Below, in pieces: positions 1 to 64,000 of a stretch of DNA of 64,000 bases. How positions within the stretch are numbered: position 1 is the stretch's first letter; the number at the start of each line of letters is the position of its first letter. The notes under the pieces are model-generated. The model was not told the origin of the DNA. It made no database searches and worked only from the letters and a program-made list of their open reading frames with translations. Source of the stretch: a bacterium A37T11 (GTDB lineage Bacteria > Bacteroidota > Bacteroidia > Sphingobacteriales > Sphingobacteriaceae); the NCBI GenBank assembly GCA_900109895.1, contig FOBR01000005.1, positions 186,001 through 250,000 of the forward strand. Reading direction: 5' to 3'. The position numbers and the translations under genes were made by a program.

Positions 1-1547
1 AATTCGGGGTTGCGCAATACAGCATGCATAAATGCGATGAGCTGTTTTTGCCCAAGGCTGATGTCATCTGCACCTGAAGTGACCCGGGTATCCAAACCTT
101 GATCAAAAATGTCCAGCAATGCTTGCAGGTTGGCATCATGGATCACCTTTTCCAGTTGTTCATTGCTATAGTTCTGGTAGGTTGGATTGCCATATAAGAT
201 GTTATCTTTGATGGTGCCCGTAAAGAGGAAGGGTTCTTGCAGGATAAAACCTATTTTGTGGCTCCGCTCTTGGGCGCTATACGTCCGGATGTCACGACCG
301 TTCAGCAGTACTTGTCCACTAGTGGCATCATAAAGTCTTGCCATCAGGGAGGCTGTGGTTGTCTTGCCACCACCTGTTGGACCGATCAGGGCATAGGTTT
401 TTCCTTTTTCAAGCTTAAAGTTGATGTTGTGCAAGATTTCCCTTGAAGCATGGTATGCAAAGTGGACCTTGCGGAATTCAAGCAATGGGGCCTGTGTTTT
501 TGCTTGAAGTTCGTCTGCCTGAAGTTTGTCTGCCTGCAAGAGGTTGTTTTGCAAGGACAGGATCTGCGAGATGCGGTCCCAACCAGCCATGGCTACCTGA
601 AAGCTCGTCCAAAGGGCCGCCAGCTGTCGCAGAGGGTTATAGAAATTGGTGGTATACGAGAGGTAACTGACCAGCAACCCAATGCTAAAATGACCTTCAG
701 AGATCAGATATATTCCAAAAACAAGGACAATAAGCTGGGCCGCGCTTGATAACAAACCATAAACGGGAACAAAAAAATTGTTGGCCAATCCAGCACCAAT
801 AGCCGATCGGTAGTTCTCATGGTTTACCTCGTTAAAACGCCTCCTGAAATAATCACGCCGGTTAAACGCAATGATGACTTTGAAATTCTGCAGGCTTTCC
901 TGAATCTCCGCACTGAGGTTGCCGGTGCTCTTCATGTTTAGGGCATTTTTTCGTTTTATCCACGGAGATAGTGTTTGGGTGATGGCTAACATAAGCAAGG
1001 CTGGCACCAGGGCTGCCGCTCCAAGCTCGAGGTGGATGGACAGCAGGAAAATACCCGCACCAACCATGGTGGCTATACTGCCTATAAACTGCATGAGTGA
1101 CTGCGAAAAGAACTGGTTAAGTTTATCGGTATCGTTATTGACCCTGGAGATAAGGTCGCCCGCCTTGTTCTCATTAAAAAATGACACCGGTAGTTCCTGC
1201 AGCTTGTTAAATATGGCATTGCGCAGCGTGAACAGCATGCGTTGGCCTATGCTCCCCATAAGCTTGGTTTGCAAGTAACCTGTGCACATCGCCAATGCAT
1301 ACATAACAAGAAGTATACTTCCAAAAAACAGTACGCCGTGAAATTGTCTTGTGCGGATATACGTATCGATTGTATGGCCGATGAGTAAAGGGCCGAGCAG
1401 CAGCAACCCCGAATTGGCCAGAATGGCGCACAGTGCCAACCAAAGATGGCTACGTTCAAATGCGATCAGCTGCAAGAGCTTTTTAAGGGCTGCCAGCGTA
1501 GACGGCTTCCCCTGTTGTTCGCTAAGCTCGTTGAGGTTATAGTTCAT
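1..1547 (-). CDS. ABC transporter, fused permease/ATPase (partial, C-terminus off the left edge)
   Basis: Exporter-type ABC half-transporter (MsbA/LmrA-like), inner membrane. The reading frame opens with MNYNLNELSEQQ at 1547 and stays open to base 1. A six-helix transmembrane domain fills roughly residues 25-310. The nucleotide-binding domain follows, with Walker A GPTGGGKTT and a signature region reading ISLGQKQL. The frame leaves the window just after AVLRNPEF, so Walker B, the catalytic Glu and the H-loop are not visible. Its start lies inside the 3' end of the neighbouring ABC gene (11-base overlap), which points to translational coupling and a heterodimer. The partner carries a degenerate ATP site, so this subunit should bring the catalytic Glu. 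Substrate unknown; multidrug or lipid export is typical of the class. Confidence 0.9.
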   Translation of the reverse strand, partial: MNYNLNELSEQQGKPSTLAALKKLLQLIAFERSHLWLALCAILANSGLLLLGPLLIGHTIDTYIRTRQFHGVLFFGSILLVMYALAMCTGYLQTKLMGSIGQRMLFTLRNAIFNKLQELPVSFFNENKAGDLISRVNNDTDKLNQFFSQSLMQFIGSIATMVGAGIFLLSIHLELGAAALVPALLMLAITQTLSPWIKRKNALNMKSTGNLSAEIQESLQNFKVIIAFNRRDYFRRRFNEVNHENYRSAIGAGLANNFFVPVYGLLSSAAQLIVLVFGIYLISEGHFSIGLLVSYLSYTTNFYNPLRQLAALWTSFQVAMAGWDRISQILSLQNNLLQADKLQADELQAKTQAPLLEFRKVHFAYHASREILHNINFKLEKGKTYALIGPTGGGKTTTASLMARLYDATSGQVLLNGRDIRTYSAQERSHKIGFILQEPFLFTGTIKDNILYGNPTYQNYSNEQLEKVIHDANLQALLDIFDQGLDTRVTSGADDISLGQKQLIAFMHAVLRNPE

Positions 1548-3264
1548 AGTTGCTAGTGCTCTGCTGCGAAGCATGGATCTGTACATACTCAGGGCTGCTG
1601 GCCATGAGCTGGGCATGTGTACCCTCGGCTATGATCTCACCCTGCATCAATACGATCACTTTGTCATACGCCTGCACAGAAGCGATCTTTTGCGTCACAG
1701 AAAGCAACGTAATACCTGGATAGTTTTGCTGTATATTTTCCAGTATTCGTTTTTCGGTCTGGTAATCTACACGTGCGGTAAAATCGTCTAACAGTAATAT
1801 ACGTGGATTTAGAGCCAGGGCTCTGGCCAGCATAATGCGTTGTTTTTGGCCTCCTGAAAGGCTGGATCCCCGTTCGGAGACCAACGTGTCCAGTTTATGC
1901 GGAAGAGTTTCAATAAAATCTTTCAATTCGGCTGTTTGAATGGCCTTTTCCAGTGATTCATCGGTCACCGTATCACTAAAACCAATATTTTCGCGGATGC
2001 TCATCTGGAAGATAATGCTATCCTGAAAAACAAATCCCACTTGGCTGTAAAAACAGGCCCGCTGATACTGGCTTATCGGAATGCCATCAAAGCATAGCTG
2101 ACCCGAATCAGGAAGAACCAGACCGACCAACATGTGCAGAAGCTGCGTTTTACCAGCGGCTGTCGGACCGATAAATGCGGTTTTGGATCCGGCTTTTACT
2201 GAAAAGGAAATATGGCGGAGCGCAGGTTTTTGACCAAAATACAAAGACACATTTTTAACTTCTACATTACCCTGCAAAGATTTTATCACCTGACCTTCCT
2301 GTGGTTTATCCGCCGCATGGAGCACGGTGTTCAGGCGCTGGTAGGAGGCTGTTGCCTGTGCAATCACATTACTCATAAAGCCAATGACCAAAATCGGGAA
2401 AATAATCAGGGAAAGATAGCTATTGAAGGCTGTGAATTCACCCAGTGACATACGACCCTGGATCACAAAATGCCCTCCCAATACCAGGATGCTAAGTCCC
2501 GCCATATTCGCCACAAAGACAATGACGGGAATAAGGCCGGCAAAAAGGCGGAGAATGGAGAGGCCTATATCCCGCGCCTTGGTATTGGCATCCAGAAATT
2601 TCTGATACTCCAGTTGCTGCGAGTTGACGACACGGATGAGGGCTGCGCCCAGAATACTCTCGTTGATCACCTTATTGAGCCAATCGATCACTTCACGGCT
2701 TTTTTTAAACAAGGCCCTTACCTTATTAAGGACATAAAAGAAGGTAACTCCAATAAGGGGGATAATGGCGATGATACATAAACCCAACCGCCAATTGATT
2801 AGGAGCAGCAGGATGCTGGCCCCAACAATCAGAAAAATGGAGGAAGTAATGGAAACGATGGCCTGCGAAACAAATAGTTTAATACTATCAGTATCTGCAG
2901 TGAAATTGGTAAGTAATTTGGATGGGTTAGCTTGAATAATATAGGAATGGTCTTGTCTGGACAGTTGATCTGCCAGCTTAGTGCGCAAGTCCCTGGCTAC
3001 TTTTTCAGACGCGTAGACCTGCACGATGCTCTGCAAGTATGTAAAGATAAATATAAATAGCACAGCCAGGGAGAATTTGGTAAGCACCGACCGGATGTCG
3101 TAGTGACCGGCAGTATAGCTATCGATGCCGTGCTGTATAATTTTCGGCAACAGCAGGTTGATACCGTTACTGCCCAGGGCAAACAGGATCAGCAGCACAA
3201 CCAAGCCCTTATATTGGGCCAGTAAACTAAAAATACCTGGATTTGTGGATGTATTATTAGGCAT
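1537..3264 (-). CDS. ABC transporter, fused permease/ATPase with degenerate ATP site
   Basis: Second half of an exporter-type ABC pair, 575 residues, the normal length for a TMD-NBD half-transporter. Six hydrophobic segments lie in about residues 20-310, followed by an NBD with Walker A GPTAAGKT and an intact signature SLSGGQ. Two catalytic positions are changed: Walker B reads ILLLDDFTA (Asp where the catalytic Glu normally is) and the H-loop reads SVTQKIAS (Gln for His). The same two changes are known from the degenerate subunit of heterodimeric exporters such as TM287 of TM287/288. With the gene at 1547 overlapping its end, I infer an obligate heterodimer with one active and one degenerate ATP site. 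It is the first gene of the pair. Substrate not evident. Confidence 0.92.
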   Translation of the reverse strand: MPNNTSTNPGIFSLLAQYKGLVVLLILFALGSNGINLLLPKIIQHGIDSYTAGHYDIRSVLTKFSLAVLFIFIFTYLQSIVQVYASEKVARDLRTKLADQLSRQDHSYIIQANPSKLLTNFTADTDSIKLFVSQAIVSITSSIFLIVGASILLLLINWRLGLCIIAIIPLIGVTFFYVLNKVRALFKKSREVIDWLNKVINESILGAALIRVVNSQQLEYQKFLDANTKARDIGLSILRLFAGLIPVIVFVANMAGLSILVLGGHFVIQGRMSLGEFTAFNSYLSLIIFPILVIGFMSNVIAQATASYQRLNTVLHAADKPQEGQVIKSLQGNVEVKNVSLYFGQKPALRHISFSVKAGSKTAFIGPTAAGKTQLLHMLVGLVLPDSGQLCFDGIPISQYQRACFYSQVGFVFQDSIIFQMSIRENIGFSDTVTDESLEKAIQTAELKDFIETLPHKLDTLVSERGSSLSGGQKQRIMLARALALNPRILLLDDFTARVDYQTEKRILENIQQNYPGITLLSVTQKIASVQAYDKVIVLMQGEIIAEGTHAQLMASSPEYVQIHASQQSTSNYEL

Positions 3265-3305
3265 TCTTGGAATTTATCTTCATTGAACAAAGATATATAT
3301 TCCTT

Positions 3306-3701
3306 TTAATGAGCAAAACCAAAGAACACACTAAAACAGATAATAGCAACAACGATCAAGGTAATTAATACATATAGGTAGTCTTTTTCCAGGAAAAAGG
3401 CTACTAAGGAGAAAAGGATACGTAAAATAGGGGTGAGGAACAATAGCAATATACCCGCCATGATGATGGACTGGCCTTTGCCATCAATTACACCCTGCAT
3501 GGTGTTGGCAATAAAATCGCGCATATTTACGTCTTTCTCCGTAAAGTTTGAAAAGCTTTTAATTTCCAAGTGATGTCTGGAAAGATAAATAATTCCGCCA
3601 ATAAACGTAACCGTGAGGGCTGACCAAATACCATACCTTAGCAGGTATCCAATAAACAGTTGGATATCCCTGTCTTTTACCTTTGGGGTTTTATTTTCCA
3701 T
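3306..3701 (-). CDS. DUF1634 family membrane protein
   Basis: Small integral membrane protein of 131 residues with three hydrophobic segments (about residues 23-45, 78-102 and 108-130) and the DUF1634 look. It starts 9 bases after the stop of the TauE/SafE permease at 3711, so the two form an operon. DUF1634 proteins are commonly found beside TSUP permeases, which suggests an accessory subunit, but the molecular role is unknown. The start MENKTPKVKDRD is the first ATG in frame and gives a cytosolic N-terminus of about 20 residues. Confidence 0.75.
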   Translation of the reverse strand: MENKTPKVKDRDIQLFIGYLLRYGIWSALTVTFIGGIIYLSRHHLEIKSFSNFTEKDVNMRDFIANTMQGVIDGKGQSIIMAGILLLFLTPILRILFSLVAFFLEKDYLYVLITLIVVAIICFSVFFGFAH

Positions 3702-3710
3702 AAATCCATA

Positions 3711-4544
3711 TTAAAAGTTGCCAACAACACCGTTATAAATCATATTAAGTCCGAGGCTGATAATCACTACTGCAAAAAATATCCGCAGTTTTTTAGGATT
3801 TGCCCGGATCAATATTTGGGCACCGGTCATGGCACCGAGCAGCACACCGATCACTACTGGCATGCATATCCCTGGCTCGATATAGCCCTTCTGCAGGTAT
3901 ATAACGGCACTGGCGGTGGCGGTAACCCCCATCATAAAGTTGCTGGTGGTGGTAGATACTTTAAAAGGAATTTTCATGATGTTGTCCATTGCTATTACCT
4001 TAAAAGCGCCGGATCCTATGCCTAATAATCCAGAAAGCATACCCGCCAGCCCCATCATACTGAATCCTCCGATTACATTTTTGGTACCATAGCTTATGGG
4101 ACCACTTGTACTGGGATAGCTTCCTGGCAATTTGAGTTTGACGGCCAAGCGACTAGACACCGGTACTTGGTGTTCTGCTTTTTTTCGCATGGAGTTTAAG
4201 GCTGAAAAGATGAGTGTACTTCCAAATAATATCGCGATCAGGTGTGCAGGGGCTACACTGGCCAGCATGGCTCCGCACACCGCTCCGGCCGTTGTGGCTA
4301 TTTCCAAAAACATTCCTAAACGGATATTAGTGATGCCTTCACGTACATAGGCTGCAGCAGATCCAGAAGAGGTTGCAATGACAGAAACAAGCGCAGCGCC
4401 TATAGCATAGTGAATGTCAACACCCAAAACTACGGTAAGCAGAGGTATAATCACTACGCCTCCTCCAAGACCCGTTAGGGAGCCAACCAGACCGGCGCTA
4501 TAAGCTCCGGCAAATAATATCAGGGTAAAAGTAAGGACCGTCAT
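3711..4544 (-). CDS. TSUP (TauE/SafE) family sulfite/organoanion permease
   Basis: 277-residue inner-membrane permease with about eight hydrophobic helices. The repeat motif GLVGSLTGLGGGVVIIPLL near the N-terminus and the related GMLSGLLGIGSGAFKV in the second half are the internal duplication typical of TauE/SafE (COG0730). Family members export sulfite, sulfoacetate or similar anions, or take part in sulfur or metal handling; the substrate here cannot be read. I place the start at MTVLTFTLIL, preceded by a GAGAG-type ribosome site. The longer upstream frame to 4652 has no membrane or signal character and runs into the promoter region of the divergent M13 gene. It is followed directly by the DUF1634 partner. 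Confidence 0.85.
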   Translation of the reverse strand: MTVLTFTLILFAGAYSAGLVGSLTGLGGGVVIIPLLTVVLGVDIHYAIGAALVSVIATSSGSAAAYVREGITNIRLGMFLEIATTAGAVCGAMLASVAPAHLIAILFGSTLIFSALNSMRKKAEHQVPVSSRLAVKLKLPGSYPSTSGPISYGTKNVIGGFSMMGLAGMLSGLLGIGSGAFKVIAMDNIMKIPFKVSTTTSNFMMGVTATASAVIYLQKGYIEPGICMPVVIGVLLGAMTGAQILIRANPKKLRIFFAVVIISLGLNMIYNGVVGNF

Positions 4545-4636
4545 TTCTCTCGTTCCAAAAGTAGAAAAACTTACCTGAACAGTATGGACAATCATCATAT
4601 TTATTACATAGCTATCAGCAGGGATTGAGGAACACA

Positions 4637-4670
4637 TTGTGCAAAAACTCAATTAAGTTTCCTATTTTTG
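4637..4670 (+). promoter_or_regulatory. Bacteroidota-type promoter of the M13 peptidase gene
   Basis: TATTTTTG at 4663-4670 matches the TAnnTTTG -7 element. A TTG at 4637-4639 lies 23 bases upstream, near the long end of the allowed -33/-7 spacing. The ATG at 4691 follows after a short leader. Predicted from sequence only. Confidence 0.5.
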
Positions 4671-4690
4671 TCCTAATTCAATGTAAAAAT

Positions 4691-6700
4691 ATGTTTAAAA
4701 AATATGTAACTATGGCTGCTTTGGGACTTATAGGGGTAACGGAAGCCATGGCACAGCCATCAAAAGCCATCCACAAAGAATTTATGGATACTACGGTAAG
4801 ACCACAAGATGATTTTTACAATTATGTCAACGGCAATTGGATGAAAACGGTGCAGATCCCTGCAGATAAGGCCAGATGGGGTAGTTTCAATGAGCTTGCC
4901 GAAAGAACGGACCAAGCTACTCTTCACTTATTAAAGGAATCATTGACCAAAACGTATGCGCCAGGAACCGACGGTCAAAAAATCACGGATCTTTACAAGG
5001 CCTATATCGATTTTGACGTAAGGGATAAAGTGGGTATTGCCCCTATTAAACCTTGGCTTAAAAAGATTGATGCTATTAAAAATTTTAGCCAATTATATAC
5101 ATATCTGGTAGAGGTAACTCCAGTGGGTGGAAATCCTTTTTTCGGGGCTGGCGTATCTGCGCATATGAAGAACAGCACCGTAAATGCGCTCTATCTGGGT
5201 GAGGCAGATCTTGGACTTGGTCGTGCATATTATCAAAAAGTTGATGATGCCAATAAAAAGACTTTGGCCAATTATACTGATTATATCAACCGGTTAATGC
5301 CTAAGGTGGGTCAACTAACGCGTGACCTTAAAGGACCACGCATTATTGCTTTTGAAAAAGAAATAGCCAGCCATCTTCTTACGGTAGAACAAGTAAGGGA
5401 TGCTACCTTGCAATACAACCCGGTAGCCGTTTCAGACTTGCAAAAGATGGTGAAAAATATTAATCTGGCCCAATATCTGCACGATATAGGTTTCAAGGCC
5501 GATACAGTGATTATCGGTGAGCTTAAATACTTCCAGAATCTGGACCAGTTCTTTAAACCGGAAAACTTGGAAACCATCAAAGATGTGCTACGTTTTCATA
5601 TTGCCAATGATGCCTCTACAGCCTTGACGAAAGAACTGGATACCATTAGCTTTAATTTTTGGGGAAAAACTCTGAATGGACAAAAAGAACAGGAGTCGCT
5701 CGAGAAACGCGGCCTTAAATATGTTAATGGTACTGCTGGGCAATTATTGGGAAAATTGTATGTACAGGCTTATTTTCCGGCAGAAGCCAAGCAGTCTGCC
5801 AAAGAAATGGTAGACTACCTACTGAAATCATTTAAATCACGCATTCAGCAACTAAGCTGGATGTCTGAAGATACTAAACAAAAAGCGCTTGCCAAATTAA
5901 GTAAATTTTCTGTGAAAATAGGCTATCCGGATAAGTGGAAAGATTATTCCAAGTTGAAGGTAGGCACTTCGTTATTCGAGAACGTATTAAATGCACGTCG
6001 TTGGCGATTTGAAGAAAACAGGGCAAAGCAAGGTAAACCTGTAGACAAAACCGAATGGGGTATGACGCCCCAAACGGTCAATGCCTATTACAATCCTCCA
6101 TATAACGAGATTGTCTTTCCGGCCGCAATCCTGCAGCCGCCATTTTATGATTATAAAGCGGATGCAGCGATTAATTTTGGCGGTATCGGCGCCGTTATTG
6201 GGCATGAGCTTTCGCACGGTTTTGACGATAGTGGTTCTCAATATGATGGTGATGGAAATTTGAATAACTGGTGGACAGCCGAAGACAAGAAAAAGTTTGA
6301 AATAGCTACTGCGGCTCTGGCTACACAATTTGATGCCTATGAGCCTTTACCAGGTATACATGTAAACGGCAAATTTACACTCGGTGAAAATATTGGTGAC
6401 CTGGGTGGCGTATCGGTTGCATTTCAGGCATTGCAGATGTACCTTAAAGACCATGGAGATCCTGGAAAGATAGATGGATACACTCAACAACAGCGCTTCT
6501 TCCTATCTTGGGCGACCATTTGGCGCACTAAAACCACCGACCAGTTTGTGACCAATCAAGTAAAGGTTGATCCGCATGCTCCTGCGCAATTTCGCGCTAT
6601 CGCACCTTTGGTAAATACGGATGCTTTTCATGATGCATTTGACATCAAAGATGGAGACAAGATGTATAAACCCAGAGAACAGCGTATCGTAATCTGGTAG
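4691..6700 (+). CDS. pepO: M13 family zinc metallopeptidase (PepO/neprilysin-like)
   Basis: Secreted or periplasmic endopeptidase of the neprilysin family, 669 residues, full length for bacterial PepO. A signal peptide ends at about AMA-QP (residues 19-22). The N-terminal M13 domain follows (DFYNYVNGNW near residue 41). The catalytic domain shows the substrate-binding NAYYNPPYNEI block (about 464-474), the zinc site HELSH (505-509), and ENIGD (566-570) carrying the third zinc ligand and the supporting Asp. The C-terminus ends in the family-typical basic-aromatic form (REQRIVIW). I chose the ATG at 4691 because the upstream extension to 4625 overlaps the promoter and the signal peptide begins here. 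Likely monocistronic. Confidence 0.95.
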   Translation: MFKKYVTMAALGLIGVTEAMAQPSKAIHKEFMDTTVRPQDDFYNYVNGNWMKTVQIPADKARWGSFNELAERTDQATLHLLKESLTKTYAPGTDGQKITDLYKAYIDFDVRDKVGIAPIKPWLKKIDAIKNFSQLYTYLVEVTPVGGNPFFGAGVSAHMKNSTVNALYLGEADLGLGRAYYQKVDDANKKTLANYTDYINRLMPKVGQLTRDLKGPRIIAFEKEIASHLLTVEQVRDATLQYNPVAVSDLQKMVKNINLAQYLHDIGFKADTVIIGELKYFQNLDQFFKPENLETIKDVLRFHIANDASTALTKELDTISFNFWGKTLNGQKEQESLEKRGLKYVNGTAGQLLGKLYVQAYFPAEAKQSAKEMVDYLLKSFKSRIQQLSWMSEDTKQKALAKLSKFSVKIGYPDKWKDYSKLKVGTSLFENVLNARRWRFEENRAKQGKPVDKTEWGMTPQTVNAYYNPPYNEIVFPAAILQPPFYDYKADAAINFGGIGAVIGHELSHGFDDSGSQYDGDGNLNNWWTAEDKKKFEIATAALATQFDAYEPLPGIHVNGKFTLGENIGDLGGVSVAFQALQMYLKDHGDPGKIDGYTQQQRFFLSWATIWRTKTTDQFVTNQVKVDPHAPAQFRAIAPLVNTDAFHDAFDIKDGDKMYKPREQRIVIW

Positions 6701-6731
6701 AACCAGGCTTTTTTAAATAAACGTTCAACGT

Positions 6732-6754
6732 GGAGGCGGCTTAGTGCCGTCTCC
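6732..6754. terminator. Hairpin between convergent genes
   Basis: Nine-base stem GGAGGCGGC (6732-6740) pairing with GCCGTCTCC (6746-6754) with one G-U pair and a 5-base loop. It lies between the stop of the M13 gene and the stop of the convergent DUF1080 gene, so it could end transcripts from both sides. No clear T-run follows it. Confidence 0.5.
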
Positions 6755-8080
6755 TTAAAGGAGCTTAAGACGGATACGGCGGTAGGCGATAGTCATGGCT
6801 GGGCCTACGTGTACCTGAACGCCAATGAGCCCTGACATTTTTCGGTTTTTAAGATCATTATCCATTACCTCGCTCATAAGAATGCCGTTTACATAATGTT
6901 TAATGTGGTTGCCCATCGCCACAATGTGGACTTCATTCCAATCACCTTTTTTAATGTATTTTTTCAAATCATCCCGATCGCCCAAACTTCCGGTGACTTT
7001 GCTAGCAGTCCAGATATTGTTTTTAACATATTCTGAAATGCCACCCTCCACTGGAGGAAGCTCAACTTGCTGTCCGCGGAAAGCCACGATTGTTCGGCCC
7101 CGTTCTTCGTAGTTTTGACCGGTATAAACATCTTTACCGTCAATATCTTCCTGATAGCCCTTTAGTGCCAGGGGTACATTTGGCAATTCTTCACTTCGGT
7201 AGTTAATGCCGCTATTGCCATCGGCAGACACCATATATTCAGCCACCAATTCAAAATCAGCAGGTTTTCCGCCTTCCCATATTAAAAAAGAATTCCGCTG
7301 CAACAAGTGGTCTGGTGTTACTTCGCCAATGATCTGCCCGTTCTCTACTCGCCAGCGCGTGGAATCGCCACGCCAGCCTTTCAAACTCATCCCATCAAAA
7401 AGATCAATAAATCCATCCGCGTCTTTACGTTTCATTGTAGGTTGGCGTGCGTTGTAATCACGTACGTAACTTAGCACCAAATCATCATTAAAGCGGCTAT
7501 TATTAGCAGCAAGCTCATTCATCAGGTCTGGGTCATCATCCATCAATTCAGCAAGCTGTTCCTTGCGTTTTTCCTTGGATGCTTTGATCCATTGTTTATT
7601 GTTGATGATCCTTAGAGGGGTGTTGCCTTTCCTTAAAAAGAGAGCAGATGCTTTTGAGTTAAGGTTAAGGCCTATTCCGATACCAATGCCCCCTGTTGAA
7701 ATGCCCACTCCCGACCCGGTTAAGTTACCGCTGTTGTAAAGACCGCTGCTATAACCAATCATGCGTAAGGCATCAATGGGCCCTCGTTCAATACAAAGCA
7801 GATAGCTGTTGTTCTTTTTGTTGGGTAAGATGCAGCTCAGGTAGGTTTCCCGGTAGGCTGCCAAATAATATTCCGGTGCTTCGTTAACTTTAAACGTTTT
7901 ATATTTACTCTCACCGTTGGGTTTTATACGAACCCTTTTTTCTTCGGGGAAACGGATGGTACCCACCACTGTGTCGCCAGTGGCTGTTATAACATAATCA
8001 TGGCCCGTTTGTGTAAAACCCCTTTGGTAAAGTCCGGAAATAAAAATCACAAAAAGCGAAAGCGCAATATAAAACTTCAT
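6755..8080 (-). CDS. Secreted DUF1080 (3-keto-disaccharide hydrolase-like) protein
   Basis: 441-residue exported protein. A signal peptide (MKFYIALSLFVIFISG..., ending near GFTQTG) is followed by an N-terminal beta-rich part of about 150 residues that I do not recognise (begins YVITATGDTVVGTI), with a glycine-rich stretch GSGVGISTGGIGIGIG near 125-140. A C-terminal DUF1080 domain (about 225-441) shows IDLFDGMSLKGWRGD, then NSGINYRSEE and WNEVHIVAMGNHIKHYVNG. DUF1080 is a concanavalin-like jelly roll, recently linked to hydrolysis of 3-keto-glycosides. I cannot confirm the catalytic residues here, so enzymatic activity is an inference. The start at 8080 gives a clean signal peptide; the ATG at 8113 adds 11 residues without one. 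Convergent with the M13 gene. Confidence 0.8.
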   Translation of the reverse strand: MKFYIALSLFVIFISGLYQRGFTQTGHDYVITATGDTVVGTIRFPEEKRVRIKPNGESKYKTFKVNEAPEYYLAAYRETYLSCILPNKKNNSYLLCIERGPIDALRMIGYSSGLYNSGNLTGSGVGISTGGIGIGIGLNLNSKASALFLRKGNTPLRIINNKQWIKASKEKRKEQLAELMDDDPDLMNELAANNSRFNDDLVLSYVRDYNARQPTMKRKDADGFIDLFDGMSLKGWRGDSTRWRVENGQIIGEVTPDHLLQRNSFLIWEGGKPADFELVAEYMVSADGNSGINYRSEELPNVPLALKGYQEDIDGKDVYTGQNYEERGRTIVAFRGQQVELPPVEGGISEYVKNNIWTASKVTGSLGDRDDLKKYIKKGDWNEVHIVAMGNHIKHYVNGILMSEVMDNDLKNRKMSGLIGVQVHVGPAMTIAYRRIRLKLL

Positions 8081-8236
8081 ATCCAATAAATATAAGATGT
8101 GCAAATTACTCATTTCGTAGAAAATTAATGGATTTCTTTTTACATTTAAGGTACATTACAGATAAAGGCATTCTTTAAAAAATACGTAATTTTACTTCCC
8201 AAATTATAATGATTATTGTACTACCCGAGAGGATTT

Positions 8237-9259
8237 ATGAAGAAAATAGGTTTTTTATCATTCGGGCATTGGTCTAAGCACCCCGCTTACAAAGCTCGTA
8301 CAGCAAGTGACACATTGCTCCAGTCCATTGATTTGGCCGTTGCTGCCGAAGAAATTGGTATGGACGGAGCGTATTTTCGGGTACATCATTTTGCGGCCCA
8401 GTTAGCATCCCCATTTCCTTTACTTGCTGCAATAGGAGGCAAAACCAGCAGCATAGAGATTGGAACAGGGGTTATTGATATGCGGTATGAAAACCCGCTG
8501 TATATGGTTGAAGATGCAGGTGCTGCTGATTTAATTTCGGGGGGGCGTCTGCAACTCGGCATTAGCAGAGGGTCGCCAGAACAAGTAATCGATGGTTGGC
8601 GATATTTTGGATATGAGCTAGCAGAAGGAGAGACTGATGCAGATATGGGTCGCCGTAAAGCGCTGGAATTTTTAGAAAAGCTAAAAGGCGTAGGGTTTGC
8701 CAAGCCCAATCCATATCCCATGTTTCCAAACCCACCAGGGTTGTTACGTGTGGAACCATACGCTGAAGGATTACGGGAACGAATTTGGTGGGGTGCCGCT
8801 TCAAATGCCACAGCTATCTGGGCTGCAGAAAATGGTATGTATTTACAAAGTTCTACTTTGAAATACGACGAAAACGGCAAACCCTTCCATGTGCAGCAAG
8901 CTGAGCAAATCAGGCTATATAAAGAAGCGTGGAAAAAGGCAGGGCACCAGCGCGCGCCTAGAGTCTCTGTAAGTCGGTCAATTTTTGCGTTGGTTAACGA
9001 TCAAGACCGTGCTTATTTTGGGCAAGAAGCGGACCGGAATGACAAAATTGGAATGATTGAAAAGGACAAGCGCGCTATTTTTGGGCGTAGTTATGCTGCC
9101 GAACCAGACCAGCTCGTTAAAGAATTGGAAAAGGACGAAGCCATCCAAGAAGCGGATACGCTCCTCTTGACGGTACCTAATACTTTAGGAGTCGATTACA
9201 ATGTACACGTTCTTTCAGCAATTTTGGAGCATGTGGCACCTGGATTAGGTTGGCGGTAG
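8237..9259 (+). CDS. LLM class flavin-dependent oxidoreductase (bacterial luciferase-like)
   Basis: 340-residue TIM-barrel protein of the luciferase-like monooxygenase superfamily, cytosolic, expected to use reduced FMN/F420-type flavin. Family-typical blocks are LSFGHW at the N-terminus, MDGAYFRVHHFA near 45-58, IEIGTGVIDMRYENPLYMVEDAGAADLISGGRLQLGISRG near 80-120, and RIWWGAASNATAIWAAENGM in the second half. The ATG at 8237 follows a GAGAGGA ribosome site; the in-frame start at 8216 lies upstream of that site and is unlikely. The metA gene follows 71 bases later but has its own promoter. The substrate cannot be read from the sequence. Confidence 0.88.
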   Translation: MKKIGFLSFGHWSKHPAYKARTASDTLLQSIDLAVAAEEIGMDGAYFRVHHFAAQLASPFPLLAAIGGKTSSIEIGTGVIDMRYENPLYMVEDAGAADLISGGRLQLGISRGSPEQVIDGWRYFGYELAEGETDADMGRRKALEFLEKLKGVGFAKPNPYPMFPNPPGLLRVEPYAEGLRERIWWGAASNATAIWAAENGMYLQSSTLKYDENGKPFHVQQAEQIRLYKEAWKKAGHQRAPRVSVSRSIFALVNDQDRAYFGQEADRNDKIGMIEKDKRAIFGRSYAAEPDQLVKELEKDEAIQEADTLLLTVPNTLGVDYNVHVLSAILEHVAPGLGWR

Positions 9260-9273
9260 GAAGTTTCATTTCA

Positions 9274-9303
9274 TTGAAAACCTTAAAAATCTTCGTAATT
9301 TTG
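9274..9303 (+). promoter_or_regulatory. Bacteroidota-type promoter of metA
   Basis: TTG at 9274-9276 and TAATTTTG at 9296-9303 are separated by 19 bases, a full match to the TTG-N19-TAnnTTTG pattern. The metA ATG at 9331 follows after a leader of about 20 bases, too short for a riboswitch. Confidence 0.65.
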
Positions 9304-9330
9304 TGTTTATAATAAAGGTAATAGCGAATA

Positions 9331-10275
9331 ATGCCAGTAAAGATACCCAATAATCTCCCAGCAATAGAGCTGCTTAAAAAGGAGAATATATTTGTGATGA
9401 ATGAGCTCCGGGCAAACGAGCAGGACATCCGTCCATTGCGGGTGATTATCCTAAATCTAATGCCACTAAAAATTTCAACGGAGACTGATTTTATCCGGTT
9501 ACTTTCTAACAATCCTTTGCAGGTTGAAATTGAATTTATACGTTTGGATACCCATACGCCGAAAAATACACCTGCAGAACATTTGGAGTTGTTCTATAAA
9601 GGATTCAACGAAATTTCAGGTAATTATTATGATGGGATGATTATTACTGGCGCACCCGTTGAGCTGCTCGAATTTGAAGATGTTTCATACTGGGATGAAA
9701 TTAAAAAAGTATTCGATTGGGCAAAGAGGCATGTTACATCCACCTTGTATATCTGTTGGGCAGCACAAGGAGCATTATACCACTTTTTTGATGTTGGTAA
9801 AATACCCTTGAAAAGTAAATTATTTGGTGTTTTCAAACACCAGGTTCTCAATAAAAAACACCCTTTGTTCAGAGGCTTTGATGACGAGTTTTACATTCCG
9901 CACAGTCGCCATACCACCGTCGCGCCAACAGATTTGGAAGGAATTGAAGGGCTTACGGTATTGGCTGAATCACCTGATGCTGGTGTTGCTATCCTTGCTT
10001 CCAGGGGAGGGCGCGAATTTTATTTAACCGGACATTCAGAATATTCGCCAAACACGCTCCATGAAGAATACACGAGAGATGTAGAAAAGGGTGCGCCCAT
10101 TGAGTTACCCAAATATTACTATGAAGGAGATGATCCGACAAACCCACCCGTAGTTCGATGGGCCAGTCACGCAAACCTGCTTTTCAACAACTGGCTAAAT
10201 TATTTCGTTTATCAGGAAACTCCGTTTGAATTGGCGAAAATAGCTGATTTAAAAGAGATCAAACAAGAAAGCTAA
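9331..10275 (+). CDS. metA: Homoserine O-acyltransferase MetA (predicted O-acetyltransferase)
   Basis: First committed step of methionine synthesis: acylation of the homoserine hydroxyl, cytosol. The 314-residue protein aligns end to end with the MetA family. The catalytic Cys is residue 142 (YICWAAQGALYHF), and the His/Glu pair is H235/E237 in LTGHSEYSP. Residue 111 is Glu (GAPVELLEF); in this family Glu111 has been linked to acetyl-CoA use and Gly111 to succinyl-CoA use (E. coli type). I therefore predict homoserine O-acetyltransferase activity although the fold is MetA, often annotated as succinyltransferase. It follows the LLM oxidoreductase gene but has its own promoter, so it is probably a single-gene unit. 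Confidence 0.95.
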   Translation: MPVKIPNNLPAIELLKKENIFVMNELRANEQDIRPLRVIILNLMPLKISTETDFIRLLSNNPLQVEIEFIRLDTHTPKNTPAEHLELFYKGFNEISGNYYDGMIITGAPVELLEFEDVSYWDEIKKVFDWAKRHVTSTLYICWAAQGALYHFFDVGKIPLKSKLFGVFKHQVLNKKHPLFRGFDDEFYIPHSRHTTVAPTDLEGIEGLTVLAESPDAGVAILASRGGREFYLTGHSEYSPNTLHEEYTRDVEKGAPIELPKYYYEGDDPTNPPVVRWASHANLLFNNWLNYFVYQETPFELAKIADLKEIKQES

Positions 10276-10283
10276 TATATTTG
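10276..10283 (+). promoter_or_regulatory. Possible -7 element upstream of the rhomboid gene
   Basis: TATATTTG fits TAnnTTTG and begins directly after the metA stop codon, 62 bases before the rhomboid ATG. No well-spaced TTG was identified, so this is a weak call. Confidence 0.35.
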
Positions 10284-10345
10284 CGTTTGTCCTGGATCCC
10301 ACGACAAATTAGTCAAGAATTTTTGGAAACTCATTTGTTATAATT

Positions 10346-11083
10346 ATGCTGTTACCTATAGGAGATGATAATCTCGACCGAAAGGCGTTCCCATATGTAA
10401 ACTATCTGCTGATAGGCATCAATATTGTGGTTTTTATATTTCTACAAAGTTTTGGGTATAACTTAAACTTCACCTACTCGTATGCCATAATTCCAGCTGA
10501 GATATTGACTGGCCATGATGTAGTGACTAAAAGCCAACTGATTGCTGACCCGCTCTCCGGACAGGCATTTGAATTACCTGGATTACAACCTACAGGCATA
10601 CCTGTCTTTTTAACCCTCATTACTGGGATGTTTATGCACAGCGGCTGGGCACATTTAGCCGGAAATATGCTTTATTTGTGGATATGCGGCGACAACGTGG
10701 AAGACAAACTTGGACACTTGGGTTACCTCTTTTTTTATCTATTGTGCGGCGTATTGAGCGGCCTGAGCCACGTATTTAGCACCCTTTTTTTTGGTCAGGA
10801 CCTTTTAACACCCTGCCTTGGTGCATCCGGGGCAATCTCAGCCGTTTTGGGAGGTTATGTGGTGCTTTTTCCGCACAAACGCATTGTTTTCTGGTTCTTT
10901 TTCTTTGTTTTCACACTGCCTGCATTTGTCGCCATAGGATTATGGTTTCTGTTTCAGCTTAGCAACGGTTTGGGTGTTCTTGGAGGAGAACAAGCAGGAG
11001 GAGTGGCCTATGCGGCACATATTGGTGGTTTTATATCCGGATTATTATTGGTGAAATTTTTTAAACTAAAAATTACCCGGTAA
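10346..11083 (+). CDS. Rhomboid family intramembrane serine protease
   Basis: 245-residue inner-membrane protease with about six transmembrane helices. The catalytic serine lies in CLGASGAISAV (S161 of GASG) and the partner His in AAHIGGFISG (H225); both dyad residues are present. The HSGWAHLAGNMLYLW block (98-112), with H103 and N107, is the usual oxyanion-hole region. A loop of about 35 residues between helix 1 and helix 2 (residues 50-88) is longer than in GlpG. Substrates are unknown. It is 24 bases upstream of rmuC on the same strand, so the two may be co-transcribed. Confidence 0.92.
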   Translation: MLLPIGDDNLDRKAFPYVNYLLIGINIVVFIFLQSFGYNLNFTYSYAIIPAEILTGHDVVTKSQLIADPLSGQAFELPGLQPTGIPVFLTLITGMFMHSGWAHLAGNMLYLWICGDNVEDKLGHLGYLFFYLLCGVLSGLSHVFSTLFFGQDLLTPCLGASGAISAVLGGYVVLFPHKRIVFWFFFFVFTLPAFVAIGLWFLFQLSNGLGVLGGEQAGGVAYAAHIGGFISGLLLVKFFKLKITR

Positions 11084-11107
11084 ATTAAATATCATTCCAC
11101 AATAACA

Positions 11108-12523
11108 ATGGAACAGACCCTACTCATTATAATCATCGGCTTATTATTGCTGGTCATCATACTCATCATTACCTTTCGATACAAAGGGGATACGTTTGAT
11201 GCACTTAATAAGCTTGAAGGTGGTATAAGAGAAGATTTTCGCATTAACCGTGAAGAAAACGCACGTATTTCACGTGATAACCGCACAGAACTGAGTAATA
11301 CTTTAAAAGATTTTACACTAGATGAACGGGAAAAATTCGCAGCATTGCGCCAGGAGCAAAAGGAACTTACCATCCGGACTGTCGATCAGTTGGACAAGAT
11401 AAGCAGTAAGGTAGAAGAAAAGTTAGGGATGCTCAATGAACAGGCCAAAAAAGATAGCCATCTGCTGCGAGAGGCAATAAACAATACCTTCAAAAGTTTC
11501 CAAGAAACCTTTGACAAGAATATGCAAGGCTTTAGCAACCTACAGCGCGAAAAATTTGGCCAGCTTGAAGAAAAACAAAATAAGCTAGTCGAAAGCACTG
11601 AAAAGCGCCTGGAAGAAATGCGGGCCACCGTCGACGAAAAACTGCAAAAAACCCTTAACGAACGCTTGGGCCAGTCCTTTGAACTCGTAAGCAAGCAACT
11701 GGAAAGTGTGCAGAAAGGCTTGGGCGAAATGCAAACCATGGCCACCGATGTTGGCGGACTGAAAAAAGTATTGAGTAATGTAAAGCTGCGCGGGGGGATA
11801 GGTGAGGTGCAACTGGCCATGTTGCTTGAGCAGATACTTGCACCAACCCAGTATGACGCTAATGTACGCACTAAGAAGGGAAGCGCAGATCCAGTTGAAT
11901 TTGCTATCAAACTCCCTGGCAGAAGCGAAGATGAAAATAGCGTAGTATATTTACCAATAGATGCCAAGTTTCCAAAAGACACTTATGAACAACTTATCAC
12001 TGCCTATGATCGAGGCCTTCCAGAAGAAATAGAAATAAGTACCAGAAACCTCGAGATTACCATTAAAAAAATGGCCAGGGCTATTCGCGATAAATATATT
12101 GATCCACCCTATACCACCGATTTTGCCATTATGTTTCTTCCTTTTGAAAGTATTTATGCCGAAGTCATCCGCAGAAGTTCATTGGTAGACCAGTTGCGCG
12201 ACGAGTTTAAAATAACCGTTGCAGGCCCCACTACACTAGTGGCTATCCTCAACAGCTTGCAAATGGGATTCCGTACGCTGTCTTTACAAAAGCGAAGCAG
12301 TGAAGTGTGGAAAGTTTTGGGTGCCGTGAAAACGGAATTTGAAAAGTTTGGAGGCCTCCTGCAAAAAGCTAAAACCAATTTAGACAAAGCCAGTGATACG
12401 GTAGATGAATTATTGGGCAAGCGTACCCGCGCTATTGACCGCACGCTGCGGCAGGTTGAGGCATTGCCAGCTGTTGAAACCAATCAACTACTTCCCGATA
12501 TAGATACCATTGACGAAGAGTAA
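11108..12523 (+). CDS. rmuC: DNA recombination protein RmuC
   Basis: 471-residue protein with one N-terminal membrane anchor (about residues 4-24), a long charged coiled coil (about 35-215, rich in E/K/R and Q), then the conserved RmuC nuclease-like domain with KLRGGIGEVQLAMLLEQIL, YLPIDAKFPKDTYEQL and PYTTDFAIMFLPFESIYAEV. In E. coli RmuC limits recombination at inverted repeats, and the domain belongs to the PD-(D/E)xK-like nucleases; the acidic/Lys residues around IDAKFP fit that. Length and order are normal. It starts 24 bases after the rhomboid gene. Confidence 0.93.
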   Translation: MEQTLLIIIIGLLLLVIILIITFRYKGDTFDALNKLEGGIREDFRINREENARISRDNRTELSNTLKDFTLDEREKFAALRQEQKELTIRTVDQLDKISSKVEEKLGMLNEQAKKDSHLLREAINNTFKSFQETFDKNMQGFSNLQREKFGQLEEKQNKLVESTEKRLEEMRATVDEKLQKTLNERLGQSFELVSKQLESVQKGLGEMQTMATDVGGLKKVLSNVKLRGGIGEVQLAMLLEQILAPTQYDANVRTKKGSADPVEFAIKLPGRSEDENSVVYLPIDAKFPKDTYEQLITAYDRGLPEEIEISTRNLEITIKKMARAIRDKYIDPPYTTDFAIMFLPFESIYAEVIRRSSLVDQLRDEFKITVAGPTTLVAILNSLQMGFRTLSLQKRSSEVWKVLGAVKTEFEKFGGLLQKAKTNLDKASDTVDELLGKRTRAIDRTLRQVEALPAVETNQLLPDIDTIDEE

Positions 12524-12587
12524 TATTCATTTATACTAACTGTTTTTGAACGGTCACTAATTTTCAATTAAAGTGACTCGAATGTGC

Positions 12588-12618
12588 TTGTATATCCTAC
12601 TTAATTTATATAGTTTTG
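12588..12618 (+). promoter_or_regulatory. Bacteroidota-type promoter of the first ECF sigma gene
   Basis: TTG at 12588-12590 and TAGTTTTG at 12611-12618 are 20 bases apart and match the -33/-7 pattern. The predicted TTG start of the sigma factor lies 30 bases downstream. Confidence 0.6.
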
Positions 12619-12648
12619 TGTTCCGTTATCGGATAACAACTAGTTGAA

Positions 12649-13194
12649 TTGGAAACAGAAGTCGAAGCCATCAGAAATGGTAATGAAAAGGCATTTGAGG
12701 ATGCCTATTATCGTTGGCATCAAAAAATATATGCCTATATATTGCATAAAACCAGTTCAGCTGATACTTCAGAAGAAGTAGTTCAACAAGTATTTGTTCG
12801 GCTATGGGAGAAACGGGAAGAATTATCAGTTCACTATTCCCTTTCCATACAACTTTTCCGTATGGCTCGGACCATATTAATAGACGAACTACGCAAAGCA
12901 GCCCATGCCCGCACTTATAAATCTTTTATGGAATTAAAAGGACCTGCCGTCGTAAATGGTGATCTATTGGAATATAAAGATACGTTAAAAAGGGTAGAAG
13001 AGGCTATTAACCAAATGCCTCCAGTACGTCAGCGCATTTTCAAGATGAGCCGGTTTGAATATAAGTCATATCGCGAAATAGCCGAGGAATTGTCTCTTTC
13101 CTCAAAAACCGTGGAAAATCATATATCTTTAGCGCTAAAATTTCTTAAAAAAATAATACCCATATTTTTTTTCTTTTCAGCTCTTTTTCAATAA
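12649..13194 (+). CDS. ECF RNA polymerase sigma factor (FecI-like)
   Basis: 181-residue sigma-70 family ECF factor. Region 2 is seen at about residues 12-75 (AFEDAYYRWHQKIYAYI... VVQQVFVRLWEKREEL) and region 4 at about 115-170 (INQMPPVRQRIFKMSRFEYKSYREIAEELSLSSKTVENHI). It should direct transcription of the SusC/SusD genes downstream under control of the FecR-type protein that follows 74 bases later. The start is a TTG at 12649: no ATG or GTG occurs in frame before an upstream stop at 12634, and the TTG gives the normal N-terminus. The C-terminus is hydrophobic (PIFFFFSALFQ), common in this family in Bacteroidota. Confidence 0.9.
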   Translation: METEVEAIRNGNEKAFEDAYYRWHQKIYAYILHKTSSADTSEEVVQQVFVRLWEKREELSVHYSLSIQLFRMARTILIDELRKAAHARTYKSFMELKGPAVVNGDLLEYKDTLKRVEEAINQMPPVRQRIFKMSRFEYKSYREIAEELSLSSKTVENHISLALKFLKKIIPIFFFFSALFQ

Positions 13195-13268
13195 CAGCTG
13201 AAAAATAACCGGTACATTTTTATAGACTGATTGGGGGTGCCTGCCTCAATAAACGTATTGTCAGATAT

Positions 13269-14357
13269 ATGATCACGATAACAGAGGATTTAATTCAGAA
13301 ATTTTTTAACAACCAATGCTCCGCTGAGGAGGCAAAAGCCGTATCCCGGTATCTGAAAAAATATCCCGAGGAACTTGAAAAGTATATGCCTTCATCGGGT
13401 TGGAATCAATTCAGAGAACAAAATCTGTTATCAGCAGCTGACACTAAACGTATTCTTGGTCATATAAAATACTCGATAACTTATAAAAATTTGATAAAAC
13501 CTGCAAGAAATTGGGCGCTATGGTATAAAGTAGCCTCGGTATTGCTGATGGCATGTATAATAAGTGCATTAATATTCAGGTACAGGACTTTCAAACAGAA
13601 AGAGTCTGCCCCGTCGTCAAAACAAAATGTCTTTCCAGAAGTTGTAGAAACTAACAATCTTAATACACTTAAAAAAATATGGCTGTCGGACAGTACAGAA
13701 GTCACACTTCATCCAGGATCGCGGTTAACGTATCTAAAAGGCTTTGAATTTAATAAGCGGGAAGTACGGTTAGAAGGGCATGCCAAATTTACAGTAACAA
13801 AAGACCGGGTGCGCCCATTTACCGTATATGCAGGTGGATTGGCAACAACGGTATTAGGGACTGTTTTTGAAGTGATGGCGGCAGGAAAAGAGGCCTATAC
13901 CCGCGTCAGGCTAATCAGCGGTAGCGTGCTGGTAAATACTGATAAAGACGCCGGCATATTGCATATAGCTCCAGTTTATTTAAAACCGGGCGAAGAATTA
14001 CAGGTTAACCGGGCAACCTCAATTGCCCGAACAATCAAAGCAAAAAAACCAGCGGAAGATATCCAACGATTGGCTAATTCAAGCTCACCTGCCAAGCAAC
14101 TAGTCCCAAGGGGAGAATTGATATTAAATGACAGTATTGCCAGCTTTAATCATGTTCCAGTAATGAACGTATTAGAGACCTTACAAAAAGAATACAGCCT
14201 GAACATTAAGTACGACGCTCACTTACTGGATAACATGTTTTTTACTGGCAATTTTAAACGTACATCGGGTTTGCCTGATGAAGTGATCGGTGCGATCGCC
14301 CTGTTAAACGGTTTAAAAGTAGAACAAATAATAAATGGTTATCAACTAAGTAAATGA
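13269..14357 (+). CDS. FecR family anti-sigma factor with DUF4974 C-terminus
   Basis: 362-residue inner-membrane regulator. A cytosolic N-terminal part (1-77) should hold the sigma factor. One transmembrane helix lies at about 80-102 (WYKVASVLLMACIISALIF). The periplasmic FecR domain follows (LSDSTEVTLHPGSRLTYLKGFEFNKREVRLEGHAKFTV, about 138-180). A DUF4974-type C-terminus (about 280-362, SIASFNHVPVMNVLETLQKEY...) resembles the STN fold. It forms the usual sigma/anti-sigma pair with the gene before it and is 25 bases upstream of SusC. In the well-studied Fec pathway the signal comes from an STN domain of the outer-membrane receptor, which this locus's SusC lacks. Confidence 0.9.
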   Translation: MITITEDLIQKFFNNQCSAEEAKAVSRYLKKYPEELEKYMPSSGWNQFREQNLLSAADTKRILGHIKYSITYKNLIKPARNWALWYKVASVLLMACIISALIFRYRTFKQKESAPSSKQNVFPEVVETNNLNTLKKIWLSDSTEVTLHPGSRLTYLKGFEFNKREVRLEGHAKFTVTKDRVRPFTVYAGGLATTVLGTVFEVMAAGKEAYTRVRLISGSVLVNTDKDAGILHIAPVYLKPGEELQVNRATSIARTIKAKKPAEDIQRLANSSSPAKQLVPRGELILNDSIASFNHVPVMNVLETLQKEYSLNIKYDAHLLDNMFFTGNFKRTSGLPDEVIGAIALLNGLKVEQIINGYQLSK

Positions 14358-14382
14358 AAAAATTTAAATAAATATTAACAGA

Positions 14383-17300
14383 ATGATTAAAAAAGTTACA
14401 AAATGGTTCGTACCCCCTATTTTCATGCACTTGGTGGTAGTATTGTTGGCCTCTACTAGCGTCAAAGGTCAAGGTAAAACCACGGTGGCAGGTCTAGTAA
14501 AAAGCGGAGCCGGAGAATTGCTGACAGGAGTATCTGTTTTGGCAGAGCAACAAGGTACCAGCTTTAAGCGCATGGTGACGTCCAATGATCAAGGAATGTT
14601 CGTGATTAATAATTTCCCGACAGGGAAAGGATTTCGTTTTACATTTACTTTTATTGGTTTCAAAAAGCAAGTATTAGCCGATTATGCAGTGAATGACGGA
14701 GATAAGCTCTCCTTAGTAGTCACACTTGACGAGGAACAAGCTATACTTGATGAAGTATCCGTAGGGTATGGTGCAGTTAGGAAAAAGGACATTACCGGTT
14801 CAGTGACCCAGGTTGACATAGGCGAAATGCAAAAGCAACCCGCGCTTAGTTTGGATGTAGCACTAGTGGGGCGAGCTGCAGGCGTAATGGTCACCAAATC
14901 TTCCGGAGCACCCGGAGCAGATGCCAGCATCCGCATAAGAGGTGCCTCTTCTGTATTTGGTATCAATGAGCCTTTGTATGTAATAGATGGAGTTCCCATT
15001 CAAATAGGTCAAGGCATGGGAGATGATGAATACCGTAGCTCCAGGTCATTTCAAATATCACCACTGGCATCTATAAATCCGGATGATATCGAGCGAATAG
15101 ATATATTAAAAGACGCATCCGGCACCGCAATATACGGCTCTAGAGGAGCTAACGGAGTCATTCTAGTAACTACCAAAAAAGGAGTAGGCGGAATGAAGCC
15201 TGCCTTTACCGTAGCATATAACGCCTCGGTCGATGATTTTGTAAAGGATTTCAACATGCTCAGTTCAGATGAGATGGTTCGAGTTGCTACCCAAGCGTAC
15301 AAAAATAATGGTGAAGAACTACCTAGCGATTTTTTGGTTTATCCCGGTGTCAATACCAATTGGCGTAAACTGGTCACTCGCAAAAGCTATTCTGACACCT
15401 GGAACATCAGTCTTAGAGGAGGCAGTTCAAATAGCCAAACAATATATGCCTTTTCTGCATCAACCAACAACCAAAAAGGAGTAATAAAAGGCAGTGATTT
15501 CAAACGGTACAATGTAAGAACTAACGTCGAATCAGAAGTGGTTAAATCATTGAAGGTAGGTGGTAGTGTAAATTATACTAAAAACCTTACTAACGGATTA
15601 TCAAATACATATTATTATAATATAGTCACCTACCGACCGGATATTCCTGTTTTTGATCCCAATGGACATTATGCCACCACGCCAGATAGCGTGCAGGCAA
15701 ATCCTGTTGCACGCACAAAATACACCAATAATCTTACTAATGACAACGTGTTATTATCAGTATTTGGAGAGTTTAGGCCTATAGAAGCGCTAAAACTACG
15801 ATCAACTATTTCATACAATAAAACAGACAATATCACCATTGATTATACACCCAGTTATGACCCGTTTGAAATGCGGAATGGCAGGAAAGGATCAAGGGAT
15901 GATATTAATTATAATTATAGCTCCGTTGTATTTGACAATACTGCCACTTATGACAGGTTTTTCGGTAAACATTACCTGAACGCTGTTATAGGAGCCTCAT
16001 TTACGAGCGACAAGGTCAATAAACTGAACATCGAATCTGTTAATTTTCCAGACGACAAGGTGTTGAACAACTTGGGCTCAGCAGGTTCTATACAAAGTTA
16101 TGAAAGTGGTGGAAGCCTTAGCGGGCTGGAATCTTACTTTTCCAGGATCAATTATAATTATGGTGGTAAATACTATGTAACCTTTACGGCAAGAACAGAT
16201 AAATCTACTAAATTCGGGCCCAATAATCAATGGGGCTTTTTTCCGTCGGGTGCCTTAGCTTGGCGTGCATCTGAAGAAAAATTTTTTAAAAATAAGCCAT
16301 GGATAAGCGACCTAAAAGTCAGGGCCTCCTATGGTAAGACCGGGTCGGCCAACCTAGGTGATTTTTTATATGCCACCTTCTTTTCAACAGGCGGGAGCTA
16401 TTCTTTTCATAATGGTGAAAACGGAGTAACCCTCAATTCAGTGCCTAACCCCAGTATAAAATGGGAAACAACCACCCAAGCTGATGCAGGCATAGATTTT
16501 GCATTTTTTAACAATCGGCTACGAGGTGCTGTTGATGTGTACCGTAAATATACCAGCGATTTGCTTTTAAATGTAAATATCCCCTATGAAACAGGAGGTA
16601 GCACACAAATTAAAAATGTTGGAGATATAGCTAACAAAGGTTTTGAGTTGGTAATTGGTGGCGACGTATTACAGAAAAAAAATTTCACCTACACCTCAGA
16701 CATTAATTTTAGCATCAATCACGGCCGTTTAGAAAAACTGAACGGAGGTGCCAGTAGTAGTTTAAATAATTTTAAAGAAGGTGATCCACTGGGTTCAGTT
16801 TTTGGTTACCTTACAGCTGGAATTTTTAAATCTGCAGAAGAAATAGCCGTATTGAATAGTGCATCCCCCAATGGGTTCTATCAATCATCTAAAACAGCAC
16901 CTGGCGATATTAAGTTTATAGATCAAAATAAAGACGGCTATATTTCCGCAAGTGACGTTGTAAAGCTAGGGAACACTGAGCCCAAATTTTTCGGAGGTTG
17001 GAACAATGTATTTCGGTATAAACAATTAGAAACTTCCTTGCTATTTTATTTTTCATATGGCCAGAAATTATACAATGGAGCTAAGGGAAATTTGGAAATA
17101 TATTCCTCTGATAAAAACTATTACCACTCCATTTTAGGGGCTTGGACCCCAGAAAATCCCAGTTCAAATATCCCACGCATAGTACGCAATGACCCCAATG
17201 GCAATTCAAGAGCCTCTGATTACCTGATACAAGATGGCTCATTTTTTAAACTAAAAAATTTGCAGATAGCCTATTACCTGACTCCGCGGTCCTGGACAAA

Positions 17301-17484
17301 AGATCAAGTATCACAGATCAAGATTTTTGCATCCACATCCAATTTATTTATCCTTACTGGATACGATGGCATAGATCCGGAAGTAAGCACCTCCACAGGA
17401 GCTGGGTTAACAGCAGGAGGCTATGATTCAGGGAGCTATCCATCTACCCGTACTTTTAGTTTTGGTGTAAACATGACTTTTTAA
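14383..17484 (+). CDS. SusC/RagA-type TonB-linked outer-membrane transporter (no STN domain)
   Basis: 1,033-residue outer-membrane importer. A signal peptide ends near VKGQ (residues 28-30); a carboxypeptidase-regulatory-like domain (about 31-120) follows; then the TonB plug (about 125-250, with DITGSVTQVD, RIRGASSVFG, EPLYVIDGVPI, DILKDASGTAIYGSRGANGVILVTTKKG), then a 22-strand-type barrel ending in TFSFGVNMTF with the terminal Phe used for BAM recognition. It pairs with the SusD 7 bases downstream. Unlike the second SusC in this window, it has no STN domain between signal peptide and regulatory-like domain, although sigma and FecR genes stand directly upstream. Substrate unknown; no glycosidase in the cluster. 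Confidence 0.93.
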   Translation: MIKKVTKWFVPPIFMHLVVVLLASTSVKGQGKTTVAGLVKSGAGELLTGVSVLAEQQGTSFKRMVTSNDQGMFVINNFPTGKGFRFTFTFIGFKKQVLADYAVNDGDKLSLVVTLDEEQAILDEVSVGYGAVRKKDITGSVTQVDIGEMQKQPALSLDVALVGRAAGVMVTKSSGAPGADASIRIRGASSVFGINEPLYVIDGVPIQIGQGMGDDEYRSSRSFQISPLASINPDDIERIDILKDASGTAIYGSRGANGVILVTTKKGVGGMKPAFTVAYNASVDDFVKDFNMLSSDEMVRVATQAYKNNGEELPSDFLVYPGVNTNWRKLVTRKSYSDTWNISLRGGSSNSQTIYAFSASTNNQKGVIKGSDFKRYNVRTNVESEVVKSLKVGGSVNYTKNLTNGLSNTYYYNIVTYRPDIPVFDPNGHYATTPDSVQANPVARTKYTNNLTNDNVLLSVFGEFRPIEALKLRSTISYNKTDNITIDYTPSYDPFEMRNGRKGSRDDINYNYSSVVFDNTATYDRFFGKHYLNAVIGASFTSDKVNKLNIESVNFPDDKVLNNLGSAGSIQSYESGGSLSGLESYFSRINYNYGGKYYVTFTARTDKSTKFGPNNQWGFFPSGALAWRASEEKFFKNKPWISDLKVRASYGKTGSANLGDFLYATFFSTGGSYSFHNGENGVTLNSVPNPSIKWETTTQADAGIDFAFFNNRLRGAVDVYRKYTSDLLLNVNIPYETGGSTQIKNVGDIANKGFELVIGGDVLQKKNFTYTSDINFSINHGRLEKLNGGASSSLNNFKEGDPLGSVFGYLTAGIFKSAEEIAVLNSASPNGFYQSSKTAPGDIKFIDQNKDGYISASDVVKLGNTEPKFFGGWNNVFRYKQLETSLLFYFSYGQKLYNGAKGNLEIYSSDKNYYHSILGAWTPENPSSNIPRIVRNDPNGNSRASDYLIQDGSFFKLKNLQIAYYLTPRSWTKDQVSQIKIFASTSNLFILTGYDGIDPEVSTSTGAGLTAGGYDSGSYPSTRTFSFGVNMTF

Positions 17485-17491
17485 TAAGAAT

Positions 17492-18877
17492 ATGAATTGC
17501 TTAAAAATATTTGCTGTAAGTTGTATAGTGATGCTGGTGGATTCCTGTAAATTAACAGACGTAACCAATATCACACCTCCTAACCAATTAAGTGAAGAAA
17601 CCGTCATTACGGATATTTCCTCAGCTGATAAAGTTTTAACGGGCGCATACGCCCAATTGCATAAATTTAGCCTGATTGTCGATGAGCCAGGCATTACGGG
17701 TAGCATGGGCTTAAGCTTTACAAATGGCCCTTCAGGCGGTTCCAATTACGCTCAATTTTATAACAACTCTATCACATCAGACAATTACGTCCTGTCGGGC
17801 ATTTATACTGCTTGGTATTACCTCATCAACATCAGTAGTCACATTATTGAAAAAACCGGAAATCTTAATATTACGGATGCCCGCAAAGAACAAATCGTGG
17901 CAGAAGCTAGTTTTTTAAGGGCCTTAGCTCATTTTTCCTTATTGCGTTTATATGGCCGTTTTTATGATAATTCTTCTGAATATGGTATCGTTACGTGGGA
18001 TACGCCCGTCAAGGATATTACGGCAAAGGCAAGGAGCACTGTGAGCGAAAGCTATCAACGAATATTAGCAGATCTGGAAGTTGCCATTGCCAAAGCCCCA
18101 GAATATTCAAGCGCAGTGTATGCTTCCAGGCAGGCGGCCCTGATGTTAAAGGCAAAAGTACTATTATACCAACAAGAGTATGCAAAGGCGGTATCTGTGG
18201 CTGACCAATTATTGAATCAATTAGGTACAACAACCCTTGAACCTATATACGACAATATTTTTAAATTATGGTTTCGATCAAAAGAAGTTTTACTTGCCCC
18301 ACCATTTGATGATAAAAATGAACGTAATAACAAAGCTTATGCTTTTCGATCTTATGTATTGCCCACAGCATACTATTTTGACCTGATGCAAGGAGACAAC
18401 CGTGATACAACCACCGTGTATAAAAGTGGCGTCAACTTACGGAGTGGTAAGTTCCGAAATACCACATCAAATGGGCAAACTCTAACAGCTAATACCGAAT
18501 ATTTCCTTAGATTAGGAGAGCTATACCTCATCAGCGCAGAAGCATTGGTGCGCAACAGTAACGGCGACGCCAATTTCCAAACCGCACGTGACCGTATCAA
18601 CACCATCCGTAGGAGGGCAGGAATGCCTTTGCTTACGCAAGCTATAAACAATAAGGCTGACTTACTAATGGCTGTTTTAAAAGAAAAGCAACTTGAGCTA
18701 GGTTGTGAGAGTGGAGAAGATTGGTATGATCTTATACGTTTTACGGTAGCTGGTGATATAAATATTGCGACCTATAAACCAAATGTAGTCAATGAAAGTC
18801 GTTACATCGTACCTATTCCCAACGAAAGCATCTTAGCATCAAATGCTGTTGTTAAACAAAATCCCGGATATGAATAA
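17492..18877 (+). CDS. RagB/SusD family nutrient-uptake lipoprotein
   Basis: 461-residue surface lipoprotein that forms the lid of the SusC importer. A lipobox-like LVDSC gives the lipidated Cys near residue 19. The SusD fold shows as the N-terminal helix-rich part (ITDISSADKVLTGAYAQL; ILADLEVAIAKAPEY...) and the C-terminal signature FLRLGELYLISAEALVRNSNGDANFQTARDRINTIRRRAGMPLL, ending with YIVPIPNESILASNAVVKQNPGYE. It starts 7 bases after SusC and overlaps the next gene by 8 bases. At 461 residues it is on the short side for SusD, but the domain order is complete. Confidence 0.92.
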   Translation: MNCLKIFAVSCIVMLVDSCKLTDVTNITPPNQLSEETVITDISSADKVLTGAYAQLHKFSLIVDEPGITGSMGLSFTNGPSGGSNYAQFYNNSITSDNYVLSGIYTAWYYLINISSHIIEKTGNLNITDARKEQIVAEASFLRALAHFSLLRLYGRFYDNSSEYGIVTWDTPVKDITAKARSTVSESYQRILADLEVAIAKAPEYSSAVYASRQAALMLKAKVLLYQQEYAKAVSVADQLLNQLGTTTLEPIYDNIFKLWFRSKEVLLAPPFDDKNERNNKAYAFRSYVLPTAYYFDLMQGDNRDTTTVYKSGVNLRSGKFRNTTSNGQTLTANTEYFLRLGELYLISAEALVRNSNGDANFQTARDRINTIRRRAGMPLLTQAINNKADLLMAVLKEKQLELGCESGEDWYDLIRFTVAGDINIATYKPNVVNESRYIVPIPNESILASNAVVKQNPGYE

Positions 18878-20114
18878 ATATATAAAATGGATAGGCTGTA
18901 TTCCGTTCACAATGATCAGTATAAGCTGGGTAAACTTATATGCACAATCCATTGATTTTCAGCAATCACAAAGCGGCACAGACTGGAAAACAATACTAGA
19001 CAGCGCAAAAAGAGTTCATAAACTCGTTTTTGTAGATGTATATACCGATTGGTGTGGCCCCTGCAAGCTCATGGATGATGAGGTATTCACCAGGAATGAA
19101 GTTAGCCGTTTTTTCAACGACCATTTTATCAGTTATAAGCTTGACGCGGAAAAAGGAGAGGGGCCGGCCTTAAAAACCACTTACGGTGTAAAAGTATTTC
19201 CTACCTATTTATTTGTGGATCCGTCTTCAGGAACTCTTGTACATAAAAGTACCAGCAGGCAGACACCTGAGGTCTTTTTGTTTACAGGACGCTCGGCCCT
19301 CAACCCTGAATTGCGCTCTGTATGGATGGAAGATCAATATTTGAAAGGCGCCATTGATAAAAAATTGCTCAAAAATTATGCTGCTTACCTATCATCCAAC
19401 TACCAACACGAAAAGCTGGATACCATAACGCAGCAATATCTGCACCGACCAGAAATAAATCTAACCGATTCTTTGGCGTGGCATTTTTTTGTGGCATATC
19501 AACAAAGCTCGGCCTCGCCAGAATTTGCGTATCTTTTACAGCACCGTCAAGCATTAAACAAGCAGTATGGTAATAAAAACGTCGATGCCAAAATTGCCTC
19601 AGCTTTTGAAACAGACGTGCAAGGTTTAGTATACCAGGGAATTTTCCGGGAAAATGAATTTAACCAGCCCGCCTATGACAGCCTCATGTCAGTGATAGCG
19701 AAACTGGAGTTCGCAGGAAAAGATTGGCTATTAAATAAAACAAACGTGTTAAATGAATTTATACAGAAAAAGTATTCAAGTGCTGCCGACTTGGCAGATC
19801 AGATGCCCACTTTGCAAGGAATCAACGAAAAGGATCTGTTGAACTTTTATGGATCCTTGTTGTTTTTAAGCCGGAACAATAACGATCCGATTTGGATTGG
19901 AAGAGCCTTAAAATATGCCCGATATATAGCATACAATGATTTGGACCGAAGATCACAGGCCGAGATACATTATAATTACGCGAGTCTGTTAGAAAAATAT
20001 TTCCGGCTCACCATGTCGTCAAACGACGTCGCTGGTTACTTAAAAACAGCGCCAGCGAATGGCGTCAAGGATTATACCTTACGTAGCCCAACATTAAAAC
20101 CAAAACATCGGTAA
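18870..20114 (+). CDS. Secreted thioredoxin-like protein of the SusCD operon
   Basis: 414-residue exported protein. A signal peptide ends near NLYAQ (residues 21-25). A thioredoxin fold follows with the redox motif WCGPC (W61-C65) in VFVDVYTDWCGPCKLMDDEVF and the cis-Pro region VKVFPTYLFVD. The C-terminal 260 residues are helical and unassigned. The chosen ATG overlaps the last 8 bases of SusD, showing translational coupling; the in-frame start at 18843 would place nine extra residues ahead of the signal peptide. A periplasmic thiol oxidoreductase co-expressed with an uptake pair suggests a role in disulfide handling of imported or exported protein, but no substrate is visible. Confidence 0.85.
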   Translation: MNKYIKWIGCIPFTMISISWVNLYAQSIDFQQSQSGTDWKTILDSAKRVHKLVFVDVYTDWCGPCKLMDDEVFTRNEVSRFFNDHFISYKLDAEKGEGPALKTTYGVKVFPTYLFVDPSSGTLVHKSTSRQTPEVFLFTGRSALNPELRSVWMEDQYLKGAIDKKLLKNYAAYLSSNYQHEKLDTITQQYLHRPEINLTDSLAWHFFVAYQQSSASPEFAYLLQHRQALNKQYGNKNVDAKIASAFETDVQGLVYQGIFRENEFNQPAYDSLMSVIAKLEFAGKDWLLNKTNVLNEFIQKKYSSAADLADQMPTLQGINEKDLLNFYGSLLFLSRNNNDPIWIGRALKYARYIAYNDLDRRSQAEIHYNYASLLEKYFRLTMSSNDVAGYLKTAPANGVKDYTLRSPTLKPKHR

Positions 20115-20179
20115 AGATATACTGGCTGGACTGTTCCTTCACATTCATTTATGGTATCCCAGTAAGCTGGTATCCTAAG

Positions 20180-20203
20180 TGTGGAGACAGCCCAGCCTCC
20201 ACA
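20180..20203 (+). terminator. Hairpin after the SusCD-thioredoxin operon
   Basis: Seven-base perfect stem TGTGGAG (20180-20186) / CTCCACA (20197-20203) with a 10-base loop, 66 bases after the last stop. There is no strong T-run, so it is only a possible terminator. The rest of 20115-20336 shows no gene. Confidence 0.35.
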
Positions 20204-20292
20204 AAATCTTGCTTACGTTCACTATCCTGAATAAAAATTTCGGGTCGTAGAGGTGTAATAAAAACTAATTATATTTTTTAATAAAAAAATAA

Positions 20293-20300
20293 TATTTTTG
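20293..20300 (+). promoter_or_regulatory. -7 element of the lipoprotein gene at 20337
   Basis: TATTTTTG fits TAnnTTTG, 36 bases before the ATG, in an AT-rich tract. No well-placed TTG upstream. Confidence 0.45.
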
Positions 20301-20336
20301 GAAGCATTTTATAAATAAAAATTATTAGAATATCGT

Positions 20337-21005
20337 ATGATAACACATTCTTTAAAAACAAAAGCAAGTATTTACGCGCTAATTTTCCTTTTATTCTCCT
20401 GTGGCGGAAATCAAAAAGATCAAAAAGAAGATCAACAGGAAGCAAAAAAGGAAGAATCCTCGGGTGGTAGCATGAGTGATGCTGTTAAAAGTATAAAAGG
20501 CCTTTCAACCATCGCCAACCATTCAGAGGATATCGAAAAAATGCAGAAAACGCTAAGTTCACTTAAGCCGGTAAACAATGAACAACTCAAAGCAGCTCTT
20601 CCAGCCACGTTGATTGGAATAAAACGTTCCGAATTTTCCATTGGAGACAATGCAGGACTAGCCGGGCTTCAGTCAGGGCAAGCCACGTATGATAAAGATG
20701 GTGAACACAGCCTAAAATTGACGCTCACTGATGGGGCTGGTGAAACTGGATCAGGCATTGCAAGCCTTCAATATATGGGTCTAATGACTGATCATGAAAA
20801 AGAGACAAATGAAGGTTTCGAAAAAAATATAGATTTAAACGGTCAGCGCGTAAGTCTGGAAGAATCAAAAAACGGAGACAGGGTTGACTCAAAGCTTACT
20901 TCTTTGTATAATAAACGTTTTATAGTGTCTCTTGAAGGGGATGGAATTCCTGCAAGTGATCTTGAAAAAGCATTTAAAGAGCTTGATCTTGGCGTACTGA
21001 AGTAA
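20337..21005 (+). CDS. Hypothetical lipoprotein
   Basis: 222-residue putative lipoprotein. A signal segment (about 10-22) ends in the lipobox LLFSC, followed by a very polar, K/E/Q/D-rich linker (GGNQKDQKEDQQEAKKEESS). Residues 45-222 form an alpha/beta domain (MSDAVKSIKGLSTIANHSEDIEKM...; LTLTDGAGETGSGIASLQYMGLMT; ISLEEDxx-like SLEESKNGDRVDSKLTSLYNKRFIVSLEGDGI). I do not recognise the family. It has its own promoter, stands alone, and is convergent with the TPR gene at 21105. Confidence 0.7.
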   Translation: MITHSLKTKASIYALIFLLFSCGGNQKDQKEDQQEAKKEESSGGSMSDAVKSIKGLSTIANHSEDIEKMQKTLSSLKPVNNEQLKAALPATLIGIKRSEFSIGDNAGLAGLQSGQATYDKDGEHSLKLTLTDGAGETGSGIASLQYMGLMTDHEKETNEGFEKNIDLNGQRVSLEESKNGDRVDSKLTSLYNKRFIVSLEGDGIPASDLEKAFKELDLGVLK

Positions 21006-21104
21006 CACATCATAACAACATAAAGAAAGGATAGTATTGCCTAGCATGCGTGAACAGAAGATGAAGCAAGTGAAGCAGGAGGAAGAATGGGTAAACAAAC
21101 CTAA

Positions 21105-23612
21105 TTATTTATTTTTCAATTTCTGCAACCGTTCTTTTGCTGAAGGTATGACATCATCATCTTCCGTATAATTTTCAATCACACTTTTCAATGTACTTCT
21201 CGCCTGCAAAGTATCACCCTTGCGGGTATAAATATCCGCAAGAAGAATGAAGCTCTTAGCCACCCAATAATCGTGTAAAGCCATATTTTTGATTACATCA
21301 AAGGCTGACTCCTGAGCTTTGTCATACTGTTTGTTATCATACTGAAGTCGGCCCAGACGGTACCGGGCCTCGGCACTGACTGCCGTTTGGCTTTTCAGTG
21401 CCGCCAAATTCAGTTCTTTCATCTCGGCCTCCAAATTTCCCTCCTGTTCCAAGGCCATTGCGCTGTACAAGTGAGCTTTGGCAATATCCTCCTCAGTAGC
21501 CCCATTGAAATCTTTGATCAATTTTACGTACTTATTCATCTGGTCAAAGTCACCAATTTCGAAATAACAAACCATTAGATTAGATATGGCGTAGCCATAT
21601 TTATCTTTATAATCTGCATTGAGCTCTAATTTTTTGAGGTGCACGATTGCCTCGTTGTATTTCTTCAAGTTTAGGTATAGCTCAGCGACCGTCAATAAGG
21701 TTTGCTCCGTATATTGGCTTGTCCAGTCGTTTAGTATAATGTTGAGATCGTGCAGCGCCTCCTCCGGATGCCCCGTATGGTATAGACTCACCCCTCGGAT
21801 ATAGCGCGCATGCTTCTCCTGCCTAGGTTTCGGGAATTTATCAAAATATGCATTTATTGCCTCCACCGCCGGACCGTATTGGCCCCTTGAAAACAAGGTG
21901 AGTCCTGCCTGAAAAGTCAAATTATCCTGTTCAGTGTCACTAAGGTCAGCAATATTAGCGGAGGTAGCGTACTTAATAAAGCCTGCAGCATCCCCTTGAT
22001 CCAAGTAAATATTTTGAATGGAAAGCAGTGCTTGCGATGCCTCATCGGTTGTGGCATAATCCTTCACGATCTGCTGGAAGGTTACCAGAGCGGATTCGGT
22101 GTCATTTTTATTATATTGGATAAGCCCAATAATCATCAACGCCCTAGGAACATAACTACTGCGGGGGTACTGTTCGATCATCTTTTTTAAGCCTTCGATC
22201 GCGGTATCGTAATCTCCAGTCGTGAAATGAATATAAGGAATCTCAAACGCTACATCATCCGCATAATTCGAACCCGGAAATTTTTCAACAACAGATCTCA
22301 AGGTGTTAATCTTAGATTCATTATCTCCTTGTAACCCTTGGATTATACCATGCTGAAACAACGCATAATCCTGATTAGGAGCTTTATCGCTGATCAATTG
22401 GTCATAATATTCGTTTGCACGTACATAATTTCGCATGGACAGATACGAATCGCCTAACCGTGCAATCACATCATCATATATACTTTTATCCAATAAGCTT
22501 TCCTTTGATTCCAGAAAACGTTCAAAATATTCTGCCGCCAAGCCATATTTATTAATTCGGAATGCAGCATATGCCAAGCCATAATTTGCATAATTATATA
22601 CATTCGTGGTTCGCGCGGCAGGCAACAAAAGGAACTTAGAAAAGTTATCCACCGCTTCATTATATTTTCTAACTTCATACATGGCCTCCGCCTTCCAATA
22701 TTTAGCTAATGAAGCCATTTCCGGGTCAAGTTGAAATTTTTCCGATCGCATAAACATGGATATACTATTTTCGAAAGCACGTTCGTTATAGAACTCCAAT
22801 CCACGGTAATAGGTTAACTTTTGATAAATGCTATCATCTTTGCGCGTTCTATTAGTAAAAGATTCTAACAAATATACGGCTGTTAAAAAATTGCTGCTGC
22901 CAGATAAAACCTCAGCCATTCGTGATTCCGTCGTCTCAACTATTTTTGTCTCAGAATTACGATTAAGATCAGCATTTTTTAGCGCAATATATGCCTGAAA
23001 GGGCTTCAAGGCACTTTGGACCGAGTCTAATTCATATAAAACTTTAGCATAGTTATACAGCCCATCCGCTTTTAATTCCTGGTCATAATCCATACTGGAA
23101 GCTTTGTAAAATTCATCTCTTGCCCGATGCTTATCGCCAGTTTCTATAGAAATATTACCTAAAGCAATTACTGAGCTCTGATAAAAAGCATCCAAAGGCT
23201 CCACTTTTGACAGAATAGATGCCGCTCTTTCGTATTCGTGCGCACGATATGCCAAGATGCCAATCCTGTTATTATCGATATTACTGCGTAAGGCGTTGGG
23301 GTACCTTTTCGGCAAAGGACTGTGAAAAGCTTGCCTATAGGGGTTCCTGACAAAATACATACTGGCGACTGTTTGCCGAAGTTCAATTTCGAACGCACCT
23401 CTGTCTATATTCATATCCGGACTTCGGCGCACCTTTATGGCGTCGGCCAACATCGGGCGGTAATCACGCACCACCGAAATCGAATCAAAAACTGCAGTTT
23501 GCCTTGGCTGCTTTTCCTCTTTTTGTGCATATCCTGTAACCAGCACAACAGAAAAGATGGCGGTAAGTATATTTTTCAGATAATTACAGCCAAATACTTT
23601 CTTAAGTAACAT
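21105..23612 (-). CDS. Large tetratricopeptide-repeat protein, periplasmic/envelope
   Basis: 835-residue exported protein. A signal peptide ends near VTGYAQ, followed by FDSISVVRDYRPMLADAIK and then TPR/Sel1-like helical repeats through the C-terminus (e.g. AYRAHEYERAASILSKVEPLDAFYQSS; ARLGDSYLSMRNYVRANEYYDQLI; FTTGDYDTAIEGLKKMIEQYPRSSYVPRALMIIGLIQYNKNDTESALVTFQQIVKDY). Such TPR arrays serve as protein-binding scaffolds, with BamD/YbgF-like resemblance in the repeats that carry YPxSxY. No catalytic domain is visible. It stands alone on its strand between two plus-strand genes. Function beyond a scaffold role is not known. Confidence 0.85.
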   Translation of the reverse strand: MLLKKVFGCNYLKNILTAIFSVVLVTGYAQKEEKQPRQTAVFDSISVVRDYRPMLADAIKVRRSPDMNIDRGAFEIELRQTVASMYFVRNPYRQAFHSPLPKRYPNALRSNIDNNRIGILAYRAHEYERAASILSKVEPLDAFYQSSVIALGNISIETGDKHRARDEFYKASSMDYDQELKADGLYNYAKVLYELDSVQSALKPFQAYIALKNADLNRNSETKIVETTESRMAEVLSGSSNFLTAVYLLESFTNRTRKDDSIYQKLTYYRGLEFYNERAFENSISMFMRSEKFQLDPEMASLAKYWKAEAMYEVRKYNEAVDNFSKFLLLPAARTTNVYNYANYGLAYAAFRINKYGLAAEYFERFLESKESLLDKSIYDDVIARLGDSYLSMRNYVRANEYYDQLISDKAPNQDYALFQHGIIQGLQGDNESKINTLRSVVEKFPGSNYADDVAFEIPYIHFTTGDYDTAIEGLKKMIEQYPRSSYVPRALMIIGLIQYNKNDTESALVTFQQIVKDYATTDEASQALLSIQNIYLDQGDAAGFIKYATSANIADLSDTEQDNLTFQAGLTLFSRGQYGPAVEAINAYFDKFPKPRQEKHARYIRGVSLYHTGHPEEALHDLNIILNDWTSQYTEQTLLTVAELYLNLKKYNEAIVHLKKLELNADYKDKYGYAISNLMVCYFEIGDFDQMNKYVKLIKDFNGATEEDIAKAHLYSAMALEQEGNLEAEMKELNLAALKSQTAVSAEARYRLGRLQYDNKQYDKAQESAFDVIKNMALHDYWVAKSFILLADIYTRKGDTLQARSTLKSVIENYTEDDDVIPSAKERLQKLKNK

Positions 23613-23830
23613 CTTTCGTACGTATTTTTATGCAGGCTTACCTGATCAAATACCCCGCCATCTTTCGTGTTGACCTATAATTCTAACTTGAGAAATTTGA
23701 TTTGAACAGTGGTTAAAGCAAATAGCTTCGCAAGAATAATTACAAGAAATAAAGTATTTAGGCTAAAAAAAATTACCTACTTTTGATCAATTATGCCATA
23801 TAAATATATGATAAGCCAAAATCTATTAAT

Positions 23831-23895
23831 CCTTTCGCACTATAAAAATTTTCTACTATGTAGAAACCGATGATTTGGCTTGTTCTCTGATTGCC
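23831..23895 (+). pseudogene. Relic fragment of a subclass B3 metallo-beta-lactamase-like gene
   Basis: Inside the 341-base gap between the TPR gene and the GH5-like gene, these 65 bases match 47244-47308 of the frameshifted metallo-beta-lactamase at 52 of 65 positions by hand count, without gaps; the last 44 positions match at 39. In the matching frame it reads FYYVETDDLACSLIA against LYYVGTYDLACYLIV, with stops just before and after. It is far too short to work and is best read as the last piece of a decayed paralogue. The rest of 23613-23953 is AT-rich; a TACTTTTG element at 23778-23785 could serve the GH5-like gene. Confidence 0.7.
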
Positions 23896-23953
23896 AATTT
23901 ATCCATTAACTTTTAGAAGAGTTATCAATTGAAATTTAATAATTAACTATATT

Positions 23954-25642
23954 ATGTTTATAAAAAAGCGCCAATTATTTACCATATTAAGTATCTTTTG
24001 TTTACTCAATAATTTCGTTTTTGCTTTTGAAAAAATTGTAGCTGTCCACTTAAATACAGCTTTAATAAGGCAATATGAAAAAGCTGAATGGACGGTTTCT
24101 ATTCATACTACGTTCGGAAACCCATATTTGCAGGAGGATGTTGCGTTAAATATGGAATTAAAGGCACCCTCAGGAAAAAAGCTTCTGCTACCCTGTTATT
24201 ATGAATCAGGTAAGAGTGGAGGAATTTCGGTTTGGAGATCAAGGTTCTTACCACAGGAAAACGGCAAATATGAATACTTTTTTCGATTCTATCATAATAA
24301 CAAGCTCATTTCTGAAACTAGTAAATTATCATTTACCACTAAATTTTCCAAAAAAAAAGGTATTCTTCACGGTCATGACAACTGGACTTTTCAGTTTGAT
24401 AACGGTACACTATTTAGAGGTTTAGGCGAGAACTTTTGTTGGGAATCAAGAGCTATTGACGATTCGAAATTTTATAAAACCTTACATGAAAATAGTAATT
24501 ATAATTATGAGTACATGCTGCCAAGGCTTGCTAGTTTTGGCGCAAACTATTTCCGTACCTGGATTAATTCCTGGAATTTACCTCTTGATTATAAGGACGG
24601 TATTAACAATCATCGTTATGATAAATCTGACAACTATTATCATCCACAAGCTATTAATAAACTAGATCGGCTTGTGACCTTGGCAGATTCCTTAGGCCTA
24701 TATATCATGTTGACATTAGGGCCCGGATCACATAATGCAATGAATGGACGTCACGAAGTAACTATGGATGAATTTTTCATAGATGAAAAATCCAAGACTG
24801 AATATAAAAATAGGCTTCGTTTTATTGTCGCTCGATGGGGTTTTAGCCCGGCAATAGGAGCCTGGGAATTCTTTAATGAAGTTGACAATATACAATACCA
24901 GCATAAAGAGCACCCAATACCGGCTGATCAAATAGTAAATTGGCATAAAGAAATGGCTGATTACCTAAAATCAATTGATCCGTTTGGACATTTGGTCACT
25001 ACAAGCATTTCACATAGAGATCTAAATAGTTTGAACAGCATTCAAAAAATGGATTTTAATCAAAAACATATATATAAAAATACCCATTCTATACCACAAA
25101 CATTAAAACAATACTCTGATCAATACCATAAACCTTATGTCATTGGTGAATTTGGGTACGAGTGGGATTGGTCTAAAAACTTTAATGATTTTGGTAAAGA
25201 AATGGATAACGATTACAAACGTGGGCTTTGGTACGGCTTGTTCTCTCCCACGCCTATTCTGCCCATGTCTTGGTGGTGGGAGTATTTTGAAAGTAAAGGA
25301 ACAGATCAATATTTAAGTAAAGTGAAACCAATTTTAACTCAAATGTTAAAATCAGGCCAAGGAAATTTTAAACAGACCATATCATTTGCATCTTCAACAG
25401 CAATAGAAATTTACAGCGTACAATGTGGTGCTAAAATCTATGTATACCTATTTAATCCAACATCAAGCCCAATAGAAACAACCATTAACGTTAATGTTAA
25501 AAATAATGTTGTTCATAACGTAAAAATATATGATTGTGAAAGTGGATTATATAAAAAATTTAAAGCAATTATTATAAATAATACATTAGTTATAAATAAA
25601 TATAATTTACAAGCAAATTCTGATGTTGTCCTTATTATTTAG
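23954..25642 (+). CDS. Secreted glycoside hydrolase, DUF5060 + GH5-like (cellulase-type) barrel
   Basis: 562-residue exported enzyme. Signal peptide (1-24, ending FAFE), then a DUF5060-type beta-sandwich (about 27-130, EKAEWTVSIHTTFGNPY... WRSRFLPQENGKYEYFFRF), then a (beta/alpha)8 barrel (about 140-460). The likely acid/base is E309 in AWEFFNEV and the nucleophile E399 in VIGEFGYEW, with the conserved-looking WWWEYF following. A short beta domain closes the C-terminus. Substrate not evident; relatives act on beta-glycans or alpha-glycosides. The gene is visibly richer in A/T and in AAA/AAT/TTA codons than its neighbours, which suggests it was acquired. It is convergent with the fibronectin-III gene, 14 bases apart. 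Confidence 0.82.
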   Translation: MFIKKRQLFTILSIFCLLNNFVFAFEKIVAVHLNTALIRQYEKAEWTVSIHTTFGNPYLQEDVALNMELKAPSGKKLLLPCYYESGKSGGISVWRSRFLPQENGKYEYFFRFYHNNKLISETSKLSFTTKFSKKKGILHGHDNWTFQFDNGTLFRGLGENFCWESRAIDDSKFYKTLHENSNYNYEYMLPRLASFGANYFRTWINSWNLPLDYKDGINNHRYDKSDNYYHPQAINKLDRLVTLADSLGLYIMLTLGPGSHNAMNGRHEVTMDEFFIDEKSKTEYKNRLRFIVARWGFSPAIGAWEFFNEVDNIQYQHKEHPIPADQIVNWHKEMADYLKSIDPFGHLVTTSISHRDLNSLNSIQKMDFNQKHIYKNTHSIPQTLKQYSDQYHKPYVIGEFGYEWDWSKNFNDFGKEMDNDYKRGLWYGLFSPTPILPMSWWWEYFESKGTDQYLSKVKPILTQMLKSGQGNFKQTISFASSTAIEIYSVQCGAKIYVYLFNPTSSPIETTINVNVKNNVVHNVKIYDCESGLYKKFKAIIINNTLVINKYNLQANSDVVLII

Positions 25643-25656
25643 TTTATATAAAAAAC

Positions 25657-27648
25657 CTAAGGTTGGCTCACACTAATTTCTTTGGAAAAATCACTTTCAA
25701 TACCTTTATTATTTATCGAGGTAACGTAGTAATAATAATTTCCTTTGGCTAGATTAGCATCTTCATATCCTGACAATTCGTTTTCTGAAGGTTTTACTTT
25801 GCCAATTAAGCGAGGCGCATGATTACCATCTGAACGGTATACTTGATAGGAAACAATATTTTCACTTTGGTTCCATGAAAGTAAAACAGAAAGGTGATCT
25901 TTTGCTACCGTAAATAAGGAAGGAGGTAGTGGTTTATTCAATGGAGCATCAATTTGAAGGATTGGTCCAAAGGCACTTTCTTTTCCTTGCAAATTGAAGG
26001 CCTTAACGGAATACCACCGTGACTTTCCGGGTGGAATGGTGTCGACATATTCATTCATGGCCTGATCCACCAGGTTGGTTAAAAGAACTAAACTATCGTT
26101 TTTTTGTGCCTTTTTATATACATGGTATCCGGCTACTTGATATTCAGATCGTTGAAGGTCCCGCCAGGTAATGGATACAACTGTATCGGAAAGCCATAAA
26201 AATCGCATGCCTGACGGAGTAGCTACCCGTGAGCTGCTGTCTGCTAAGCCTACCAATACGCTTACTTCATCCGATGGAGGCCCAAGCGATTGTGTAGTAG
26301 AAACTGCGGCAACCATATAATGGGCATGCGTCAATTCGGCTACCCGGTTGGTATCAGTATACATTTGTATACCCGGTTTTAAAGGGATCAAACCACTTAC
26401 TAATTGCGGTTTATCGTAAGAAGTGAACGACCGGTATAAGTAAAAACCACTTACATTCAGGCTATCTGTATATGACCACTCAAGCCTCACCAAGTTACCC
26501 TTACTGCTTGCAGACAGGTTTTGCGGAGGGAGCAATCTAACAGCCCCGTGATAAATTCCCGAAACGCGGGGAGAGGCCCTGGATATATTGGATTCACCCT
26601 GTACCAGTAATTGGTAATAATAACTTTTTCCTGCTCTGATAGCGTTATCTACAAAATCACTATCTGTAGTTGGTACTGTTGCCACTAAGGTGTATCCATC
26701 ATCATATAGCTCACTGCGCATCACCAGAATATTTTGTGCTGATTTTGTTTTGCTTAAAGGATCCCAATAAATTCGGATACCTTGGTTTACCGCTTGCGTA
26801 TTAATATTGAAAGCAGTCTCTAGGTTTCTTCGACCACCAGACTGCACCGACACCGTGTCTGAACAGTTGCCCGTATTACCTATCAGATCCTTGCTTTGTA
26901 AATAGTAATCATAGCGAATCCCAAAATGTGAGGTCGTATCTGTCATTAGGTATATTACAGAGTCTCCATCGATTGAATTGCGGATTCCCACGGGCGTGGT
27001 TAATCGGGAAAACGGTAGGGTAGATCCGGCTACTTTTCGGTAAACCTCAAATAGTGGGGCGGCATTATCGGAGGTGGTAGCCCATTCTATGTGGACCTGC
27101 CTTTCTCCAGGGTCTGCCAATAAGGTCGAAATGGGAGAAAAGACCGGGTGATCTTCCTCATAACGGATAGGTTCAGATGTCATTTCTTGGCTTTCGCCCT
27201 GTACAGCTAGTTGATAACGATACGTATTGCCCAGGTGTGCCGTAGTATCCAATACGGATAAACCGAGACTAAGCTGAATGATCGGAACAGCCATTTGTAC
27301 AAATAATCCGGCAGAATCCGGCTTGTTCCAAACCTTCCATAAGGTATCTGCCATGCGGGCAGATGGAAGAGCATAACCTGGAAATAAACCAGCATAGCGG
27401 GTCATGCGGTATTGAAACTCATTGCTGCTGGCAGCTGTTATAAAACTGGCTATCAGCTCGGGTTCTTTTTTATCTTCTATACGAAATAGTCTAAACCCCG
27501 ATTTTGGTATAGCAACATCCGAAAAACTAATATATAACCCATGAGAAGTACCAGTAAAAGAGATACGGCGTGAATTCTGTTGCGCCAGCAGTACGCTCGG
27601 TAATACTGCCAAACATAAAATAAAGTGTTTAATACAAGAGTTCATCAT
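25657..27648 (-). CDS. Secreted fibronectin type III repeat protein
   Basis: 663-residue exported protein, last of a three-gene operon. A signal peptide ends near VLLAQ. After an N-terminal part of about 150 residues with a beta-rich character (RRISFTGTSHGLYISFSDVAIPKSGFRLFRI), FN3-like domains repeat at roughly 95-105-residue spacing (markers: RQVHIEWATTSDNAAPLFEVYRK; NQGIRIYWDPLSKTKSAQNILV; NLVRLEWSYTDSLNVSGFYLYRS; TVVSITWRDLQRSEYQVAGYHVYKK; VLLSWNQSENIVSYQVYRS). No enzyme domain and no obvious type IX sorting domain at the C-terminus. It begins 3 bases after the giant gene, so it is almost certainly made with it. Likely an adhesive or structural surface component. Two ATGs stand in tandem at the start. 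Confidence 0.85.
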   Translation of the reverse strand: MMNSCIKHFILCLAVLPSVLLAQQNSRRISFTGTSHGLYISFSDVAIPKSGFRLFRIEDKKEPELIASFITAASSNEFQYRMTRYAGLFPGYALPSARMADTLWKVWNKPDSAGLFVQMAVPIIQLSLGLSVLDTTAHLGNTYRYQLAVQGESQEMTSEPIRYEEDHPVFSPISTLLADPGERQVHIEWATTSDNAAPLFEVYRKVAGSTLPFSRLTTPVGIRNSIDGDSVIYLMTDTTSHFGIRYDYYLQSKDLIGNTGNCSDTVSVQSGGRRNLETAFNINTQAVNQGIRIYWDPLSKTKSAQNILVMRSELYDDGYTLVATVPTTDSDFVDNAIRAGKSYYYQLLVQGESNISRASPRVSGIYHGAVRLLPPQNLSASSKGNLVRLEWSYTDSLNVSGFYLYRSFTSYDKPQLVSGLIPLKPGIQMYTDTNRVAELTHAHYMVAAVSTTQSLGPPSDEVSVLVGLADSSSRVATPSGMRFLWLSDTVVSITWRDLQRSEYQVAGYHVYKKAQKNDSLVLLTNLVDQAMNEYVDTIPPGKSRWYSVKAFNLQGKESAFGPILQIDAPLNKPLPPSLFTVAKDHLSVLLSWNQSENIVSYQVYRSDGNHAPRLIGKVKPSENELSGYEDANLAKGNYYYYVTSINNKGIESDFSKEISVSQP

Positions 27649-27651
27649 TTT

Positions 27652-30600
27652 CTAATAATCAAAATCGTTTGATTCACTACACTTTTCACTGGTATACCTT
27701 AAGTTAAATTCGATGTGCTTTTGGCAATTTCCCGCACAAAACTTCATTAAAGCTTGAAAGCCAACTCCGATATGCCCACTTACAAATAAGCACCAGGCAC
27801 TAGCATTAAGATTGATGGATGTACAAGCCGCAGCAGTAAAGCTAGGGTCACCTCCAGTATTTGCAAAAGCAAATTTAGTACCCAATTCAGCACTGGCATC
27901 CCCTTTGATACCACAGGCCCCACCCAGTACAGCCAATTTCGCATAGGCGCGAGCAAAGAGCATTGCTCCTATGCCAATTTCCATATCAGGACCAAATTCT
28001 GCGTATATACGCCCATCTAATCCCGCCATAGCAGCCACTTCAAAATCGGCAACCCAAAAATTCACACCAAACTTTACTTCTTCAATAATGTCTTTGCGAC
28101 CAGTCATAAAAAATCCATTAATACCCTGGCGGTGATATATGGCAGGTAATTTACGGACATAAGACACCTCCGTAATCCGTTGTTCAAGTGCAGGAGAAAT
28201 TTCAGGATAAGAACCTATGCATATACCTGCCCCGAGTGGAAAAATAAGTGGAACGGCCCTCACATTAATATTCGCCCCAGCATAAAAATACCAACCACGC
28301 GGATCAAACAATACTTCAATACCTAGTTTAGTGAGTGAAACCGCACCGGCATCTAGTTTTGGCATGCTCAGCGATCCAAAGATGCGGCCATTTTTAAAGT
28401 CAAAGTCAAACTTCATACCACTAAAACTATCACCAGCACCATTAGCTGCATCGGATATTTTTTGAACTGGAAGCTCATCCTGCAGTCCTTTGAGCGCTTC
28501 CATAGCGACCATTTTGGCTTCCTGCTTTGCTTCATTGGCCAGATTAATACCCGTAAACCCATCAATTACGCCATTCAATTGCAAGAGAGAACCAATTGGG
28601 TTTTTGTCAATATTATTGATAGCGTCCATACCCTGTCCTACCAATTTCCATTTGGCAGACAATTCTTTCATCTGTTGTTTAATTTCACCAATAGGGATCA
28701 TCTGATGAAAGGTATTATTAATTTCATTGAGCTGTGCTTCGATCTCACTTCTCATTTCATTGAGGCCAGCATCCTGCATGACTTCGTCGATGACGTCTGC
28801 AGCCATATTATGGGCTTCCTTTTTGTATTCACCCAATACTACTTCGACTTGCTTTTTTAGGAGGTCTGCTTGCTGCTGTGCAGTCTCAGTCACCATACTT
28901 ACCAAATTAGCTTTGAGAGCCTGCGCTTGTCCGGGTAGTTGTACCAAACCTGCAATACCAAGTCCTGCCGTTTTAAACACTTGAGATGCTGTGTTATTTA
29001 AGCTTGTAAATAAAGTACCACCAGGACCTTTAAAATCAAATTTAAGTGGGCCAATGTTAAGTTGGGGAGTATCATCGCTTCCACCCAATGCCTTTTCTCC
29101 GGGAAGATAGGTCAGATCGACCGCAATGTTATCCGGCACGTTTGGCAAGTGAAGGCTCATAGTTCCAGAGAGTACCAACCGATCAAAATTACTATAAAGT
29201 GCACGAGGCTTAAATGAAAGCTGCTTGTAAAGCGTGATGTCATTACTAGAGGCGTTGAAACCAAAAACCTCTTCGTCGTTGCTTAATAAAGACATATACT
29301 GGATGTCCAGGCGCTCATTTGGATTAGTCATACCATCTAACCCTTGTATATATGCTGCCTGCCCCTCATCACTTTTTAGGCTGAGTTTATAATGTCCTTG
29401 CCCGGCTATACGGCCCACATCCGGGTCATACATAAAGACGATTTCGGTCAGTGGGTTAACATTGAGCTTTATGTGCGCGGCTCCACCTAAATAAAAATTA
29501 TTCCGTAAAGATGAAGAAGCTCCCGAACCCATAGAAGGACATATTAATTCGCCAGGTATTAGCGTCATTTGCGGAATTTTTAAGTCTGCCCGGCCAGTAT
29601 AAAGTGTCAGGTCATGCATGACAATACCACCAGACGTGTTAGACAATTCCCACGAATTCGTACGAAGTTGCCATTTTTCCAGATCAATCTTGAGCGAATC
29701 ATTCGTTTCTATACGCTCCAGCCGATCATGGCGCAAGACCGCTTTTCCAGCTTGTAAGTTTATCGGTATGTTGCCTTGAATGGTAGAACTTAGATTCATA
29801 AACAAGTTAATGCTGTCGCCCAGGATAAAAGATTCGCGATTGCCCGTTTGGTCTGTAAGACCGTCAAAACCCAGATATTTGAAATTAATAGGCCCACCAT
29901 TATCAGTAGAGAGAGAGAATTGCTTTAACGGATAGGGTAGGTCCGTGCGGAAAACTGGGATTTTTACTTTTTCGGACCCTGCCGCCAGCCCATAATTACC
30001 CAAGAAAAAATCCTTTTCGTCAGAGATGGTCATATAGCTACTTGGAAAATTGAAGGAGTGGTTTACAATCCTTACTTTAGCGCTCAGTATGCCCGTCGTG
30101 TCTGACCCGGATTTTAAAATGCACATCGACTCCTCTTCAGGCGCAGACGCTTCAGCCATAAATACACCAAATGCATTTATCCTTATCTTTCGCATGTTTA
30201 GATCCAAACGATTCTCCACAGGGACTGCCAGTGGCACCCCAGCGGCATTATGAATGTTTGAAGGTTTTATAGCCAAATCATTGAAAGGGAGAACCTGGTC
30301 AGTTTGTATTTCATTAGTGACTGCAAAGTTTCCGTTTTGGAGTTTACCAAAAATTTCGCCACTTACGTGGTATAGACCGTCATCGGATCGCTTCATTTCA
30401 CTGATTCTTACAGGAAAACCATAGAGCTTACTTACATCAATATCTTTTACCTCACTGATGGTTAAATTAAGCGTATCAGAACCCCCTACTCTATAAGATT
30501 TACTTTGATATTTTATTGAGCTGCCAATAAACGTTTTCCCAGGTTCTGAATAGGCAGTTTTAATAGAAATAGGAAAGTCTTTCACCCTATTTCTTTGAAT

Positions 30601-33600
30601 AATTCTTAATTCTGGCCTTGCGACAAGAAGTGTGTATTCCCCATTTTCTGTTGTGGTAGTGCTTATAGATGATTGACCTCCTGTACCTTCATCCTGATAA
30701 ACCAGGGCATTTTTTACCGGGAGGCCAGAATCAGCCATTGTGACCCGTCCTTTTAATAATTCGGCTCTCTTAACCCGGATAAGTACAATACGCATCTTAT
30801 TGTCATCCGGACTAACGATATTACTTTTCACAGTTGGAACGATCAGGTTACTGTTTTTTGGATCGATTTCCTGGTTGCCATTATCTGCCCAAATAGTAAA
30901 ATTATCCGTTGCATTGTTGGAGAATTCGATTTTAACATTGCCATATAAATTCGAGTAAGCGGTTATGCTATCAGGTCCTTCCACTCGTAGCCTGACATTA
31001 GGTACCACATTGCCATTTTCATCCATCACGCGAACCAACATTCGGTGTTTTCTTTTGGTTAAGGCAAAGTCGCCGAGGTATTCATCCGCTTTGCCAGGAT
31101 TTACTCCAACAGTTCGTGGCATATAAGCGGGGTCATAAGGCAGTATGAGGATGGAGTCTGGCCGCGCAGGCAGATCAATGTCAAATCGCTGCAAATTATC
31201 AACCAGCGTAACCACAGGAGTCACAGGTGCAGAGACTACTAACGGGTTTAAATGACTGGCAGTAACTTCTTGCACTGTAAGCGTATTTGGTGAAAACTGG
31301 CTTATTTGTGTGGCTACATTCACCACAGCCCTTTTACCAATGGATACGGTAGGTCCAACGGTAAGCTTTGTTATACGAGTTCCAGAAACTACCTGGGTAG
31401 ACAAACTCCCTAATGTGCCAAGTGGAGTAACGGTAGGGGTAGCGATGACTCGCGATTGCGACTGTTGGATTACATTATTGTTAACAGCGGCTTTTACAGA
31501 ATTGGCTAAGAAACCGAATGATATATCATTATTAACTTTAGGGGCTGGCGACATTTTGTTTCCCGTGTAGGAATAGGTATCAGTCCAACGACCGTTTATT
31601 TTGAGTTTCACCCTAGCAGCCACACCCGAGGCATGATTATCAGCATCAATGACATAACCAAATGCATTATTGGCAGCTGGGGCTAAAGCGGTGTTCCATA
31701 CATATTGGCGGCCGCTACGTCCCATATCAAGCGCTCCAAGCTCCGTTTGAAATCCCTCTGAAGGTGTTATCGTATATCCGGAGGCGCTGAGCACAGACAG
31801 CGTCGTCCAGCTACGACCTTTAGATGAACTATATATATTATATGGAAAGTAAGGGTTAGATGAAGTCAGGAGGCTACTTAAGTCGTCAAATTTGTAATAT
31901 CCATTATCGTCGGTTTCAGTATAAAAATAAACGCCTTTATTATTTATGGACACCTCGAGCCTCATGGTGACACCTTTTATTCCGAGCGTGGTGCTGTTGT
32001 CTGTAATGCGCCCACGTACAGTAGCAGGTTCTGGCAAAATACGCAAATAGGTGTCCTGTGTTGTATTCGGGTCAAATTCACTGTTAAATACAACCGAGGA
32101 AATATCATTAGAGTTTAACTGTCCCGGTAAGTCAGGTCCGAACGATAAATTTTCAGACTCACTGCGCGTAGATAGGTTTTTGGTATCTGGAAATTCTAAA
32201 TAAGCTTTTTGAAATGCAGTAGACCCTTCCCGATCCTTATTATCAGCTTCAATCAAAATAATGTCGTTTTCCTTGCCCTTAGATTTCACGACATTTGGAA
32301 AAATAACTGTACCATCCCCAGTGCTTGCCCCTTGCCTGAAAAGTATATAAGAAGAGAGGGTGGTGGTGGTTGAGGGTAGAAAAGCAGAATTTAAATACAC
32401 CAACCTTGTTGGTAAGCTTCCAATGCTTCTCTTTCCGATAGTGCGTATGGAATTATAGGCCTTGTTTGTTGTTGAAATATTTTGAGTGGAGGTATTTGCT
32501 ACAGAAACATTTTTGGTAATAGACAAAAGCATTTCCTTATTGATGTCAATACCCTGTACTACGGGCCACTCACTTCGTAGAGGGCTATTTGCCACCCGAT
32601 AAATGTTGATGGGTACATTCGGAAAATCTGTAAGCGTTTCCGGATGGTCTAATTTTTCTACTTTCTGTACATGTACTTTTAGATTAAAAGTTTGTACATA
32701 AGAGTTGAGGGTTCCACAATCGGTGTTTTGCCAAGGTTGTAATATAATGTCATTATCAGGTGCACAATAATACGTATTATCAGGTACAATCCTGTACACC
32801 CGGGTGACTTTTCCATACGTATCACTCCTAAATTCTCCTGATCCTGTTGTTAATGATCCATTTTCGCTTATGCCTGTATAGTCGCTATTGGGAAAATCAA
32901 AGGTAAAATTGCCGTCAGCATCAGTCATCACCGTTTGAAGCACTTTTAAATTATCCGATTTGTACTGTCCATTTATGAATATTGTTCCAGAGATCCTCTT
33001 AGTGGTATGATCTATAACAGGTGGTTTGTAGTTGTCAATCACTTCCTGCGCCATATAAGGCATTGGGGTCATTCCAATCTGGTTAATACGCATGGAGCGA
33101 ATATTTTGTGTTGCGAATGCAGTGGCGCCAACACTAAAAGTAGACGTTATCGGCCTTGCGGCAGTAGTTATATTAGTAGGAACCGCAGGGGTTTCATCTT
33201 TATCCATAAGGTAAAAAACCACCAGTTTTACAGGCATATTCGCATACGGAGTAGGGGGCATACTCTTATCAGTTTTATACGTATATTGCAGTTTACCGGT
33301 TAGCCTAGAGCGGGGAGGACTCACTAGTTCCTTGGTAAGTGCCAGCCAGGTAGTGTCCGGCTGTCCATTGTACAGGAAGGATTGCCATTTAGCATAGATG
33401 CTGTCTGCAGGGGCAGATTCTTGTTCACCGAATGAAGACTCTGTTACTACTTTTGTAGCATCCTCCAAGCATATTTCATATTGGTAGGGCTCCGCATCAA
33501 GGCTTCTGAACAGGCGTTCAAAACTTACCGTGTAAGCTTCCGGCTGGGCACCTGGTCCAGGATTAGGAGTTACTCGTTCCGCAATGAGAATTTTATCACT

Positions 33601-35187
33601 TTCGCTGGAGGATGGCTTTCCATTATCATCTGTTATATCACCCTCGTATTTTGGAATGCCCAGTTTGATGTCATTTTTATAAGCCGATTTTCGGTATAGC
33701 TTAATGTGTGCACCGGCTACATAATTTCCCTTCAAACTTTCAAATGCTTCTTGTACATTCACCCGTAACGTATAGCTATTGGCATTTAATACCACCGCCG
33801 TAAGGTCTTGTCGACCTCCAGGTGTAATGTGTAAGTACTGCGCATAAGGCTTATAGTAGGGGTTAGTTGTTTCCAGTTGGTAAAGCATCGCTAGGTTGCC
33901 GGTACCACTATTATTTGCCAAACCGCTTGCGCCATAATAATCCAACCTATTGGTAGGAATTACTCCAGCACTGTCTAATGAAGAAAGAAGGCAAGTAAGG
34001 TTAAAATTGCCATTTTCATCTGTTTCTGCCGTTAAACCATCCAGCATGGATGATTCAGAAGACAGCGCACGTTTGCTTTCTTCATCCAAAGGCTCATAAT
34101 GAGCCACAGAATCGCTCCCCATGGTTTCCCTTACAAAAACCCTTTTTAGAAAAACCTGTTCATGTGAAACGGGATAGGTTTTTCCGTTAGAATCATGGGC
34201 AAAACGATACAAAAGTTGTCCGGAAATCCGTGTGGTATCTTTATAAATAGTATCTTTTTTGTATATAACCCGTTTATCCACATTCAGCGAATCTGGAACC
34301 ATCGCGCTAACCGGCTGTATATAGCTAAACGTGATCACCTCACTCTTACCCCCATTGCGGAAGGTAACGCTATTAAATGGGTCTTCTGCCTGTACCATAA
34401 GTGCATATTGCCGTCCGGGGGTAAGCTGCGGATCTGCCGGTCCATATAATAAGGTGTTGCCTTGCACGGTGCGTTCAAAGAAAGCAGGTGTCGTGGAAGA
34501 TTGCATGGCATCGTTCGGGTTACGTGGTGAAAGCATCTCTACCATTCGTACATGGTATTGCGTCGCAGGAGAACTGCCAGGAGGAGTGCTCCAGGTAATG
34601 GGGAAAGCCTGTGGCCCCAGGCTACTTAATTCCTGCTCATTAGCCGGGGAGATAATGATAGGCGGTTCAACGTTACTGATGTTAAACTCTTTACAACCGA
34701 TGGGTTCCTCAGGACTCAATGGCTCATGGCCATCATACTCCAAGGCCCTGACGCAAATGTTGTAGGTTCCTTCAGGCAGGATGAAGCCGCGGTTAATGTC
34801 AGATGCACTGATCCCAGTATAGTCGATGGTATTTGGATTAAACAAACTAACAATGTCACTGGCATTAAGGGTTTTCGTCTCAAGTGGTGCCAACTCAACC
34901 GGTTGCGGACTCCGATAGCTGTCCTTGACACTGGCCGAGACGCCATTGTCGCCGGTAATACTGCCCCGCAGCTGTATTCTGAGTGAATTGCGGCTGGTGT
35001 TAGTCAGCGTAAGCAACATCAAATCTGGCCTGGATGCATAATCGCTTACCCGGCTCAAGTAGGGAGGCATAATGCGTATCTGCACGTTTACTTGCGCCTG
35101 CGTAACTTGTTGTATAGCCAGCATGAGCCAAAAGAAACAAAACCTAAGGCAATTTTTACGTATATTCACAGTACATATTTTCATCAT
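27652..35187 (-). CDS. Giant secreted surface protein (2,511 residues), TANFOR-like N-terminus
   Basis: Signal peptide ending near VTQAQ, then about 220 residues with the look of the TANFOR domain first described in Tannerella (IRIMPPYLSRVSDYASRPDLMLLTLTN... ILPEGTYNICVRALEYDG...PPIIISPANEQEL). The middle holds several carboxypeptidase-regulatory-like beta-sandwiches (VRGRITDNSTTLGIKGVTMRLEV...DDNGYYKFDDL; LKGRVTMADSGLPVKNALVYQDEG...ENGEYTLLV). Near residues 2150-2280 a charged helical stretch could form a coiled coil, followed by a beta-rich, Cys-containing C-terminus (CTSINLNASAWCLF... FCAGNCQKH). No recognised catalytic motif. The ATG overlaps the stop of the beta-barrel gene (TGATG), and the FN3 gene follows by 3 bases, so the three are one operon. 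Function unknown; a surface or cell-contact structure fits the domains. Confidence 0.85.
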   Translation of the reverse strand: MMKICTVNIRKNCLRFCFFWLMLAIQQVTQAQVNVQIRIMPPYLSRVSDYASRPDLMLLTLTNTSRNSLRIQLRGSITGDNGVSASVKDSYRSPQPVELAPLETKTLNASDIVSLFNPNTIDYTGISASDINRGFILPEGTYNICVRALEYDGHEPLSPEEPIGCKEFNISNVEPPIIISPANEQELSSLGPQAFPITWSTPPGSSPATQYHVRMVEMLSPRNPNDAMQSSTTPAFFERTVQGNTLLYGPADPQLTPGRQYALMVQAEDPFNSVTFRNGGKSEVITFSYIQPVSAMVPDSLNVDKRVIYKKDTIYKDTTRISGQLLYRFAHDSNGKTYPVSHEQVFLKRVFVRETMGSDSVAHYEPLDEESKRALSSESSMLDGLTAETDENGNFNLTCLLSSLDSAGVIPTNRLDYYGASGLANNSGTGNLAMLYQLETTNPYYKPYAQYLHITPGGRQDLTAVVLNANSYTLRVNVQEAFESLKGNYVAGAHIKLYRKSAYKNDIKLGIPKYEGDITDDNGKPSSSESDKILIAERVTPNPGPGAQPEAYTVSFERLFRSLDAEPYQYEICLEDATKVVTESSFGEQESAPADSIYAKWQSFLYNGQPDTTWLALTKELVSPPRSRLTGKLQYTYKTDKSMPPTPYANMPVKLVVFYLMDKDETPAVPTNITTAARPITSTFSVGATAFATQNIRSMRINQIGMTPMPYMAQEVIDNYKPPVIDHTTKRISGTIFINGQYKSDNLKVLQTVMTDADGNFTFDFPNSDYTGISENGSLTTGSGEFRSDTYGKVTRVYRIVPDNTYYCAPDNDIILQPWQNTDCGTLNSYVQTFNLKVHVQKVEKLDHPETLTDFPNVPINIYRVANSPLRSEWPVVQGIDINKEMLLSITKNVSVANTSTQNISTTNKAYNSIRTIGKRSIGSLPTRLVYLNSAFLPSTTTTLSSYILFRQGASTGDGTVIFPNVVKSKGKENDIILIEADNKDREGSTAFQKAYLEFPDTKNLSTRSESENLSFGPDLPGQLNSNDISSVVFNSEFDPNTTQDTYLRILPEPATVRGRITDNSTTLGIKGVTMRLEVSINNKGVYFYTETDDNGYYKFDDLSSLLTSSNPYFPYNIYSSSKGRSWTTLSVLSASGYTITPSEGFQTELGALDMGRSGRQYVWNTALAPAANNAFGYVIDADNHASGVAARVKLKINGRWTDTYSYTGNKMSPAPKVNNDISFGFLANSVKAAVNNNVIQQSQSRVIATPTVTPLGTLGSLSTQVVSGTRITKLTVGPTVSIGKRAVVNVATQISQFSPNTLTVQEVTASHLNPLVVSAPVTPVVTLVDNLQRFDIDLPARPDSILILPYDPAYMPRTVGVNPGKADEYLGDFALTKRKHRMLVRVMDENGNVVPNVRLRVEGPDSITAYSNLYGNVKIEFSNNATDNFTIWADNGNQEIDPKNSNLIVPTVKSNIVSPDDNKMRIVLIRVKRAELLKGRVTMADSGLPVKNALVYQDEGTGGQSSISTTTTENGEYTLLVARPELRIIQRNRVKDFPISIKTAYSEPGKTFIGSSIKYQSKSYRVGGSDTLNLTISEVKDIDVSKLYGFPVRISEMKRSDDGLYHVSGEIFGKLQNGNFAVTNEIQTDQVLPFNDLAIKPSNIHNAAGVPLAVPVENRLDLNMRKIRINAFGVFMAEASAPEEESMCILKSGSDTTGILSAKVRIVNHSFNFPSSYMTISDEKDFFLGNYGLAAGSEKVKIPVFRTDLPYPLKQFSLSTDNGGPINFKYLGFDGLTDQTGNRESFILGDSINLFMNLSSTIQGNIPINLQAGKAVLRHDRLERIETNDSLKIDLEKWQLRTNSWELSNTSGGIVMHDLTLYTGRADLKIPQMTLIPGELICPSMGSGASSSLRNNFYLGGAAHIKLNVNPLTEIVFMYDPDVGRIAGQGHYKLSLKSDEGQAAYIQGLDGMTNPNERLDIQYMSLLSNDEEVFGFNASSNDITLYKQLSFKPRALYSNFDRLVLSGTMSLHLPNVPDNIAVDLTYLPGEKALGGSDDTPQLNIGPLKFDFKGPGGTLFTSLNNTASQVFKTAGLGIAGLVQLPGQAQALKANLVSMVTETAQQQADLLKKQVEVVLGEYKKEAHNMAADVIDEVMQDAGLNEMRSEIEAQLNEINNTFHQMIPIGEIKQQMKELSAKWKLVGQGMDAINNIDKNPIGSLLQLNGVIDGFTGINLANEAKQEAKMVAMEALKGLQDELPVQKISDAANGAGDSFSGMKFDFDFKNGRIFGSLSMPKLDAGAVSLTKLGIEVLFDPRGWYFYAGANINVRAVPLIFPLGAGICIGSYPEISPALEQRITEVSYVRKLPAIYHRQGINGFFMTGRKDIIEEVKFGVNFWVADFEVAAMAGLDGRIYAEFGPDMEIGIGAMLFARAYAKLAVLGGACGIKGDASAELGTKFAFANTGGDPSFTAAACTSINLNASAWCLFVSGHIGVGFQALMKFCAGNCQKHIEFNLRYTSEKCSESNDFDY

Positions 35188-36899
35188 CAGAAATTTAGTT
35201 GGTAGGCAAGTTCACCCCGGGTCTCTGTGAATGCAGGGTTGACACCCGTGATAGCACTGCCGGGATTATTGTTAGTCAGATAAAAAGAAAAACGCAGGGT
35301 CTGGATCTTGTTAATCCGGTAATTGAGGTTTGCCGTACCGTTGATGATCAAACTTTTGCTACCGTTATTGGTATCCCCCTGCATCACACTCGTGTTCAAT
35401 CCGGCCTGTAGAGCATTGTTTTTTAAGGTATAGTTGCCACCAAGACTCAGCCCCTGGTAGCTATTCTTAACATCGATACTTTTGAGGGAAGTATAGCTCA
35501 GGTTTCCAAAAAGGCTCAGCCTTTTAGCAGGGATTGAGAGTGTATAATTCAAGAAATATTGTCCAGTACGTATATTTCGGCTTGCGGCCTCTGTGCCATA
35601 ATAACTATTATAGTCATCCATGGCGCTAATATTAACTGAAAACATGATCATCTGGCTGGTCTGCGTTCCCTGGATGAGGTAGCGGGGCATGATACTGATG
35701 ACCTGAGTAGTTTGCACAATTTTGAGTGAATCGGCAAACTTGAGTGTGTTAGGCTTTTGGTTATTTGAAAAATTGCTATAGTTGATGTCCAAACCCAGTT
35801 GTTTTGTAATCTCGGCACTCAGCACGCCCGAGCCGATGAAGCGCCGGTTAGTAGCTTGCTTTTGCTGCCGTACATTGTCGTGCTGTATCCCCACACTGCC
35901 ATTTACGCGCAACTTACCATTAGGCAGGCTAAAGTTGGGAGCAAATGTCCAGCTTTCCAGGTCGTTTGAAAAAAAGTAGGATCCCATTGTTTTAAAGTCT
36001 GGGTCAATACGCCGGTAATTGACCTTCAGTCCATAGTTTTTATCTTTATAGCCCACAGCAGCATCCAGCGCCATGAACCATTCGGACGAGCCGTTGATGT
36101 CAAAGAAATTTTTTACACGGTGCAACAGCTTACTGTCAATGGAATCCAAATTGATGGGCGAGTTAATATCGCGGGTATAGATACTGATGGCCCCATTACT
36201 TTCTATAAAAAGATGTTTAATAGTCCACCGAGTGCTATAGCCCATGGAAGTATTTGCTTCGGCAAGTACATTGATGCTGTCTGGTAGGCGGATGTCAGGA
36301 CGGGAAGTACTGTCATCCTTTGCCTGGAAAAAATTAAAATCGAAATAATTAGCCTGGGTGCCATACCCTAACTTAGCCGCGTAGCCTTTACGGCTGAAGG
36401 AGAAGGGTACTAAGGCTTGCGTAGTCGTATCAATAACAGTGGCCCTGTTCAGACGTCCTGCCATAAAACCAACACGAAGTTTGCCCGGGTTCAGCTCAAA
36501 ACCAGCTCCCAGCATAGTGTGACCTGCTAGCGTATAAGGAGAAAACGTGATATTGCGGTAGCCAGCATGCACCGTAATCCATTTATAAGTGGGGCTTAAC
36601 CCAAACTGATTGAACGGTTGGCGAAATGAACGGTCGTCTTTGCTCAACGTAAAACTAAAAGGAATGCTCCATCCATAGAGGCTTAGGGTAGGGCTGCCGC
36701 TCAACAAATAAGTAAACGGCTCCCGGCGTCCAGCAATTCCACTTGCATTATAAAAAATGCCGCGCAGCTCCAAGCCTCCATTAAAAGCTATTGGCTTTTG
36801 GTTACCTAGGTTTGATAGGTCTTGAGTTATACCTGAAAAGGGAAGTAACCCTAGCGCTATTATTAAAGTCCATTTAGTCCATAACTCCGATTTCCGCAT
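35187..36899 (-). CDS. Outer-membrane beta-barrel protein
   Basis: 570-residue exported protein, first of the three-gene operon. A signal peptide ends near SGITQ. The rest is made of alternating amphipathic strands (FNGGLELRGIFYN; GWSIPFSFTLSK; KWITVHAGYRNITFSPYTL; GKLRVGFMAGRLN; RNIRTGQYFLNYTLSIPAKRLSLFGNLSYTSLK) and ends in an aromatic residue (RGELAYQLNF), the usual BAM recognition end. A barrel of about 20 or more strands would fit. The family is not recognised. Its stop overlaps the start of the giant gene by one base. An export or anchoring role for the two large downstream proteins is an inference from this coupling. Confidence 0.8.
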   Translation of the reverse strand: MRKSELWTKWTLIIALGLLPFSGITQDLSNLGNQKPIAFNGGLELRGIFYNASGIAGRREPFTYLLSGSPTLSLYGWSIPFSFTLSKDDRSFRQPFNQFGLSPTYKWITVHAGYRNITFSPYTLAGHTMLGAGFELNPGKLRVGFMAGRLNRATVIDTTTQALVPFSFSRKGYAAKLGYGTQANYFDFNFFQAKDDSTSRPDIRLPDSINVLAEANTSMGYSTRWTIKHLFIESNGAISIYTRDINSPINLDSIDSKLLHRVKNFFDINGSSEWFMALDAAVGYKDKNYGLKVNYRRIDPDFKTMGSYFFSNDLESWTFAPNFSLPNGKLRVNGSVGIQHDNVRQQKQATNRRFIGSGVLSAEITKQLGLDINYSNFSNNQKPNTLKFADSLKIVQTTQVISIMPRYLIQGTQTSQMIMFSVNISAMDDYNSYYGTEAASRNIRTGQYFLNYTLSIPAKRLSLFGNLSYTSLKSIDVKNSYQGLSLGGNYTLKNNALQAGLNTSVMQGDTNNGSKSLIINGTANLNYRINKIQTLRFSFYLTNNNPGSAITGVNPAFTETRGELAYQLNF

Positions 36900-37383
36900 T
36901 ACTAATTATTGAAGGTATTTTATCCTACAAAAAACCTTATCTTATGCCGAAAAAACTTTCGATTTTGTTGCAAATACTTATTCATTTGTTTCATCAATCA
37001 TTTTTTACCCTATTATAGCATAGTTTCGCGGTATACAATGTGATTCCAGCAGAATATTTAAATAATAAATTAGAAGGGAATGAAGATTCTTTTAATGGGA
37101 ATTACATAAAGCTTCTGCACGTTCACAAAGTCGCGTAGCATATCCTTTTTTGTTTCAGAAACCTCTACGCCCAAGTACTTTTTAAGATTTGGTGTCTCAC
37201 AAAGTTAGAGGCGAACAAGTAAGGTGCCTTTGAAAGGTCATTTAAAAAGAAACTATTTAACAACAGTTCATCATAAATTATAGTCCTTCCATAGAACATG
37301 AGATACCTAATTTTATCCGTTATACCGAGTGGAAAAAGAATCTGACCACCTGTCAAATCGACCCTGTTTTCCGAACCTTATTT
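36900..37383. other. 484-base gap with a degraded gene remnant
   Basis: No intact gene. On the minus strand, 37374 down to about 37200 reads openly (NRVDLTGGQILFPLG... SKAPYLFASNFV). After a frameshift near 37200-37210 a second open stretch continues to about 37080 (ETPNLKKYLGVEVSETKKDML... VQKLYVIPIKR). Together they look like one broken coding sequence of about 95 residues, family not recognised. The part nearest 36900 is AT-rich and should hold the promoter of the beta-barrel operon, but I see no clean TAnnTTTG there. Confidence 0.4.
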
Positions 37384-37950
37384 TTAAAAATTTAAATTAT
37401 TTTTTTCTTTCAAAATACGAAATATAAAATCAATTCTTTTTTCGACAGTTGTTCGCGGTATTTCTACAACAGCGTAATTTAAATCAGTATAAACCTGAAA
37501 CATCATTTCATAGGTAGCAATTGCCTCCTCGAAGGACTGCTTTCTCTCTGCATCATTCAAATAGATTTCTTCCCAAGGAGGAGTTATAAATACAGTATTG
37601 TAATATCGGTTACACCGAGCAGACCGCCGCACATTCTTATGAATAGGGAGATGGCATAATTTTAGGTAGCCTATTACATCTGGGATGGCACGGTCAAAGA
37701 AAACCAGCGAATTTAAACATAGGGCGTTTTTGTAATCTCTTTTACCCATTTTCAGCATTTCGTCAGCAAAGCCATTTTTGTCAGCCCATGGAAGGCTAGT
37801 ACCACCTTTTTTAAGTTGTTCTTGAATAATGTGTCGACCAGATTCTTTTACGCAAAAGTACCCTATTTCGGATAGCTTCCCCACAATTGAGGTTTTACCC
37901 ATTCCTGGTCCTCCGGTAATAATGATCGCGTTATGATTTATTTGCTCCAT
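37384..37950 (-). CDS. AAA family ATPase/kinase-like protein (AAA_28 type)
   Basis: 188-residue cytosolic P-loop protein. Walker A is GGPGMGKTS at about residues 12-20; a likely second acidic motif is NSLVFFDRAIPD (about 81-92). The ending SFEEAIATYEMMFQVYTDLNYAVVEIPRTTVEKRIDFI is typical of the AAA_28 group, which resembles nucleotide or small-molecule kinases. The ATG at 37950 places the P-loop beta-strand right at the N-terminus; the longer start at 37971 adds only MMLTIIN. It lies after GNAT and MBL genes on the same strand, 98 bases downstream. Substrate unknown. Confidence 0.8.
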   Translation of the reverse strand: MEQINHNAIIITGGPGMGKTSIVGKLSEIGYFCVKESGRHIIQEQLKKGGTSLPWADKNGFADEMLKMGKRDYKNALCLNSLVFFDRAIPDVIGYLKLCHLPIHKNVRRSARCNRYYNTVFITPPWEEIYLNDAERKQSFEEAIATYEMMFQVYTDLNYAVVEIPRTTVEKRIDFIFRILKEKNNLNF

Positions 37951-38048
37951 ATTAATAATTGTTAGCATCAACCATTGGCTATTAGTATGGTCGATCTATT
38001 AACCAAAAGAATACATAGGTTGTTTCTTTTACAGATGCTGCCATATTT

Positions 38049-38561
38049 TCATTTTAATCTGATTTCAAACAAACTGACGGTTGCATTATCATAGTGCGCA
38101 GGAAGACCTTTTGTATTGCTCAACTTTAACGAATCAAGAAACTCGAATCCACATTTTCCATAATAATTAATCAATTTGATATTATTACCTACCGTATCCA
38201 TCCTAATGTACGCTTTGTCGTGGCCGGTGGCGAAAGTTCTTGCCCATTTAACAATTTCTGCCACTAAGTATTGACCGCGAAAATCAGGATTAGTAGCTAT
38301 TCTGTGAATGTAAACCGCAGGGTCTGCATTCCGCTCTTCCCATATCTGTGGATCATCGAACGTAGTCGACCAGACACAAGCAATCCTGCCATCGATCTCC
38401 AGTTTCCATTGCCGTTTCTCGTCGATCTCGTTTTCCACCAAACCACGCTCGAACTCCGGCCAATGAACCGTAAACCTCGTTTTTTGAAAGTCAGTCGCTA
38501 TCTTATAAAGCCTGAAAATTTCGTCAATGTCAGCTTTTATACTATTTTTTATCGTCATCAT
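38049..38561 (-). CDS. GNAT family N-acetyltransferase
   Basis: 170-residue single-domain acetyltransferase. The acetyl-CoA-binding region is seen in IHRIATNPDFRGQYLVAEIVKWARTFATGHDKAYIRMDTVGNNIKLINYYGKCGFEFLDS: the Q/R-x-x-G-like turn RGQYLV, and the NxxxINYYGKCGF motif of motif B. It begins 22 bases after the MBL-fold gene and is probably co-transcribed with it, under the divergent TetR regulator. The acceptor substrate is unknown. Two ATG codons in tandem start the frame. Confidence 0.85.
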   Translation of the reverse strand: MMTIKNSIKADIDEIFRLYKIATDFQKTRFTVHWPEFERGLVENEIDEKRQWKLEIDGRIACVWSTTFDDPQIWEERNADPAVYIHRIATNPDFRGQYLVAEIVKWARTFATGHDKAYIRMDTVGNNIKLINYYGKCGFEFLDSLKLSNTKGLPAHYDNATVSLFEIRLK

Positions 38562-38583
38562 GTTGTTCTGTTATTTGAATCTG

Positions 38584-39348
38584 TTACTTTGAGTCATAAT
38601 GTTCAAATTCGCTGATGTCATGGTATCCGAAAATTTCTATTTCCGGATGGTCTTGCATCAACCTACGGATTTTATCCACCGTGTCGATCCGTAATTTGTT
38701 GTCGTCAGCCCTCATCTCAGCGAGTTTGTTGACAGGATGATCAATGTTTGACAATTCTTCCCGTAAATAATATGCATCTGCTACATAAAACAGCCATTTG
38801 TCACCGTTTTTTATAGCAATTCCGCAATGGCCCAACGTATGTCCTGGAAGCGGTATTAATACCATTTCTACGTCTAAGGCAATAGCTACTTTTCTTGCTT
38901 CGAGGCCAAACCACAGCCTATCTGAAGTACCGTAGGTCTTGATAACCGGATTATGCTGCAAAGGAATTTTTAAGTATCTCGGATTCCCCAATATATAATT
39001 TTCATATTCCTCACTGCTTACATGCACCGTCGCATGGGGAAAATCGGCAAGACCACCGATATGGTCGTTGTCCAGATGTGAAATGATGCAATCGGTTACC
39101 TGTCCTGGATTTAACCCCAGACGTTCAATTTGCCTAACAGCGGTTTGATTTTCATCAAATTGATACCCCGTTATTTTCACAAGTTCGTGCCCTATCCGTT
39201 CTTCGGGTATCTGGCTGTCAAGAAGACCGATGCCGGTATCGATCAGCGCCATCTGATCTTTTTGCCTCAGAAGCAGGCAGTGCCCGCAAACATTGTCAGC
39301 ATAGGGAGATAAGATCTTGACACAGTTTAAGTGAAAAATTTCTGTCAT
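38584..39348 (-). CDS. MBL-fold metallo-hydrolase (AHL-lactonase-like group)
   Basis: 254-residue cytosolic hydrolase of the metallo-beta-lactamase superfamily. N-terminal CGHCLLLRQKDQMALIDTGIG, then the metal motif SHLDNDHIGGL (H91-H96), then the next ligand region PLPGHTLGHCGI and the late FYVADAYY block with an Asp ligand. The first motif reads H-x-D-x-D-H instead of the usual H-x-H-x-D-H: Asp stands at residue 93. The family has members that hydrolyse lactones of homoserine, but this change and the lack of a closer match leave the substrate open. It stands divergent from a TetR regulator with a perfect operator-like palindrome between them, and leads a likely MBL-GNAT(-ATPase) unit. Confidence 0.85.
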   Translation of the reverse strand: MTEIFHLNCVKILSPYADNVCGHCLLLRQKDQMALIDTGIGLLDSQIPEERIGHELVKITGYQFDENQTAVRQIERLGLNPGQVTDCIISHLDNDHIGGLADFPHATVHVSSEEYENYILGNPRYLKIPLQHNPVIKTYGTSDRLWFGLEARKVAIALDVEMVLIPLPGHTLGHCGIAIKNGDKWLFYVADAYYLREELSNIDHPVNKLAEMRADDNKLRIDTVDKIRRLMQDHPEIEIFGYHDISEFEHYDSK

Positions 39349-39430
39349 AATTATTTATTTTGTTAATAGATCAAAGGTGCTCTGTTAATGAATCCTAATC
39401 TTCAAGAGGTAAAAGTACGCCTTTTTTTAA

Positions 39431-39456
39431 AAAAATAGAACAATTGTTCTATTTTT
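39431..39456. promoter_or_regulatory. Perfect 26-bp palindrome, likely TetR operator, over the tetR promoter
   Basis: Each half reads AAAAATAGAACAA (13 bases) and the whole is its own reverse complement. Its right arm overlaps TATTTTTG at 39450-39457, a TAnnTTTG -7 element pointing at the regulator whose ATG is at 39462, so binding would block the regulator's own promoter. The divergent MBL gene starts at 39348; TACTTTTA on the minus strand at 39417-39410 is a weaker -7 candidate for it, 14 bases from the palindrome. Confidence 0.75.
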
Positions 39457-39461
39457 GTGAT

Positions 39462-40043
39462 ATGAAAACCAGCGATAAGATATTAAATGCCGCGAGGAAT
39501 CTATTCAACGAAAACGGATTCCGAAACACAACAACGAGACATATAGCGAGTTCAATGTCCATCAGTCCGGGTAATCTTCATTACCACTTTAAACATACCG
39601 AAGATATTGTAATTGCGCTTTTCCGTGAACTTACCGGCTGGTATGACGTTATTGTTGATAAAGTCCAGGAACTTCCCATTGAACATCTCGAAGATTTAAC
39701 CCCCATCTTCAATCTCATATACGAGCAGGTAGACAAGTTTCGTTTCTTTTTTATTCATTTTGTCGAGATCAGCATCTGGATACCGGAAATAAAAAATGAC
39801 TATGGGAAATTGCTTACGAAGCGCGAACACCAATTTAAAAAGTGGTTACGACGCCTCCAAGACCAAGGTGTTTTGGTTCAGCTTGACGATGTGGTGGAGG
39901 AGCAGCTGGTAAAAAAATTATTTATCGTCGGCGACTTTTGGATATCCCACAATGCACTGTTCAAGCAGTATACCAGTGAGGAGGCAAAGCAGGATTTCGT
40001 TTCTATGATGCTGTCAATACTTTCCCCCTATTGCAAAAAGTAG
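39462..40043 (+). CDS. TetR/AcrR family transcriptional regulator
   Basis: 193-residue repressor. The N-terminal helix-turn-helix is clear (SDKILNAARNLFNENGFRNTTTRHIASSMSISPGNLHYHFKHTEDIVIAL, about residues 3-52), followed by an all-helical ligand/dimerisation domain with several aromatic residues (FRFFFIHFVEISIWIPEI). The chosen ATG is directly before the HTH; the longer frame from 39444 would start inside the operator. The -7 element ends only 4 bases before this ATG, so the mRNA may be almost leaderless. It probably represses itself and the divergent MBL-GNAT unit. The ligand is unknown. Confidence 0.9.
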   Translation: MKTSDKILNAARNLFNENGFRNTTTRHIASSMSISPGNLHYHFKHTEDIVIALFRELTGWYDVIVDKVQELPIEHLEDLTPIFNLIYEQVDKFRFFFIHFVEISIWIPEIKNDYGKLLTKREHQFKKWLRRLQDQGVLVQLDDVVEEQLVKKLFIVGDFWISHNALFKQYTSEEAKQDFVSMMLSILSPYCKK

Positions 40044-40132
40044 ACCATTACAAAGCAGTAATCATCCTAACTAAAAGAAATTACTTCAGGAGGAGTAAAA
40101 GCATAATAGCTATAGGAATAACTTTCCCGTCT

Positions 40133-40366
40133 TCACGGTATAGGTGACCCATACGATTGGTGAAGGGGAAAATAGTGCAATGGTGTCCCTCCATTGGGCC
40201 TCAGTTTCACGGATAATACGGTCAGTTTTCCTTTTGATTCCAACGATGTGCGTTCAAAAGTTACTTTATTTTTTAAAATTGGGTTAACAATTGTTTTTAT
40301 ATTGGTATGGCTATTTTTATTTTGAAATCTACGCATTACCTTATTTATCAAGTAATCGTTTTCCAA
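40133..40366 (-). pseudogene. Truncated cupin-domain gene
   Basis: 77-residue frame whose middle reads NPILKNKVTFERTS...KLTVLSVKLRPNGGTPLHYF, the usual beginning of a Bacteroidota cupin_2 protein up to the first metal-binding motif (G-x-x-x-P-x-H-x). The second half of the cupin barrel is missing: after LHYF the sequence becomes unlike a cupin and stops. A functional metal site cannot form. I read it as a 3'-truncated remnant. No other sign of the missing half lies nearby. Confidence 0.5.
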
Positions 40367-40668
40367 ATATGGATATTTAGCCTTTAATTATGAAAGAAGG
40401 TCGATATAGCGTATAGGTACGTAGATCAACAACTACCTATAGCCTATCAGATAACAAAAATATCCCACAATTATGAGGTTTGCTTTTCGGCAAGCCTTAC
40501 AGTCATATTATCTACCAAACCATGCTTTTCGTCTACAGCCATATTTTTACAGCAGCAGAATGCCAATAATTGCAAAAAAATTAAATGATGAACCATGATG
40601 TAAAAAATCTTGATAAACAAAGTCATATTATTTATTCAAGCTTTCATCGAAAATTAAAAAAAGAAAAT
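40367..40668. other. 302-base gap, no gene seen
   Basis: AT-rich spacer between the truncated cupin and the YceI-like lipoprotein. The frame extending that lipoprotein upstream to 40585 has no signal-peptide character. I see no convincing TAnnTTTG promoter, hairpin or repeat here. Confidence 0.5.
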
Positions 40669-41292
40669 ATGAAAATGAAAAATTTATTGGTAGTGTTTTG
40701 CTTAACCTTGGCTTTTGCGGCATGTGAAAAAGAAAAAGATGTCGATAATGATGTCGATGAAACTTTGGTTCTGAAAGCAGGATCGACCGCAAAGTGGAAA
40801 GGCTATTTAGAAACAGGCTATTTTAATTCGGGGACAATTCAACTGGATGCGGATGATTTGCAGTTGAATGGCGATAAGATTACTGGAGGTGACATCATAA
40901 TCCCGGTATCTTCTATCATCATCACGAATGATCTGTCGGACGACGATAAGGTACACTTAGCAAATCACCTAAAAAGCCCTGATTTCTTCGATATGGTAAC
41001 CCATCCCAATGTAGTTTACTCCATTAGTGATGCGGAGATAACAGGAAAGTCAGATGCTCAAGGAAACAATTACCTCATAAAAGGCACTCTAAAACTCCTT
41101 GGAAAGTCATTGCCGTTGGATATCCCTGCTAAGATTAGTATTTCCAAAACAGAAGTAAAAGTTCAATCCATCTTTAAATTTGACCGCACAAAATGGGGAA
41201 TGACGTTCGCATCAGATCCCGGATTGCCCGCCGCGGATAAGATCAAAAATGATATTGAGGTCGAAATTAATCTGCAAGCAACACGGCATTAG
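40669..41292 (+). CDS. YceI-like lipoprotein
   Basis: 207-residue lipoprotein. A signal segment ends with the lipobox-like AFAAC (Cys near 18), then an acidic linker (EKEKDVDNDVDE). The YceI-like lipocalin domain fills the rest (AKWKGYLETGYFNSGTIQLDADDLQLNGDKITGGDIIIPVSSI; LKSPDFFDMVTHPNVVYSIS; LLGKSLPLDIPAKISISKTEV; DRTKWGM). YceI proteins bind isoprenoid-type lipids; that role here is an inference. The start at 40669 puts the signal peptide first. First of a run of four exported-protein genes. Confidence 0.82.
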   Translation: MKMKNLLVVFCLTLAFAACEKEKDVDNDVDETLVLKAGSTAKWKGYLETGYFNSGTIQLDADDLQLNGDKITGGDIIIPVSSIIITNDLSDDDKVHLANHLKSPDFFDMVTHPNVVYSISDAEITGKSDAQGNNYLIKGTLKLLGKSLPLDIPAKISISKTEVKVQSIFKFDRTKWGMTFASDPGLPAADKIKNDIEVEINLQATRH

Positions 41293-41425
41293 CTTCTAAT
41301 CATATAATCGATGCATAACAATATTTCCCCAGGTGAATGGATGGCAGCGGATACCATAAAACATAATATGCTGTTTTCTAAAAATGTAATTCTATATCAC
41401 TAAAAAATACAATTAAAAATAAAAA

Positions 41426-42751
41426 ATGAATAAAGCAACAAAATGGATCGTGGCATTGCTAGTGATGGCCACACTTTTTTCCTGCAGAAAGGGTTATCCT
41501 GTAGGGGTAGATGATCCGAAAGATCCGGATACAGAAGTCGTCATCGAAGGTGCTTATCGAAGTAAGCATGGTGAAGTAACCGGGGTAGCAGTGGAGAAGA
41601 CAATAGGCCCCGAAGGTGGTGAGCTGGTCTATTCGGAAATGGGGATGAAATTGAAAATCCCTCCTGGAGCGGTGGACAAACCGATAAAATTCAGTGTGCA
41701 GCAGGTAACCTTTCCGCCTGCTGATGCTGACGGATTGGCCGCGAAGAGAGTGGGTTTGGCCGAACAAGCACCTGAAAGTATTGTGAGTGAAATCTATCGA
41801 TTGCTGCCGGAAGATGTCGAATTTAAAGAAGATGTCGAAATCTCGCTTCCCTTTTATTCCGGTAATACTTTTCAGCAGGGGACGCAACGGCCGGTATATC
41901 AAGACAAACATGGCTATTGGCATGTGCTAACAGCGGGTTTTCAGACTAATTTTACCCGTCCTATAACCGTCAAAACCAGGCATTTCAGTGATTGGGGTGT
42001 GAATGCGGATGTAATACTTAAAAGAACCGGCAAAGAAGTGTTGGACAAAGGTGAAAGTAGCGATTTTAGATTGATTTATACACCAATCATTCCCCAAGAT
42101 GAAATGGACGAAGCAATTATGGGGACGGTTGTTGGTTTTTATGCTGATAAGATTGTAGAATGGAGAATTTATGGAGGTGAGGGCAGCAGTGCAGGCGGAA
42201 AGCTGACCGGAGGAAAGTCGTCAACAGCCACCTTTACAGCATCCTCAACCTATCCACCTGGGGGAGGTACAAGCGCTGTAGGTGTTGAAGTAGTAATACA
42301 ACTTAATGATAAAGGAGCACTTATACGTCTGTTTGACTATGTCACGGTATTGCACGAAGAATATTGTTTTGGCTTATTTGGGAATGGTCACATTTCGCTC
42401 GGTGAAGAAAAAGTGGAGGTATCTGGCGGCACAGAATCAGTATATCTTAACTACTATGGAACTAGAAATGACAGGATGCATATTGAAGCTCCCCACAGCT
42501 CCGGAAAGCAAGTTTTTGGCGAAAAAGTTATGGTCAGCCATTATCAACGACTCTATTTCAATACCACGTACACCAATTGTGTACCTTCGGAAGTACTCTA
42601 TTGCAAAGGCGACATCGTATTTATTGGAGAGAATGAGGGCTTGATTTCCGGCGATATTAAAGGCGAGATGCGGCAGAGAAAAGAGGGCTCATATTATTGT
42701 TTTGAGGATCCGACACCATTCAGAGTAGAATTTAGATATAGAAAACGGTAA
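41426..42751 (+). CDS. Lipoprotein with ZU5-like domain
   Basis: 441-residue lipoprotein, lipobox LFSC near residue 20. Residues about 55-150 match the ZU5-type beta domain: TIGPEGGELVYSEMGMKLKIPPGAVDKPIKFSVQQVTFPPAD. The remaining 290 residues are beta-rich with Gly/Ser tracts (GGEGSSAGGKLTGGKSSTATF) and no recognised fold. Extracellular or periplasmic. Follows the YceI-like gene by 133 bases. No function can be named. Confidence 0.75.
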   Translation: MNKATKWIVALLVMATLFSCRKGYPVGVDDPKDPDTEVVIEGAYRSKHGEVTGVAVEKTIGPEGGELVYSEMGMKLKIPPGAVDKPIKFSVQQVTFPPADADGLAAKRVGLAEQAPESIVSEIYRLLPEDVEFKEDVEISLPFYSGNTFQQGTQRPVYQDKHGYWHVLTAGFQTNFTRPITVKTRHFSDWGVNADVILKRTGKEVLDKGESSDFRLIYTPIIPQDEMDEAIMGTVVGFYADKIVEWRIYGGEGSSAGGKLTGGKSSTATFTASSTYPPGGGTSAVGVEVVIQLNDKGALIRLFDYVTVLHEEYCFGLFGNGHISLGEEKVEVSGGTESVYLNYYGTRNDRMHIEAPHSSGKQVFGEKVMVSHYQRLYFNTTYTNCVPSEVLYCKGDIVFIGENEGLISGDIKGEMRQRKEGSYYCFEDPTPFRVEFRYRKR

Positions 42752-43072
42752 AATTTTAATCATAATGAAAAAACAATTTTAATTGTTTTTGCTTGTAGCG
42801 CTGATACATTTCTACAAGCAAAATCTTTCAAAGTATTGGTTGTGATGTAGTTAATATGTGAACACGGGAAAATAACTAAAGTCGCTATTCCGAATACCGT
42901 ATATCTATTTTTCGAATGGGTATACCACCGGGTTTCTAGTCAATGAGCCTTGATCGATGGTAACCCTGATTCTTATGTATTGGTCGACTATTGTCTTCTT
43001 TTAATCGACATTGGTTGAATGAAGGATACAAGCCACCCTATTATTGTCAAAAAAATAATATAAAAATTGAAA
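42752..43072 (+). other. 321-base gap with a hairpin
   Basis: Between the ZU5 lipoprotein and the next lipoprotein gene. An 8-base perfect stem GCTTGTAG (42791-42798) / CTACAAGC (42812-42819) with a 13-base loop may be a terminator, without a strong T-run. The remainder shows no gene. Confidence 0.4.
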
Positions 43073-43885
43073 ATGAAAAGAAAAATTTTAAAAAGCAAGT
43101 CCTTAATATTATGGTTAATATTTGGTTTTTCGTTAATCGCTTGTCACAAGGACGGTACTGATACACCGGCAGAAGATGTACCAGAAAATAGTTATATTCC
43201 CAAGACAAATGTAAAATATGAGTACAATATTTCTGAAGATGGCGAAAACATCGGCACACTAACCAAATGGATTGATGAAAGCAGGGATTCTTCGGGAATA
43301 AAACTGTATAGCCTGCATAGCAATCTCGTTTTTTCGGAAGGTTCCCTGGGGATAACAAATGAAATGTATGTCGCGAACGGCAAAACATACACGAAATTGG
43401 ACATGCCCGAAGCTTGGAAGCTGGTGGAAGAAGAAATGAAAAAGAATCCCGATATTATTGTTGAAGAGTCCAAATACACCGGTTTTCCTGCTTATATGAT
43501 CATAGAAAATGCGATGCGCGAAGGCAGCAAACTGACATGGGAGATTCCCGTTACAATGGGACAATATTTCAGGTATAGAGACAAAGATTCCCAAAGCCCT
43601 AAGATTGAAATAACGCAAACGATCGAGCAGCACCCCGGAGCAGTGGTTACTTTAGAAACACTTACCGTGCCAGCCGGGACATTCCCATGCAGTAAGATTG
43701 TGTACCAAATTTCACAGGAACAGGTGGCAAAAATCAACGGAGATGTCTTTATGTCCGCTTCCGGAATGGAGACCATTACCCTTTGGATGGCGCATGGTAT
43801 TGGTGTTGTAAAAGAGGACAACATCACCGTATTTGACGGTAATACCAATCATACCATTACCGTATTAAACAGAATAAAGACCTAA
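43073..43885 (+). CDS. Hypothetical lipoprotein
   Basis: 270-residue lipoprotein: signal segment WLIFGFSLIAC with the lipidated Cys near residue 24, then a polar linker (HKDGTDTPAEDVPENS). The body is beta-rich (NVKYEYNISEDGENIGTLTKWIDESRD; MYVANGKTYTKLDMPEAWKLVEEEM; TLTVPAGTFPCSKIVYQIS; TLWMAHGIGVVKEDN), a pattern close to the DUF3108/TapB-like beta-propeller-ish domains of exported proteins. The GTFPCSKI and MAHGIGVVK blocks suggest an outer-membrane-associated beta-sheet protein, but I cannot name the family. The ATG at 43073 is preferred over the TTG two codons earlier. Confidence 0.75.
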   Translation: MKRKILKSKSLILWLIFGFSLIACHKDGTDTPAEDVPENSYIPKTNVKYEYNISEDGENIGTLTKWIDESRDSSGIKLYSLHSNLVFSEGSLGITNEMYVANGKTYTKLDMPEAWKLVEEEMKKNPDIIVEESKYTGFPAYMIIENAMREGSKLTWEIPVTMGQYFRYRDKDSQSPKIEITQTIEQHPGAVVTLETLTVPAGTFPCSKIVYQISQEQVAKINGDVFMSASGMETITLWMAHGIGVVKEDNITVFDGNTNHTITVLNRIKT

Positions 43886-44019
43886 TTACGCAAAAGGAGA
43901 ACTTAATTCGATTATGCCCTGGACCCTGTATGCAGGACGGACTAATGAAGGTATGACGGCCATATAGGCCTATTTAAAAAATGTAAAATTCAAATTATCA
44001 CATATTAAAATAAAAAGTT

Positions 44020-44790
44020 ATGAAATATAAAGCGATTAATTTTTCCTTTCAATACCACTTAATGTGCTTCATCATGTTCAGCTGCTTTATGGTTGCCATT
44101 GTCTACGGACAATCGGGTACCCTGATTTCCTTAGAAAAAATACAGCAGCGCTATGCCGGAAAATGGCCGAAGCGCATGAGCTATATCAAAAAAGTATTAT
44201 CGCATCGTTATGGCCGCACAGACAGTTCTTCTCACTATTACGCCTATGTTTTTCCGCAATACGCACGAATAGATAACCGCAGTCCAGATAATGGCAATAC
44301 CAGCATTTTCCGGGGGGATAGTGCCTGGTATTTTCGCTACCACAGAAAGGATGGAAAAGGGTCAGCACACTGGCATTTTTCGGACTACATGCTGGGCGAA
44401 ATTTATTGGGATGATATCGAAGGGCTGAAGAAAGTGCTTGCCTATTCCAAAATTGATTTTACGAAACAGGCGAGAGGCAAATGGGAAGGGCGAACGGTAT
44501 ATGTTATAGGAGCCACTTCTCTGGAAGATAGGCTCCATATACAGGTGTGGTATGATGCGGAGCTCCTATACCCGATCCGCTTTATTTACGGATCGATTGG
44601 TAATGTTGAGGACAGCTGGTACGAGATAGAAAAACTTGGAGCAATATGGAAACCGAAGGCTACCAAAGAGTTTTACAATAAAAAGCAAACCGGGGAGGTG
44701 CGCTTTGTTAATTTTTCATTTGACCGCCAGCTTTCTGAAGCATTATTTGATCCTGATAAGTTTGGCACCTATCATTGGACGCAGGATTAA
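44020..44790 (+). CDS. Secreted protein resembling LolA-like/outer-membrane lipoprotein-sorting proteins
   Basis: 256-residue exported protein; signal peptide ending near IVYGQ (residues 28-32). The mature part is beta-rich (YAYVFPQYARIDNRSPDNGNTSIFRGDSAWYFRYHRKDGKG; GKWEGRTVYVIGATSLEDRLHIQVWYDAELLYPIRFIYG; IWKPKATKEFYNKKQTGEVRFVNFSFD), a half-barrel pattern like LolA/LolB or DUF4292-type proteins. That likeness is by strand pattern only. It ends a loose series of exported-protein genes that starts at 40669; gaps of 130-320 bases make a single operon doubtful. Confidence 0.65.
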   Translation: MKYKAINFSFQYHLMCFIMFSCFMVAIVYGQSGTLISLEKIQQRYAGKWPKRMSYIKKVLSHRYGRTDSSSHYYAYVFPQYARIDNRSPDNGNTSIFRGDSAWYFRYHRKDGKGSAHWHFSDYMLGEIYWDDIEGLKKVLAYSKIDFTKQARGKWEGRTVYVIGATSLEDRLHIQVWYDAELLYPIRFIYGSIGNVEDSWYEIEKLGAIWKPKATKEFYNKKQTGEVRFVNFSFDRQLSEALFDPDKFGTYHWTQD

Positions 44791-44826
44791 TAGGCAAAAA
44801 GAAAGCCAGGCGTAAGGCTGGGGTGC

Positions 44827-44856
44827 GCCACCTGCACTGCCTTTAATGCAGGTGGC
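44827..44856. terminator. Strong GC-rich hairpin
   Basis: Perfect 10-base stem GCCACCTGCA (44827-44836) / TGCAGGTGGC (44847-44856) with a 10-base loop, between the stop of the secreted-protein gene and the convergent LytTR regulator. It probably ends one or both transcripts. The rest of 44791-45018 holds no gene. Confidence 0.65.
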
Positions 44857-45018
44857 ACTACCGCTTTCCCTTCCCACAACGGAGTTGTTAAAAACTTTGA
44901 GTAGCTGTAATACGAGCAAGCCAATCCGGATGAAGTGACGCAACAACCAAACAATGAAAGCAATTTATGGAGGAGCATTATTGTTTAATTTTAATATTAA
45001 CTATAACTAAGAAACCAT

Positions 45019-45735
45019 TTATCTCAATCTTTTACGGCACTCCTCCTTATAGTTTCGCCCAATTGGCAGCTCCCTGCCAAGGATCTCAATCGCAAATGAA
45101 TGATAGCTTTGAACTTTTTCGATGGAAACAATAAAAGAGCGATGTATGCGAACAAATTTTTCTTCGGGTAGTAGCTCCTCCAATACACTTATTTTCTGCT
45201 TACTGATATATGTTTTGTCAGCCAGGGCAATCTTGATATAGTCCTTAAGGCTTTCCGCCCAATAAATATCATTAACGTTGATCTTAACCATTCTGCGATC
45301 AACACGCAAATACAGATAGTTATCATTTTTGATTTCCGAAACCGGAGGTTTGGAAATTGAGGCAGGTAATTGTTCAGGTCTATAGCCATTGAACACCTTA
45401 TCCATCGCTTTCAGAAAACGGTCAAAAGGAATTGGCTTAAGAAGGTAATCCAAAGCATTGAGGTCAAAACCTTCAAGCGCATAATCCTGATAAGCCGTCG
45501 TAAATATAATTTTTGGCGGATTCGTTAGCGTACGGACCAACTCGGTACCCAGCAGGCCCGGCATCTTGATATCGAGAAATAACAGATCAATAGCATTCTT
45601 CTGGAGAACATGGAATGCCTGTACAGCATTATTGCATCTATCCACCAATTCCAGCTCCGGAAAATGGACAATGTACTTTTCGATAATCTCAAGAGCATGC
45701 GGCTCATCATCTACAATTAGTGTTCTTATTTTCAT
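45019..45735 (-). CDS. LytTR family response regulator
   Basis: 238-residue two-component response regulator. The receiver domain (1-120) shows the acidic pocket VDDEP and the phospho-acceptor Asp at residue 55 (LLFLDIKMPG), with IIFTTAY and the late Lys region DYLLKPI. A LytTR DNA-binding domain fills the C-terminus (YLRVDRRMVKINVNDIYWAESLKDYIKI... EEKFVRIHRSFIVSIEKV... LPIGRNYKEECRKRL). The ATG at 45735 overlaps the kinase stop as ATGA, so the two are translationally coupled. Targets cannot be read; LytTR sites are not obvious nearby. Confidence 0.93.
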   Translation of the reverse strand: MKIRTLIVDDEPHALEIIEKYIVHFPELELVDRCNNAVQAFHVLQKNAIDLLFLDIKMPGLLGTELVRTLTNPPKIIFTTAYQDYALEGFDLNALDYLLKPIPFDRFLKAMDKVFNGYRPEQLPASISKPPVSEIKNDNYLYLRVDRRMVKINVNDIYWAESLKDYIKIALADKTYISKQKISVLEELLPEEKFVRIHRSFIVSIEKVQSYHSFAIEILGRELPIGRNYKEECRKRLR

Positions 45736-46898
45736 GATTGGCTGGGTTTTGATTCCAGAATAATCGTATCTGTACAAGGTGTTTCAAATGTTGCTTCTTT
45801 TTTCATAGCCTTTACGGGATAGGAAAATGTATCAAAGTTTATTTGCAAAATGGCCAGATAGATATCATCTTCTTCATAAATGGTCAAAAGATGATTATTG
45901 GGATATATCAATTCTAGCCTCTTTTTCAAATTTTGCAGGCCGATATTGCCGCAGGTAGAATCCCGCTCTGGTAATTGGCTCGGCCTGCTATTAGATACCT
46001 TCAATTTGATACGCGCATAATTCACATCCAGATCTATATTGATCCAAGCCTCCTCGATCATCTCACTGGCCCCATGTTTGAATGCATTTTCGACCAGCGG
46101 GATCATCAGCAAAGGTGCTATACGCTGATCGGCGATATCTCCCTTGATACTGAAATTAAGATCCAGTCGATCTCCGTATCTCAGCCGCTCCAGGGTCAGG
46201 TAATTATGGATAATAGCCACATCACGCTTTAGGAATACATCTTTGGCATTGCATTCATAAAGCATATAGCGCAAAATATCCGACAAGCCCAAAACCACTT
46301 CCGGCGACTTTGGAGATTGATTAAGGGTAAGAGCATATAGATTGTTTAAGGTATTGAAAAGGAAATGAGGGTGAATCTGTGATTTCAAAAAATTGAGCTC
46401 GGCTTGCAAGGCGACTTGTTTACGCTCATACCACATCCGGAAAAACTTAATGACTAATGCTATCCATACGACCGAATTACTCTGTTCCAACGCATGGATC
46501 ATATATTCCATGTTTGTAAATTGTTCTGTAAATGTACCTTCTATCTTTTTCCATTTCCAATCGGGATAGAGTTTGTGCATCTCTTTAAAGAAATAAGGGT
46601 CTGCAAAAAGAATCTCAATACTACGATACACCAGCACGCACCCGATGGCGAGAAGCGCGAAGGAAAGGATTAACTGTAGAAATTTTCGGGTATAAAGATA
46701 TTTGGGAAGTACGGCATAGGCCAGCGTATAAAAATAGATGAGATGTATGGGAAACAACAGCAGTACAGTATTAAATGCTACCGTATATCCTGGCCCGCCA
46801 ACCTCAAATAACTGCGTCAGCCAAAGCAAAATCACCACCCAAAAGAACACGTGGGTAAGTAAACGTTTCCGGGTTTGTATAAAAGCTGAAACAACCAT
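45732..46898 (-). CDS. Sensor histidine kinase (LytS/YehU type)
   Basis: 388-residue membrane kinase. Four hydrophobic segments lie within about residues 14-152, without a large extracellular sensor; the long loop at about 100-140 is the main exposed part. The HisKA_6 motif with phospho-acceptor His is SQIHPHFLFNTLNNLYAL (H176). The ATPase part follows, with MIPLVENAFKHG as the N-box and GNIGLQNLKKRL as the G-box. The start at 46898 gives a normal N-terminus; the frame extends to 46979 without membrane character. Stop and regulator start overlap by 4 bases. TAATTTTG on the minus strand at 46909-46902 is a -7-like element only 3 bases from this ATG. Confidence 0.92.
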   Translation of the reverse strand: MVVSAFIQTRKRLLTHVFFWVVILLWLTQLFEVGGPGYTVAFNTVLLLFPIHLIYFYTLAYAVLPKYLYTRKFLQLILSFALLAIGCVLVYRSIEILFADPYFFKEMHKLYPDWKWKKIEGTFTEQFTNMEYMIHALEQSNSVVWIALVIKFFRMWYERKQVALQAELNFLKSQIHPHFLFNTLNNLYALTLNQSPKSPEVVLGLSDILRYMLYECNAKDVFLKRDVAIIHNYLTLERLRYGDRLDLNFSIKGDIADQRIAPLLMIPLVENAFKHGASEMIEEAWINIDLDVNYARIKLKVSNSRPSQLPERDSTCGNIGLQNLKKRLELIYPNNHLLTIYEEDDIYLAILQINFDTFSYPVKAMKKEATFETPCTDTIILESKPSQS

Positions 46899-47143
46899 AT
46901 TCAAAATTAGTAAATTTCCTTTTCTGTTTGTATGTTTGGTCGACAAATATCCACTATAAGTCGACCAACGACATATCATTTAAACATCAACTTCAACTTT
47001 TCTCTTCACCCAGAAAAGACTAATGTATTATATGGCCTATGTTCATTCAATGACGGCACAATCCAGTTCGCATTGAAGCAAGTGAGCTCTATACCCTTTA
47101 TTCTGCGATATGGCTGCTTTTACCGATCAGCATATTGTTTACA

Positions 47144-48011
47144 ATGGTTATGCTCAGTTTATCTTTGGTTCATTTTCATGGGCATTCTCAAATAGTCCAT
47201 GAACCGGCAGACACCCCTTCAGAATGTTCAAAACCCTATCAACCCTTTCGGATTGTAGGGAATCTCTACTATGTAGGCACCTATGATTTGGCTTGTTATC
47301 TGATTGTCACCCCACAAGGAAATATACTTATAAATACAGGTCTTGCTCATTCGGCCGACATGATAAAATCCAATATATCATTTTTAGGCTTTCACTTAAC
47401 CGATACTAAGATTCTGTTAACTACCCAGGCCCATTATGATCATATGGGAGCCATGGCGAAGATCAAAAAAATGAGCGGCGCTCAAATGATGGTAGACGAA
47501 ACCGACGCGGCTGTAATGGACGACGGAGGCAGTTCAGACTATGCATTAGGAGGCAAAGATCCCCAATACGAGCCCTTAAAGCCCGATCGTTTATTACACA
47601 ATGGAGATACCATTGCGTTGGGAGGAATGGAACTGCAGATGTTTGCATCACGCTGGACATACAAAAGGTTCCTGTAGCTATTTATTAGATGTTAAGGACG
47701 GACAAAAGACTTATCGGGTGCTGATTGCCAATCTACCCACTATAGTTACAGATAAAAAGTTTTCTGAAATTAAAGCATATCCAAACATTGAAAGTGATTA
47801 TCGCTATACCTTAAATGCTATGAAAAAGCTCACATTTGACATTTGGTTATCTTCACATTGCAGCCAATTTCATCTTCATTCCAAGCATAAACCAAATGAC
47901 CCCTACGATCCTACTATTTTTATGGATAAGAAAAGCTACGATGCCTCAATAACCAATTTGGAAGAACAGTTTTTTGAAAAAATTAAATCTGAATCGGCTG
48001 AACGAAAATAA
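47144..48011 (+). pseudogene. Frameshifted subclass B3 metallo-beta-lactamase (GOB-like)
   Basis: Exported zinc beta-lactamase family. The first frame reads MVMLSLSLVHFHGHSQ..., then NLYYVGTYDLACYLIVTPQGNILINTG and the zinc motif TQAHYDHMGAMAKI, where the first ligand is Gln (Q-x-H-x-D-H), as in GOB enzymes. The frame ends at 47677 in a false tail. The true continuation LHHAGHTKGSCSYLLDVKDG, with the next zinc His, is in the frame to 48011, ending with SSHCSQFHLHSKH. One extra T in ATGTTTGC near 47641-47643 would explain the shift. All zinc-ligand regions survive, so decay is recent or the shift is a sequencing error. If functional it would hydrolyse beta-lactams, but subclass B3 relatives include non-lactamases. 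Confidence 0.8.
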
Positions 48012-48437
48012 TATATGTATTTGACCCCTTTACCCTTTACTTAACATATTGCAAGATCGTAAAAAGCTTAAGTTAACCCGGTGTGCAATGACAGAACCTT
48101 ATCCGGCGAAAAAAGTGCTGTAATGTTGCTGGTAAATATATATTGGCCTATTGCAGAATTCTTTTGTATTCGCAACGATTCATCCAAATCACGAATATGA
48201 GTATGTTCGACCGTGCCGAAACCATAGGAATACCTCAAGGTCATAAACTGGCCGATGTTTAAATCGGTCATGAGAGGGACTTCTGGTTGCGATAACCCCT
48301 AATGGAGCCATAATTTTTTAAGCAAATATATGGATGAAATAAATTTTTTATACCTTTGGTTATATTACGGAGGTAATTCCCAATTATGCCTTTATAAACT
48401 GGTTGGAATTTTTTGTAAAAAGATTCGGTGTATTGTT
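48012..48437. other. 426-base gap: possible gene remnant and sigma-gene promoter
   Basis: On the minus strand, 48298 down to 48068 is open between stops and reads QPEVPLMTDLNIGQFMTLRYSY...HTHIRDLDESLRIQKNSAIGQYIFTSNITALFSP; it looks coding-like, but I do not recognise it and it is only about 75 residues, so it may be the end of a lost gene. On the plus strand, TACCTTTG at 48351-48358 fits TAnnTTTG, 80 bases before the sigma-factor ATG. Confidence 0.4.
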
Positions 48438-49043
48438 ATGATTGAAAATTTGGATCAGGATAGAGATTGGGTTGAATTTATAGCCGGAAATAAAGAGGCA
48501 TTTTGCTGTTTATATAACAACCATATCGACAAGTTGGTGGCTTACGGAAAATGTTTTACACATGATATCCAAATGATAGAAGATTGCATACATGATTTGT
48601 TCTTGGACCTTGACAGGTATCGTGAAAGGCTGAATCCGGAGGTGAACGTAGCTGCTTATATGGCAGTTTCTCTAAGGCGGAAAATTTTTTCCGCAATTAA
48701 AAAGTCACGCAATTTTAAGGCGATTGAAGAATGCAGTTTGGACGAATCACGATTAATGGATGACGCGAACGTAGAGACAGCCCGCATTGGGAAAGAAACA
48801 GATATGTATACATTTTACCAGATAAAAAGGGAGCTTGAAAATCTACCATGGAGGCAACAGCAAGCCATTCATTTAAAATTTATATTGGAACTATCCTATG
48901 AAGAATTGTCGGAAATAATGGAGATATCTGTCAGCACTAGCCGAACGCTGGTCTATAGGGGAATTAAACGGTTACGCCAGAAAGCAGAGGGTTTAACTGC
49001 CATTAATTTTGTATTATTAACGGTTATGTTTGTAATATTATAA
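48438..49043 (+). CDS. ECF RNA polymerase sigma factor (FecI-like)
   Basis: 201-residue ECF sigma factor for the second uptake locus. Region 2: NKEAFCCLYNNHIDKLVAYG... EDCIHDLFLDLDRYRE; region 4: LENLPWRQQQAIHLKFILELSYEELSEIMEISVSTSRTLVYRGIKRLRQ. The C-terminus is hydrophobic (AINFVLLTVMFVIL), as in other members in these bacteria. I chose the ATG at 48438; the frame opens upstream at 48330 but that part overlaps the -7 element at 48351 and has no sigma homology. FecR follows 75 bases later. Confidence 0.9.
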   Translation: MIENLDQDRDWVEFIAGNKEAFCCLYNNHIDKLVAYGKCFTHDIQMIEDCIHDLFLDLDRYRERLNPEVNVAAYMAVSLRRKIFSAIKKSRNFKAIEECSLDESRLMDDANVETARIGKETDMYTFYQIKRELENLPWRQQQAIHLKFILELSYEELSEIMEISVSTSRTLVYRGIKRLRQKAEGLTAINFVLLTVMFVIL

Positions 49044-49118
49044 AGAAAATAATTTTTTTTCTATTTTTAGTCTATAAAACTTCGGTTGCTTTCTCTTACA
49101 GTAAAATTATCAAAAGGA

Positions 49119-50228
49119 ATGGCCCATAAGGCAGAAAATATTATTTTAAATAAAGGAAAAGATGACCCATCTCTTTCGGCTAAAGACAATCGCCAGGGTC
49201 ATATAGCAACGCTTATATTAAAAGCCGTAGGGATAAAAGGAAATTTATCCAGCGATGTGCATTCAAATAAGAATTTATGGCTTCGTATAGAGGCGTCTGT
49301 GGAAAAAAGACATCGCAGGAGATTTATAACCCGATTAGCTTGTTGGACTGCAGCAGCGATCATCCTGGCTGTTTCCATTCCTTTTTTCTGGCCTCACTTA
49401 ACTAGTAGCACCGATGTAAAATTGGAGCTGGCGCAGATAGCAAATAAAAACTTGTACCTGTTGGCAGATACAAGCGGCGTGAAGGTTAAAAATGGAAAAA
49501 AAATCCAATACATTAAAAATCAATCAAGTATAAATTTTGCTGGAGAAAAAGAAAACTATATTCATAATTCAGAAGCTTATTCAACGGTGACAGTGCCTTA
49601 TGGAAGGCGGACGGAGGTCATACTGCCTGACCGATCGTCTGTATGGTTAAGTTCGGGATCTCAGCTTACATTTTTAAAGTCATTTAATAAAGGTGAACGA
49701 GAGGTTTTTTTGGAAGGGGAAGGTTTCTTTGATGTAACTTCTGATCCTGGCCATCCGTTTCATGTTTATTCAAAAACCTTGCATATAAAAGTTTTGGGTA
49801 CATCCTTTAATGTTTGTTCATACCGTGAAGATGAAAAGTCATCAACTACTGTGATGAGCGGTAAGGTGGCATTATTTCCTATGTGTGAGGTGTCTTTTGA
49901 TGAAAAGATACTTACGATTGGTAAAAATGCCCAGTTAATAAAAGGAAACAATCAGTTAATTGTAAAGGAAGATGAAGGTGACAGCCAGATCCTCTGGAAA
50001 GAGCAGCAGCTAATTTTAAAAAACAGTCCAGTAAAAGAAATTTTAACTAAATTGCAGAGATTATATAACGTCAATATCCATGCGGATGAAGTAGCAGTAG
50101 GGCAAACTTTCTCAGGAAGGTTTGATTTGACTCAGCCTTTGGAGGAACTGTTGGCAACGATCTATGATCCTCATCAGTTCTCCATAGAAATAAAAGAAAG
50201 GAGGGTTACAATCCAACACATAAGTTAA
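49119..50228 (+). CDS. FecR family anti-sigma factor with DUF4974 C-terminus
   Basis: 369-residue inner-membrane regulator. Cytosolic part 1-68, one transmembrane helix at about 70-90 (LACWTAAAIILAVSIPFFW), FecR domain from about 150 (YSTVTVPYGRRTEVILPDRSSVWLSSGSQLTFLKSFNKGEREVFLEGEGFFDV), then DUF4974 (LILKNSPVKEILTKLQRLYNVNIHADEVAVGQTFSGRFD...). The ATG at 49119 has AAAAGGA before it and is preferred to the TTG at 49086. It should hold the preceding sigma factor until the STN domain of the downstream SusC reports substrate. Confidence 0.92.
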   Translation: MAHKAENIILNKGKDDPSLSAKDNRQGHIATLILKAVGIKGNLSSDVHSNKNLWLRIEASVEKRHRRRFITRLACWTAAAIILAVSIPFFWPHLTSSTDVKLELAQIANKNLYLLADTSGVKVKNGKKIQYIKNQSSINFAGEKENYIHNSEAYSTVTVPYGRRTEVILPDRSSVWLSSGSQLTFLKSFNKGEREVFLEGEGFFDVTSDPGHPFHVYSKTLHIKVLGTSFNVCSYREDEKSSTTVMSGKVALFPMCEVSFDEKILTIGKNAQLIKGNNQLIVKEDEGDSQILWKEQQLILKNSPVKEILTKLQRLYNVNIHADEVAVGQTFSGRFDLTQPLEELLATIYDPHQFSIEIKERRVTIQHIS

Positions 50229-50242
50229 TAAAGAATATAAAA

Positions 50243-50275
50243 AAACGGAAAGATGTTGGAACCACCTTCCCGTTT
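50243..50275 (+). promoter_or_regulatory. Hairpin between fecR and susC
   Basis: AAACGG (50243-50248) pairs with CCGTTT (50270-50275), with AAG/CTT continuing inside after one mismatch. A hairpin in the spacer between anti-sigma and SusC genes could reduce read-through so that SusC is transcribed mainly from its own sigma-dependent promoter. Weak by itself. Confidence 0.35.
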
Positions 50276-50314
50276 ATAGTCAATTAATCTGTTCAATTAA
50301 TTATTTACAAAAAT

Positions 50315-53300
50315 ATGATTTTTTTTAAACTTCATAGAGCATCTTTATGCTTTAAATGGAATGGTGTACAAAAACTACTACAGATAATGCGATACACGGC
50401 ATATATTTTTTGCCTGAGTTTAATGAGCGTATACGCTGATTCGTATTCTCAACGAATCAGCGTAAACTTCAAAAATGTAAAACTTAGCGACTTTCTGGAA
50501 GATATGCAAGCCCGGAGTGGTTATTCCATTTTTTATAATGACCAATCTTTGGAGGGGCAAATAGTTACTATATCGGCAAAAGATAAAGATTTGATATGGA
50601 TATTGAATAAAGCCTTTGAAGATCGTAACATCTATTTCTACATGAATGGTAAGCAAATTACCGTTAAGGATAAAGGTGGGGTGCAGCAAACCATTAGCGG
50701 CGTGGTGTTTGACGATCAGGTGCCCCCATTAAGCCTGCCAGGTATAAACGTCAAAGTAAAAGGTACTACGAAGGCTACGACAACCAATGAGCGTGGTGAA
50801 TTTGTAATATCGGCATCAGGAGGAAATGTATTAGTGTTTTCTTCTGTGGGTTATGTAACTAAGGAGATTGTGGTGGGAGGCGAAAGTAAACTTACGGTTA
50901 CTATGCAAAAAGATTTGAACGTTCTTGAAGAGGTCGTTTTGACTGGATACTCCACCCAAGTTAAAAAAGATATTACTGGCGCCGTCTCTGTTATAGATGC
51001 CAATGATTTAAAAAAAGTTCAAGCCCCCAATGTCGCGCAACAATTACAAGGGAGAGCCCCAGGAGTGACCGTTACGAGCAATAATTCGCCGGGAGGTGAG
51101 GCGACGGTACGGATTAGGGGGTTCGGAACCATCAATAATAATGATCCACTTTATATTATTGACGGCGTACCAACAAAAGGAGGTCTGAATAGTATAAATC
51201 CAAATAATATTGAGTCAATGCAAATCTTAAAAGATGCCTCTTCTACCTCAATATATGGTTCAAGGGCATCCAATGGAGTGATAATAATAACAACAAAACA
51301 AGGGAAAGCTGGAGATACACAGCTCACCTTTGATGCTCGTACTGGAGTGCAAACAGCCAATGTTGACTTAGGGCTTATAAAAAATCCACTGGAATTCGGC
51401 CAATTACTTTGGCAACAACTCAGGAACGCTGGCATATTAACGAATGGTAATCCCTCCCATCCGCAATATGGAAATGGAGCAGATCCAGTAGTGCCCGATT
51501 ATATCTTGGCAGGAAGCAGTTATGGTCTTTTTGAAGGCGACACTCGGACAGATCCGTCACTTTATAATTATAATAAGGACAGTTTTTATCAAATTGTTAA
51601 AGCAAATAAAGAAGGGACCAGTTGGCATGATGAAATATTAAGTCCTGCAGTCGTACAGGAGTATAATTTGGGAGCTTCAGGAGGATCTGAGAAAAATCGC
51701 TTTGCTATATCTTTAAACTATCTGAATCAGGATGGAGTATTAGATTATACCTCTTTTGACCGCTATTCAATTAGGGGCAATTCTGAATTCAATATCAAAA
51801 ATTTTATTCGTTTTGGTGAAAATTTAGAGGTCAGTTATACGGAAAATAAAGGTTATTACTATAATAATGGAACAGCAAGCAGTTCAAACAATCAAGATGG
51901 TAATCCAATTGGAAACGCTTACCGGATACCTTCCATCATTCCCGTATACGACATCATGGGCAATTTTGCCGCTACCCGTGCCGCAGGTTTAGGCCCTGCC
52001 ACTAATCCGGTAGCACAACTTTACCGTACCAGAAACAATCAGGCTAATACTATTCGTGTATTTGGAAATACATTTGCCGAAGCAGATATCTTATCAGGGC
52101 TCACGGCCCGTACAAGCCTGGGATTTGACTATACCAATGTTAATCGTGTCAATTATGTCTTGTTGGATTTGGAAGAAGCAGAAACGGAATCAGCGAACTC
52201 ACTAACCAAAGCTAATGTCAACGATATTAGCCTAACATGGGCCAATACGCTAAACTATAAAAAAGTATTTAATGGCATACATAGCATTGCAGCCCTGGTA
52301 GGAACCGAAGCTATAAAAGGCAATGGAGAAGATTTTTCTGCCGTTCGCACGACGTATTTTTCGGAAGATCCGGATTATATGGATCTTAATTCGGGTACTG
52401 CAGGCATCAATAATAGTGGGAGCCGGTACGAATGGGCGCTCTTTTCCATATTTGGGAAGGTTAATTACAGCCTAAAGGATCGTTATTTACTGGAAGCAAC
52501 CGTCAGAAGGGATGGTTCAAGCCGGTTTGGCAGTCGCCACCGTTATGGGACATTTCCAGCCTTTAGCGGCGGATGGCGATTATCACAAGAATCTTTCATG
52601 CAAAATCAGAGCTGGCTTGATAATTTGATGTTGCGCGTAGGTTGGGGAAAAACCGGTAATCAGGAAATTGGAAATTACAATGGATTTAATACTTACCGTT
52701 CTACTCTCAATCAATCCTCCTATGCCATTGATGGTACCAACAATTCGGTGACAGCAGGATTTGATACCGGTGCATTTGGCAATGCAGATGCCAAATGGGA
52801 GGCCACTACACAAACCAATGTGGGCTTAGATATGACTATTTTGCAAGGAAAACTTGGTTTTAACCTTGACCTGTATAATCGAACAACTTCTGATATGTTA
52901 TATCAGGTTACCCTTCCGGCTACGCAAGGTACAGCCACTATTCCATATGTTAATGTAGGAGAAATGAATAATAAAGGTATTGACTTTGCTGTAAATTTCC
53001 AGGACAATACCAAAGGAGGTTTTAGCTATGGAGTGAGTGCCAATATATCTGCGTATAAAAATAAAGTCGTCAAATTAACAACAGATGAGTCGGCAACTCT
53101 GCTAGGACCAAGTATCCGCAGCTATGTATGGACACGTTCAGTGGTAGGCCAACCTTTATATTCTTTTTATGGGCAGAATATAGACGGATTCTACCAGAAT
53201 GAAGCCGACGTGGCAAATGGACCATCCTATCCAGGTTATGCTGGCGTAGGAAAGTTTAAGTACCACGATAAGGATGGAAATAATGTGATCGATGATAATG

Positions 53301-53833
53301 ACCGTACATTTATTGGTAGTCCACATCCCGATTTTACCTATGGAATCAATTTAAATCTGGGATATAAAAATTTCGATTTATCGGCATTTTTTCAAGGCGT
53401 GCAAGGCAACCAATTATTAAATATGGTTAACCGCTGGATTGACTTTAATAACCAAGCAGGAAATAGAAGCCTAAAAATGTTGTATGATTCATGGACGCCC
53501 GAAAATCCCGACGCATCTTTACCTATCCTCGATGCCAATGATAGTCGCAGCCAGCAACCATCATCCTATTTTATTGAAGACGGATCCTATTTACGGCTAA
53601 AAAACTTAACCGTTGGTTACACATTCCCACAAACTGCGCTTACTAAAATAGGACTCAAGAACTTGCGAATCTATTTACAGGCACAAAATTTATTTACCAT
53701 TACAGACTATACAGGGATCGATCCCGAAGTCACGACTGTGGGATCAACACCCGGTAGCACAACCTTTGGTGTGGACCAGGGGAATTATCCACTAGCAAAG
53801 ACATTTCAAATCGGTTTAAATATAGGTTTATAG
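50315..53833 (+). CDS. SusC/RagA-type TonB-linked transporter with STN signalling domain
   Basis: 1,172-residue outer-membrane importer. Signal segment about 24-45 (AYIFCLSLMSVYADSYSQ), then an STN domain (about 46-117: RISVNFKNVKLSDFLEDMQARSGYSIFYNDQSLEGQIVTISAKDKDLIWILNKAFED), a carboxypeptidase-regulatory-like domain (about 127-207), TonB plug (about 215-330: DITGAVSVIDANDLKK; RIRGFGTINNNDPLYIIDGVPT; ILKDASSTSIYGSRASNGVIIITTK), then the barrel ending PLAKTFQIGLNIGL. The STN domain is the part that contacts FecR in trans-envelope signalling, and the sigma/FecR pair stands upstream. SusD follows by 18 bases and GH20 after it, so the substrate is probably a GlcNAc-containing glycan. Confidence 0.94.
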   Translation: MIFFKLHRASLCFKWNGVQKLLQIMRYTAYIFCLSLMSVYADSYSQRISVNFKNVKLSDFLEDMQARSGYSIFYNDQSLEGQIVTISAKDKDLIWILNKAFEDRNIYFYMNGKQITVKDKGGVQQTISGVVFDDQVPPLSLPGINVKVKGTTKATTTNERGEFVISASGGNVLVFSSVGYVTKEIVVGGESKLTVTMQKDLNVLEEVVLTGYSTQVKKDITGAVSVIDANDLKKVQAPNVAQQLQGRAPGVTVTSNNSPGGEATVRIRGFGTINNNDPLYIIDGVPTKGGLNSINPNNIESMQILKDASSTSIYGSRASNGVIIITTKQGKAGDTQLTFDARTGVQTANVDLGLIKNPLEFGQLLWQQLRNAGILTNGNPSHPQYGNGADPVVPDYILAGSSYGLFEGDTRTDPSLYNYNKDSFYQIVKANKEGTSWHDEILSPAVVQEYNLGASGGSEKNRFAISLNYLNQDGVLDYTSFDRYSIRGNSEFNIKNFIRFGENLEVSYTENKGYYYNNGTASSSNNQDGNPIGNAYRIPSIIPVYDIMGNFAATRAAGLGPATNPVAQLYRTRNNQANTIRVFGNTFAEADILSGLTARTSLGFDYTNVNRVNYVLLDLEEAETESANSLTKANVNDISLTWANTLNYKKVFNGIHSIAALVGTEAIKGNGEDFSAVRTTYFSEDPDYMDLNSGTAGINNSGSRYEWALFSIFGKVNYSLKDRYLLEATVRRDGSSRFGSRHRYGTFPAFSGGWRLSQESFMQNQSWLDNLMLRVGWGKTGNQEIGNYNGFNTYRSTLNQSSYAIDGTNNSVTAGFDTGAFGNADAKWEATTQTNVGLDMTILQGKLGFNLDLYNRTTSDMLYQVTLPATQGTATIPYVNVGEMNNKGIDFAVNFQDNTKGGFSYGVSANISAYKNKVVKLTTDESATLLGPSIRSYVWTRSVVGQPLYSFYGQNIDGFYQNEADVANGPSYPGYAGVGKFKYHDKDGNNVIDDNDRTFIGSPHPDFTYGINLNLGYKNFDLSAFFQGVQGNQLLNMVNRWIDFNNQAGNRSLKMLYDSWTPENPDASLPILDANDSRSQQPSSYFIEDGSYLRLKNLTVGYTFPQTALTKIGLKNLRIYLQAQNLFTITDYTGIDPEVTTVGSTPGSTTFGVDQGNYPLAKTFQIGLNIGL

Positions 53834-53851
53834 GTATTAGTTAACTTCGTT

Positions 53852-55516
53852 ATGAGAAATTTAGTTAAGATATATAGTCTGCTTTTCCTATTATTATTAA
53901 CGATAGGTTGTAGCAAAGGGTTTTTAGAAAAAGAACCGCTAGGAGTAGCTGGAGAAGAATTGCTGGCAAACAAATCAGGGGTCGATGCAGTGCTTATTGG
54001 TGCCTATAGCCTGTTGGATGGTGTTGGGGCAGGATATAATTTAGGTACTTCCGTTAGCAACTGGATCTATGGATCAGTAGCTTCTGACGATGCCTATAAA
54101 GGAAGCGATGTGGGCGACCAGGCACAGATCACTACCATAGAACGATATGTAAGCCAGCCAGACATTAGTGTATTCAACGAAAAATGGGTAACGGTTTACG
54201 ATGGCGTTTCGCGTTCCAATAATGTACTCAAACTTATTGCACAGGCTACCGATATGTCTGCAGATGATATTAAGCAGTCTACAGCAGAAGCCCGATTCCT
54301 TCGTGCATGGTATCATTTTGAGGCAAAGAAAATGTGGAATATGGTGCCATACGTAGATGAAAATGTCACTGATTATGTTCATTTACCTAACGATGCAGAC
54401 ATTTGGCCTAATATAGAAGAAGACTTAAACTTTGCTATTGACAATCTGAGCCTAAGCAAAAGTGAAGCCGGAAGAGCAAATCAATGGACTGCCAAAGCAT
54501 TATTGGCCAAAGTTTACATGTTTGAACACAAAAATGATGAGGCGCGCACGCTTCTGGACAATATTATTGACAGCGGTCCATTTGCCCTGGTTGATCACTT
54601 CCATGATAATTTTAAGATTTCTACAGAAAATAATGTAGAATCTGTTTTTGAAGTGCAAATGTCAGTCGGCGATGGAGGCAATGGCGAGAATGGCAACTGG
54701 GGGGACTATTTGAACTTCCCGTATGGCGACGGGCCAGGGGGCTGCTGTGGTTTCTTTCAACCATCCCAAAATTTAGTGAATGCCTTCAAGACAGACGCTA
54801 ATGGATTGCCATTACTCGATGATTTTAATGATACAGATGTGAAGAACGATGAAGGAATAGCATCAGCAGCCTCATTTGTGCCTTATGCCGGCACATTGGA
54901 CCCTCGCCTGGACTGGACCGTTGGAAGGAGAGGTATACCCTTTCTGAATTACGGAATTCATCCCGGGCGCAATTGGATAAGGGATCAAAGTTTCGGCGGA
55001 CCTTATACATTCAAAAAGACACTTGGAGCCGACGGCGATAATACCGGTGCAGAATCACCAAGAGCCAATGCCAATAATTTCAGGGCCATCCGCTTTGCAG
55101 ACCTGTTATTGATGCGGGCAGAAATAGCAGTGGAAGATCAGGAATTGGATAAAGCCCTTGAATTGGTCAATCAAGTGCGTATAAGGGCGGCAAATGAAGT
55201 GGTTACAAAGGACGATGGCACCCCGGCGGCCAATTATTTGGTAAAACCCTATCCGTCGTTTGCCAATCAGGAATATGCCCGCAAAGCCGTTCGGTTTGAA
55301 AGGCGTTTGGAACTTGCCCTGGAAGGTCACCGCTTTTTTGACCTAGTCAGATATGGGACCGCAGCAGAAACACTGAATGCCTTTATCGAAAAGGAAAAAA
55401 TTAAGCGAACCTATTATGTAGGTGCTATTTTTACGGCCAATAAAAATGAATATTTTCCCATCCCTCAGGCACAGATTGATATTATGGGGGCTGATGTTTT
55501 AAAACAGAATCAATAA
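53852..55516 (+). CDS. RagB/SusD family nutrient-uptake lipoprotein
   Basis: 554-residue surface lipoprotein; lipobox LTIGC (Cys near 20) followed by SKGFLEKEPLG, the standard SusD mature start. Helix-rich SusD body (STAEARFLRAWYHFEAKKMWNMVPYV; NQWTAKALLAKVYMFEHKNDEARTLLDNII) and the C-terminal hallmark NNFRAIRFADLLLMRAEIAVEDQELDKALELVNQVRIRAANE, ending NKNEYFPIPQAQIDIM. Partner of the preceding SusC, 18 bases apart; GH20 begins 13 bases after it. Confidence 0.94.
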   Translation: MRNLVKIYSLLFLLLLTIGCSKGFLEKEPLGVAGEELLANKSGVDAVLIGAYSLLDGVGAGYNLGTSVSNWIYGSVASDDAYKGSDVGDQAQITTIERYVSQPDISVFNEKWVTVYDGVSRSNNVLKLIAQATDMSADDIKQSTAEARFLRAWYHFEAKKMWNMVPYVDENVTDYVHLPNDADIWPNIEEDLNFAIDNLSLSKSEAGRANQWTAKALLAKVYMFEHKNDEARTLLDNIIDSGPFALVDHFHDNFKISTENNVESVFEVQMSVGDGGNGENGNWGDYLNFPYGDGPGGCCGFFQPSQNLVNAFKTDANGLPLLDDFNDTDVKNDEGIASAASFVPYAGTLDPRLDWTVGRRGIPFLNYGIHPGRNWIRDQSFGGPYTFKKTLGADGDNTGAESPRANANNFRAIRFADLLLMRAEIAVEDQELDKALELVNQVRIRAANEVVTKDDGTPAANYLVKPYPSFANQEYARKAVRFERRLELALEGHRFFDLVRYGTAAETLNAFIEKEKIKRTYYVGAIFTANKNEYFPIPQAQIDIMGADVLKQNQ

Positions 55517-55529
55517 TATACAAAAAGAT

Positions 55530-57401
55530 ATGAAGCATTTTAAATATTTAGTTAGCCTATCGGGTCTGGTATTAATCTTGTTTCAGGTACAGGTGCGGGC
55601 CGATATCAGGTATCCGCTTATTCCCGCACCTGTATCCTTAAAAGAATTGCCTGGAGATTTTTTGATGGATCAATCTGTACGGTTGGATATACAAACCAAC
55701 GATGAGCGGGTACTGGGTAGTTTGCATTGGTTTTCGGAAAAAATCAAATCTCTAACAGGATTAGACCTCCAGCAGAAAAAAGGGAATAAAAGAATTTCCA
55801 TCGTGTTACTTAAACATAATGAGCCTTCCCTAGCTAAAGAAGGATACCATTTAAAGATAAGTCCGCAAAATGTACTGTTGGAAGCGAATGGGGCAGAGGG
55901 AATCTTTTACGGTTTACAAAGCATTTTGCAATTATTGCCTCCGGCCAATAAATGGGCAATTCCAGCCGCAGAAATCACCGACTATCCACGCTTCGGATGG
56001 CGTGGGCTGATGCTAGATGTAAGCCGGCACTTTTTCACAAAAGACGAAGTAAAAAGATTTATTGATGAAATGGTGCGGTATAAGTTTAATGTCTTCCATT
56101 GGCATTTGACGGATGATCAAGGATGGCGCATCGAGATAAAACAACTTCCAGAATTAACAAGGCATGGAGGTTTTAGGGTGCACCGAGAAGGTGCCTGGGG
56201 TTCTTTTTTACCAGCTTTGGAATATGAAAAGGCAACTGATGGAGGCTATTACACGCAAGATGATATAAAGGAGATAGTACAATATGCAGCTGAAAGATTT
56301 GTGACCATTTTGCCCGAAATCGATGTTCCTGGCCACAGCCTCGCATTTATTTCGTCTTATCCAGGGTTGAATGCAACCAAGAAACAGTTTAGTGTCAATG
56401 CGGGGTGGCGAAATACACCCCGCGATGACAATGCCCTGGATCCTTCAAACGAAGAAGTTTATGTAAAGTTGGATATGATATTTACAGAGGTGGCTAAATT
56501 ATTTCCTAATCCTTATATACATATCGGAGGGGATGAGGCTTATAAGGTATACTGGGAACAAAGTTCCAATTGTAAGGAATTTATGTCAAAAAACGGCCTT
56601 AAGAATGCGGATGAATTGCAAAGTTACTTCATTAAACGTTTGGTGAAAATACTGGAATCTAAAGGTAAAAAGCTGATCGGTTGGGATGAGATATTGCAAG
56701 GAGGATTGGCGCCAGAAGCTACGGTAATGAGTTGGCGTGGCATGCAAGGAGGCATCGATGCTGCAAAAATGAACCATGAAGTGATTATGACCCCTTGGGA
56801 TTATGTCTACCTAGACCTTTACCAAGGAGACCCATCTGCCGAGCCAAGTACCTATGGTATGTGTCGGCTTACGGATAGTTATCGTTTTGAACCAGTACCC
56901 GAAGGCATCGATGAAAAATTAATTTTGGGAGGTCAAGGCAATTTGTGGACAGAAAGTGTTCCCACATTCAGGCATCTGGAATATATGCTCTGGCCCCGAT
57001 CTATGGCATTAGCAGAAGTCTATTGGAGTCCTAAACAGTCCCGCAATTGGCCTGGATTTTTCGAGCGGTTGGAATCCGAATTTACCAAATTGGATATAGC
57101 CGATATTAATTACGCAAGGAGTTGTTATGATGTGGTAGTTATACCAGTACAAGAATCAGGGCAGTCAGTATCGTTAACCATGACTACAGAAGCACCTAAC
57201 CTGGACATATATTACACATTTGACGAAACTAATCCCGATCTACATGCATCCAAGTACAATGGAGAAACCTTGTATTTCCCGCCTGGTTCCAGCAATTTAA
57301 AAGTGGTTAGTTACCGTGGTAATAAGCCAATTGGAAAGCAACTAAAGCTATCTAAAGAAGAATTGACCAAGCGAAGTTTGCAGCAGCATCATGTTTATTA
57401 A
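55530..57401 (+). CDS. Beta-N-acetylhexosaminidase, GH20
   Basis: 623-residue exported glycosidase that releases terminal GlcNAc or GalNAc. Signal peptide ends near VRA-D (24). N-terminal GH20b domain (about 28-150), then the catalytic barrel with GWRGLMLDVSRHFF, FHWHLTDDQGWR, EIDVPGHS and the catalytic Asp-Glu pair D335-E336 in HIGGDEAY; later WRGMQGG and GGQGNLWTE with the substrate-lining aromatic residues. The C-terminal 70 residues are beta-rich. It follows SusD by 13 bases and makes the locus a small polysaccharide-utilisation unit. The site of action (periplasm or surface) is not certain; no lipobox is seen. Confidence 0.95.
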   Translation: MKHFKYLVSLSGLVLILFQVQVRADIRYPLIPAPVSLKELPGDFLMDQSVRLDIQTNDERVLGSLHWFSEKIKSLTGLDLQQKKGNKRISIVLLKHNEPSLAKEGYHLKISPQNVLLEANGAEGIFYGLQSILQLLPPANKWAIPAAEITDYPRFGWRGLMLDVSRHFFTKDEVKRFIDEMVRYKFNVFHWHLTDDQGWRIEIKQLPELTRHGGFRVHREGAWGSFLPALEYEKATDGGYYTQDDIKEIVQYAAERFVTILPEIDVPGHSLAFISSYPGLNATKKQFSVNAGWRNTPRDDNALDPSNEEVYVKLDMIFTEVAKLFPNPYIHIGGDEAYKVYWEQSSNCKEFMSKNGLKNADELQSYFIKRLVKILESKGKKLIGWDEILQGGLAPEATVMSWRGMQGGIDAAKMNHEVIMTPWDYVYLDLYQGDPSAEPSTYGMCRLTDSYRFEPVPEGIDEKLILGGQGNLWTESVPTFRHLEYMLWPRSMALAEVYWSPKQSRNWPGFFERLESEFTKLDIADINYARSCYDVVVIPVQESGQSVSLTMTTEAPNLDIYYTFDETNPDLHASKYNGETLYFPPGSSNLKVVSYRGNKPIGKQLKLSKEELTKRSLQQHHVY

Positions 57402-57635
57402 GTCGGAGTTGATACAACTAAATCATTTACCTCATTCGTTACCGGATTCTTGCCACGATCCATGCATAATGGAAAGGAGGGTAGAGAAGTAAACTATGTG
57501 TTTAGCGGCATGCACAATTTTTTAATACTATATGTGGTTGGTCACACAACAAACCCCCAATAATGCTTACGGAAAGCTGTTGGCTTCATTTCCAAATCCC
57601 TCAAGTTATTTTCTGTATCTTGCCATATAGTGGGT

Positions 57636-58781
57636 TTACCCCATTTTACTTTCGAGATATTTTCTCAACAGTATCATCGAAAAGGCTAAAATACCAAAAG
57701 TCAGTGTTAACCACGGCGTGTATTGCACACCATAGGTAACGATTATCCATCCCCCTACGGTCGTTCCTAACGTCACTCCCAAGTTACCAAATGAAGTCGC
57801 TAAGCTGTTAGCAAACTCCATAGCTTCGGGTGCGGAAGAAATCATATAGGTCGAGGCATTCAGAAAACTTGGAGAATACAGAAAACCCCATAAGGCAATT
57901 ACGATAATCGTTGCAATGGTATTGCCTCCCGAAAAGTGCAAGAGTATAGGCACTATTATCGTCCCCGAAAGAAAAAAAGCTGCTGTATAGACTATGTTTT
58001 TATTCAGCATTTTACCTGCTGTCCAGTTGGCAAGTACACCAATAATGCCAAAAACAAATAACATATAACTAACCATTGTGCTGTTCATATCTTTCGCTTT
58101 ATTTAGATACTCGGCAAAGTAACTATAGGTTGAAAACCAAGCTGCAATCATAAAGAAATTCATTGCCGTACTTACAATGAATGTAGGCTTAGATAATATT
58201 TTCAACTGGCTTTCATAAGATTTTTTCGCTTTTACAGGCATTGGTGGTAATACAAAGTAGATAGCCAGCAATGCCACAACGCTGATGATTGCCTGTACCA
58301 TAAACGAACATTCCCAGGAAAAAAGGCTGGCTATATATGTGGCGAAAGGAACAGTTGTAACCATTGCAATCGCAACGCCACTAAATACAATGCTCATCAA
58401 TTCGTTCTCGTTCTGTTTATTGCCTTGCGAGACAGCTACGGATAAAGCCGTTGCAATGTAAACAGGCTGTAAAAACGCTGGTAATATCCTAACGAACATT
58501 AACAACCAAAAGGGTGGCGAAAATGAAGATACAACTCCCGTAACTAGAAAAATAAAGATAGCCATCAACATCACTTTCTTGCGGTCGAAGGCCGATGCCA
58601 GTAAAGTCATAAACGGTCCCGTAAGAGCGATGACCAATGCAAAAGCACCCAATAAATACCCTGCTTTGTCAATGCTGATATGATAATGCTCAGCTACCTG
58701 CGGCAAAATACCGATGATACCAAACTCTGTTGTAATGACCGCCAAAAAACCCAATGCTCCTATGTATGCGTATTTTTTCAT
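57636..58781 (-). CDS. MFS transporter (drug/sugar efflux type)
   Basis: 381-residue inner-membrane protein with about 12 hydrophobic helices, the usual size for the AraJ/YdhP-like (DHA1) exporters. N-terminal GFLAVITTEFGIIGILPQVAEHYHISIDKAGYLLGAFALVIALTGPFMTLLASAFDRKKVML contains the loop 2-3 motif with D-R-K-K. Divergent from the HxlR regulator, which probably controls it. Substrate unknown. No gene is seen in 57402-57635 after it. Confidence 0.9.
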   Translation of the reverse strand: MKKYAYIGALGFLAVITTEFGIIGILPQVAEHYHISIDKAGYLLGAFALVIALTGPFMTLLASAFDRKKVMLMAIFIFLVTGVVSSFSPPFWLLMFVRILPAFLQPVYIATALSVAVSQGNKQNENELMSIVFSGVAIAMVTTVPFATYIASLFSWECSFMVQAIISVVALLAIYFVLPPMPVKAKKSYESQLKILSKPTFIVSTAMNFFMIAAWFSTYSYFAEYLNKAKDMNSTMVSYMLFVFGIIGVLANWTAGKMLNKNIVYTAAFFLSGTIIVPILLHFSGGNTIATIIVIALWGFLYSPSFLNASTYMISSAPEAMEFANSLATSFGNLGVTLGTTVGGWIIVTYGVQYTPWLTLTFGILAFSMILLRKYLESKMG

Positions 58782-59108
58782 TTCTTAAAATTCCGTTTTA
58801 AAAATTTTCTGTATGATTGGAAACTGTCAATATATTCCAGCAACGATGCATCGTTTGCCATTCACAAGTCCTCCAGTTCCGTAATTGATTTTAAGATTTG
58901 AGGAAGAACGTCCATTCCCTGTCCAAACCCCTTTGTTTCTTTCTGCATTCAATACTTCACCCAAATATTTTTTTAGTCTTTGAGGATGAAAGTGAAAATC
59001 TGTCTGTACATCTTTAAATTATTTGAATTGGACACACAAAATTATCAAGTAATCACTAAATTTGCATAGTATACACCTATTTGTATGGTACGAACAAATT
59101 TGTAAGTA
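58782..59108. promoter_or_regulatory. Divergent MFS/HxlR control region
   Basis: 327-base spacer. TAAATTTG at 59057-59064 fits TAnnTTTG for the HxlR gene. A perfect 10-base palindrome ACAAATTTGT lies at 59094-59103, directly before the HxlR ATG, with a near-palindromic tract (GTATACACC...) just upstream; these could be operator sites. No gene is seen in the spacer. Confidence 0.4.
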
Positions 59109-59483
59109 ATGGGAAAAAGAAAAGAAAATTCAACCAATATGCAAAACGAAAAGGTCATAATTGGTGGTTGTGACCTAACCTATGCGGTCTGTATGATTGG
59201 GGGTAGATGGAAACTGTTAATATTATGCAAACTTGAAAATGGAAAGCTACGCTTTAGTGAACTCCGCAACCGGATTAACGGCATCACGGAACGAATGCTT
59301 ACGCTACAATTAAGAGAGCTTGAAAAGGAAGGATTGCTGAAGCGTACCGTTTATCCGGAAGTACCGCCACGGGTGGACTATGAGCTGACTGAAATAGCTA
59401 AAGAATTAGTACCCATTTGGTCACAATTGAGTGACTGGGGCGGGAAACATAGAAAATTGATGAACACTCCGTACGTTGGGTAG
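59109..59483 (+). CDS. HxlR family winged-helix transcriptional regulator
   Basis: 124-residue DNA-binding protein. The family core is complete: CDLTYAVCMIGGRWKLLILCKLENGKLRFSELRNRINGITERMLTLQLRELEKEGLLKRTVYPEVPPRVDYELTEIAKEL. The Cys in GGCDLTY is the position used for redox sensing in some HxlR/YodB proteins, though its role here is unknown. Divergent from the MFS exporter, which is the natural target. An alternative start at the second Met (MQNEKV) would remove 10 residues. Confidence 0.92.
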   Translation: MGKRKENSTNMQNEKVIIGGCDLTYAVCMIGGRWKLLILCKLENGKLRFSELRNRINGITERMLTLQLRELEKEGLLKRTVYPEVPPRVDYELTEIAKELVPIWSQLSDWGGKHRKLMNTPYVG

Positions 59484-59548
59484 AAGTACCTTTCTAATAA
59501 TTTAGTTGATTAATTGCAAATTTGTTTCCTATCTTTAGTCCGAAAATA

Positions 59549-60381
59549 TCAGATGTAACGATGTGTTGGACTTTCAGGCAATGTCAATTCTATCCAACCA
59601 AATTTTAATAGCGGATCTATGTATTTTTTGCGCGCATCGGTATGATTTTTCAACCCTAATTCGCGCAGAATATCACCTCTTTTTATGGGGATGGTTAGCA
59701 TATCTAAGATTTGGAGGACTTTATTGTGTATCTCTTGATTGATTATTTTTTTAGCTTGGTCGTTAGCTTGGTTAATATAATTGATAATATCATTTATATT
59801 TTTGAATATAAGTTTATTAAAACGAATATTAGCTTGGTCACCAGCTCCGTTACTCACTGCACCGAGATGGATAGGAAGTGTCACTAGCACATACGTACGG
59901 TCATCCGTTTGAAATACTGGGTTGGGAGAACCGTTATTAGCCATAGCATCATAAATGGTCGGGAATCCTGTTCCCCGTCCTTCCGTTAGGTGAAGTTCCT
60001 TTAAAAAGTCTCCAATCCGTCGGTTACGATACTCTCTGGCCAGGATGTGTCGTTCGGTAGATAGAATCTGTGCATTGACCGGCGGGACGGGGCCCGGATA
60101 ACTCAAAACCGTTATCTTATCCTCCCAAGTCCAAGTCATCTATGGAAGCCTGGTTGTTTCTCCGGTCATCAAACGGAATGCGGGCTGCCAATCCCTGTAA
60201 CTGCCTAAGATTTTCTCCTTGGGCAATCAGGCTTTTCGGACCGATGCGGATGAAGGGCTGGCGCTGGCCATCTTTGCCCAAGCCAGTCGGTGCCATATAG
60301 GGTCGGTTATCCCCTGCGGGGCACTAAATAACTAAAATATGCCTGCCCTGCATAACATAAGGTTGTACGATGGGGAAATAG
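59549..60381 (-). pseudogene. Degraded AlbA_2-type (Schlafen-like) ATP-binding protein gene
   Basis: Two pieces of one gene. The upstream piece (60381 to about 60143) reads PNYFPIVQPYV...HILVI, then a TAG at 60324-60326 where the family usually has a residue before CPAGDNRPY, then LGKDGQRQPFIRIGPKSLIAQGENLRQL...ARIPFDD: the AlbA_2 domain. The downstream piece (60139-59549) begins WEDKITVLSYPGPVPP in another frame and contains RNRRIGDFLKEL and GRGTGFPTIYDAMANNGSPNPVFQ, the ATPase-like C-terminal half, ending in a winged-helix-like tail. The middle of the gene is missing. The nonsense codon, frame change, internal deletion and lost start leave no working protein. Its 5' end is joined to the AbiEii fragment. 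Confidence 0.75.
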
Positions 60382-60516
60382 TTAGGCGATATCTATAGTG
60401 TATAACGTATAAGTAACCCAATAGTCCTTCTCTACATAAATAGCAGCAATTTTCAATTGGTCGGCGGTAAATTGAACAGCCTGCCTAAACAGCGTTTTAT
60501 TTTCATGCAGTTTCAT
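60382..60516 (-). pseudogene. Truncated AbiEii-type nucleotidyltransferase toxin (44 residues left)
   Basis: The ATG at 60516 overlaps the stop of the AbiEi-type gene as ATGA. The peptide begins MKLHENKTLFRQAVQFTADQ and continues LKIAAIYVEKDYWVTYTLYTI, the characteristic start of AbiEii/AbiGii nucleotidyltransferase toxins, up to the helix before the GG-T-xLS catalytic motif. It then runs into a foreign sequence (DIA, stop), where AlbA_2-type coding sequence begins. The nucleotidyltransferase core is absent, so no toxin activity is possible. Confidence 0.8.
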
Positions 60517-61238
60517 ACAATATGCCATTTTTCGGTGGTTGATATAGCTTTCGCAGCACCTGGCAGTTTATATTTAGTGATGGGGTTCAATGATTTTAGG
60601 AGTGGCCCGGTTAAATTATTCCGTTGCAATTGTTCCAATAAACCACCTAACAATGCCCTCGTAGCAGGCGGATATTTTAAAGCCAAACGGATCAACGAAC
60701 TTGTGTCTTTTTCCGAGAGCGTTTTGAGTATGGCTAAAAATCGCCTGCAAGACGATTCGATAGAGGTGTCAGGTATTTTCTTGATATAGCGCATGGCGTC
60801 CAGAATTTGTAATAACGGGATATGCTCTTTGGTGATGGTATTTTTTTGTTTTAAAAACGAAATCGTATAGCGCTCTCTTTTAAGATTCGGCCGAACCTCA
60901 TTTTTTCCGATTTGGATCGTATTGCTCACCTGCGTGGTTAAACCAAGCTGATTGTACATACTGTATCCTGTCAGGTAGCCTGTTATTTTTCCATTATCTT
61001 CCAATAAGTCTTTTACTACCTGCGCCTGGCTAGGTTGCAGGTTGCCAAAAGGAGTGCTCTCGGGTTTGTAGTATTTACCTTTAGCCAGTTTGGCTATTTT
61101 GCGCGATTCCACCATCCTATTAAGTGCTTTTATAACGGCTTCTTTCTTATTCACCTCAGTTTTGAAATCAGCATAGGTGAATACATATCCTTTTGGAAAC
61201 CTATCTATAGTATATGATATATTATCAGTTATTTTCAT
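60513..61238 (-). CDS. AbiEi-type (DUF6088) antitoxin, orphaned
   Basis: 241-residue cytosolic protein of the AbiEi/DUF6088 group. An N-terminal winged helix (about 1-65: ISYTIDRFPKGYVFTYADFKTEVNKKEAVIKALNRMVESRKIAKLAKGKYYKP) precedes the antitoxin domain (about 75-160: GYLTGYSMYNQLGLTTQVSNTIQIGKNEVRP). A helical C-terminus follows. In type IV AbiE systems AbiEi represses its own operon and neutralises the AbiEii nucleotidyltransferase. Here the coupled toxin is broken, so this is an orphan antitoxin that may still bind its operator. Length is normal and there are no stops. Confidence 0.85.
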   Translation of the reverse strand: MKITDNISYTIDRFPKGYVFTYADFKTEVNKKEAVIKALNRMVESRKIAKLAKGKYYKPESTPFGNLQPSQAQVVKDLLEDNGKITGYLTGYSMYNQLGLTTQVSNTIQIGKNEVRPNLKRERYTISFLKQKNTITKEHIPLLQILDAMRYIKKIPDTSIESSCRRFLAILKTLSEKDTSSLIRLALKYPPATRALLGGLLEQLQRNNLTGPLLKSLNPITKYKLPGAAKAISTTEKWHIV

Positions 61239-61254
61239 TTATTTTATTAGAAAG

Positions 61255-61299
61255 CAAAGGTAGTATATTTGTCCAGTTTATTATAAAAAAAACTGGACA
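61255..61299 (-). promoter_or_regulatory. abiE promoter and inverted-repeat operator
   Basis: On the minus strand TACCTTTG (61262-61255) fits TAnnTTTG, 17 bases before the AbiEi ATG. Just upstream is a 10-base inverted repeat, TGTCCAGTTT (61270-61279) and AAACTGGACA (61290-61299), over the -33 region. AbiEi proteins are known to bind inverted repeats in their own promoter, so this is the likely autoregulatory operator. Confidence 0.65.
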
Positions 61300-61994
61300 T
61301 TTTAAAATTCTTAATTCTTATGCCCAAAGCGAGCGCAGTCAAAGAGGGTCTCCTGACGAAACACCCTTTTTACCTGACGAAATGCAAAAACCCGCCCCAT
61401 GGCCTCTATTCGTAGTGCCTATTCCGTTCACCTCGCAAAACAGGCCGTTCGTCCCGGATAAATGCCTGTTCGCATAGGGTAGCATTTTTTACTTGCAATT
61501 ATCAATTGGAGTTTCTATATTTATCACGTAATAAGCTGAAACATAAATGATGACCTATTGACATAAACTGATAGCCACTAGTAGCCACCTATAAACAACA
61601 CATAAACCGATGATCCAAGTATTCATCCTGCTGTTTGCAGGGCTTAGCCTGTTGCTGCCTGTTGCCCCGGTAAAGAGCCTGGCGGTGGAAGTGCAGACGC
61701 TGCAGCAAAAGGAAACTTAATCCCCCACTTTACGTTAACATTAACCGGAGCAAGCCCGGGGGTAGTCCCTTTAGAATCAAAATAAGTCCATTTTGGACTA
61801 TTATAACTAAAATCTACCTTATCCCTGCACAATATTTTCCCTCCAGATTCCTTGCTTCGTTTAGCTAAAAATTTTATATTTGTTGCGGGCCAAAAGGGTG
61901 ATTTACTACATTGATCTAATCAACGTATACCGTCCAACTTAAATTTTACAAAACAAAAACTCAACTTATAGGTTGATTATATAAACATAAGTCA
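61300..61994. other. About 700 bases with only short or unrecognised frames
   Basis: Spacer between the AbiE locus and the toxin-antitoxin-chaperone operon. A short plus-strand frame at 61610-61720 reads MIQVFILLFAGLSLLLPVAPVKSLA plus 11 residues; it looks like a signal peptide with nothing after it and may be a remnant. On the minus strand, about 61919 down to 61644 is open and reads SKSPFWPATNIKFLAKRSKESGG...VDFSYNSPKWTYF...NVKWGIKFPF, coding-like in its first part but not recognised and without a usual start. No full gene is supported. Confidence 0.4.
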
Positions 61995-62002
61995 TATCTT
62001 TG
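61973..62002 (+). promoter_or_regulatory. Bacteroidota-type promoter of the toxin-antitoxin-chaperone operon
   Basis: TTG at 61973-61975 and TATCTTTG at 61995-62002 are 19 bases apart, a full match to the -33/-7 pattern. Transcription would start near 62008, so the toxin mRNA has little or no leader before its open frame. Confidence 0.65.
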
Positions 62003-62079
62003 CATCAAAATTATTCGCTGTCCATTTTGCGGGAGAAAGCACAAATGAGTGGCATAAGCTCGTCGACGAATGGGCGGAT

Positions 62080-62511
62080 GTGGAGTGGCTGGAGGCATTT
62101 TTTGATGAAAACGGGGCAGATCTGGACTATTTTGGCTTACCATCTGTTGAAGATGCGGTTAGTCAAACCATGGATGATGCGGAAGAACTGTTTGAAGTAA
62201 TTCAGGAGCTGGCCGATGAAGCAGGAGGGTTGGATAAAGCGTTTATTAATCTGGATGATCATGAATACCGGGTTGTACAGCTTTCAAAGAAAAAGGCCAA
62301 AGGCCTGCGGAGAAAAAGTTGGCTTCGGATATATGCCATTAAAGTTGACACGGACGTGTTCCTTATCACAGGTGGTGCTATCAAGCTCACTCACCAAATG
62401 CAGGACAGGGAGCATACAAAAAAAGAATTGATCAAATTGGAACAATGCAGGAATTACCTGCGGGAAAATGATATCAGTGACGAAGATTCCTTTAGGGAAT
62501 TAGCTATATAG
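62080..62511 (+). CDS. HigB/RelE-like toxin of a three-gene operon; start uncertain
   Basis: 143 residues from the GTG at 62080. The C-terminal half has the Bacteroidota HigB-like look: HEYRVVQLSKKKAKGLRRKSWLRIYAIKVDTDVFLITGGAIKLTHQMQDREHTKKELIKLEQCRNYL. The toxin would act as an mRNA interferase if family assignment holds. Coding sense clearly extends upstream in frame to about 62008 (KLFAVHFAGESTNEWHKLVDEW), but no ATG, GTG or TTG is found there before 62080. Either a rare start (ATT/ATC type) is used, or the start codon was lost and only a truncated, perhaps inactive toxin is made. The antitoxin follows 3 bases later. Confidence 0.7.
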   Translation: MEWLEAFFDENGADLDYFGLPSVEDAVSQTMDDAEELFEVIQELADEAGGLDKAFINLDDHEYRVVQLSKKKAKGLRRKSWLRIYAIKVDTDVFLITGGAIKLTHQMQDREHTKKELIKLEQCRNYLRENDISDEDSFRELAI

Positions 62512-62514
62512 ACC

Positions 62515-62979
62515 ATGGCAAACAAAAACTTAGAAAAATTTAAGCAGCTGGTGTCAGCTGATGATCAGGCCTGGCTTGAAAAGGTAAACTGGCGGAAAAA
62601 AAACCGTGCCTGGTTAAAAAAATCAGCTGCCATTGCCTTGAAAGTATTGCGTACCTTGCGTGAACGGGGGCTGAGTCAAAAAGAATTGGCTGAGCAGCTG
62701 GATATTTCCGCACAACAAATCAGCAAGATCCTGAAGGGCGGGGAAAACCTGACCCTGGAAACCATCTCTAAATTGGAAGCTGTACTCGGCATCGAGCTAA
62801 TCAATGTTCCGGTCTATGTCAGTACAGAAACAAAAGAGCAGGAAATTTCTGTACCCGCTCATTGGTTCGCTCAACCTACAGAACACATCCGGAAAGAGAA
62901 GGTGTATTCTTATGATTATGATAGCATGCTCCAAGAAAGCACTGTCTATCCAAATGGAGACGATATAACGGCAGCGTAA
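62515..62979 (+). CDS. XRE/HigA-like antitoxin with C-terminal extension
   Basis: 154-residue DNA-binding protein. The helix-turn-helix is clear at about 41-97 (LKVLRTLRERGLSQKELAEQLDISAQQISKILKGGENLTLETISKLEAVLG). About 57 residues follow (NVPVYVSTETKEQEISVPAHWFAQPTEHIRKEKVYSYDYDSML...), longer than a plain HigA. In toxin-antitoxin-chaperone systems a C-terminal chaperone-addiction segment makes the antitoxin depend on SecB; this tail could be one, by position rather than by sequence match. The gene lies between toxin and SecB-like gene, 3 bases after the first and overlapping the second by one base (TAATG). Confidence 0.88.
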   Translation: MANKNLEKFKQLVSADDQAWLEKVNWRKKNRAWLKKSAAIALKVLRTLRERGLSQKELAEQLDISAQQISKILKGGENLTLETISKLEAVLGIELINVPVYVSTETKEQEISVPAHWFAQPTEHIRKEKVYSYDYDSMLQESTVYPNGDDITAA

Positions 62980-63419
62980 TGGCGAAGAAAGCAAAGGCAG
63001 GAGTGGGGTTTAAGATACGGAAAATCGCGACAGAGCAGTTTGCCGTGTTGGAAGAGAATTTTGTGGAAGGCGAGAAAGTCCGTCTCAACAACGGGTTTCG
63101 TTTTGGCGTTCATAAAACCGACCACATCATCGTAGTATTCGCTAATTTTAAATTTGAAATCCAGAAAAAACCATTTCTCCTTATCGAGGCAGGGTGTTAT
63201 TTTGCAATAAATGCTGAAAGCTGGAAAGAGTTTTTAAGCGACGAGGAGAAAAAACTTACTATACCCAAAAACCTATTGTCCCACCTGGCTACCCTTTCAG
63301 TCGGTACTGCGAGGGGTATTTTGCATGCCAAAACAGAAAATACACCTTTTAATAAATATTTCATCCCGTCCATCAATGTAGCTGAAATGATTAATGAAGA
63401 TATTGTTTTTGAAGTTTAA
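62979..63419 (+). CDS. SecB-like chaperone of a toxin-antitoxin-chaperone (TAC) operon
   Basis: 146-residue cytosolic protein. The centre is made of beta-strands (FRFGVHKTDHIIVVFANFKFEIQKKPFLLIEAGCYFAI) and is followed by a helix and a segment LSHLATLSVGTARGILHAKTENTPFNKYFIPSINVAEM. This matches the SecB pattern of a four-stranded sheet, a long helix (residues in SHLATLSVGTARGILHAK) and the conserved proline-rich PxINxxEM ending. SecB-like proteins in TAC loci, such as Rv1957 with HigBA1 of M. tuberculosis, protect the antitoxin. The ATG overlaps the antitoxin stop. Weak similarity; no search was run. Confidence 0.68.
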   Translation: MAKKAKAGVGFKIRKIATEQFAVLEENFVEGEKVRLNNGFRFGVHKTDHIIVVFANFKFEIQKKPFLLIEAGCYFAINAESWKEFLSDEEKKLTIPKNLLSHLATLSVGTARGILHAKTENTPFNKYFIPSINVAEMINEDIVFEV

Positions 63420-63513
63420 AGAAAATTTAAATTGGATATTATGACCACCTCATAGCTGCCACCCAATTTCCACCAATTTTTCCCTACCTTTATTGCCAAC
63501 ATACCCTTATAAC

Positions 63514-63858
63514 ATGAACGATTGGGAAACACTTATCAATAAACTGCGGCAGTTCAACCAGGAGCGGGATTGGGCGCAATTTCATAATGCCAAAGACTTG
63601 GCGTTGGCACTGAGTATAGAGGCCTCGGAGCTCAATGAATTATTTCTGTGGAAGAAGGCGGAGGAGGCTGATCAGGAGAAAATCAAGGAAGAGCTGGCCG
63701 ATGTATTTGCCTTTGCGCTTCAGCTTGCCGATAAATACCAACTGGACGTGAATCAGATTGTCAGCGATAAAATAGCCAAAAATGCCCAGAAATACCCGGT
63801 TGATAAAGCCAAGGGTAGTGCTAAGAAGTACAATGAGCTTTCTCTATCCCCTCAATAA
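63514..63858 (+). CDS. MazG-like nucleotide pyrophosphohydrolase
   Basis: 114-residue all-helical pyrophosphatase of the MazG/RS21-C6-like family. The metal motif is complete: SIEASELNELFLWKKAEEADQEKIKEELADVFAFALQLAD, with the E-x-x-E and later E-x-x-D acidic residues that bind Mg2+. It hydrolyses NTPs or dNTPs, removing abnormal nucleotides or changing nucleotide pools in defence contexts. The ATG at 63514 follows TACCTTTA (63485-63492), a near-match to TAnnTTTG; the TTG at 63493 is less likely. The next gene begins inside its 3' end. Confidence 0.9.
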   Translation: MNDWETLINKLRQFNQERDWAQFHNAKDLALALSIEASELNELFLWKKAEEADQEKIKEELADVFAFALQLADKYQLDVNQIVSDKIAKNAQKYPVDKAKGSAKKYNELSLSPQ

Positions 63859-64000
63859 CCAGGCAGAGAAAATGCCCAGTGCATACGTAGGGGAGACCAC
63901 CGATGCCCAGAGCCGCTTTGCCAATCACCTCCACCATCCTGACAAGCAAAAACTCACCCAGGCCTACCTGATCTCCAGCGATAAATTCAACAAATCGGCT
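63833..64000 (+). CDS. GIY-YIG/DUF2075-like protein (5' end only, cut by the right edge)
   Basis: 56 residues visible, starting MSFLYPLNNQAEKMPSAYVGETTDAQSRFANHL and continuing to the window end with LTQAYLISSDKFNKSA. The LYPL...AYVGET pair resembles the two core strands of GIY-YIG nucleases, and the SSDKFNKSA segment resembles the start of DUF2075 proteins that carry such an N-terminal domain before a helicase-type ATPase. The ATG lies 26 bases inside MazG, so the two are coupled. The true start may be slightly different. The ATPase part cannot be seen. Confidence 0.5.
   Translation, partial: MSFLYPLNNQAEKMPSAYVGETTDAQSRFANHLHHPDKQKLTQAYLISSDKFNKSA

What the first reader, a model, noticed from the sequence alone, without database searches (positions are those of the whole stretch)
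25657..36899. Three-gene operon for a barrel, a 2,511-residue surface protein and an FN3 protein
The beta-barrel stop and giant-gene start overlap by one base (TGATG) and the FN3 gene follows 3 bases later, so expression is tightly coupled. The giant has a TANFOR-like N-terminus, repeated beta-sandwiches and a coiled-coil stretch, and no enzyme domain. The barrel could anchor or export the other two. I know no described function for this trio; it may be a surface, adhesion or contact structure.
Basis: partly seen in the sequence, partly recalled or inferred. Interest (0 to 1): 0.8.

Follow-up and report, generated by a model that had tools for sequence, protein, structure and literature searches.

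The report
Barrel-docked swappable giant surface protein
Three neighbouring genes make an outer-membrane barrel, a giant surface-type protein whose front end evolves together with that barrel, and a partner that evolves together with the giant's body; across a bacterial phylum the body and its partner are swapped as a pair onto the same barrel and front end, much as tools are changed on one handle.

Summary
In detail: barrel (570 aa), 2,511-aa giant and 663-aa FN3 protein lie on the minus strand with a 1-base overlap and a 3-base gap. At E<=1e-10 all 84 barrel-bearing genomes of a 395-genome phylum sample also carry the giant's N-terminus; all 73 barrel-giant pairs within 15 kb share a strand. 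New here: the locus is two modules whose border lies inside the giant gene near residue 290. Barrel similarity tracks the giant's first 300 residues (rho 0.92); FN3 similarity tracks the rest of the giant (0.80) and, given the body, not the barrel (-0.04); a second, phylum-wide set agrees. The window genome's second copy shows the swap. The N-terminus is a divergent TANFOR domain, a class published as polymorphic toxins (PMC7073777), but this giant has no recognised toxin end and no immunity-like gene. In 7 related loci the dock protein lacks the body, which is a free protein directly before FN3. Three SprA-lacking genomes keep an intact trio under purifying selection, against a strict need for the T9SS translocon. 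Most likely a barrel-anchored surface contact or adhesion structure; export route and ligand unknown.

The parts
35187..36899 (-). Outer-membrane beta-barrel protein (570 aa), first gene; conserved RRIDPDFKTMG motif at 35982-36014; ends ...AYQLNF
   Evidence: ORF; RIDPDFKTMG columns invariant in 5 relatives; beta-signal statistics; partner of the giant N-terminus
36825..36899 (-). Signal-peptide-like start of the barrel protein
   Evidence: read from the sequence; no predictor run
27652..35187 (-). Giant gene (2,511 aa), start codon overlaps barrel stop by 1 base
34312..35094 (-). Dock module: divergent TANFOR domain plus an Ig/Fn3-like domain (residues 32-292)
   Evidence: TIGR02542 E 2.4e-8; two beta-sandwiches, pLDDT 70; similarity collapses just after it in swapped pairs
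27655..34311 (-). Body module (residues 293-2511), class A1, ends ...CSESNDFDY
31864..32019 (-). CarboxypepD_reg / DUF6795-like beta-sandwich (residues 1057-1108)
   Evidence: DUF6795 and CarbopepD_reg_2 below their cut-offs
30628..30756 (-). CarboxypepD_reg beta-sandwich (residues 1478-1520)
28615..28935 (-). Helix-forming (coiled-coil-like) stretch (residues 2085-2191)
   Evidence: composition; inference only
25657..27648 (-). FN3-repeat protein (663 aa), starts 3 bases after the giant; partner of the body module

Best explanation
A two-module outer-membrane surface apparatus. Shown by sequence: (1) barrel and giant N-terminal 'dock' are one co-inherited module; (2) giant body and FN3 protein are a second co-inherited module; (3) the two are joined at a border near residue 290 of the giant, and loci differ by what stands on either side of it. 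Inferred: all three are exported by Sec; the barrel sits in the outer membrane and binds the dock, so holding (perhaps also exporting) the giant; the body projects from the cell with the FN3 protein bound to it, as a swappable contact or adhesion structure. In some related loci the barrel comes with a separate, body-less dock protein (in one case with a nuclease toxin end) while the body is a free protein next to FN3, so body+FN3 looks like a working unit of its own. The confidence given is for a barrel-anchored surface structure with body-FN3 pairing; adhesion as its purpose is less sure.
For: Conservation: 84 of 84 barrel+ genomes are dock+ at E<=1e-10; 16 have a dock only and 295 of 395 neither. 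Of 95 barrel rows 73 have a dock within 15 kb, all same strand, 60 downstream. Trio: 39 of 60 fetched phylum regions hold all three; 33 of 40 family regions show barrel-giant-FN3 in order. Co-variation: 38 trios, 703 pairs: barrel-dock 0.92, body-FN3 0.80, FN3-body given barrel 0.79, FN3-barrel given body -0.04; phylum set of 37 trios, 666 pairs: 0.68, 0.74, 0.71, -0.03; 0 of 500 permutations reach the partial FN3-body value in either set. Swaps: L128/L129 barrel 0.90, body 0.02, FN3 0.04; own two copies 0.88, 0.01, 0.09; identity drops at the same place in 10 pairs chosen for high barrel and low body similarity. Architecture: of 63 dock-body giants 55 have FN3 next and none has a free body in the fetched region; 7 of 20 dock proteins without a recognised body have one, directly before FN3 in all 7. 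Own copies: fourfold sites of the barrel gene 36% identical but the protein 89%, i.e. old copies under strong constraint. Surface setting: 21 of 42 family loci also hold a collagen-like, lipoprotein-like ORF (two tested with Pfam, Collagen 2.2e-15 and a sub-cut-off 1.9e-4).
Against: No direct evidence of binding, surface exposure or adhesion. Barrel topology is inferred from its C-terminal signature; its model is poor. Co-variation may reflect where recombination happens to fall and not physical contact. 14 of 60 fetched barrel regions showed no dock with the first profile: in L095 a better profile finds one; for L057, L060, L061, L063, L096 and L097 a dock lies on the same contig 6-15 kb from the barrel, and L054's nearest is 32 kb away; L058, L066, L074, L076 and L090 have none listed on the contig and L044's is 276 kb off. 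16 genomes have a dock without a barrel at E<=1e-10. The dock fold gives only generic Ig-like matches.
Confidence: 0.6

Rival explanations
1. The giant is a TANFOR polymorphic toxin in the sense of Jana et al. 2020 (N-terminal delivery domain, C-terminal toxin, immunity gene downstream).
For: Divergent TANFOR N-terminus; Fn3 domains were reported enriched near TANFOR genes; an AHH nuclease ends the dock protein of L065 and a sub-cut-off TNT hit lies in that of L050. The paper notes that many TANFOR proteins have no recognisable toxin and that new toxin domains can hide in such C-termini. Residues 2401-2500 of the window giant are only 43-44% identical to its closest relatives.
Against: No toxin family in the window giant; most of its C-terminal part is as conserved as or more conserved than the body (residues 2201-2400 72-74%, last 11 residues 82-91% identical to L104/L105/L107); the next gene is a 663-aa FN3 protein with a signal-peptide-like start, then an opposite-strand gene; the two dock proteins with a toxin hit lack the body domain.
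Confidence: 0.1
2. [quoted passage not shown]
For: 112 of 112 barrel+ and 133 of 133 dock+ genomes of the phylum sample have SprA, 92 SprA-negative genomes have neither (confounded by clade); a SprB-repeat protein with a T9SS sorting domain lies just upstream of the barrel in L135; the paper's hypothesis.
Against: Within the window's own family 3 of 36 SprA-negative genomes hold the barrel, each in an intact trio, against 35 of 215 SprA-positive ones (Fisher 0.32); those three trios are under purifying selection (dN/dS 0.10-0.17); no T9SS sorting domain in 51 C-termini or 35 FN3 proteins; no PorP/SprF match in the window genome.
Confidence: 0.2
3. The barrel itself is a dedicated exporter that recognises the dock, as TpsB recognises TpsA in two-partner secretion, by an unrelated protein.
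For: N-terminal dock after the signal peptide co-varies tightly with the barrel; trio persists without SprA.
Against: No POTRA or ShlB family hit; only about 10 residues lie between the signal peptide and the first predicted strand (low-confidence model); no pore or transport evidence.
Confidence: 0.2
4. A glycan-binding or nutrient-uptake locus (Sus-like).
For: CarboxypepD_reg domains are common in SusC-type proteins (recalled); a GH5/DUF5060 gene lies next to the trio; 21 of 35 FN3 proteins score against the exoglucanase CbhB model, far below its cut-off in the window protein (cut-off shown there).
Against: The GH5 gene is convergent, not in the operon; no TonB plug, SusD or glycosidase family over its cut-off in the trio. 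Whether a GH5 gene recurs beside other trios was not tested.
Confidence: 0.06

Closest known systems
TANFOR polymorphic toxins (TIGR02542; Jana, Salomon, Bosis 2020, PMC7073777)
   Same: Signal peptide plus TANFOR-type N-terminal domain on a large Bacteroidota protein; Fn3 genes nearby
   Different: Here a body domain stands where the toxin would be, FN3 and not an immunity-like gene follows, and a dedicated barrel precedes; the words barrel, porin and SprF are absent from that paper's held main text
T9SS surface adhesins with PorP/SprF anchors (SprB-SprF)
   Same: Outer-membrane barrel encoded beside a giant surface protein
   Different: No type A or B sorting domain found, barrel not matched by TIGR03519, dock at the N-terminus, trio also found without SprA
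Two-partner secretion / CDI (TpsB-TpsA, CdiB-CdiA-CdiI; recalled)
   Same: Barrel plus giant whose N-terminus pairs with it, plus a downstream gene that is exchanged with the giant's variable part
   Different: No POTRA or TpsB family found, module border near the N-terminus instead of the C-terminus, downstream partner is a secreted-type FN3 protein and not an immunity protein

Membership tests
TANFOR domain proteins (TIGR02542) | Match over the curated cut-off (67 bits) | tested here: not met
   34 bits, E 2.4e-8: significant but divergent; 10 of 35 docks match at E<=0.01
TANFOR domain proteins (TIGR02542) | N-terminal position after a signal peptide on a large protein | tested here: met
   Residues 31-149 of 2,511. 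Signal peptide read by eye
Polymorphic toxins | C-terminal toxin domain | tested here: not met
   No Pfam or NCBIfam hit in the last 450 residues; an unknown toxin is not excluded
Polymorphic toxins | Variable C-terminus with adjacent immunity gene | tested here: not met
   C-terminal part largely conserved with the three closest relatives (residues 2401-2500 43-44%); next gene is the FN3 protein
T9SS substrates | C-terminal sorting domain (TIGR04183 or TIGR04131) | tested here: not met
   None in window giant or FN3, in 51 C-termini or in 35 FN3 proteins; unknown signals not excluded
T9SS substrates | Dependence on SprA | tested here: inconclusive
   Phylum sample 112 of 112 SprA+, but three intact trios in SprA-negative genomes
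PorP/SprF barrels | Match to TIGR03519 | tested here: not met
   No match in the window genome; 3 of the 8 genomes searched have matches, so the model works
Two-partner secretion TpsB | POTRA domains and ShlB-type barrel | tested here: not met
   No family at E<=1 and no room before the first strand in a low-confidence model
SusC/SusD uptake systems | TonB plug and SusD lipoprotein in the operon | tested here: not met
   No such family in the trio
Outer-membrane beta-barrels | C-terminal beta-signal | tested here: met
   71 of 105 end in Phe, alternating hydrophobics; the window barrel ends in Phe

The most novel reading that the evidence does not exclude
A previously undescribed, phylum-wide outer-membrane display (and perhaps export) system, separate from T5SS and T9SS, in which one barrel-dock platform carries interchangeable cargo: either a toxin-type end or a large body that works with its own FN3 partner, the cargo and partner being exchanged at one fixed border inside the giant gene.
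Probability: 0.3. Interest if true: 0.85.

Novelty: new variant of a known kind. Interest (0 to 1): 0.62.

Why it matters
It gives the TANFOR class, whose export route was left as a T9SS hypothesis in 2020, a dedicated barrel partner found beside it across the phylum, and shows that in the loci fetched here most dock proteins (63 of 83) carry a large body, nearly always with an FN3 gene after it. The SprA-negative genomes make the export question directly testable. The fixed border inside the giant gene tells where to cut for binding tests: dock against barrel, body against FN3.

Tried and rejected
Barrel structure from a 4-row alignment: pLDDT 40, not used. Fold search of the dock: only generic Ig/Fn3-like sandwiches, best Z 9.0 (RbmA), no function taken from it. 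PDB sequence searches with barrel, dock and four giants: nothing, or three weak hits for the dock. PHROGs and PADLOC: nothing for barrel or giant, weak generic hits for FN3 in PHROGs. A short megablast against phage records: no match. PorV model NF033710 rang in no genome, so it says nothing. Idea that the ~4,000-aa giants are the T9SS 'grappling hooks' of Aureispira: recalled; only listings seen, and no PDB sequence match for one such giant; left open. Recent duplication of the window trio: rejected, fourfold sites are near saturation. The phylum-wide SprA link looked like support for T9SS export until the within-family search gave three exceptions.

Limits of the counts: barrel regions fetched from the phylum sample were 60 of the stronger listed rows, so the trio share is biased to closer relatives. 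One search used the 95 listed barrel rows at E<=1e-20 and the 95 strongest listed dock rows; weaker rows were left out except 7 weak barrel rows used as neighbours. The 38-trio set holds both own copies, one Flavobacteriales MAG (L009) and 35 family loci; L007/L008 were dropped there as duplicates of L100/L101, and L100/L101; both pairs were counted. The 10 pairs were chosen for high barrel and low body similarity, so only the place of the drop is informative. The 51 C-termini are 47 dock proteins and 4 free bodies. The 'no body' label means no match to four body profiles built here; the 7 such proteins with FN3 next probably have an unrecognised body. The profile of body class B was built with four of the free bodies in it.

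Literature: PMC7073777, abstract, parts 1-2 of 6 of the full text, section 9 and search passages; PMC11205867, passages only; the rest as search listings. The statement that the barrel partner and the body-FN3 module are undescribed rests on these searches of an open-access library alone.
Full report
What is there. On the minus strand the window holds three consecutive ORFs: 570, 2,511 and 663 aa, with a shared base at the first junction and three bases at the second. All three start with a signal-peptide-like stretch (read from sequence). The barrel protein has no family match. The barrels of the fetched loci carry the C-terminal signature of outer-membrane barrels: Phe last in 71 of 105 (two loci counted twice) against 5.5% of 382 other ORFs over 450 aa; hydrophobic residues at -1, -5 and -7 in 83-89%, at -3 in 57%, at -9 in 31%, at -2, -4, -6 and -8 in 6-22%. 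The giant starts with a divergent TANFOR domain (34 bits, cut-off 67) followed by an Ig/Fn3-like domain; a 279-residue model of this part has pLDDT 70 and is rich in strands, read as two beta-sandwiches. The rest has CarboxypepD_reg-type sandwiches, a 107-residue stretch rich in helix formers and no recognised enzyme. The third protein belongs to a family in which 25 of 35 members hit fn3, the window member not among them.

A second copy. The window genome holds another trio on contig C35 (576, 2,163 and 677 aa). Barrels are 88-90% identical and the first ~340 residues of the giants 75%; the rest of the giants shows no more than short weak BLAST matches, and the FN3 proteins are 23% identical. 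Fourfold-degenerate sites of the barrel gene are 36% identical, so the copies are old while barrel and N-terminus have been held nearly fixed.

Spread. In 395 genomes of the phylum the barrel profile matches 112 and a giant N-terminus profile 133 at E<=1e-3. At E<=1e-10 the numbers are 84 and 100, and all 84 are within the 100. Of 95 barrel rows, 60 have a giant N-terminus within 3 kb and 73 within 15 kb, every one on the same strand; 19 have none listed on their contig and 3 only one farther off. Of 60 fetched regions, 46 hold a giant N-terminus, 41 an FN3 protein and 39 both. In the window's own family 38 of 251 genomes carry the barrel at E<=1e-20, a patchy spread. Of the 40 regions fetched there, 33 show barrel, giant, FN3 in order (two of them with a ~200-aa gene before FN3), two have further genes and a free body between giant and FN3 (L134, L138), one stops at a contig end (L120), and four differ: L135 without FN3, L136 and L137 without a giant, L139 with FN3 upstream.

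Two modules. For 38 trios (703 pairs) normalised BLAST similarity of the barrel correlates with that of the giant's first 300 residues (Spearman 0.92) but little with the body (0.30) or FN3 (0.22); body and FN3 correlate at 0.80. Given the barrel, FN3-body is 0.79; given the body, FN3-barrel is -0.04. A second set of 37 trios from the phylum regions gives 0.68, 0.43, 0.30, 0.74, 0.71 and -0.03. Leaving out any one locus in either set, or near-duplicate barrels in the family set, changes little, and 0 of 500 label permutations reach the observed partial FN3-body value in either set. In ten pairs chosen for alike barrels and unlike bodies, identity stays high to about residue 270-300 of the aligned part and then falls to background. 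The border therefore lies inside the giant gene, after its second domain.

Fused and free bodies. Profiles of four body classes were built. Of 83 dock proteins, 63 carry a body; of these 55 are followed directly by FN3, 7 with one gene between, 1 lies at a contig end, and none has a free body in the region. The other 20 lack a recognised body; 7 of them have a separate body protein in the region. In five of the seven (L053, L055, L064, L134, L138; free bodies of 1,474-1,688 aa) the order is dock protein, one or two small genes, free body, FN3; in two (L062, L065; about 1,100 aa) it is barrel, free body, FN3, dock protein. In L057, L058, L060 and L061 the gene next to the barrel is a free body; for three of these (L057, L060, L061) a dock lies 7-10 kb upstream on the contig. 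Free bodies that were not used to build the profile are covered over most of their length: 1,541 of 1,688 (L055), 1,442 of 1,474 (L134), 1,024 of 1,104 (L062). Toxin families were hit in 2 of 51 scanned C-termini, both of body-less dock proteins: AHH in L065 (44 bits, cut-off 22) and a sub-cut-off TNT in L050. So the dock can be joined to a toxin-type end or to a body, and body with FN3 is a unit whether or not it is fused to the dock. That the small genes are immunity genes is inference.

Probably not a toxin here. In the window's class the C-terminal part is largely conserved: residues 2201-2400 are 72-74% identical to L104, L105 and L107, the last 11 residues 82-91%, though residues 2401-2500 only 43-44%; with more distant members the figures fall to 20-58%. 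The ending DFDY or DFDF recurs in L103-L105, L107, L113 and L117 but not in L045 or L109. No toxin family is found, and there is no small downstream gene. A wholly unknown toxin is not excluded.

Type IX secretion. In the phylum sample every barrel or dock genome has SprA and the 92 SprA-negative genomes have neither, but clade and SprA are confounded. Within the family, SprA is present in 215 of 251; barrels occur in 35 of 215 SprA-positive and 3 of 36 SprA-negative genomes. In those three (G558, G588, G609) a second SprA model and the PorP/SprF model find nothing, while GldM and one or two sorting-domain matches remain. Their trios are intact and evolve at dN/dS 0.10-0.17 with dS 0.10-0.31. 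The window genome itself has SprA, one sorting-domain match and no PorP/SprF. The PorV model rang nowhere and is uninformative. This speaks against a strict need for the T9SS channel; a loss of SprA too recent for the trios to decay is not fully excluded, and the three species are close relatives, so this is one lineage.

Surroundings. In 21 of 42 family loci a collagen-like ORF with a lipoprotein-like start is present, in most of these directly upstream of the barrel; of two tested, one passes Pfam's Collagen cut-off. Elsewhere a SprB-repeat protein with a T9SS sorting domain (L135) or a PKD protein (L058) takes this place, in line with the 2020 report of SprB, PKD and sorting domains near TANFOR genes. 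Neither own-genome copy has the collagen-like ORF in the fetched stretch.

Reading. Best supported is a barrel-anchored surface structure whose outer part (body plus FN3) is exchangeable on a conserved barrel-dock base. Module structure, co-inheritance, swapping and persistence without SprA in three genomes are shown by sequence; membrane location, binding, export through the barrel and adhesion are inferred.

Novelty. TANFOR proteins as a toxin class and Fn3 domains near them are published (PMC7073777). The dedicated barrel, the body class, the dock/body border and the body-FN3 pairing were not found in the passages read or the searches made, which cover open-access papers only. Hence a new variant of a known kind.

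Noticed in passing
L069, L070, L072, L077, L079, L083, L084, L085, L087, L089, L099: A class of ~3,900-4,100 aa giants with the same dock, followed by FN3 and then by a further same-strand ORF of 520-730 aa.
   Followed up: partly
G013, G034, G131: Dock domains in open frames of ~6,400 codons, the largest seen.
   Followed up: no
L105, L107, L108, L110, L112-L119, L122-L130: Collagen-like (GXY repeat) ORFs with a lipoprotein-like start in the trio locus, mostly directly upstream of the barrel, in 21 of 42 family loci.
   Followed up: partly
L009, L041, L102, L106: A ~190-210 aa gene between giant and FN3; no Pfam hit in the one tested, L102.
   Followed up: no
G000 (window genome): SprA present but a single sorting-domain (TIGR04183) match and no PorP/SprF family member: a type IX system with almost no recognised substrates of these kinds.
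   Followed up: partly
G558, G588, G609: GldM retained without SprA or PorP/SprF, which might mean another use of the remaining motor parts.
   Followed up: no
window 21105-23612: 835-aa TPR protein with YbgF-type scores and a PorW/SprE score below its cut-off.
   Followed up: no
window 23954-25642: GH5-like protein with DUF5060, convergent with the trio.
   Followed up: no
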